From NCBI GenBank assembly GCA_016780995.1, contig JADHKZ010000007.1, forward strand, positions 1 through 34,642: 34,642 nt of DNA, in the 5' to 3' direction. Both the position numbers and the translations under genes were made by a program. Within the stretch, counting starts at the first letter, position 1. Every line of letters begins with the position of its first letter. This DNA is from Thermoleophilia bacterium (GTDB lineage Bacteria; Actinomycetota; Thermoleophilia; Miltoncostaeales; Miltoncostaeaceae). Shown in pieces: positions 1 through 34,642 of the stretch. Below the pieces are notes generated by a model. That model was not told the DNA's origin. It saw only the letters and a program-made list of their open reading frames with translations, and did no database searches.

Positions 1-2
1 TC

Positions 3-974
3 CACAAGGAGGTGCGCGCGCTGTCCGAGGCCGGCGCGCAGGCATCGGTGCTGGCCCCGGAGCAGCCTGTGGCGCGCTCCGCCCGCGCACGGGCGGGATG
101 GCAGCTGGCGCGACGGGCGCGCGCCATGGACGCCGACGCCTACCACGTGCACGACCCCGAGTTGCTGCCCCAAGCCTTGTGGCTGCAGAATGTCACCGGT
201 CGCCCGGTCATCTACGACGCCCACGAGTACCTGGGCGAGACCACCCGCACCAAGCGCTGGATCCCCGGCCCGCTGCGCCGGCCCGTGGCGGCCATCGCGG
301 CGGGCGCCGAGCGCGCGGCGGGACGGCGCCTGGGCGGCGTGGTCACGGCCAACGAGGACCTGGCCACGCGCTTCGCGGCGGCCGGCTGCCGGTCGGTGAG
401 CGTGGCCAACAGCCCGTTCGCGTCGGAGTTCGGCGAGGCCGGTGACCCCGAGGGCGGCGTGGTGCTGTACGTGGGCGGCCTGGGCCCCCTGCGCGGCCTG
501 CCCCTCATGCTGGAGGCCTTCCCGCAGGTGGACGTTCCCGGTGCGCGCCTGCTGCTGGCGGGCCCCGGCGACCCCGGCGCGCTGCCCCCGGGCGTGGAGC
601 ACCTGGGCGTGGTGGACCACTCGGAGGTACCGGGCCTGCTGGCGCGGGCGTCCGTGGCGTGGATCCCGCTGCGCCGGCATGGCAACTACGACCGTGCCGT
701 GCCCACCAAGCTGGTGGAGGCCATGGCCATGGGCCGGCCCGTGGTGGCCAGCGACCTGCCGCGCATGGCGGCCATCGTGCGCTCCACCGGCTGCGGCATC
801 GTGGTGCCGGCCGACGACCCGGCGGCCCACGCCGCCGCCATCCGCCGCCTGCTCACCCACCCGGAGCTGGCGCGCGAGATGGGCGCCGCCGGACGCCGGG
901 CGTTCCTGGAGGGCCTGGCGTTCGAGCGCGAGGCCGACGCCCTCACGGCGTTCTACGACGAGGTGCTGGGCTGA
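3..974 (+). CDS. Glycosyltransferase family 4, 5'-truncated
   Basis: C-terminal 323 residues of a GT-B fold glycosyltransferase. The reading frame is open to the window edge (first complete codons read H-K-E-V-R-A-L), so the true start lies outside. The visible part begins in the first Rossmann domain (KEVRALSEAGAQ, then a V-H-D-P-E motif) and continues through Y-V-G-G-L-G-P-L-R-G into the nucleotide-sugar site, with P-T-K-L-V-E-A-M-A-M-G-R-P near residue 240. That combination is typical of GT4 enzymes that add a sugar to a lipid-linked glycan on the cytoplasmic side. Its TGA overlaps the next ATG (TGATG), so it is translationally coupled to the following GT4 gene. Donor and acceptor cannot be read from sequence. 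Family assignment is firm; the specific role is inferred from the polysaccharide neighbourhood. Confidence 0.85.
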   Translation, partial: HKEVRALSEAGAQASVLAPEQPVARSARARAGWQLARRARAMDADAYHVHDPELLPQALWLQNVTGRPVIYDAHEYLGETTRTKRWIPGPLRRPVAAIAAGAERAAGRRLGGVVTANEDLATRFAAAGCRSVSVANSPFASEFGEAGDPEGGVVLYVGGLGPLRGLPLMLEAFPQVDVPGARLLLAGPGDPGALPPGVEHLGVVDHSEVPGLLARASVAWIPLRRHGNYDRAVPTKLVEAMAMGRPVVASDLPRMAAIVRSTGCGIVVPADDPAAHAAAIRRLLTHPELAREMGAAGRRAFLEGLAFEREADALTAFYDEVLG

Positions 975-2203
975 TGGCACGCGTGCTCTACGTGTCGCAG
1001 TACTTCGTGAGCGGCGACCAGCCCGGCGGCGTGCGCCACTGGCAGCACTGCCGCGCCCTGGCCCGCGCGGGCCACCAGGTGACCGTGGTCACCTCGTACG
1101 TGCAGCACAAGGAGCGCACCATCCCGGAGGAGTTCCGGGGGCGGCGCATCGTGCGCACGCACGAGGACGGCCTGGACGTGGTGCGCACCTACTCCACGCC
1201 CGGCTACGGACGCGACCTGCGCTCGCGACTGTCGAACTACGGCACGTTCGCCCTGTGGTCGCTCATCGCCGAGCTGCGCCTGCCGCGGCCGGACGTGGTG
1301 GTGGCCTCGTCCCCCTCGCTGCCCGCGGCCGCAGCCGCCGCCGCGGTGGCGCGCGCCCGCCGCGCGCGGTTCCTGCTGGAGGTACGCGACCTCTGGCCCG
1401 ATTCCGCGGTGGCCATGGGACTGGTCACCGACCCGCGGGTCATCGGCGCCGCGCGGCGCATGGAGCACTACTGCTACCGACGCGCCGACCGCATCGTGGC
1501 CCTCACCGAGGGCATCCGCGACGGGGTCGTCCAGTCGGGCGTGGTGCCCGCCGGCCGCGTGAGCCTCATCACCAACGGGGTGGACCTGGACGTGCACCCC
1601 GACCCGGCCCACCCCGCACGGCTCGACGTGCCCGACGATGCCTTCGTGGCCATGTTCGTGGGCGCGCACGGCACGTACTCGTCGCTCGAGACCGTGCTGG
1701 GCGCCGCCGACCTGCTGAGGGACGACCCCGGCATCCGGGTGGTGCTGGTGGGCGGCGGTGACCGCAAGCCCGCGCTGGTGCAGCAAGCCGCCGACATGCG
1801 GCTGTCCAACGTCACGTTCGTCGACCCCGTGCCCAAGCGCCAGGTGCCCGCCTACCTGGAGCGCGCCCATCTGTGCCTGCTGCCCTACCAGGACCGCGAG
1901 CTGTTCGCGGGGGCGCTGCCCAACAAGGTGTTCGACTACCTGGCCGCCGCGCGGCCCATCCTGGCCTCGGCGCCCGTAGGCGAGCTCACGCGCCTGGTGG
2001 ACCGCGCCGGCTGCGGGTGGAACGTGGCCCCCGAGGACCCCGCCGCCATGGCCGCAGCCATCCGGGCCGCGGCGGCCGACCGCACCGCCGCGGCCGCGCG
2101 TGGCGCCGCGGGGCGCGAGTACGCCCTGCAGCACTACGACCGGGCGCGCCTGGCCCAGCGGTTCGTGGGCCTGGTGGACGACCTCGCGGCCGGGGCCCGC
2201 TGA
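974..2203 (+). CDS. Glycosyltransferase family 4 (WbuB-like)
   Basis: A 409-residue GT-B glycosyltransferase. The N-terminal acceptor domain starts with L-Y-V-S-Q-Y-F and G-G-V-R-H. The middle carries E-V-R-D-L-W-P-D-S, common in WbuB-type amino-sugar transferases. The C-terminal donor domain has N-G-V-D-L-D (about residue 198), V-L-V-G-G-G and L-P-N-K-V-F-D-Y-L-A-A (about 320). The ATG at 974 overlaps the upstream stop by one base. Longer open sequence upstream is the shadow of the previous gene, so this start is well supported. It ends in TGATG with the next gene. Likely adds a (deoxy)amino sugar to an undecaprenyl-linked glycan, but the substrate is inference. Confidence 0.88.
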   Translation: MARVLYVSQYFVSGDQPGGVRHWQHCRALARAGHQVTVVTSYVQHKERTIPEEFRGRRIVRTHEDGLDVVRTYSTPGYGRDLRSRLSNYGTFALWSLIAELRLPRPDVVVASSPSLPAAAAAAAVARARRARFLLEVRDLWPDSAVAMGLVTDPRVIGAARRMEHYCYRRADRIVALTEGIRDGVVQSGVVPAGRVSLITNGVDLDVHPDPAHPARLDVPDDAFVAMFVGAHGTYSSLETVLGAADLLRDDPGIRVVLVGGGDRKPALVQQAADMRLSNVTFVDPVPKRQVPAYLERAHLCLLPYQDRELFAGALPNKVFDYLAAARPILASAPVGELTRLVDRAGCGWNVAPEDPAAMAAAIRAAAADRTAAAARGAAGREYALQHYDRARLAQRFVGLVDDLAAGAR

Positions 2204-2883
2204 TGCCCGGCGCCGCCGTGCTCCGCTACCGTGGGGCGGACGTGCAGGACTCCGTGCCCCACACCGTGGTGGGAGGCAGCGCCAAGCGCGCCTTCGACCT
2301 GGCCGTTGCCATCCCGGCCACCATCATCCTGGCCCCCGTGATGGCGGGAGTGGCCGCGTGGGTGCGCATCGACTCCCCGGGGCCGGCCATCTTCCGCCAG
2401 CGCCGCGCGGGGGCCTTCGGCCGGCCATTCACCTGCCTCAAGTTCCGCTCCATGGTGGACGGCGCCGAGGGCAAGGGCGCGGGCCTCACGGTCACCGAGG
2501 ACGACGACCGCATCACGCGCGTCGGCCGCGTGCTGCGCCGCCTTTCGCTGGATGAGCTGCCGCAGCTCATCAACGTGATCCGCGGCGACATGAGCATCGT
2601 GGGGCCCCGCCCCACCGTGCCGTCGCAGGTCGTCCACTACGACCAGGTGCAGCGCCGGCGCCTCATGGCCCGTCCGGGCATCACCGGGTTGGCCCAGGTG
2701 CGCGGGCGCGCGTCCATCCCGTGGTCGGAGCGCATCGCCCTGGACGTGGAGTACGTGGATACCTGGTCCATGGGGCTCGACCTGCGCATCATCGCCGACA
2801 CCATCCGCGTGGTGCTGCGCGGCGAGGGCCAGTACCGCGGCGAGCAGGGCGGGTTCGACCTGGCGAGGGGCGCGAATGGCTGA
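2203..2883 (+). CDS. Undecaprenyl-phosphate sugar phosphotransferase (monotopic PGT)
   Basis: A 226-residue bacterial sugar transferase of the PglC/WbaP C-terminal type. One N-terminal hydrophobic segment (residues about 30-50) follows S-A-K-R-A-F-D-L and would form the re-entrant membrane helix. Downstream are I-F-R-Q-R-R-A-G, K-F-R-S-M, the catalytic Asp-Glu pair in L-S-L-D-E-L-P-Q-L, V-G-P-R-P and R-P-G-I-T-G-L-A-Q-V-R-G-R. The family transfers phospho-sugar from a UDP-sugar to undecaprenyl phosphate, the first membrane step in capsule, exopolysaccharide or glycan assembly. The length matches the small PglC type without extra N-terminal helices. The gene overlaps its neighbours on both sides (TGATG upstream, 8 bases downstream). 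Confidence 0.92.
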   Translation: MPGAAVLRYRGADVQDSVPHTVVGGSAKRAFDLAVAIPATIILAPVMAGVAAWVRIDSPGPAIFRQRRAGAFGRPFTCLKFRSMVDGAEGKGAGLTVTEDDDRITRVGRVLRRLSLDELPQLINVIRGDMSIVGPRPTVPSQVVHYDQVQRRRLMARPGITGLAQVRGRASIPWSERIALDVEYVDTWSMGLDLRIIADTIRVVLRGEGQYRGEQGGFDLARGANG

Positions 2884-3904
2884 CCACCCCTCGGTGCTGC
2901 TCACCTGCTCGGGCCAGCGCGTGGACATCGTGCGCGCCTTCCGCGATGCGCTCGCGCGCCGCGGCGAGGGCGGGCGCGTGATCGTGAGCGACCTCGACCC
3001 GCTGTCGCCATCGCTGGTGTCGGCCGACATGGTGGTACAGCTGCCCGCGGTGGACGACCCCGGGTACGGCGCGGCGGTGGCCGAGGTGGTGTCCCGCGAG
3101 GGCGTGGGCGCGGTGCTGCCCCTCACCGACCTCGACCCGGTGGTGCTGGCGACGGCCGCGCCGCTGGTGGCCGCCGCGGGGGGCACGGTGTTCCTGCCCG
3201 CGCCGGAGGTGGCCGCGGCATGCCAGGACAAGTGGCTGTGCCACGAGGCGCTGCAGGCCGCCGGGCTGCCGTCGCCCCCCACCTGGCCGGTGGATGGCAC
3301 CGACAAGGGCGCCCTGCCGTATCCCATGATGATCAAGCCGCGCATCGGATTCGCCGGCCGATGGATCCACCGCTGCGACGACCGCGGGGAGCTCGACTTC
3401 TTCCTGGCGCGCACGCCGGTGGCCAGCGTGCTGCAGCAGGCGCTGCCCGGCGAGGAGTTCAGCATCGACTGCCTCGGCTCCCTGGACGGCCGGGCCATCG
3501 GCGCCATCCCCCGCGCCATGTACCAGAGCAAGGGCGGCGAGCAGATCAAGGGCGAGACCCTGGACGACCCCCAGCTGGTGGACCTGGCCGCGGCCGTCAT
3601 CGAGCGGCTGGGCCTGATGGGCCCCTGCACCATCCAGTGCTTCCGCCAGGGCGACCGCATCCTGGGCGTCACCGACATCAACACCCGCTTCGGCGGCGGG
3701 TTCCCGCTGCCACTGGCCGCGGGCGGCGACTACCCCTTCCTCATCCTGGCCATGGCCGCCGGGGAGGACGTCGCGCCCCAACTGGGAACACACAGGGCGG
3801 GCGTGGTGATGACACGCTTCCTGTCGGAGCACGTGCTCGTGCGCGACGGGGACCGGCTGCGGTCCATGGACGGCCGTGAGGAGGCGGTGACCGGTGGCAT
3901 CTGA
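2876..3904 (+). CDS. ATP-grasp domain protein, CarB/PylC-like
   Basis: A 342-residue protein with a Rossmann-like pre-ATP-grasp domain (residues 1-110, opening V-L-L-T-C-S-G-Q-R) and an ATP-grasp domain (about 115-310). K154 in M-M-I-K-P-R is a likely ATP-binding lysine. D267, N269 and R271 in D-I-N-T-R-F-G-G-G match the metal/ATP loop, with Asp where many relatives have Glu. ATP-grasp enzymes activate a carboxylate as an acyl phosphate and ligate it to an amine or thiol. Inside a glycan cluster this could aminoacylate a sugar or make a modified precursor, but the substrate is unknown. The ATG overlaps the upstream gene by 8 bases. The C-terminal end contains the Shine-Dalgarno sequence of the next gene. 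Confidence 0.8.
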   Translation: MADHPSVLLTCSGQRVDIVRAFRDALARRGEGGRVIVSDLDPLSPSLVSADMVVQLPAVDDPGYGAAVAEVVSREGVGAVLPLTDLDPVVLATAAPLVAAAGGTVFLPAPEVAAACQDKWLCHEALQAAGLPSPPTWPVDGTDKGALPYPMMIKPRIGFAGRWIHRCDDRGELDFFLARTPVASVLQQALPGEEFSIDCLGSLDGRAIGAIPRAMYQSKGGEQIKGETLDDPQLVDLAAAVIERLGLMGPCTIQCFRQGDRILGVTDINTRFGGGFPLPLAAGGDYPFLILAMAAGEDVAPQLGTHRAGVVMTRFLSEHVLVRDGDRLRSMDGREEAVTGGI

Positions 3905-4685
3905 TCGCGAGATCACCCTGGGCGATGTGTGGCGCGCCATCTGGCGCGGCAAGTGGATCATCGTGGCCACCACCATCATCGCGGCGCTGGTGGCGTTCGC
4001 CATCACGTTCACGTCGGAGACCACCTACAGCGCCACCGCCAAGGTGTACCTGGGCCAGGCCACCACGATGATGGGCAACCTGGCCTCCACGCCCGGAACC
4101 AACCCGCTCACGGCCGCCACGGTGCTCACGGGCGATGCCGTGGTGGACTCCGTGGCGCAGGCCACGGGCCTCACGCCGGGGGCGGTGCGCGCCCGCACCA
4201 ACGTCGCGGTGCCGCGCGCACCGGGAACTGTCACCGCCAACCAACCCGCCATCGCCACGATCACGGCACGCACCGCCACGCGCGACGAGTCGGTACGCCT
4301 GGCCAATGCCTATGCCGAGGCCGCCCTGGAGGGCGCCAGCGGGGGCTACGAGTCGGTCAGCACCACGCTGGACCAGCAGGTGCGTCGCCTGCGCGCCGAG
4401 GAGGTTCGCCTGCAGGCCCTGGTGCGTCGCGCGCCCACCGCGGACAACCTGTCCCGGCTCACCGACCTGCGCGAGGTGCTCACCACCTCCGAGCTGCAGC
4501 TTGCACGCGTGGCGCAGATCGAGGCCCCCGCCATCATCACCCTGGCCAAGGGCGCGGCATCGTCGGCCAGCACGTCCAACCGGGTGCGCACGGCCCTCAT
4601 CGGGGCCGTCATCGGATTCCTGGTGGGCATCGTCATCGCCCTGGCCACGAGCGGCGGCATCCGGCGCGAGGCCGGGCCCGCGTAG
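3894..4685 (+). CDS. Wzz/chain-length determinant family protein
   Basis: A 263-residue polysaccharide co-polymerase. Topology is typical: a cytoplasmic leader with I-T-L-G-D-V-W-R-A-I-W-R, a first membrane helix at about 21-40, an extracytoplasmic region with a helical stretch at about 150-215 (D-Q-Q-V-R-R-L-R-A-E-E-V), and a second helix at about 232-253. There is no C-terminal tyrosine-kinase domain and no Walker motif, so it resembles the membrane half of the actinobacterial and firmicute systems. The GTG at 3894 is preceded by GAGGAGG at 3878-3884, a strong Shine-Dalgarno at normal spacing, and overlaps the upstream gene by 11 bases. Probable role: setting glycan chain length. No polymerase (Wzy) is recognisable in the window. 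Confidence 0.82.
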   Translation: MASDREITLGDVWRAIWRGKWIIVATTIIAALVAFAITFTSETTYSATAKVYLGQATTMMGNLASTPGTNPLTAATVLTGDAVVDSVAQATGLTPGAVRARTNVAVPRAPGTVTANQPAIATITARTATRDESVRLANAYAEAALEGASGGYESVSTTLDQQVRRLRAEEVRLQALVRRAPTADNLSRLTDLREVLTTSELQLARVAQIEAPAIITLAKGAASSASTSNRVRTALIGAVIGFLVGIVIALATSGGIRREAGPA

Positions 4686-4695
4686 CCGGCGCGCC

Positions 4696-5937
4696 GTGGC
4701 GATAGTCCCCCGGTCGGAGAGGGCGGTCGCCTGGACCATCTCGGCGGTCCTGGGGCTCATCGCCCTCGTGCTCATCGGGTACCTGGTGGTGAGCGGCGGG
4801 CTGGACGACGGAGACCAGCTGGGCACCGCCACCGGATTCGCGGTGGTCGAGCAACCCGATGCCGACCTGGGGACGAGCAGGTGGCCCGAGTACGGCTACA
4901 ACGCCGAGCGCACGCGCGCCAACCCCGACCTGCAGCTGCCGCCCCCGTACCGCCGGGCATGGACGCGCGACCTGGGCTCCCTGCTGGAGTTCCCGCCGGT
5001 CATCAACCGCGGACGCCTGTTCGTGGGCACCAACAAGCGCCAGGCCTACGCCGTGAACGTGCGCACCGGCACGGTGGAGTGGCGGCGCAAGCTCACCGGC
5101 CGGTCGGCGGCCTCGCCCGCCATCGCGGGCGACCTGGTGCTGTTCACCAGCATCAACGGCTACGTGGAGGCCATGGACCAGGCCACGTCGCGCATCGCCT
5201 GGCGCCGCGACGTGGGCACGTCCACCGAGTCGTCCCCGCTGGTCATCGGCAACCGGGCCTACGTGGGCACGCTGGGCGGGCTCATCCTGTGCATGGACGT
5301 GCGCACCGGGCGGCTCATCTGGACCGCGCGCGCCACCGGCGAGGTGAAGTCCAGCCTCACCCGGGCCGGGCGCCTGGTGGTGGTGGGCGACTACGGCGGG
5401 CGCATCACCGCCCTCTCGGCGCGCAATGGTCGCATCCGCTGGCGCACCACCAGCCCCGGCACGCTGGTGGGCGGCGCCGGCGCCTTCTACGCCAACCCCG
5501 CGGTGGCCTACGGCCGGGTGTTCGCCAGCAACGTCAACGGACGGGTCATCTCGCTCGACCGGCGCACGGGCGCGGTGGCATGGGTGCGCGTGCTGGGCGA
5601 CTGGGCCTACTCCAGCCCGGCCGTGCACGACCAGACCGTGTACGTGGGCTCCTACGACAAGAAGCTCTACGCCCTGAGCGCCGTCACCGGGGGCGTGCGC
5701 TGGACGTTCGACGCCGGCGAGCGCATCGCCGGCTCGGCGACGGTCATCGGCGACCTGGTGTGGTTCTCCACCATCGCCCGCAGGCCGCGTGACGGCCGTA
5801 CCTTCGCGCTCGACGCGAAGACCGGGAAGCGCGTCTTCACCTTCCCCGATGGCCGCTACACGCCCGCCACCGGGGTGGACGGCATGCTGGTCCTCACCGG
5901 CGTGCGCACCCTCTACGGGATGAAGCCCGCGGGATGA
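4696..5937 (+). CDS. Membrane-anchored PQQ-like beta-propeller protein
   Basis: A 413-residue protein with one N-terminal membrane segment (A-W-T-I-S-A-V-L-G-L-I-A-L-V, residues about 12-35) followed by a long extracytoplasmic beta-propeller. Repeated blades show the PQQ-repeat pattern G-x-x-x-A-x-[DN]-x-x-T-G-x-x-x-W, for example N-V-R-T-G-T-V-E-W and D-V-R-T-G-R-L-I-W, about seven times. No quinone-binding or catalytic residues stand out, so this is probably a scaffold like BamB rather than a dehydrogenase. The GTG at 4696 was chosen because it precedes the membrane segment and lies 10 bases after the previous stop; no good Shine-Dalgarno is visible. The last four bases overlap the MurJ gene (ATGA). 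A role in glycan export or wall attachment is inferred from context only. Confidence 0.8.
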   Translation: MAIVPRSERAVAWTISAVLGLIALVLIGYLVVSGGLDDGDQLGTATGFAVVEQPDADLGTSRWPEYGYNAERTRANPDLQLPPPYRRAWTRDLGSLLEFPPVINRGRLFVGTNKRQAYAVNVRTGTVEWRRKLTGRSAASPAIAGDLVLFTSINGYVEAMDQATSRIAWRRDVGTSTESSPLVIGNRAYVGTLGGLILCMDVRTGRLIWTARATGEVKSSLTRAGRLVVVGDYGGRITALSARNGRIRWRTTSPGTLVGGAGAFYANPAVAYGRVFASNVNGRVISLDRRTGAVAWVRVLGDWAYSSPAVHDQTVYVGSYDKKLYALSAVTGGVRWTFDAGERIAGSATVIGDLVWFSTIARRPRDGRTFALDAKTGKRVFTFPDGRYTPATGVDGMLVLTGVRTLYGMKPAG

Positions 5938-7484
5938 GCATCCGGCAGGTCGCGCGCGCGGCCGCCGTCGTCGCGTTGTTCGGGATCCTCTCGCGGGTCC
6001 TGGGGTTCGTGCGCGAGATCGTGCTGGCCGGCGTGTACGGCGCCACGGCCGACACCGACGCGCTGGTCAACGCCCTGTTCGTGGTCAACACCGTGGCCGC
6101 CGTGCTGCTGTACGTGCTGGTCACGCTCATGATCCCCGTGTTCCAGCAGGAACGCGAGCGCGCCGGGGCGCAGAGCGCGTGGGCGCTGCTGTGGGCCATC
6201 GTCGGGTGGATCGGCATGGGGCTCATCGTGCTCACCGGGCTGGTGGCCATCTTCCCCGAGGCATTCATCTGGTTCTTCCAGATGGGCCCGGAGCGCGCGG
6301 CCATCGCCTCCGAGTTGCTGCGCGTGATGGCCCCCGCGCTCATGCTGCAGGGGTTCTCGGCGCTGTTCACGGCCATCCTGCAGGTGCATGGGCGCTTCGC
6401 CGGCCCGGCCGCCGTGGGCGTGGCGTTCAACGCGGGAATCCTGGTGGGCGTCATCCTGGGCGCCGGGTCGCTGGGCATCACCGCGGCCGCGTGGGGCGTG
6501 TCGCTGGGCGCGGCGCTGCAGGTGCTGCTGCAGCTGCCGCAGTTCGTGCGCGAGTCGCGCGCCGGCGGCGGCATGAGGGTGGCCTTCTCGCACCCCCGGC
6601 TGGGCTCGGTGGCCGTGCTGGCCATCCCGGTGGCGGCGGCGTCCATCCTGCAGCAGGTCAACTCGTTCACCGACAAGCTCTTCGCGTCGTCGCTGGAGGC
6701 CGGCCGCAACGCGGCGCTGTCATTCGCCAACGCCCTGGGGTCGGCCCCGCGCACCGTGCTCCTGTTCCCCCTCCTCGTGCCGTTGTTCCCGCTCATCGCC
6801 CGCTTCTTCGCCGAGCAGCGCAAGGACGAGGGCGTGGACGCCTTCCGGCGCGCGGCGGGCATCCTGGCCCTGGTCTCCATCCCGCTGTCCATCCTCATGG
6901 CCATCGGCGCCGCCGAGATCTCGCAGGTGGCGTTCGGGCGGGGCAAGTGCGACTCCGCATGCGTGGCCGAGATCTCGGCGCCGCTGGTGTTCTACGGAAT
7001 CGCGGTGTGGGGCAACTTCATCGGCTACCTGCTCAACCGCACGCTCTCGGCCGGCAACCACGCCCGCGAGATCATGGTGGCCACCATCATCACGGTGGTG
7101 CTCACCATCGGGCTCGACCTCCTGTTCCTGGGCCCGCTGCAGCAAGCAGGGCTGGCGCTGGCCAGCGCCATCGCGGTGTACGTGAACACCGGCATCACCC
7201 TGTGGTTCCTGCGACGCCGCGCGCCCCAGCTGTCGCTGAGGGCCCTGGCCCGCCAGCAGGCACGCATCCTCGTGGCCGGCCTGGTGGCCGGCGCGGTGGC
7301 CCTGGTGCCGGCGTTCCTCATGCCCGACGGCGCCGGATCGTTCTGGGGCTCCGTGGCCTGGCTGGCCGTGGTGTCGGCGGTGGGCGGCCTGGTGTTCATC
7401 GCCATGGCCCGCGCGCTGGCGCCGCGTGAGTTCGCCGACGCCCGGCTGTCGCTCAGCAACCTGTCGTTCGCGCGCCGCAGGTGA
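5934..7484 (+). CDS. murJ: MurJ/MviN-family lipid-linked glycan flippase
   Basis: A 516-residue polytopic protein of the MOP superfamily with about 14 hydrophobic segments. The N-terminus (V-A-L-F-G-I-L-S-R-V-L-G-F-V-R-E) carries the conserved arginines and glycines of MurJ helix 1, followed by A-D-T-D-A-L-V-N-A-L-F. MurJ flips lipid II across the membrane. Here the gene lies between Wzz-like/beta-propeller genes and two glycosyltransferases, so it may flip the cluster's own lipid-linked oligosaccharide instead of, or as well as, lipid II. Start and stop both overlap neighbours (ATGA at the start, GTGA at the end). The symbol refers to the family; whether it is the essential MurJ cannot be decided here. 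Confidence 0.88.
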   Translation: MSIRQVARAAAVVALFGILSRVLGFVREIVLAGVYGATADTDALVNALFVVNTVAAVLLYVLVTLMIPVFQQERERAGAQSAWALLWAIVGWIGMGLIVLTGLVAIFPEAFIWFFQMGPERAAIASELLRVMAPALMLQGFSALFTAILQVHGRFAGPAAVGVAFNAGILVGVILGAGSLGITAAAWGVSLGAALQVLLQLPQFVRESRAGGGMRVAFSHPRLGSVAVLAIPVAAASILQQVNSFTDKLFASSLEAGRNAALSFANALGSAPRTVLLFPLLVPLFPLIARFFAEQRKDEGVDAFRRAAGILALVSIPLSILMAIGAAEISQVAFGRGKCDSACVAEISAPLVFYGIAVWGNFIGYLLNRTLSAGNHAREIMVATIITVVLTIGLDLLFLGPLQQAGLALASAIAVYVNTGITLWFLRRRAPQLSLRALARQQARILVAGLVAGAVALVPAFLMPDGAGSFWGSVAWLAVVSAVGGLVFIAMARALAPREFADARLSLSNLSFARRR

Positions 7485-8956
7485 CCGGCCGCCCGACCGA
7501 TGCGCGCCTCATCACGGGCGCATCGCTCGCCGTCATCATCGGGCTGGGCGCCGCCATCAGGGCATGGGCCATGGGCGGGCTGGAGTTCGGCCTGGGGTCC
7601 GACGACGCCGGCTACGTGGCCGTGGCGCAGAACCTCGCGGGCGGCACCCTGCCCGATGGCGAGGCCCAGTGGTTCGGCGCGCGTGCGGCCTTCCTGTGGC
7701 CGGTGGCCCTGGTGTTCCGGGTGCTCGGGGCCGACGACTACACGGCCGTGGCCTGGCCGTTCGCCTGCTCGCTGCTGGCCATCCTGGCCGCGTTCCTGGT
7801 GGCGCGCGAGCTGGTGGGGCGCCGCCCGGCGCTGGTGGCCGCGGGCCTGGTGGCCTTCGCGCCCATCGACGTGCTGTGGGCCACCCGCCTGCGGCCCGAC
7901 GCCGTCATGCCCGCCCTCGTCGCCCTGGCCGTGTGGGCCGCGCTGCGCGCCCGCCGGTCGGAACGCCCGTGGGCATGGCTGCTGGCCGCCGGCGCGCTCA
8001 CGGGCCTGGCCTGGTCGGCGCGCGAGACCGCGCTGGTGATGATCCCGGTCGTGGCCGTGGCCGCATGGCCCGCCGTGCGCGGGGCATGGCGGGGGGCCTG
8101 GGCCTACGTGGGCGGGCTGGCCCTGGTGCCCGCCACGCTGGTGGTGGTGTTCGCGTTCGCCGGCCGCCCCCTGTGGCCTCTCACCACCACCGCGGGCGCG
8201 GGGTCGTTCCGGTCGCCCGCTGCGGGCTGGGACGCCACCACCGCCTACCTGGCCCAGATGGTGACGGCGGTGGGCGATCCACGGTCGCCGCTCTTCCTGA
8301 TGCTGCCCCTGGTGCTCATCGCGGCGTCCGTGGCCCTGGTGCGCCACGACCAGGCCGCCATCCTGCCGGCGGCCTGGCTGGCGTGGGCATTCGCCTACCT
8401 CGAGCTGGGCACGTTGGTGAGCGTGGACAAGCCGCTGCGGTTCCTCACGCTGCTCACGGTGCCCGCGGCGCTGCTGGTGGCCATCGCGCTGGACGGGCGG
8501 CTGAGCCCCCTGCTGGTGCCCCTCCTGGCAGTGGTGGCCGTGGTGGTGATCGCGCCCCGCACCGCGGCGCCGGCGCGGGAGGGCAACGTGGCGCTGGTGT
8601 CGTCGGTGGCACGGGCCATGCGCGACCTCCCGCGCGCGCCGGTGCTGGCCGAGGACTACGTGTGGTGGGCCAAGCTGGGCGCCTTCCTCCCCGCGGGCAC
8701 CCTCCCGGTGCGCCGCGCGGTGGATCCTGCGTATCTCTCGATCGACCAGCGCGCCGCGGCACGGCGCCTGGAGCCGCTTCCCGACCTTGCCGCCTACCGG
8801 GGCGGCTACGTGGTCACCGGCCCGGTACGCCGCACGTCGGGCTGGCCATCCAACTGGGGCGTGTTCCGGGAGCGCATCAGGCGGCAGGTGCGGGCGGGAG
8901 ATCTCACCCCCGTCACACGGGTGGGCGATGCCACGGTGTGGCGGTGGACCCCATGA
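7481..8956 (+). CDS. GT39-like polytopic glycosyltransferase
   Basis: A 491-residue integral membrane protein of the GT-C class (dolichyl-phosphate-mannose mannosyltransferase/ArnT type). An acidic pair sits in the first extracytoplasmic loop, G-S-D-D-A-G-Y-V-A-V-A-Q-N-L (about residues 39-52), the usual catalytic position for this class. About ten hydrophobic helices follow. A C-terminal soluble region begins near residue 360 (L-A-E-D-Y-V-W-W-A-K). Such enzymes take a sugar from a polyprenyl-phosphate carrier and add it to a lipid, glycan or protein outside the membrane. The GTG start overlaps the upstream stop (GTGA). The downstream GT2 gene could make its lipid-linked donor. Confidence 0.8.
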   Translation: MTGRPTDARLITGASLAVIIGLGAAIRAWAMGGLEFGLGSDDAGYVAVAQNLAGGTLPDGEAQWFGARAAFLWPVALVFRVLGADDYTAVAWPFACSLLAILAAFLVARELVGRRPALVAAGLVAFAPIDVLWATRLRPDAVMPALVALAVWAALRARRSERPWAWLLAAGALTGLAWSARETALVMIPVVAVAAWPAVRGAWRGAWAYVGGLALVPATLVVVFAFAGRPLWPLTTTAGAGSFRSPAAGWDATTAYLAQMVTAVGDPRSPLFLMLPLVLIAASVALVRHDQAAILPAAWLAWAFAYLELGTLVSVDKPLRFLTLLTVPAALLVAIALDGRLSPLLVPLLAVVAVVVIAPRTAAPAREGNVALVSSVARAMRDLPRAPVLAEDYVWWAKLGAFLPAGTLPVRRAVDPAYLSIDQRAAARRLEPLPDLAAYRGGYVVTGPVRRTSGWPSNWGVFRERIRRQVRAGDLTPVTRVGDATVWRWTP

Positions 8957-9720
8957 GGGTTCGCGTATCGTCCCGCGCGATGCAGGTGGCCATCGTCATA
9001 CCCGCGCGCGACGAACAGCGGTCCGTGGGCGATGTGGTCACCTCGGCGCGGCGCACCGTGCCCGGCGCGCGCGTGATCGTGGTGGATGACGCCTCATCCG
9101 ATGGCACCGCCGACGTCGCCTCGGCAGCCGGGGCCCACGTGCTGCGGCTCACACGGCACGCCGGGTATGCCGGCGCCCTGCACGCGGGGTATCGCGAGGC
9201 CATGGATGCACCGCCCGACGCCGTGGTGCAGATGGACGCCGACGGCCAGCACCGCGCCGACGACCTGCCCGCGCTGCTGGCCGGCCTGGGACCGGCCCAC
9301 GTGGTGCTGGGCTCGCGGTTCCTGGGACCCGCGCCCGGTTATCGCATACCGCCGCTGCGGCGCGCCGGCATGGCCGCCTGCCGCTGGATGGCGACCACCG
9401 TGGGCGGCGTGGCGCTGACCGATCCCACCTCGGGCCTGCGGGCCATGACCCCGGCGGCCGCCGCGCGCATCGCGCGCCACGGGTTCCCGGACGGGCTCAC
9501 CGAGACCAGCCTGCTCATCCACCTCCATCGCGAGGGCTTCCGCATCGGCGAGGTACCGGTGCGCATGAACGCGGCGCGCAGCCGATCGATGCACGCGGGG
9601 CTGTCCGGGGGCACGCACATGCTGCGCATCTCGTGGGCGGTCATGGGCATGGCGGCGCGTCCCGCGCCTGCGCCATCCGGCGCCCCCGCGCCTGCGGGAT
9701 TGCCGGAACCGCCCTTGTAA
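8953..9720 (+). CDS. Polyprenyl-phosphate glycosyltransferase, GT2 (DPM1-like)
   Basis: A 255-residue GT-A glycosyltransferase without transmembrane helices. V-A-I-V-I-P-A-R-D-E opens the nucleotide-binding fold, V-V-D-D-A-S-S-D-G-T follows, and the D-x-D site is in Q-M-D-A-D-G-Q-H. The later D-P-T-S-G-L-R-A and F-R-I-G-E-V-P-V-R-M motifs are typical of enzymes making polyprenyl-phosphate hexoses. It overlaps the GT39-like gene by ATGA, suggesting donor maker and user. An alternative start is the ATG at 8980, directly before the fold and 8 bases after TATCGT (8966-8971), which would be a leaderless internal transcript. I list the longer, coupled form. The C-terminus is Pro/Ala-rich. Confidence 0.85.
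   Translation: MRVRVSSRAMQVAIVIPARDEQRSVGDVVTSARRTVPGARVIVVDDASSDGTADVASAAGAHVLRLTRHAGYAGALHAGYREAMDAPPDAVVQMDADGQHRADDLPALLAGLGPAHVVLGSRFLGPAPGYRIPPLRRAGMAACRWMATTVGGVALTDPTSGLRAMTPAAAARIARHGFPDGLTETSLLIHLHREGFRIGEVPVRMNAARSRSMHAGLSGGTHMLRISWAVMGMAARPAPAPSGAPAPAGLPEPPL
8966..8971 (+). promoter_or_regulatory. Possible internal -10 element (TATCGT) for the GT2 gene
   Basis: TATCGT lies 8 bases before the in-frame ATG at 8980. The spacing matches other start-proximal -10 hexamers in this window. It lies inside the upstream part of the coding sequence, so it may be chance. Confidence 0.3.
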
Positions 9721-9736
9721 GGAGATTGTGTGTGAA

Positions 9737-9755
9737 TTCCCGCGCTGAGCGGGAA
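9737..9755 (+). terminator. Hairpin after the glycan operon, possible weak terminator
   Basis: TTCCCGC and GCGGGAA form a perfect 7-bp stem around a 5-base loop, 16 bases after the GT2 stop and before the next promoter. There is no T-run, so termination would be weak or factor-assisted. The position between a nine-gene operon and a separately promoted gene is the main support. Confidence 0.4.
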
Positions 9756-9771
9756 CTTCGCCCCCATGCGC

Positions 9772-9777
9772 CATAGT
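9772..9777 (+). promoter_or_regulatory. -10 element (CATAGT), leaderless promoter
   Basis: CATAGT matches TATAAT at four of six positions and ends 6 bases before the ATG at 9784. There is no Shine-Dalgarno. The transcript would start at or next to the start codon. Confidence 0.5.
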
Positions 9778-9783
9778 CGAGGG

Positions 9784-10665
9784 ATGATGCGCTCCAGCCC
9801 TCGTGCATCGCTGCCCGTGGCAGCCCTCGCCGCCATGGCGCTCCTGGCCATCGGCGCGGCGGCGGCACCGCCGGATGCGGCAGGGTCCGCGCGGCCTGAG
9901 CGACCCGACAGGCCGGAGCGACCCGAGAGGCCGGAGCGGCCGGAGAAGCCCGAACGGCCCCAGCGGCCGGAGCGGCCCGCGCCCACTCCCATCACGCCAG
10001 CGCCCACCCGACCGGGCAACCCGGCCACGCCGGTCAACCCCATCGCCGGGGGCGGCATGCCCGGCACGCGCACCAGCGGCACCTCCACCACGCCTGCCTC
10101 CGCGCTGCCGCCGGTGCCACGCGGGGTGCGGACCAGGGGGCTCACCGCCGGCGCGGGCCAGGTGAAGGTGCGCTACTTCGCCGACCTCGGTGACGTGGCG
10201 AGTGCATCAGCCCACATGGCGGTCATCCCCGCCCTGCTGGCGCGCCTGTCGTCCGATGGCCTGGGCACCATCACCCTACGACCCCTGGTGGTCACCGGCG
10301 ACGCCAACAGCACCGAGGCCGCCTGCGCGGTGATCGCCGCCATCCGCGCCAACCGGGCGTGGTACGTGGCGCACCACCTGGCGGCGGCACGGGTGACCCG
10401 CGACGGCAACTGGGTGAACCCTGCAGTGCTGTCGGCCGTGGCCCGCAAGATCACCGGGCTCAGGGGGAAGGCACGGCAGTTCGTGCGGGCCTCCACCAGC
10501 CGCGCGTGCTTCCCGCAGCTCAATCGCCTGCGCAGCGAGGCAGCGCGCGCCGGCGTGGACTCGTCGCCCACCTACGTGATCACCGGCGACCGGGGCACCA
10601 CCCGGCTGTCCGCCCCGGCATCGGTGGAGCAGGTGGTCGAGGCCATCCGCGGCGTGGGCGGATGA
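9784..10665 (+). CDS. Secreted RPE-repeat protein with cysteine-less DsbA-like domain
   Basis: A 293-residue exported protein of unknown function. A signal peptide or anchor is visible (basic R-S-S-P-R-A then [19 protein letters not shown]). Next come about nine R-P-E/D/K/Q triplets (residues about 37-65) and a Pro/Thr-rich linker to about 120. The C-terminal 165 residues resemble a DsbA/thioredoxin-4 fold: [10 protein letters not shown] in the first strand, a helical insertion with [11 protein letters not shown], and S-S-P-T-Y-V-I-T like the cis-proline loop. The expected C-x-x-C after the first strand is absent (L-G-D-V). The only cysteines are in E-A-A-C-A-V and R-A-C-F-P. It is probably not a thiol oxidase. 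The ATG at 9784 fits a leaderless promoter; an upstream ATG at 9766 is in frame but lies before the -10. Confidence 0.7.
9892..9978 (+). repeat. In-frame RPE tripeptide tandem repeat
   Basis: Nine-base units of the cgg-ccg-gag type repeat about nine times with variation, encoding [21 protein letters not shown] and RPE-like units. The encoded stretch alternates charge and proline, giving a stiff extended segment between the export signal and the folded domain. Such repeats are prone to length change by slippage. Confidence 0.85.
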
Positions 10666-10676
10666 CCCGCCTCCAC

Positions 10677-10682
10677 TAGCCT
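10677..10682 (+). promoter_or_regulatory. -10 element (TAGCCT), leaderless promoter of the UXS gene
   Basis: TAGCCT ends 7 bases before the ATG at 10690. No Shine-Dalgarno precedes the start. No clear -35 is seen. The same hexamer occurs before tatA and fabZ. Confidence 0.55.
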
Positions 10683-10689
10683 TCCCGCC

Positions 10690-11637
<948 letters not shown>

Positions 11638-11644
11638 TCCGGGC

Positions 11645-12574
11645 ATGGCCGGGCCGGCGGTGCGGGCCGAGGGCCTGCGCAAGTCGTACGGCCCCCGGAT
11701 GGCCGTGGACGGCGTGACCCTGCAGGTACGCCGGGGCGAGTGCTTCGGGTTCCTGGGACCCAACGGCGCGGGCAAGACCACCACCATGCGCATGCTGGCC
11801 TGCCTGTCGTCCCGCGACGGCGGCATGCTGGAGGTGCTGGGCCTCGACCCCGACCGCGACCCGCGAAGGCTCAAGGCGCTGCTGGGCGTGGTGCCGCAGG
11901 AGGTCAACCTCGACCTCGAGCTCACCGTGCTGGAGAACATGCTGGTGTACGCGCGCTACTTCGGCATGCCCCGGCGCCTCGCGCACGAGCGCGCCATGGA
12001 GCTGCTGCGGTTCGTCGACCTCCACGGGCGGGCGGCCGACACGGTGGTGCGGCTGTCCGGGGGCATGCAGCGGCGCCTGCAGATCGCCCGGGCCCTCATC
12101 AACGACCCCGAGATGATCCTGCTGGACGAGCCCACCACCGGCCTCGACCCCCAGGCCCGGCGGCTGGTGTGGGAGCGGCTACGCGACCTGCGCGCACGCG
12201 GCACCAGCGTGGTCATCACCACGCACTACATGGACGAGGCCGAGCGCCTCTGCGACCGGCTGGTCGTCATCGACCACGGGGTGGTGGTGCGCGAGGGCGC
12301 GCCCGCCCAGCTGGTGCGTGACGAGGTGGGCGCCGAGGTGCTCGAGATGCGTGCGCCGGAGAGCGACGCCGCCCGGCTGGCCGCGGCCACCAGCCCGCGC
12401 CACGTGGTAGCGGGCGAGGTGGTGCTGGCCTTCGGGGACGACTCCGACACCATGCGCCGGGCGGCCGATGCCACGGGCATCACCTGGGAGATGGTGGCCG
12501 AGCGGCGCGCCACCCTGGAGGACCTCTTCATCGTGCTCACCGGCCACTCCCTGCGCGAGGGCGGCACCGGCTGA
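11645..12574 (+). CDS. ABC transporter ATP-binding protein (NodI/DrrA-like)
   Basis: A 309-residue ABC ATPase. Walker A is G-P-N-G-A-G-K-T-T (about residues 39-47), the Q-loop is V-V-P-Q-E-V-N-L-D, the signature is L-S-G-G-M-Q-R-R-L, Walker B is M-I-L-L-D-E-P-T-T-G-L-D-P, and the switch His lies in T-T-H-Y-M-D-E-A-E. A C-terminal extension of about 90 residues (D-L-F-I-V-L-T-G-H) matches NodI/DrrA-type exporters of lipids, drugs or polysaccharides. These need a separate membrane permease, usually the next gene. None is present here: the next gene is convergent and soluble. The ATPase may pair with a permease elsewhere. Start chosen from the leaderless-type promoter and the family N-terminus. 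Confidence 0.88.
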   Translation: MAGPAVRAEGLRKSYGPRMAVDGVTLQVRRGECFGFLGPNGAGKTTTMRMLACLSSRDGGMLEVLGLDPDRDPRRLKALLGVVPQEVNLDLELTVLENMLVYARYFGMPRRLAHERAMELLRFVDLHGRAADTVVRLSGGMQRRLQIARALINDPEMILLDEPTTGLDPQARRLVWERLRDLRARGTSVVITTHYMDEAERLCDRLVVIDHGVVVREGAPAQLVRDEVGAEVLEMRAPESDAARLAAATSPRHVVAGEVVLAFGDDSDTMRRAADATGITWEMVAERRATLEDLFIVLTGHSLREGGTG

Positions 12575-12587
12575 CCTACGCCCCGGC

Positions 12588-13223
12588 CTAGGCCCCGGCA
12601 GCGCCCTCCGCGCCTGTGGAGAGCCACCGCGCTGTGACCTCCAGGTCGTGCTGCACCAGCTCATGGCCGGCGTCCACCGCGCTCAGGTCCACCTGCGCGC
12701 CGCCCTCGGCCAGCACGTCGCGCAGCCGCTCGCCGGCGCCGGGGGCCGAGTAGGGGTCGCGCGTGCCCGCCGCGATCAGCACACGGCAGCCCTCGAGCCC
12801 CCCGATGGGGCCGGGCTCGTACGGCATCACGGGCCGCAGCAGGGCCGCGCCCGCCAGCGTGCCCGGGTGGCGGAACAGCATGCCCACCGCCGCGTTGGCC
12901 CCGTTGGAGTAGCCCAGCGCGGTCACGCGTGCGGGATCGAGGCCGTACTCGGCCGTGGCGTCCCGCACGAAGGCGGCCAGCTCGTCGGCCGCACGCATGA
13001 GGTCGTCGATGTCCAGGTCGTGCATGCTGCGCCGCGCGAAGAACCGGCGCACGGTGCCGCCCTCCATCACCGTGCCGCGTGGTGCCAGCAGCGTGGCCCC
13101 GGGCGCCAGCTGACGGGCCAGGGGCATGAGCTGGTGCTCGTCACCGCCCGTGGCGTGCAGCACCAGCAGGGTGTCGGCCGACGGTCCCCGGTCCAGCGCG
13201 TGCGCGAACCCCAGGTGCTCCAT
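12588..13223 (-). CDS. Alpha/beta-hydrolase, MhqD-like carboxylesterase
   Basis: A 211-residue phospholipase/carboxylesterase-family hydrolase. The catalytic triad is complete: S106 in G-Y-S-N-G, D156 in A-A-G-T-R-D-P-Y, and H187 in D-A-G-H-E-L. The oxyanion region is L-V-L-H-A-T-G-G. It lies 4 bases after the ring-cleaving dioxygenase gene, the arrangement known from mhqED-type operons for quinone and hydroquinone resistance. It probably hydrolyses an ester or a ring-cleavage product in the cytoplasm. The start could also be the adjacent GTG at 13226; GAGGTG just upstream is a weak Shine-Dalgarno. The gene is convergent with the ABC ATPase, with 13 bases between the stops and a GGCCTAGGCC palindrome at 12585-12594. 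Confidence 0.82.
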   Translation of the reverse strand: MEHLGFAHALDRGPSADTLLVLHATGGDEHQLMPLARQLAPGATLLAPRGTVMEGGTVRRFFARRSMHDLDIDDLMRAADELAAFVRDATAEYGLDPARVTALGYSNGANAAVGMLFRHPGTLAGAALLRPVMPYEPGPIGGLEGCRVLIAAGTRDPYSAPGAGERLRDVLAEGGAQVDLSAVDAGHELVQHDLEVTARWLSTGAEGAAGA

Positions 13224-13227
13224 CACC

Positions 13228-14145
13228 TCACGCGGCCCGGGGGTCGGGGATGGGCACCAGGCGCGACTCGATGGCCTCACGGCGGTCCTCCAGCCACGGG
13301 GGCAGGAACAGGTGCACGCCCAGCTGGTCCTCCGGCCCGGTCACGCCAAACCCCGGCTCCTCGGTGGCCAGCTCGAACAGCAGGCCCCCGGGCTCGCGGA
13401 AGTACACCGACCGGAAGAAATGACGGTCCACGATGCCGTTGGCCGGCAGGCCCACCTCGCGCACCCGCCGGTTCCACTCGGGCTGGTCATCATCGTTCGT
13501 GGAGAAGGCGATGTGGTGCACCACCCCGGCGCCCTGGCGGGTCCACTGGCCGTCCGGCGGCGCGTCCACCTGCAGCCAGCCGCCGCGCGAGGGGCCGCGC
13601 AGCTCGAACGTGCCGTCACCCTGCGGCGTGGCCCCCATCAGGCCCTCCAGCACCGCCGCGGTGGCATCGGGCGACGCGCTGAACACCCGCACGCCGTCGA
13701 ACCCGCGCAGGGCGTGCTCGGCCGGGATGTCCGGGTGCCCGGCCGCCAGGGGGGCGTCGGGGCCGTCGTACACCACCAGGGCATGGCCCAGGCCCTCCGG
13801 GTCGCGGAACCACAGCTCATCCCCATGTCGCTCCACCTCCTGCGCCTCGTCCCGCAGCCTGCGCTCCCAGAAGTCCAGCGAGTCCGGGCTGCCCACGCGC
13901 CACGAGATCCGGTGCGGCGCCCCGGCGCCCGCATGGCCCGGCGTTGCGCCCGGGTACTCGAAGAACGTCATGTCGAACCCCGGGCGCGCGTGCTCGTCGC
14001 CGTAGAACAGGTGATAGGCCCCGGGATCGTCCTGGTTCACCGTCTTCGCGATGAGCCGCATTCCCATCACGCGCGTGTAGAAGTCCACGTTGCGCAGGGC
14101 GTCGCCGGTGATGGCCGAGATGTGATGGATTCCGTTCAATCGCAT
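13228..14145 (-). CDS. Ring-cleaving dioxygenase, VOC family (MhqE/MhqO-like)
   Basis: A 305-residue two-domain vicinal oxygen chelate protein. The family motifs are G-I-H-H-I-S (residues 5-10), K-T-V-N-Q-D-D-P-G-A-Y-H-L-F-Y-G-D (34-50), G-V-V-H-H-I-A-F (207-214) and G-G-L-L-F-E-L-A-T (253-261). By comparison with PcpA-type hydroquinone dioxygenases, His 7/8, His 210/211 and Glu 258 are the probable Fe(II) ligands, so the enzyme looks active. It probably opens hydroquinone-type rings, protecting against quinones or feeding aromatic catabolism. It is the first gene of a two-gene operon with the downstream hydrolase. The ATG is preceded by a leaderless-type -10 (TAGGAT) overlapping an inverted repeat. 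Confidence 0.85.
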   Translation of the reverse strand: MRLNGIHHISAITGDALRNVDFYTRVMGMRLIAKTVNQDDPGAYHLFYGDEHARPGFDMTFFEYPGATPGHAGAGAPHRISWRVGSPDSLDFWERRLRDEAQEVERHGDELWFRDPEGLGHALVVYDGPDAPLAAGHPDIPAEHALRGFDGVRVFSASPDATAAVLEGLMGATPQGDGTFELRGPSRGGWLQVDAPPDGQWTRQGAGVVHHIAFSTNDDDQPEWNRRVREVGLPANGIVDRHFFRSVYFREPGGLLFELATEEPGFGVTGPEDQLGVHLFLPPWLEDRREAIESRLVPIPDPRAA

Positions 14146-14151
14146 GTCGCG

Positions 14152-14157
14152 ATCCTA
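14152..14157 (-). promoter_or_regulatory. -10 element (TAGGAT) of the dioxygenase-hydrolase operon
   Basis: On the minus strand TAGGAT ends 6 bases before the ATG at 14145, with no Shine-Dalgarno. It overlaps the inverted repeat at 14155-14168. Confidence 0.5.
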
Positions 14158-14168
14158 TCCCCGGATAG
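14155..14168. promoter_or_regulatory. Inverted repeat CTATCC-CC-GGATAG, possible operator
   Basis: Six-base arms with a two-base centre overlap the -10 of the dioxygenase operon. A repressor bound here would block RNA polymerase. No regulator gene is adjacent, so this is a hypothesis. Confidence 0.4.
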
Positions 14169-14216
14169 TTGCGGGTGCACGTAACAGCGGCGGCGGCGGG
14201 TGCCGTCGTCGCGGCC

Positions 14217-15014
14217 CTACGCCGGGGTCTCGGTGACCTCCGTGGTGCCGGCATCGCCGGCCCAGGGCGCCGGGCGCCCGAACACCGACGCCAGCCAGAT
14301 GCCGACGGCGTACAGGATGAGCTGCGGCACCATGAGCAGCAGCATGCTCACCGGGTCGCCGCCCGGGAGGATGGCGGCGATGAGGGCGATCACCACGATG
14401 GCCACGCGCCATCCGCGGCGGAACTGGTCGGCGCTCACCAGCCCCAGCCGGGCCAGCACCAGCATGGCCACGGGCACCTCGAACACCAGGCCACCCGCGA
14501 ACATGAGCGTGAGGGCGAACGAGAAGTACTCGTTGGCGCGCAGGGCCACCTCGAAGTCGTTGCCCGCGAACCCCAGCAGCCACTGCAACGCCACCGGCAG
14601 CACCAGGAAGTACACGAACACCACGCCGCCCAGGAACAGCGCGGACACGCCGCCCACGATCACCAGGGTCTTGCGGCGGGTCTGCTGGCCGATGGCCGGC
14701 ACCACGTAGGCGTACAGCTGGTACAGCAGCACCGGGAGGGTCACCAGCACCGCCGCGCCGAACACCACCTTCAGGATCACCAGGAAGGGCTCGGTGGGCG
14801 ACAGCGCCAGCAGCGTGCGGTACTCGGGCGCCAGGGGGTCCAGCAGAAGGTCCAGCAGCCACTCGTTGAACACGTAGAGCACCGCGAACGCCACCGCCAG
14901 CGTGATCACGGCGATGAACAGCCGCTTGCGGAGCTCGGTGAGGTGCTCCACCATGCTCAGGCGGTCGTCGGGGTCCACGCGGCCCACGGTCACGCGCCGG
15001 AACCAGCTCGCCAT
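14217..15014 (-). CDS. tatC: Sec-independent protein translocase TatC
   Basis: A 265-residue membrane protein with six predicted helices. The signature near the N-terminus, M-V-E-H-L-T-E-L-R-K-R-L, holds the twin-arginine signal recognition residues. S-P-T-E-P-F in the first periplasmic loop and F-E-V-P-V-A-M-L before helix 5 are also family hallmarks. TatC recognises the twin-arginine signal of folded proteins and forms the translocase core with TatA. The gene follows tatA by 5 bases. The C-terminal tail is short and Thr/Glu-rich. The start is firm: ATG right after the tatA stop, 20 residues before the first conserved motif. Confidence 0.96.
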   Translation of the reverse strand: MASWFRRVTVGRVDPDDRLSMVEHLTELRKRLFIAVITLAVAFAVLYVFNEWLLDLLLDPLAPEYRTLLALSPTEPFLVILKVVFGAAVLVTLPVLLYQLYAYVVPAIGQQTRRKTLVIVGGVSALFLGGVVFVYFLVLPVALQWLLGFAGNDFEVALRANEYFSFALTLMFAGGLVFEVPVAMLVLARLGLVSADQFRRGWRVAIVVIALIAAILPGGDPVSMLLLMVPQLILYAVGIWLASVFGRPAPWAGDAGTTEVTETPA

Positions 15015-15019
15015 GTCGC

Positions 15020-15313
15020 CTATCCCGCGGCGGGGGGCCCGTCGGCGCGGCGGGGGTCCGCCGGCGGGGCGTCGCCGCTCACCACGATGCCCTCCAGCAC
15101 GTCAGGCGCTGCCGTGGGCTGCTCGGGAGGCCCGGCGGTGGCGGTGGTCACCGGCGCGGGCGGCTCGTCATGCCGGTCGCCGCTGATGGTGTCCTTGAAG
15201 TCACGGATGCCCTTGCCCACGGCCCGGCTGAACTCGGGCAGCTTGGTGGGCCCCAGCACCAGGACGGCGATGACCAGGACGATGACCAGCTGGATGGGCG
15301 AGATGTCGAACAT
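15020..15313 (-). CDS. tatA: Twin-arginine translocase subunit TatA/TatB family
   Basis: A 97-residue protein with one N-terminal helix (I-S-P-I-Q-L-V-I-V-L-V-I-A-V-L-V), the hinge F/L-G-P-x-K-L-P-E and an amphipathic helix (S-R-A-V-G-K-G-I-R-D-F-K), followed by a Pro/Ala-rich acidic tail. The F-D-I-S-P start resembles TatB-like members, while the rest reads as TatA. A single protein may serve both roles. The ATG at 15313 was chosen because the helix starts immediately after it; open sequence further upstream lacks conserved features and runs past the promoter. It is transcribed divergently from the chorismate mutase gene. Confidence 0.9.
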   Translation of the reverse strand: MFDISPIQLVIVLVIAVLVLGPTKLPEFSRAVGKGIRDFKDTISGDRHDEPPAPVTTATAGPPEQPTAAPDVLEGIVVSGDAPPADPRRADGPPAAG

Positions 15314-15323
15314 CGGTCCCGGA

Positions 15324-15329
15324 AGGCTA
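15324..15329 (-). promoter_or_regulatory. -10 element (TAGCCT) of tatA
   Basis: On the minus strand TAGCCT ends 10 bases before the tatA ATG, implying a leader of only a few bases. It is the same hexamer as before the UXS and fabZ genes. Confidence 0.45.
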
Positions 15330-15371
15330 GACGCCCGGAGGGTTCGCGACCAGCCGCTAGGGGCCATGGAA

Positions 15372-15377
15372 TAGGGT
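15372..15377 (+). promoter_or_regulatory. -10 element (TAGGGT), leaderless promoter of chorismate mutase
   Basis: TAGGGT ends 6 bases before the ATG at 15384, with no Shine-Dalgarno. Confidence 0.5.
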
Positions 15378-15383
15378 TCCCCC

Positions 15384-15677
15384 ATGTCCACCGACCCCTC
15401 CGCCATCGCCGACGACGTCGCCATCCGCCAGATGCGCGACCAGATCCTCGACAACGACGTCAAGCTCATGCAGGCCATCAACCAGCGCCTGGCGCTGGTG
15501 TCGCGGCTTCGCGCCTACAAGGAGGAGCGCGGCATCCCGTTCGTCGACCCCTCGCGCGAGCAGTGGATGGTGGGCTACCTGCAGGGGGCTAACAAGGGAC
15601 CGCTCAGCGACGAGGGCCTGGCCGGGATCTACGGCCACGTGCTGGAGCTCACCAAGCGGGAGACCGCCGCGGACTAG
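15384..15677 (+). CDS. Stand-alone chorismate mutase, AroQ type
   Basis: A 97-residue all-helical chorismate mutase of the AroQ class. The pattern is complete: M-R-D-Q-I-L-D-N-D in helix 1, then N-Q-R-L-A-L-V-S-R-L-R-A-Y-K-E-E-R-G with the active-site Arg and Lys, then D-P-S-R-E-Q-W with the Glu. It converts chorismate to prephenate for Phe and Tyr synthesis. There is no signal peptide and no fused dehydratase or DAHP synthase domain. It has its own leaderless promoter and no operon partner. Its TAG is shared with the convergent DUF151 gene through the palindrome CTAG (15674-15677). Confidence 0.88.
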   Translation: MSTDPSAIADDVAIRQMRDQILDNDVKLMQAINQRLALVSRLRAYKEERGIPFVDPSREQWMVGYLQGANKGPLSDEGLAGIYGHVLELTKRETAAD

Positions 15678-16156
15678 TCGGCGAAGTCCTCCGGGGTCAC
15701 CTGGTCGAGGAACTCCTTGAACTTCTCGACCATGTCCTCGTCGTCCTCGGGCTCGTGCTCGAACTCGATGGCGTTCTCCTCCAGCAGGTCCTCCGCGGCG
15801 AAGATGGGCGCGCCGGTGCGCACGGCCACGGCGATGGCGTCGCTGGGGCGGGCATCCACCTCCACGTCCGGGCCGGGGGTGCTCAGCTGGATCAGGGCGT
15901 AGAAAGTGTTGTCGCGCATCTCGGTGACCGTCACGCGCGCCACCTCGGCATGCAGGCCGTCGATCATCTCGGTGATGAGGTCGTGGGTCATCGGCCGGGG
16001 CGACTCGGTGCCCTGCAGCTTCATCAGGATGGCCGCGGCCTCGGCGTGGCCGATCCAGATGGGGAGGAACCGGTTGCCGTCGACGGTCTTCAACAGCACG
16101 ATGGGCTGCTTGCCCACCATGTCGAAGCTCACGCCGTAGATGACCATCTCCTGCAT
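15674..16156 (-). CDS. Bifunctional nuclease family protein (DUF151)
   Basis: A 160-residue protein of the DUF151/bifunctional nuclease family. Diagnostic segments are V-V/L-L-K-T-V-D-G-N-R-F-L-P-I-W-I-G (about 22-37), A-E-A-A-A-I-L-M-K-L-Q-G, R-P-M-T-H-D-L and D-A-R-P-S-D-A-I-A-V-A-V-R. Relatives have been reported with DNase/RNase activity, but the physiological role is unclear in most bacteria. An acidic tail (E-H-E-P-E-D-D-E-D) follows the core. The ATG is preceded by TATCAT 7 bases upstream on the minus strand, a leaderless-type promoter. It is convergent with the chorismate mutase, sharing CTAG as both stops. Confidence 0.88.
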   Translation of the reverse strand: MQEMVIYGVSFDMVGKQPIVLLKTVDGNRFLPIWIGHAEAAAILMKLQGTESPRPMTHDLITEMIDGLHAEVARVTVTEMRDNTFYALIQLSTPGPDVEVDARPSDAIAVAVRTGAPIFAAEDLLEENAIEFEHEPEDDEDMVEKFKEFLDQVTPEDFAD

Positions 16157-16163
16157 GCCACCG

Positions 16164-16169
16164 ATGATA
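16164..16169 (-). promoter_or_regulatory. -10 element (TATCAT), leaderless promoter of the DUF151 gene
   Basis: On the minus strand TATCAT ends 7 bases before the ATG at 16156. It lies back to back with the tRNA promoter -10 at 16197. Confidence 0.55.
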
Positions 16170-16196
16170 GACGCGGTCGCGGCATGGCTCCGGTGC

Positions 16197-16202
16197 TATG
16201 GT
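16197..16202 (+). promoter_or_regulatory. -10 element (TATGGT) of tRNA-Ile
   Basis: TATGGT ends 10 bases before the mature tRNA 5' end, which leaves a very short 5' leader for RNase P to remove. No convincing -35 hexamer is seen. Confidence 0.5.
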
Positions 16203-16212
16203 CCCGCGCCGC

Positions 16213-16286
16213 GGGCGATTAGCTCAGGTGGTTAGAGCGCATCCCTGATAAGGATGAGGTCCCAGGTTCGAGTCCTGGATCGCCCA
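16213..16286 (+). tRNA. tRNA-Ile (GAT anticodon)
   Basis: A 74-base cloverleaf. The acceptor stem GGGCGAT pairs with ATCGCCC. The D-arm is GCTC/GAGC, the anticodon stem is CATCC/GGATG with loop CTGATAA (anticodon GAT), and the T-arm is CCAGG/CCTGG with TTCGAGT. The discriminator base is A. CCA is not encoded, so it must be added after transcription. The stop codon of the convergent parB begins at the very next base. Confidence 0.97.
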
Positions 16287-17195
16287 CTATCCATTCCCCG
16301 CGGAGAGCCCGTCCAGGGCCCGCGCCACGGCGGCCTCGTCGTCGAAGACGATCTCCACCACCACCCGGCCCCTGGGCCCGGTCTTCACCCGCACGGGGGC
16401 CTCGAACGTCCCGGCGAAGGCATCGATGGCCTCGTCGGCGATGGCCGGCGCCGGGCGGCGCGGTCGTCCCCCTGCAGGGGGCTCATCGGCATTGGCGCGG
16501 GCCAGCTCCTCGGTGGCGCGCACCGACAGGCCGCGCTCCACCGCCTGCCGCGCCACGGCGCGGCGGCGCTTGGCCCCGTCGGCCGTGAGGATGGCCCGGC
16601 CGTGCCCCTCGGTGAGCCGACCCTCCACCAGCAACTCCTGCACGTCGTCGGGCAGCTCCAGCAGGCGGATGAGGTTGGCCACCGACGACCTGCTGCGCCC
16701 CACGCTGCGCGCCACGTCAGCCTGCGACTGGCCGAAGTCCTCCACCAGGGCCGCCAGCGCCTGCGCGGTCTCCACCGGGTCCAGGTCCTGGCGAACCAGG
16801 TTCTCCACCAGGCCCACCTCCAGGCGCTGGCGCTCGTCGGCGTCGCGCACCACGGCGGGCAGCTGCTGCAATCCGGCCTCCTGCGCCGCCCGCCACCGGC
16901 GCTCACCGGCGATCAGCTCGTAGTCACCGCCCCCCAGCTCGCGCACCACCACCGGCTGGATGAGGCCCGTGGTGGCGATGCTCTCGGCCAGGGCCGCCAG
17001 GGCCTCGGGGTCGATGCGCTTGCGCGGTTGCGCCGCGTTCGGTCGGATTCGACCGATATCCACCGTGCGCAGGCCCTCGCCCGACGACGTGGCCGCGGGG
17101 ACGGACGCGGGATCGGGAGCGGCCACCACCGGGGCATCGCCCAGCAGGGTGGACAGCCCGCGGCCCAGCCGCGCCGACGACTTCTTCTCAGCCAC
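16287..17195 (-). CDS. parB: Chromosome partitioning protein ParB
   Basis: A 302-residue ParB/Spo0J. It starts with the K-K-S-S-A-R-L-G-R-G-L-S-T-L-L-G-D leader used for contact with ParA. The CTPase/N-terminal domain has G-L-I-Q-P-V-V-V-R and G-E-R-R-W-R-A-A (97-104), with E-N-L-V-R-Q-D-L at 131-138. A helix-turn-helix (about 150-172, S-Q-A-D-V-A-R-S-V-G-R-S) recognises parS. The C-terminal dimer domain (R-G-R-V-V-V-E-I-V-F) follows a Pro/Arg linker. It loads onto parS as a clamp and organises the origin. The GTG start overlaps the parA end by 8 bases. It is the last gene of the rpmH-to-parB operon, and its stop abuts tRNA-Ile. Confidence 0.96.
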   Translation of the reverse strand: MAEKKSSARLGRGLSTLLGDAPVVAAPDPASVPAATSSGEGLRTVDIGRIRPNAAQPRKRIDPEALAALAESIATTGLIQPVVVRELGGGDYELIAGERRWRAAQEAGLQQLPAVVRDADERQRLEVGLVENLVRQDLDPVETAQALAALVEDFGQSQADVARSVGRSRSSVANLIRLLELPDDVQELLVEGRLTEGHGRAILTADGAKRRRAVARQAVERGLSVRATEELARANADEPPAGGRPRRPAPAIADEAIDAFAGTFEAPVRVKTGPRGRVVVEIVFDDEAAVARALDGLSAGNG

Positions 17196-17949
17196 GCTCC
17201 ACGACCTCCCGGGCCACCTGCATGTATGCCGCCGCCGCCGCGCACTGCGGGTCGTACCGCACCACGGGCTCGCCGTACGACGGACTCTCCGTCACCCGCA
17301 CGTTGCGGGGAACCACCGCCTCGAACACAAGGCCCGGGAAGTGCGTGCGCACCTCCGCCACCACCTCGCCGCTGATGCGCGTGCGCGGGTCGTGCATCGT
17401 CATGAGCAGCCCGCTGATCCCCAGGGCGGGGTTCAGCCGCGCCCGCACCTCGCCGATGGTCTCCATCAGCCGCGACAGGCCCTCCAGGGCGTAGTACTCG
17501 CACTGCACCGGCACGATCAGCCGATCGGCTGCCACCAGCGCGTTGATGGTCACCAGGTCCAGCGATGGCGGGCAGTCCACCAGCACGAACCCGTACTCGG
17601 CGGCAGGGGCTGCCAGGGCCGCGCGCATCAGCCCCTCGCGCCCCTCGCGCTCCACCAGCTCCACCGCTGCACCGGCCAGGTCGCCGGATGCCGGCACCAG
17701 GTCCAGGCCCGGCACGGTGGTGCGCATGCATGCCGAGGCCACCGGCACGCCGTCCAGCAGCACATCGGCCATGGTCCGCGCCCCGGGGCCGGGGCGCTCG
17801 CCGCCCAGCACGCCGCTGGTGGCATTGGCCTGCGGGTCGGCATCCACCAGCAGCACGCGATTGCCCATGAGGGCCAGGGCGGCCGCGATGTTCACGGTGG
17901 ACGTGGTCTTGCCCACGCCGCCCTTCTGGTTGGCCACGGCGTAGATCAC
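17188..17949 (-). CDS. parA: Chromosome partitioning ATPase ParA (Soj)
   Basis: A 253-residue deviant-Walker ATPase. K-G-G-V-G-K-T-T sits at residues 9-16, L-L-V-D-A-D-P-Q-A-N at 33-42 and F-V-L-V-D-C-P-P-S-L near 120. It binds DNA as an ATP dimer and, with ParB, moves the origin. The GTG at 17949 was chosen because the conserved I-Y-A-V-A-N-Q-K-G-G starts right after it and because it overlaps the rsmG stop as GTGA. Open sequence further upstream belongs to rsmG in another frame. It lacks the N-terminal extension of plasmid ParA proteins, as usual for chromosomal forms. Confidence 0.96.
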   Translation of the reverse strand: MIYAVANQKGGVGKTTSTVNIAAALALMGNRVLLVDADPQANATSGVLGGERPGPGARTMADVLLDGVPVASACMRTTVPGLDLVPASGDLAGAAVELVEREGREGLMRAALAAPAAEYGFVLVDCPPSLDLVTINALVAADRLIVPVQCEYYALEGLSRLMETIGEVRARLNPALGISGLLMTMHDPRTRISGEVVAEVRTHFPGLVFEAVVPRNVRVTESPSYGEPVVRYDPQCAAAAAYMQVAREVVERG

Positions 17950-18647
17950 GCGATGGGCCTCTTGGCCGCTATGCCAGGCCGTCGGGGGTACTTGGAGGGC
18001 GTGTCGGCCACCTTGCGCCACACCGAGAAGTGCCTGCTCACGCCGGGAATCGGTGTGACATCGATGTCAGGGGTCCCCTGCAGGCCCAATTCACCGGCCG
18101 CCGCCTCCGCGGCCCGGGCCTCATCCGCATCGCGCCGGCCGCGCCAGGCCACCAGCCAGCCGTCGTCGCGCAGCAGGGGGGCCGCCAGCTCCATCACCAC
18201 GGGCAGGGCTCCCACGGCCCGGGCGGTGACAAGGGGGTGCTCCTCGCGCTCCGCGAGGGCGAGGGTCTCACTGCGATCTGCCACCACGCGCACATTAGGG
18301 AATGGGGCCGAGGCGCGACGCAGCCAGTCGGCCTTGCGCCCCTCGCTCTCCACCAGCGTCACGGGTACGTCCGGGAGCATCGCGGCCAGCGCCAGGCCCG
18401 GAAACCCGCCTCCGCTCCCCAGGTCCACCAATCCGGGCGCGTGGTCCACCTGCGGCACCAGCAGGCCGCTGAGGGAGTCCACCACGTGCACCCACACCGC
18501 GTCGTCCACGTCCCGCACCGACGACAGGTTCTGTGGCTCGTCCAGCATCGCCAGAACGACGTCGGCCAACTGCTCGGCTACTGCCGGGGGCACCTGCACT
18601 CCCATCTCCCCGGCCCGCTCCACGATGAGCTCGGCAGGGTGTTTCAC
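17946..18647 (-). CDS. rsmG: 16S rRNA (guanine527-N7)-methyltransferase RsmG (GidB)
   Basis: A 233-residue SAM-dependent methyltransferase. The SAM motif V-D-L-G-S-G-G-G-F-P-G is near residue 92, followed by V-T-L-V-E-S-E-G-R-K-A-D-W-L and V-T-A-R-A-V-G. It methylates N7 of G527 in 16S rRNA. Its position between khpB and parA is the classical bacterial order. The start is unusual: the GTG at 18647 lies inside the parS palindrome, so ParB bound there would cover the start region. No Shine-Dalgarno is visible and the gap from the khpB stop is 10 bases. Stop and parA start overlap. Confidence 0.93.
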   Translation of the reverse strand: MKHPAELIVERAGEMGVQVPPAVAEQLADVVLAMLDEPQNLSSVRDVDDAVWVHVVDSLSGLLVPQVDHAPGLVDLGSGGGFPGLALAAMLPDVPVTLVESEGRKADWLRRASAPFPNVRVVADRSETLALAEREEHPLVTARAVGALPVVMELAAPLLRDDGWLVAWRGRRDADEARAAEAAAGELGLQGTPDIDVTPIPGVSRHFSVWRKVADTPSKYPRRPGIAAKRPIA

Positions 18648-18655
18648 GTGAAACG
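18640..18655. promoter_or_regulatory. parS: parS centromere site
   Basis: TGTTTCACGTGAAACG matches the consensus parS TGTTTCACGTGAAACA at 15 of 16 positions, with a complete 14-base palindromic core. It is the ParB binding site for origin segregation, about 2.5 kb from the DnaA-box cluster. It spans the GTG start codon of rsmG. Confidence 0.95.
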
Positions 18656-18657
18656 GG

Positions 18658-19134
18658 CTACTGGTCGGCGGCGGGGGCCACGATGATCCGGCGACGGGGC
18701 TCCTCGCCCTCGCTGCGGGTCTCGATATCGGTGCGCTCCGCCAGGGCCATGTGCACGGTGCGGCGATCCAGCGCGCTCATGGGCTCGAGTTCGATCTCCT
18801 CGGAGAACTCCACGGCCTCATCAGCGGCCTTCACCGCAAGGCGGGCCAGCAGCTCGGCGCGGCGCGCGCGATAGCCATCGGCGTCCACCAGCACGCCCCG
18901 CCGCTGGCCACCGGGCTGGCGGCGCACGGCCTGGGCGGCCAGCAACTGCACGGCGTCGAGCACCTCGCCATCGCGCCCGATGATGGAGTCCAGGCCGTCT
19001 CCCGTGACGGTGGCCACCAGGCCGCCCTCGTCGCCGTCCGACACGGCCACCGTGGCGCCATCGATGCCCAGGCCCTCCAGCGCGGCCTCCACGATCTCCT
19101 GCAGGGCCTGCCGGCCGGGGTCGTTATCGCTCAC
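18658..19134 (-). CDS. khpB: KhpB/Jag RNA-binding protein (KH-R3H)
   Basis: A 158-residue protein with a KH-like domain (about 30-85; I-I-G-R-D-G-E-V-L-D-A-V-Q-L-L, the G-x-x-G type loop) and a C-terminal R3H domain (about 90-150; R-R-A-E-L-L-A-R-L-A and D-R-R-T-V-H-M-A-L). The longer Jag-N domain of firmicutes is missing, as in many actinobacterial versions. KhpB binds RNA and is linked to cell envelope and division control in other bacteria. It follows yidC with a GTGA overlap, the usual gene order. GTG start. Confidence 0.92.
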   Translation of the reverse strand: MSDNDPGRQALQEIVEAALEGLGIDGATVAVSDGDEGGLVATVTGDGLDSIIGRDGEVLDAVQLLAAQAVRRQPGGQRRGVLVDADGYRARRAELLARLAVKAADEAVEFSEEIELEPMSALDRRTVHMALAERTDIETRSEGEEPRRRIIVAPAADQ

Positions 19135-20228
19135 TTGCGCCTCTTGGGTGGCTTGCGGCTTGCGGGACGCGATGGGCCGCCGGACACCTTCTTGGCCGGT
19201 GGCTTGCGCTTCTTCTTGCCCTTCTGCTGGCCGCCCTGTGCCGCAGTGGCGCCGGACTCGCCAGGCTCACCGGCTACCGCGGATTCGGCGGCCTCGACGA
19301 CCTCCGGGGCCGCATCGTCCGCGGTCTCAGGGGTGGCCGCTGCGGCGCCATTCGTGGCCGAATCCCCCTTGGCAGCACCCTTTCGGCGCCTGCGGGGCAC
19401 GCCCTTGCCGCGCACCTGCACGTCCTCGGTAGAGGCGGGCTCGGCATCCGCGGCCACGGCCTGGGCCCCCTCGGCGGCGGCCTCGTCGGCCTCGTCGGCC
19501 TCGTCCACCAGCGCGGTGGCGCCCTCGGGCGCAGGCGTGCGCTTCTCGATGAGCGACCCGCCCTTGGCCTCGATCTCGGCCTCGATCCGGCGCTTCAGCA
19601 CCAACTGCTGCCCGGCCGTCCACAGGTTGGTGGTGGCCCAGTAGATCACCAGGCCGGCGGGCACGGGGAACTGGAAGATGAAGAACACGATGCCGATGGG
19701 CAGCAGGCGCATGAGCCAGCGCTGGTTCTTGCTCATGGTCGGCATGGCCGACAGCTCGGTGGAGATGAGCTGCGACACGGCGTACACGCCCACCAGGGGG
19801 ATCACCGCCCAGCCGATCTCCGTGAGCAGCAGCGAGATGTCGGGGATGGCGCCCATGAACGACTGGTCACTGCCATCCGCGAAGTTGGCGTCGCGCAGGG
19901 TGAAGTAGAGGGCGATGAAGACCGGCGCCTGCAGCAGCAGGGGGAGGCAGGAGCCGAACGGATTGACGTCGTTCTCCTTGTAGAACTTCATCATTTCTTC
20001 CTGCAGCTTCTGCTTGTTCCCCTTGTACTTCCGCTGCAGTTCCTTCATCTGCGGGGCCACTTCCTGCATGCGGCGCGCCGACTTGTACTGCTTCACGAAC
20101 AGGGGCAGCAGGATCAGGCGCACCACCAGGGTGAGCATGACGATGGCCCAGCCCCAGGTGAACCCGATGGCGTGGAAGAACTCCAGCACCGCGCGAAGCG
20201 GCGCCTCGATCAGGTCGAGTGGGTTCAT
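19131..20228 (-). CDS. yidC: Membrane protein insertase YidC/Oxa1
   Basis: A 365-residue insertase. The Oxa1 core spans residues about 18-212 with five hydrophobic segments. Arg37 in L-V-V-R-L-I-L-L-P-L is the conserved groove arginine. Y-K-S-A-R-R-M-Q-E-V-A-P-Q-M-K-E-L-Q starts the cytoplasmic hairpin, and N-P-F-G-S-C-L-P-L-L-L-Q-A-P is the family signature. There is no large E. coli-type periplasmic domain. After residue 230 comes a tail of about 135 residues, first acidic and Ala-rich and then strongly basic (K-K-K-R-K-P-P-A-K-K), probably binding ribosomes. The ATG overlaps the yidD stop. Confidence 0.95.
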   Translation of the reverse strand: MNPLDLIEAPLRAVLEFFHAIGFTWGWAIVMLTLVVRLILLPLFVKQYKSARRMQEVAPQMKELQRKYKGNKQKLQEEMMKFYKENDVNPFGSCLPLLLQAPVFIALYFTLRDANFADGSDQSFMGAIPDISLLLTEIGWAVIPLVGVYAVSQLISTELSAMPTMSKNQRWLMRLLPIGIVFFIFQFPVPAGLVIYWATTNLWTAGQQLVLKRRIEAEIEAKGGSLIEKRTPAPEGATALVDEADEADEAAAEGAQAVAADAEPASTEDVQVRGKGVPRRRRKGAAKGDSATNGAAAATPETADDAAPEVVEAAESAVAGEPGESGATAAQGGQQKGKKKRKPPAKKVSGGPSRPASRKPPKRRK

Positions 20229-20458
20229 TTCACCCGGAACAGGGTCTGCTGGGCCGGGTAGTCCACGCCACCGCGGCTCCAGGGGTTACAGCGCAGGAGG
20301 CGCCAGGACGCCAGCACGAATCCCCTGCTCACGCCAAACATCTGGATGGACTGCACCGCGTAGTCGGAGCAGGTGGGGTAGTACTTGCAGCGGCGCGGGA
20401 ACAAGGGCGAGATGGTGCGCTGGTAGCCCCGCACCAGCCAGATGAGGGCGGCCTTCAC
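20225..20458 (-). CDS. yidD: Membrane protein insertion efficiency factor YidD
   Basis: A 77-residue protein with the full YidD pattern: Y-Q-R-T-I-S-P-L, then C-K-Y-Y-P-T-C-S-D-Y-A, then W-R-L-L-R-C-N-P-W-S-R-G-G. The three cysteines are conserved. It is a membrane-associated helper of YidC/SecYEG insertion. GTG start, overlapping rnpA by 4 bases upstream and yidC by 4 bases downstream. The standard order rpmH-rnpA-yidD-yidC supports the assignment. Confidence 0.95.
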   Translation of the reverse strand: MKAALIWLVRGYQRTISPLFPRRCKYYPTCSDYAVQSIQMFGVSRGFVLASWRLLRCNPWSRGGVDYPAQQTLFRVK

Positions 20459-20832
20459 GCGGCGGCCCCGCGCGTGGCCCGCTCGGCCAGCTCCTCCAGC
20501 CGCTCGCCCAGGGCCTGCGATCCGCGCTCCTCGATGTACTCGGCGGCCCCGGGGCGCGCGATGACCACATAGTCCACGCCCGGCGCAAGATTTCCCTGCA
20601 CACGGGCAAATTCCTCGCGGAGCACGCGCTTCACGCGGTTGCGCTCCACGGCGCCGCCCACGCGCTTTCCCACCGACAGGCCCAGCCGCGGGGAATCGCC
20701 CTCGCCGCGGTTGAACGCGTACACCACCAGGTGCCGGCCGGCCGCCGACTTCCCGCGGCGGTACACGGCATCGAAGTCACCGGATCGCGTGACCCGGGCG
20801 CGCCTGCCTCGCGGAGCGGCGCCGTCCGCCAC
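20455..20832 (-). CDS. rnpA: Ribonuclease P protein component
   Basis: A 125-residue basic protein. The RNase P protein signature is R-N-R-V-K-R-V-L-R-E-E-F, with R-L-G-L-S-V-G-K-R-V-G just before it and the N-terminal S-G-D-F-D-A-V-Y-R-R-G-K-S. It assists the RNA subunit in cutting tRNA 5' leaders. The GTG at 20832 lies 12 bases after the rpmH stop. An acidic C-terminal helix (L-E-E-L-A-E-R-A) follows the fold. Confidence 0.94.
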   Translation of the reverse strand: MADGAAPRGRRARVTRSGDFDAVYRRGKSAAGRHLVVYAFNRGEGDSPRLGLSVGKRVGGAVERNRVKRVLREEFARVQGNLAPGVDYVVIARPGAAEYIEERGSQALGERLEELAERATRGAAA

Positions 20833-20844
20833 GAATGCAGCGGC

Positions 20845-20979
20845 CTAGGCGGAGAGCCGGGCGCGGCCCTTCGCGCGACGCCGCTTGATGATGGCCCGCC
20901 CTGCGCGAGTGGACATGCGCTTGCGGAAGCCATGGGTCTTGCTGCGCTTCCGCGTGTTCGGCTGATAGGTGCGCTTCAC
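20845..20979 (-). CDS. rpmH: 50S ribosomal protein L34
   Basis: A 44-residue L34 reading [17 protein letters not shown] and ending [12 protein letters not shown]. The GTG at 20979 is fixed by the family N-terminus and by AAGGAG at 20990-20995 on the minus strand, about 10 bases upstream. It is the first gene of the minus-strand operon reaching parB. Open sequence upstream in this frame is origin DNA, not protein. Confidence 0.97.
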
Positions 20980-21047
20980 TCGCCTGTTGCTCCTTGGGAC
21001 ACGGCTTCGGGGCTGGTCGCCGGGGCAATCCGGCTCACGACGCGGGA

Positions 21048-21056
21048 ATATTACCA
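21048..21056 (-). promoter_or_regulatory. Extended -10 promoter (TGG-TAATAT) of the rpmH operon
   Basis: On the minus strand TAATAT is preceded by TGG, an extended -10. It predicts a leader of about 60 bases before the rpmH GTG, including the Shine-Dalgarno. This is the most AT-rich hexamer of all promoters seen here, in keeping with a ribosomal operon. Confidence 0.6.
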
Positions 21057-21142
21057 GAGGCGCGGCCCCTGCGCGCCCGTCCCGATGCGCCCGGGCGGGG
21101 CGGCCGAGTTTTCCCCAAAACGTCCACATCTGTGGATTCTCC

Positions 21143-21151
21143 TGTGGATAA
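21143..21151 (-). promoter_or_regulatory. Perfect DnaA box
   Basis: TGTGGATAA on the plus strand is the complement of TTATCCACA, the consensus DnaA box. It is the only perfect copy I found in the two intergenic regions. Confidence 0.85.
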
Positions 21152-21292
21152 CGGGGGTTTTCCCTGCTCGCAGCGAGTTGCGGGCGCATGTTTTTTCTGC
21201 TGTCTCCTGAGTCGGCAACTGTTTTTCCCGCATACACGGGGGTGCGTCATCCACAGGGGCATCGGAGGGCCGATCGGGCCATTCCGCATTGG

Positions 21293-21298
21293 TAGCGT
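21293..21298 (+). promoter_or_regulatory. -10 element (TAGCGT) of the ATPase-dnaA operon
   Basis: TAGCGT ends 11 bases before the ATG at 21310, so the leader would be only about 4 bases. A DnaA box (21247-21255) lies about 40 bases upstream, where bound DnaA could repress or activate. No separate dnaA promoter was seen. Confidence 0.5.
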
Positions 21299-21309
21299 GC
21301 CGCGCCCGG

Positions 21310-22038
21310 ATGAGCACCGAACTTCCCGACAGCATCGGCGGCGTGCAGATCCACGGCACCACATACGTGGTGCGCGTGGCCGTGCACCGGGCCGCGCTGG
21401 AGCCACCCGCCATCACCGAGATCCGCGATATCGCGCCTGCGGCGGTGATCGAGTCGGTGTTCTCCGCCGTGGCCCAGGTGTCGTCGGTGCCCCCGCTGGC
21501 CCTGCGTGAGGTGATCGAGAACCTCATCCACGCCGACTTCCGCGATGGCCTGGTGACGGTGCTGGATGGCGGCCGCACCGTGCGCGTGTCCGACCGCGGG
21601 CCCGGCATCCAGGACCCCCGCAGGGCGATGGAGCCCGGGTACACCACCGCCGACGAGGCCGTGCGCGCCGTGGTGCGGGGTGCGGGATCGGGCCTGGCCC
21701 TGGCCTCGGGCCTGGTGGCCGCCGAGGGTGGTCTCCTCGAGGTGGAGGACAACCTGGGCGGCGGCACGGTGGTCACCATCACGGTGGATGCGGCCCCGGC
21801 GCCCGACGGCGCGGGCGACCCCCCGCAGCCCAGCGATGCCCAGCGGCGCCTGCTGGCCCTCCTGCTGGAGATGGCGCCGGCGCATCCCGAGACGATGGCG
21901 CGCGAGCTCGACTTGCCGCTCGGCGTGGTGGGCCGCGAACTGGTGCTGCTGGAGCACCGTGGCCTGGTGGCCCGCTTCGCGGACGGCGGGCGCGTTCTCA
22001 CCGAGCGCGGTGCGGCAATCGTGGCGACCCTCTTCTAG
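21310..22038 (+). CDS. GHKL-type ATPase with C-terminal winged helix, upstream of dnaA
   Basis: A 242-residue protein I cannot name. The ATPase half has the Bergerat-fold boxes: N-box A-L-R-E-V-I-E-N-L-I-H-A-D-F (64-77, with E67 and N71), G1 V-S-D-R-G-P-G-I (93-100), G2 G-A-G-S-G-L-A-L-A (124-132) and G-G-G-T-V-V-T-I-T-V (150-159). There is no histidine-phosphotransfer or receiver domain. The N-box resembles predicted HATPase-HTH transcription regulators and, less closely, SpoIIAB/RsbW anti-sigma kinases. Residues about 176-242 read as a winged helix (E-T-M-A-R-E-L-D-L-P, L-E-H-R-G-L-V-A). It ends 3 bases before dnaA and shares its promoter. A TTG at 21289 is a less likely start. Confidence 0.75.
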   Translation: MSTELPDSIGGVQIHGTTYVVRVAVHRAALEPPAITEIRDIAPAAVIESVFSAVAQVSSVPPLALREVIENLIHADFRDGLVTVLDGGRTVRVSDRGPGIQDPRRAMEPGYTTADEAVRAVVRGAGSGLALASGLVAAEGGLLEVEDNLGGGTVVTITVDAAPAPDGAGDPPQPSDAQRRLLALLLEMAPAHPETMARELDLPLGVVGRELVLLEHRGLVARFADGGRVLTERGAAIVATLF

Positions 22039-22041
22039 GCC

Positions 22042-23469
22042 ATGGGCGCAGGCGTACCTCTCATCCAGGACCAGGGCCGGCTCGACGCCGTGTGGCAGCA
22101 GGTGCTCGAGCGGCTGCGCGGCGCGCTGAATGGCGCCACCTACAGCCTCACCTTCGAGCGCGCCCGGGCACTGGGGTTCGAGGACGGTCGCTTCCGGATT
22201 GGCGTGGAGACCGAGTTCGCGCGCGGGTGGATCGTGCAGCGCTACGACTCCCTGGTGCGCGACGCGCTGTTCGAGGTGCTGGGCAACGACGTCGCGGTCG
22301 CCGTGGAGGTGGTGCCCCCCGCGCCCCCGGCCGACGGGGATGGGCCCGCCCCACAGGCGGCCGCGCCCATGCCGCCACCGCCCGCGCGTGCGCCGGTCGC
22401 CCCGCCCGCGGCCAACGACGCGGCCGGCCGCCTGCAGGGCCGGTTCACCTTCGACGCCTTCGTCATCGGGCCCAGCAACCGCTTCGCCCACGCCGCGGCA
22501 CTGGCCGTGGCCGAGACGCCCGCGCGTGCCTACAACCCGCTGTTCATCTACGGGGGCGTGGGGCTGGGCAAGACCCATCTCCTCCACGCCATTGGCCACT
22601 ACGCGGCCGAGAACCATCCCGGCCTGGCGGTGCGGTACGTGTCGGTGGAGACATTCACCAATGAGTTCATCAACGCCCTGCGCGACGGCGGCATCCGGTC
22701 GTTCAAGGACCGCTACCGCAGCACGGACATCCTGCTCATCGACGACATCCAGATGCTGGAGGGGCGCGAGCAGACCCAGGAGGAGTTCTTCCACACCTTC
22801 AACGCGCTGCACGACCACGGCAAGCAGATCGTGATCTCCAGCGACCGGCCGCCGAGCGCCATCAAGACCCTGGAGGACCGCCTGCGGTCGCGCTTCGAGA
22901 TGGGGCTCATCACCGACGTGCAGCCGCCGGACCTGGAGCTGCGCATCGCCATCCTGCGCAAGCGGGTTCAGACCGACGGATACCAGATACGCGACCCCGA
23001 GGTGCTGTCGTTCATCGCCGCGCGGGTGTCCACGAACGTGCGCCAACTCGAGGGCGCCCTCATCCGCGTGATCGCCCACTCGTCCATATCAGGGCGTCCG
23101 GTCACTGTTGACCTGGCGCAGGAGGTGCTGTCCGACCTCTTCCCCACAGGGGGCGGGGAGGTGCGCATCGACGTCATCCAGGAGGCTGCCGCACGGCACT
23201 ACGGCGTGTCGTTGGATGAGTTAGTGGGTGAGAAGCGCACGAAGCGCGTGGTGGTGCCCCGCCAGGTGGCCATGTTCCTGTGCCGTGAGCTCACCGACGC
23301 CTCCCTGCCCGCCATCGGCCGGGCCTTCGGCGGCCGAGATCACACCACGGTCATCTACGCGGTGCAGAAGGTGACCAAGCAGATGTCCGAGGAGGGCGAG
23401 GTCTACGAGGCCGTACAGCTCCTCACCCAGTCCCTCACGGGACGCGCAGGCACCTCCCCCCAGGCCTGA
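22042..23469 (+). CDS. dnaA: Chromosomal replication initiator DnaA
   Basis: A 475-residue DnaA with all four domains: domain I (about 1-90; V-W-Q-Q-V-L-E-R-L), a Pro/Ala-rich linker (about 92-130), the AAA+ domain with Walker A G-G-V-G-L-G-K-T (171-178) and Walker B I-L-L-I-D-D-I-Q (about 230-237), and the DNA-binding domain IV with F-G-G-R-D-H-T-T-V-I-Y-A-V (429-441). It opens the origin and is also a transcription factor. The ATG follows the ATPase gene stop by 3 bases with no Shine-Dalgarno, so translation is probably coupled. Hairpins follow the stop. Confidence 0.97.
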   Translation: MGAGVPLIQDQGRLDAVWQQVLERLRGALNGATYSLTFERARALGFEDGRFRIGVETEFARGWIVQRYDSLVRDALFEVLGNDVAVAVEVVPPAPPADGDGPAPQAAAPMPPPPARAPVAPPAANDAAGRLQGRFTFDAFVIGPSNRFAHAAALAVAETPARAYNPLFIYGGVGLGKTHLLHAIGHYAAENHPGLAVRYVSVETFTNEFINALRDGGIRSFKDRYRSTDILLIDDIQMLEGREQTQEEFFHTFNALHDHGKQIVISSDRPPSAIKTLEDRLRSRFEMGLITDVQPPDLELRIAILRKRVQTDGYQIRDPEVLSFIAARVSTNVRQLEGALIRVIAHSSISGRPVTVDLAQEVLSDLFPTGGGEVRIDVIQEAAARHYGVSLDELVGEKRTKRVVVPRQVAMFLCRELTDASLPAIGRAFGGRDHTTVIYAVQKVTKQMSEEGEVYEAVQLLTQSLTGRAGTSPQA

Positions 23470-23473
23470 CCCA

Positions 23474-23513
23474 CGGGAAAATCCCGCGCGGTGCAGGCAC
23501 CGCGCCGAACGGC
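23474..23513 (+). terminator. Hairpin cluster directly after dnaA
   Basis: Three adjacent inverted repeats start 5 bases after the dnaA stop: CGGGA-AAA-TCCCG (23474-23486), GCGCGGTGC-AG-GCACCGCGC (23486-23505, perfect 9-base arms) and GCCG-AA-CGGC (23504-23513). No T-run follows. It may end dnaA transcription or insulate the origin. Confidence 0.5.
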
Positions 23514-23600
23514 GTCCTGTGGGGTACCCGGGTTTCCCCTGTGGACAGCCTGTGGAGAGCCGGGGGGAAACCCTGCCATCTATCCCCACTCCCCACAATG

Positions 23601-23620
23601 CCCCGTGGCTACGGGGTTTT
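23601..23620 (+). terminator. Hairpin plus T-run inside the origin
   Basis: CCCCGT and ACGGGG form a 6-bp stem with loop GGCT, followed by TTTT. This looks like a short intrinsic terminator, on the plus strand, for transcription leaving dnaA. Confidence 0.4.
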
Positions 23621-23743
23621 CGCTGTGGACGCCTGTGAGTAAACGCAGGGGTTTTCGGGATTTCCCCACAGGTAATCCACAGGCTCAAAAAAGGAGGTTA
23701 CGCAGCGATAACACGGTCCTATCCCCGACATCCACAGCACCTA

Positions 23744-23758
23744 TGGTGGTTACCACCA
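23744..23758. repeat. Perfect inverted repeat TGGTGGT-T-ACCACCA
   Basis: Seven-base arms around one central T, 8 bases after the last DnaA-box-like site and at the edge of the AT-richest stretch. It may be a binding site for an origin or dnaN regulator. It differs from parS and DnaA boxes. Confidence 0.7.
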
Positions 23759-23834
23759 CTTCTTAATCCCTTCGTTTACACCAACGTATGACATGACCTG
23801 TCAGGGGCGCGGGCAGGGGCGCCCCGGCGCCGGG

Positions 23835-23840
23835 TACGCT
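23835..23840 (+). promoter_or_regulatory. -10 element (TACGCT), leaderless promoter of dnaN
   Basis: TACGCT ends 6 bases before the GTG at 23847. No Shine-Dalgarno is seen. The promoter supports choosing this GTG over open codons upstream. Confidence 0.55.
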
Positions 23841-23846
23841 GCCGCC

Positions 23847-24950
23847 GTGCGTCTGACCTGTCCCCGCGATGAACTGGCCACCCGCCTGGCCCTGGCGTCC
23901 CGCGCCGCGTCGAGCAAGGGGACCATTCCGGTGCTGGCCAATGTGCTGCTGCGCGCCGAGGAGGGCGTTGTGGAGTTGGCCGCCACCGACATGGAGGTAT
24001 CGCTGCGCGTTCCCCTGGAGGACGCCGGCGTGGAAGAGCATGGCTCGGTGGTGCTCCCGCGGCTCGCCGCGGACCTGGTGAGGAGCATGGCCCCGGGTCC
24101 GGTGTCGCTCACGCACAACGAGAACGAGGGCCAGGTGCAGGTGTCGGGCGGTGGGTCGTCGTTCAGCCTCAACTGCCACCAGGCCGGCGAGTACCCGGAG
24201 CTCCCGCCCGACTCCGGCGTGGGCATCGCGGTACCGGCCGACAGGTTCGTGGCGTGCGCCGAGCGCGTGGTGCGGGCGGCCTCGCGCGACGAGACCCGCC
24301 CGGTGCTCACCGGCGTGCTGGTGCGCATCGGCCCCGACGGCCTCACCATGGCGGCCACTGACAGCTACCGCTTGGCCGTGCGCACCGTTCCGCTCGACTC
24401 ACCGCCCTCCGATGTGCGCGAGGCAATCCTCCCGGCACGCGCGGTGGGGGAAGCTGCCCGTCTTGCGGGGCAGGCCGGCACCGGCGACGTGGACATCGTG
24501 CTGGGTGAGTCCCAGGGCGTGCTGCGCGTGGGAGGCATCAGCCTCACCACCCGCCTCATCGACGGTCAATTCCCTGACTACCGCCAGCTCATCCCCGCTG
24601 AGTTCGACCACGACGTGCGCCTGGATCGCGCCGAGTTCCTGGCCGTGCTCACGCGCATCGGCGTGCTGGCGCAGCGCACGTCGCCACTTCGCCTCTCGTT
24701 CGAGCCGGGCCAGCTCACCGTGGCCACCGCCAGCGACCAGGTGGGCGAGGGACGCGAGTCGATGCCCGTGCCGTACCAGGGCGAGGCGCTGGAGATCGGC
24801 TTCAACGCCGACTTCCTGCGCGAGGGCGTGGAGGGGATTGACGGCGACGAGGTTCGGCTGGGCCTCATCAGCCCGCTTCGCCCCGGCCTGCTGCGCGGGG
24901 AGGGGGAGGATCACCGCTACCTCCTCATGCCCATCCGGCTCCCCGGGTAG
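23847..24950 (+). CDS. dnaN: DNA polymerase III sliding clamp (beta)
   Basis: A 367-residue beta clamp with three repeated clamp domains. The N-terminus R-L-T-C-P-R-D-E-L, then K-G-T-I-P-V-L-A-N-V-L-L-R-A and A-T-D-M-E-V-S-L are typical of domain 1. A-A-T-D-S-Y-R-L-A-V-R is the domain 2 signature, and F-P-D-Y-R-Q-L-I-P marks the start of domain 3. The C-terminus Y-L-L-M-P-I-R-L-P-G is the standard ending. It encircles DNA and tethers polymerase and repair enzymes. The GTG at 23847 fits the family N-terminus and a leaderless promoter. It is followed by recF after 4 bases. Confidence 0.96.
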   Translation: MRLTCPRDELATRLALASRAASSKGTIPVLANVLLRAEEGVVELAATDMEVSLRVPLEDAGVEEHGSVVLPRLAADLVRSMAPGPVSLTHNENEGQVQVSGGGSSFSLNCHQAGEYPELPPDSGVGIAVPADRFVACAERVVRAASRDETRPVLTGVLVRIGPDGLTMAATDSYRLAVRTVPLDSPPSDVREAILPARAVGEAARLAGQAGTGDVDIVLGESQGVLRVGGISLTTRLIDGQFPDYRQLIPAEFDHDVRLDRAEFLAVLTRIGVLAQRTSPLRLSFEPGQLTVATASDQVGEGRESMPVPYQGEALEIGFNADFLREGVEGIDGDEVRLGLISPLRPGLLRGEGEDHRYLLMPIRLPG

Positions 24951-24954
24951 GCCC

Positions 24955-26077
24955 GTGACGGCCGGCGCGTGGACGGCCACCCACCTGGACGTATCCGACG
25001 TCCGGTCGTGGACCCGGGTATCGGTGGACCTTCCGCCCGGCGGCATCGTGCTGTCGGGACCCAACGGCGCCGGCAAGACATCGCTGGTGGAGGCCCTGGT
25101 GATGGCCTGCCTCGGGGTGTCGTGCCGCACCACGCGCGACGCCGAGGTGGTGCGCACCGGTGCCCCGGCCCTGCACGTGGGGCTGGACCTCCTCGGCCCG
25201 GATGGCGCGCATCGCCGGGAGGTGGGCTACGCGCAGGGGCAGGGCAGGCGCCTGTCGCTGGACGGGCAACCCATGCGATCGCTGGGCGATTGGCGCGCCG
25301 ATGGCAGTGTGCTGGTGTTCCTGCCCGAGGAATTGCGTGCCGTGAAGGGTCCTCCCGCCGCGCGCCGGCGGCACCTGGACCGCCTGCTGGAGGCATCGGA
25401 GCCGGGCTATGGCGATTCCCTGGCGGCATATGGGTCGGCGCTGGCCCAGCGCAATGCCGCGCTGCGCCACGCACGGGCGGGCCGCGGCGGCGTGGACGCC
25501 GTGCTGCCATGGGAGGTGGCCTTGGCCGACCACGGGGCGGCCATCGTGGTGGCGCGCAGGCAGGCCATGCGGGCCCTGCAGGAGCCATTCGCCCGCTGGC
25601 TGCGCGACCTGGGCGGCGGGGCAGGCGGCGTGATCGCGCTGGAGTCATCACCGGCTGGCCTCGGGGACGTGGCCGACGACGACGTGCACGGCGCGCTGGC
25701 AGAGCGTCTCGAGCACGCGCGCCCTCGCGAGGTGGCCGCGGGCATGACCCTCGCCGGCCCCCACCGGGATGACGTGCTGGTGGGGCAGCAGCGCGACGGC
25801 GTGCTGGGCGACCTCAGGCGCACCGGCAGCCAAGGGGAGCAACGCACCGCGGTGCTGGCCCTGCTCATGGCGCATCGCGGCCACCTGGGCGAGAGGTCCG
25901 GCCTGCCCATCCTGGTGCTGGACGACGTGCTGTCGGAGCTCGATCCATCGCGCAGGGGCCTCCTGCTGGACGCCGCCGTGGGTGACGGCCAGTGCATCCT
26001 CACCACGGCCGACCCGACGGCCGCACAGGCCGCGGCCGACCGGGGCGCGCGGGTGATGGCGGTGAGGGAGGGGCTCC

Positions 26078-26088
<11 letters not shown>
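24955..26088 (+). CDS. recF: DNA replication and repair protein RecF
   Basis: A 377-residue SMC-like ATPase. Walker A G-P-N-G-A-G-K-T is at 35-42, L-P-E-E-L-R-A-V-K-G-P-P-A-A-R-R-R at about 122-138, G-P-H-R-D-D in the later core, the ABC-type signature S-Q-G-E-Q-R-T near 298, and Walker B L-V-L-D-D-V-L-S-E-L-D near 320. RecF loads RecA at single-strand gaps with RecO and RecR. The N-terminal G-A-W-T-A-T-H-L-D-V-S-D-V-R-S is shortened compared with many RecF proteins. The GTG start lies 4 bases after the dnaN stop. The end overlaps the DUF721 gene by 11 bases. Confidence 0.93.
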
Positions 26089-29112
<3,024 letters not shown>

Positions 29113-29113
29113 C

Positions 29114-31629
<2,516 letters not shown>

Positions 31630-31633
<4 letters not shown>

Positions 31634-32586
31634 GCGGAGCGGCCCACCGCCAGCAGGCCATCGCCCTGCCCGATGAGGCCCAGGCTCCACTCCACGGGGT
31701 AGGCCAGCAGCCTCACGGGCAGGGCGTCACCCCACCCACGTTGGCGGTCGCCACCGGCGGTGCGCGCGTCCACCGAGCCCGGCAGCACGCCCATCAGCGG
31801 AGTGGTGCGCAGCGATGCCACGCGGAACCCGGCGAGCGCCAGCACCCATCGCAGGGAGTCGCGGTCGTAGTGCACCAGGTGGCGGGGCATCTCCAGTCCG
31901 TCCCACGACCCGCGCGTGGCGCGCGCGGCCAGCGACCGGATGTTGGGCACGCCCACCACCAGGCGCCCGCCGGGGGCCAGCAGGCCACGGATGCTGCGCA
32001 GGGTGGCCAGGGGGTCGGGCACGTGCTCCAGCACCTGCGACATGCGGATGAGGTCCCAGGGGCCGTCGGGCAGGCCGCCTTCGTGCAGAAGGGCGTCCAG
32101 CGAGCCGTTCAGCACCCAGTGGTTGCCGCGCGCGCGCGCGGTCTCCACGGCCCGTGGTGATGGCTCCACGCCCCACGCCTCGTGGCCCGCACCGCGGAAC
32201 GCCATCACGGCCCCGCCGGTGCCCGCGCCCACGTCCAGCACCTTCATCCCCGGGCGCATCGGCCCGCCGGTCTCCGCCTCGGGGATGGCCACCCCCAGGG
32301 CGCGGGCCACCGGGGCGGGGGCCGTGCCCGCGCGCTGCAGCGCCCGGCGCGATGCCCGGGCGGTGACCGACTCGCCGCCACCGTGCTGCGGGTACTCATC
32401 CGGGTACCAGGCGGCGGGGTCGTCCGGCCATGGATCGGTGCGGCACAGCCGGCAGGCCGGGCACTCCACCACGCGGAACTCCCCGGGCATGCCCCGGCGG
32501 TGATCGTGGGCGCTCAGCACCTGCCGCCCGCCGGTGGATCCGCAGATGGGACACGCGGAGGGGTGGGTGGCGAGGGAGCCCGGCAC
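31630..32586 (-). CDS. Zinc-ribbon SAM-dependent methyltransferase
   Basis: A 318-residue class I methyltransferase. The N-terminus carries a four-cysteine zinc-ribbon-like motif, C12-P-I-C15 and C42-P-A-C45, followed after a linker by the SAM site V-L-D-V-G-A-G-T-G-G-A and Q-V-L-E-H-V-P-D-P with the post-I acidic region. The C-terminal part (P-R-H-L-V-H-Y-D-R-D-S-L) matches methyltransferases common in glycan and secondary-metabolite clusters. The substrate is unknown. The GTG at 32586 was chosen because TATCCT ends 7 bases upstream on the minus strand and the first cysteine follows closely; open sequence upstream overlaps fabZ. Convergent with gyrA, with stops overlapping in CTAG. Confidence 0.78.
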
Positions 32587-32593
32587 GCGCGGG

Positions 32594-32599
32594 AGGATA
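32594..32599 (-). promoter_or_regulatory. -10 element (TATCCT), leaderless promoter of the methyltransferase
   Basis: On the minus strand TATCCT ends 7 bases before the GTG at 32586. It lies back to back with the fabZ -10 at 32615, only 15 bases away. Confidence 0.55.
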
Positions 32600-32614
32600 C
32601 GGCCCCGAAACAAG

Positions 32615-32620
32615 TAGCCT
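32615..32620 (+). promoter_or_regulatory. -10 element (TAGCCT) of the fabZ-fabH-fabD operon
   Basis: TAGCCT ends 9 bases before the GTG at 32630. No Shine-Dalgarno is visible. The -35 region would overlap the divergent methyltransferase -10. Confidence 0.5.
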
Positions 32621-32629
32621 TGCCGGAAC

Positions 32630-33076
32630 GTGACGCCGCTCCCGGACCCCAAGGAGATCCTCCCGCACAGGGAGCCGTTCATCTTCGTCGACGAGATCCT
32701 CGAGCTCGTGCCCGGCGAGTCGGCACGCGCCCGGTGGACGCTGCGCCCCGACACCCCCTTCCTCGAGGGGCACTTCCCCGGTGAGCCCATCATGCCGGGG
32801 GTCATCATCGTGGAGGCCCTGGCGCAGACCGGTGCCCTGGCGGCGCTCTCCACTGACGACGGCAAGGGCAAGCTGGCCCTGTTCGCCGGCGTGGACAAGT
32901 GCCGGTTCAAGCGCCCCGTGCGCCCCGGCGACACGCTGGAGTTCGAGACCCGGGTCACCCGCGTGCGCGGCCCCATCGGCGAGGCCGAGGCCGTGGCGAG
33001 GGTGGGTGACGAGGTGGCGTGCCAGGCCATCCTCAAGTTCGCCATCGTCGATCGCGCCCAACTGGAGGGTCAGTGA
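32630..33076 (+). CDS. fabZ: 3-hydroxyacyl-[ACP] dehydratase FabZ
   Basis: A 148-residue single hot-dog fold dehydratase. The family start P-H-R-E-P-F-I-F-V-D-E-I is at residues about 12-23. The catalytic His is in G-H-F-P-G-E-P-I-M-P-G-V and the Glu in V-E-A-L-A-Q-T-G. K-C-R-F-K-R-P-V-R-P-G-D-T-L is also typical. It removes water from 3-hydroxyacyl-ACP in type II fatty acid synthesis. It is the first gene of an operon with fabH and fabD; the GTG of fabH overlaps its stop. The GTG at 32630 fits both the -10 spacing and the family N-terminus. Confidence 0.93.
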   Translation: MTPLPDPKEILPHREPFIFVDEILELVPGESARARWTLRPDTPFLEGHFPGEPIMPGVIIVEALAQTGALAALSTDDGKGKLALFAGVDKCRFKRPVRPGDTLEFETRVTRVRGPIGEAEAVARVGDEVACQAILKFAIVDRAQLEGQ

Positions 33077-34098
33077 GCCTGGTGGCGGCCACGGGCCGCA
33101 CCCGCCCGCGTGCCCGGCTCACCGGCGTGGGCACCTACGTGCCCGAGCGCGTGCTCACCAACGCCGAGCTGGAGGAGATGGTCGAGACCAGCGACGAGTG
33201 GATCGTGTCGCGCACGGGCATCCGCGAACGCCACATCGCCGCCGACGACCAGGCCACCACCGACCTGGCCGCCGAGGCGGTGCTGGACCTGCTGGAGCGC
33301 ACCGGCACCGACCCCGTGGACGTGGACCTGCTGGTGGTGGCCACCACCACGCCCGACTACGTTTTCCCCCCGTGCGCGCCGCTGGTGGGCACCAAGGCGG
33401 GCATGGACTTCGTGGCGGCCTACGACACCAACGCCGTGTGCTCGGGCTTCATGTACGGCATCGCCCAGGCCACGGGCATGATCGAGAGCGGCATCGCGCG
33501 GCGGGCCGTGGTGGTGGGGGCGGAGACCCTCTCGCGCATCATCGACTGGGACGACCGCGCCACCTGCGTGCTGTTCGCCGACGGCGCAGGCGCCGTGATG
33601 CTGGAGGCCGACGGGGGCGAGCAGGGAAGCGGCGTGATGGGCGTGGAGCTGGGGTCCGACGGCAGCAGCCCGTCCGACCTCTGGGTTCCCGCGGGCGGCA
33701 CCCGCACGCCGCGCACCGACAGCACGCCGCGCCCCGACACCTGCATCCAGATGAACGGCCGCGAGGTGTTCCGGTTCGCCACGCGCATCCTGGTGGAGAG
33801 CTCGCAGCGTCTGCTGGACGAGGCCGGCCTCACCATGGACGACGTGGACCTGCTGGTGGCCCACCAGGCCAACGAGCGCATCCTCGACCACGCGTCGGAG
33901 CGCATGGGCATCCCGCGCGAGAAGGTGGTGATGAACCTCGACCGCGTGGGCAACACCTCGTCGGCCAGCATCCCGCTGGCCCTGGCCGATGCCCGCGACC
34001 AGGGAATGCTGGAGGAGGGCGCACTGGTGATGATGGTCGGGTTCGGCGCGGGGCTGACATGGGGCAGCGTGCTGGTGCGCTGGGAGCCGCGCGCATGA
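33073..34098 (+). CDS. fabH: 3-oxoacyl-[ACP] synthase III FabH
   Basis: A 341-residue KASIII. The catalytic Cys is in T-N-A-V-C-S-G-F (about 120), His in V-A-H-Q-A-N-E-R-I and Asn in V-G-N-T-S-S-A-S-I-P. The N-terminus G-V-G-T-Y-V-P-E-R-V-L-T-N and W-I-V-S-R-T-G-I-R-E-R are family hallmarks. It condenses acyl-CoA with malonyl-ACP to start fatty acid synthesis; a branched- or straight-chain preference cannot be read. The GTG overlaps the fabZ stop (GTGA), with GGAGGG at 33064-33069. The stop overlaps the fabD ATG. A basic leader of about 14 residues precedes the fold. Confidence 0.96.
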   Translation: MSLVAATGRTRPRARLTGVGTYVPERVLTNAELEEMVETSDEWIVSRTGIRERHIAADDQATTDLAAEAVLDLLERTGTDPVDVDLLVVATTTPDYVFPPCAPLVGTKAGMDFVAAYDTNAVCSGFMYGIAQATGMIESGIARRAVVVGAETLSRIIDWDDRATCVLFADGAGAVMLEADGGEQGSGVMGVELGSDGSSPSDLWVPAGGTRTPRTDSTPRPDTCIQMNGREVFRFATRILVESSQRLLDEAGLTMDDVDLLVAHQANERILDHASERMGIPREKVVMNLDRVGNTSSASIPLALADARDQGMLEEGALVMMVGFGAGLTWGSVLVRWEPRA

Positions 34099-34642
34099 TC
34101 GCCCTGCTCTTCCCGGGCCAGGGCGCCCAGCAGGTGGGCATGGGCCGCGACCTGGCCGACGCCTTCCCGGTGGCCGCCGACACCTTCGCCGAGGCCAACG
34201 ACGCCCTGGGCTACGACATCACCAAGATCATCTTCGAGGGCCCCGAGGAGGACCTGGTGCGCACCGACGTGTGCCAGCCGGCCATCCTGGCTATGAGCGT
34301 GGCCTGCCTGCGGGTGGCGCGCGACCATGGCCTTGGGGGCGACCTGGCGATGGGCCACTCGCTGGGCGAGTTCTCGGCGCTGGTGGCGTGCGGGTCCATC
34401 GGGTTCGCCGAGGCCATCCGCCTGGTGGGCGAGCGTGGCGCGGCCATGCAGGCCGCGGGCGAGGAGCGCCCCGGCACCATGGCCGCCATCCTGGGCCTTT
34501 CCGACGGCGACGCCGAGGCCCTGTGCGCCGAGACGGGCGACGTGTGGCCCGCCAACTACAACTGCCCGGGCCAGGTGGTGGCATCGGGCAGCGTGGAGGG
34601 CATCGAGCGCCTGCTGGCCATCACGGCCGAGCGCGGCATCAA
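34095..34642 (+). CDS. fabD: Malonyl-CoA:ACP transacylase FabD, 3'-truncated
   Basis: The first 182 residues of FabD; the frame is open at the window end. The start L-F-P-G-Q-G-A-Q-Q-V-G-M-G is diagnostic. The catalytic Ser is in M-G-H-S-L-G-E-F (about residue 88), and R-G-A-A-M-Q-A-A and W-P-A-N-Y-N-C-P-G-Q follow as expected. It moves malonyl from CoA to ACP, supplying FabH and later condensing enzymes. The ATG overlaps the fabH stop (ATGA). The operon probably continues with acpP or fabG/fabF outside the window, which cannot be seen here. Confidence 0.95.
   Translation, partial: MIALLFPGQGAQQVGMGRDLADAFPVAADTFAEANDALGYDITKIIFEGPEEDLVRTDVCQPAILAMSVACLRVARDHGLGGDLAMGHSLGEFSALVACGSIGFAEAIRLVGERGAAMQAAGEERPGTMAAILGLSDGDAEALCAETGDVWPANYNCPGQVVASGSVEGIERLLAITAERGI

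Follow-up and report, generated by a model that had tools for sequence, protein, structure and literature searches.

A GHKL ATPase with a MarR-type winged helix, encoded beside dnaA, as a candidate regulator of DnaA or the replication origin

We analyzed a 34,642-nucleotide stretch of DNA from a Thermoleophilia bacterium (the window) and find that the first gene of its dnaA operon encodes a small protein in which, as its sequence features and fold model together show, a GHKL (Bergerat) ATPase domain is joined to a MarR-type winged helix. Its product is probably a regulator, so far overlooked, of DnaA, which initiates replication of the bacterial chromosome, or of the origin itself. Among the readings weighed below, we lean toward an ATP-binding regulator of transcription or of the origin that is encoded within the dnaA operon. 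As far as we searched, no dnaA-linked family with this architecture has been described: neither Pfam nor NCBIfam holds a family-specific model, and no published description of the gene was found in the open-access literature. What is already known comprises the GHKL and MarR-type domains themselves and DIP2311, a GHKL protein whose solved structure can be aligned to the winged-helix part as well.

The features of the locus are collected in Table 1. An earlier note on this DNA gave the gene a span of 21310–22041; its start holds, whereas the frame closes with a TAG at 22038 and the GCC at 22039–22041, which had been counted in, is a spacer. This GCC, between the TAG and the dnaA ATG at 22042, is the 3-base gap to dnaA that the note had correctly described. 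Because the gap is so short, we infer that the GHKL-winged helix gene is co-transcribed with dnaA; the spacer is also 3 nt in the genus, with one member showing a 1-nt stop/start overlap. The DnaA encoded in the window has its three usual domains by Pfam, and the divergent neighbors 5′ of the GHKL-winged helix gene are rpmH (on the minus strand), rnpA and yidC. Elsewhere in the window, a gene for DciA (DUF721), a predicted helicase operator, lies at 26078–26563 between recF and gyrB.

Table 1. Positions, in window coordinates, of the GHKL-winged helix gene, its conserved parts and the flanking elements
Feature	Position	Strand	Remarks
Composite DnaA-box element TCCACA-N2-TGTGGA-N6-TGTGGATAA	21123..21151	.	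5′ of operon
TTTTTCCCGC, not a DnaA box	21222..21231	+	Conserved 5′ of operon in the window's family
TTGGTAGCGT, likely −10 (TAGCGT fits TANNNT)	21289..21298	+	Putative operon promoter; 11 nt to start codon
GHKL-winged helix protein gene, 242 aa	21310..22038	+	First gene of dnaA operon; ATG to TAG
N-terminal beta strands, residues 19–40	21364..21429	+	Conserved R22-x-A24, P33; consensus RIAVYD...PR; 5′ of ATPase domain; from alignments
N-box E67-V-I-E70-N71-L-I-H74	21508..21531	+	From alignment and hhalign
G1 box D95-x-G97-P98-G99	21592..21606	+	Invariant in 65 sequences
G2 box G124-x-G126-x-G128-L129	21679..21696	+	Invariant in 65 sequences, though overlapping a search pattern
MarR-type winged helix, residues 170–242	21817..22035	+	R209 (recognition helix) and R228 (wing) invariant
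dnaA	22042..23469	+	3 nt 3′ of GHKL-winged helix gene
dnaA-dnaN intergenic region, five DnaA-box cores	23470..23852	.	Likely oriC

Pfam places HATPase_c at residues 64–161 of the window protein (E = 6.8e-10; 39.8 bits against a cut-off of 26.4) and DprA_WH, also above its cut-off, at residues 170–226 (E = 6.9e-6). HATPase_c is matched by all 65 family members and helix-turn-helix families by many of them. The AlphaFold model, built without nucleotide or DNA (mean pLDDT 85.6, pTM 0.62), consists of an alpha/beta domain (19–160), which includes strands at 19–25 and 34–40, and a winged helix (170–242). The model matches GHKL domains, with a best PDB hit at Z 14.9, so that the Bergerat fold, whose absence would have counted against the proposal, is present in the prediction. 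Its C-terminal domain matches MarR proteins (Z about 14) and has a recognition helix and a wing, in agreement with Pfam. Thus, the anatomy first read from the sequence, GHKL boxes followed by a C-terminal winged helix with no kinase domain, is borne out by Pfam and the fold model alike.

The closest structural match to the model is DIP2311 of Corynebacterium diphtheriae (PDB 3lmm, a structural genomics target), which superimposes on the GHKL domain with an rmsd of 2.4 Å over 145 residues and whose Foldseek alignments, spanning 255–272 columns, extend into the winged-helix part. However, DIP2311 comprises 477–556 residues in the structure and hence has further domains, and identity is only 14–16%. 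The MarR-family regulators 2qww and 3voe resemble the C-terminal domain (Z about 13–14 over 70–74 residues) but have no ATPase domain. The ATPase domains of MutL and GyrB share the E-x3-N spacing of the N-box, and MutL chains match the family profile at about 3e-5; these proteins carry further domains, whereas the window protein is small and has a winged helix instead.

Within the 65 aligned sequences, E67, N71, D95, G97, G99, G124, G126, G128, R209 and R228 are invariant. Part of this invariance reflects selection in the GTDB contig scan, which used the patterns ENL[IVL]HAxFxD and [VI]RG[VA]GSGL[PA][LI]. Members found by profile vary at E70 (Thr or Asp) and once at E67 (Ala), and retain N71 and H74. 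The hhalign comparison sets E67 and N71 opposite the corresponding Glu/Asn pair of the window's own GyrB, at low probability. Because a nearly invariant Glu lies four residues before the N-box Asn, slow ATP hydrolysis, as in a timer or switch, seems more likely than passive binding. The exception at E67 is a Bacillota member (L132, genome G606, 2298–3197), perhaps a non-hydrolyzing variant. Long, variable and often Gln/Pro-rich linkers separate the ATPase domain from the winged helix in five loci (L127, L128, L129, L133 and L134), their carriers being some Coriobacteriia and one genome of the Bacillota phylum; the winged helix is retained even where the linker reaches 100–200 residues.

SpoIIAB likewise has a Glu four residues before its N-box Asn, which raises the question of whether the window protein is a serine kinase and anti-sigma factor of the SpoIIAB/RsbW kind that sits in the dnaA operon by chance. 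Both are small GHKL proteins, the NCBIfam SpoIIAB model weakly matches 37 of the 65 members, and SpoIIAB structures match the family profile at about 1e-3. Nevertheless, we rejected membership of this family, as the window protein scores 24 bits against the TIGR01925 cut-off of 135. SpoIIAB and RsbW are, to our knowledge, devoid of a winged helix and not tied to dnaA, and we noticed no gene for an anti-sigma antagonist next to dnaA in the window. We therefore hold such a kinase to be very improbable.

Still less credence can be given to a histidine-kinase remnant with a DNA-binding tail. The best sequence matches of the ATPase domain are indeed histidine kinases, but Pfam finds a HisKA/DHp dimerization domain neither in the window protein nor in any of the 65 members, which excludes them from that class, and the family is an old one, present in single copy and separated by a large score gap from the histidine kinases of the same genomes.

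The family was delimited by several searches. The first covered 41 genomes, all with a match at E ≤ 0.001, and returned long, high-scoring matches in only 24; the remainder (E of 1e-10 or weaker) covered the ATPase domain inside longer frames, the pattern that histidine kinases would give. dnaA lies directly 3′ in 20 loci inspected from this search. The GTDB contig scan yielded 80 loci from records titled Miltoncostaeales, other Thermoleophilia, Coriobacteriia, Anaerosomatales, Aquicultor, CSP1-3, ANGP1, Armatimonadetes and Bacillota, and dnaA follows directly and co-directionally in 78, the other two contigs ending earlier. Three loci (L027, L030 and L036) come from public metagenome-assembled genome records titled Bifidobacterium breve; their genes are 80–86% identical to those of the window's Thermoleophilia lineage, and the titles look wrong. 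By profile search, 154 of 396 Actinomycetota genomes carry the gene, nearly always in one copy. Among 80 of these carriers surveyed, dnaA was located in 76: near and co-directional in 66, across the ends of a circular chromosome in 7, split between contigs in 2 and divergent in 1 (G410). Large nominal distances between the gene and dnaA in some genomes are due to partial matches, since a Gln/Pro-rich linker of 100–200 residues parts the two domains in some Coriobacteriia.

Homologues are thus found next to dnaA at all 78 evaluable scan loci, and in 73 of 74 evaluable Actinomycetota genomes dnaA lies directly 3′, the sole exception being adjacent but divergent. Homologues lying mostly elsewhere, which the earlier note had named as evidence against its proposal, were therefore not what these surveys showed. 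The note had suggested a survey of co-conservation across Actinomycetota; our searches also extend the linkage across several phyla beyond Actinomycetota. In the CSP1-3/Sysuimicrobiota phylum (that of the L049 genome) 35 of 36 genomes carry the gene, in the Bacillota phylum of the L102 genome (titled Clostridia) 31 of 299, and one Armatimonadota record has it; dnaA is also directly 3′ in the Bacillota regions that we inspected (L132, L133, L136 and L137). In two genomes (G330 and G360) the gene opens the chromosome record, followed by dnaA. Carriers apparently include bacteria of the human gut and mouth. Single copy number and a dnaA neighbor accordingly mark the proposed family. The only change of orientation is at L128 (G410, 2063–5817), where the gene and dnaA are divergent and lie about 0.6 kb apart; the operon is lost here, but linkage to the origin persists.

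These data bear on whether the protein regulates other genes and stays near dnaA only through gene dosage or operon inertia. Gene order close to the origin is often conserved, and the lack of an assigned site in the dnaA region (see below) would suit such a regulator. On the other hand, adjacency to dnaA persists across phyla even in lineages where rpmH does not adjoin the pair, and it outlives the flip at L128, making an unrelated target improbable. The gene is absent from most Actinomycetota and Bacillota genomes searched, and DnaA function in general therefore does not need it.

Pairwise dN/dS within the genus (0.04–0.26 for the GHKL-winged helix gene, 0.06–0.20 for dnaA) shows, at the level of sequence comparison, strong purifying selection, with values about as low as those of dnaA. 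The protein and DnaA trees are broadly congruent, with many clades in common, and their distances correlate (r = 0.59; none of 999 permutations as high), a correlation that partly reflects shared species history. This pattern fits mostly vertical inheritance with losses, and the gene and dnaA may also have been transferred as a pair. With the queries used, no relic of the gene was detected in gene-negative loci. The earlier note saw the gene as inserted into a standard origin; because the gene is old and widespread, it may just as plausibly have been lost in other lineages as inserted in this one.

The gene-dnaA pair is flanked by DnaA-box groups on both sides, as had been proposed: we counted four TCCACA/TGTGGA cores in 20992–21309 and five in 23470–23852. 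In these two intergenic regions the cores reach about 13 per kb, compared with 0.15 per kb in the rest of the window (~85-fold). One exact TTATCCACA occurs at 21143–21151 on the minus strand, together with two one-mismatch sites. Throughout the genus, the region from rpmH to the gene contains TCCACA-N2-TGTGGA, TGTGGATAA, TTTTTCCCGC, TCCACAG, TTGGTAG[CG]GT and the ATG in a fixed order, and TTGGTAG[CG]GT lies just 5′ of the ATG in the window and in all ten aligned genus relatives. In the window, TTGGTAGCGT is the likely −10 element of the operon promoter, which would thus fall inside a DnaA-box cluster, and the mRNA may be leaderless because the ATG is only 11 nt past this element. A scan for sigma70-type promoters, which does not cover actinobacterial promoters, gave no match in 20980–22100.

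Comparison of k-mers, palindromes and motifs among the upstream regions assigned no binding site to the winged helix, and DnaA boxes are the sole k-mers strongly common to these regions. The palindrome TCCACA-N2-TGTGGA is present as a single copy in 39 of 58 upstream regions, whereas all 53 dnaA-dnaN regions lack it, a pattern suggestive of an operator. The palindrome was nevertheless rejected as an operator of the GHKL-winged helix protein and read as a DnaA element because genomes without the gene have it too (16 of 66 gene-negative loci). Since the palindrome is a pair of DnaA boxes that gene-negative relatives share, the likeliest reading is that DnaA autoregulates the operon headed by the GHKL-winged helix gene. 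A further motif, TTTTTCCCGC, was found in 19 of 22 regions of the window's family (shuffled mean 3.3) and in 2 of 45 from other clades (shuffled 2.8), with one gene-negative relative showing a similar arrangement. Motifs like it stand about 20 nt 5′ of a TCCACA box in the L027–L048 upstream regions and at 21222–21231 of the window, and could possibly be an operator or an unwinding element.

The reading we favor, an ATP-binding regulator encoded in the dnaA operon, would work as follows. The GHKL domain would bind ATP and change its shape or dimer state with the nucleotide, as in other Bergerat ATPases, and this state would govern how the winged helix binds DNA, MarR-type domains being dimeric as a rule. 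The DNA target would be its own operon's control region, the adjacent origin or both, and dnaA expression or origin firing would follow the nucleotide state or a partner. Counted against a regulator of this kind are the lack of a protein-specific DNA site, the patchy distribution noted above and the Ala at E67 in L132. We hold more tentatively, as something that could well prove wrong, that the family is an ancient, dedicated ATP-sensing regulator of initiation in deep Actinomycetota, Sysuimicrobiota, Armatimonadota and some Bacillota that would act directly on the origin or on DnaA-box clusters.

A different possibility is that the protein is a direct orisome factor, which would bind DnaA or origin DNA and control the opening of the strands or the loading of the helicase instead of transcription. 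Consistent with this, the gene is linked not only to the operon but also to the origin, as at L128 across its 0.6-kb intergenic region, and the pair lies between DnaA-box clusters. Furthermore, known regulators of DnaA such as Hda, YabA, SirA and Soj often act on the DnaA protein itself. The winged helix, however, most resembles those of transcription regulators, and we consider a purely orisomal role rather unlikely.

Like Hda, YabA, SirA, Soj, SeqA, DiaA and MtrA, the GHKL-winged helix protein is proposed to control DnaA or dnaA expression; we know of none among these that is a GHKL ATPase. If the proposal is true, the combination of a GHKL domain with a winged helix would represent a class not known among DnaA regulators. 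The control of DnaA beyond the Escherichia coli and Bacillus models is poorly known, and a gene kept in one copy next to dnaA across phylum-level distances offers a strong clue to function.
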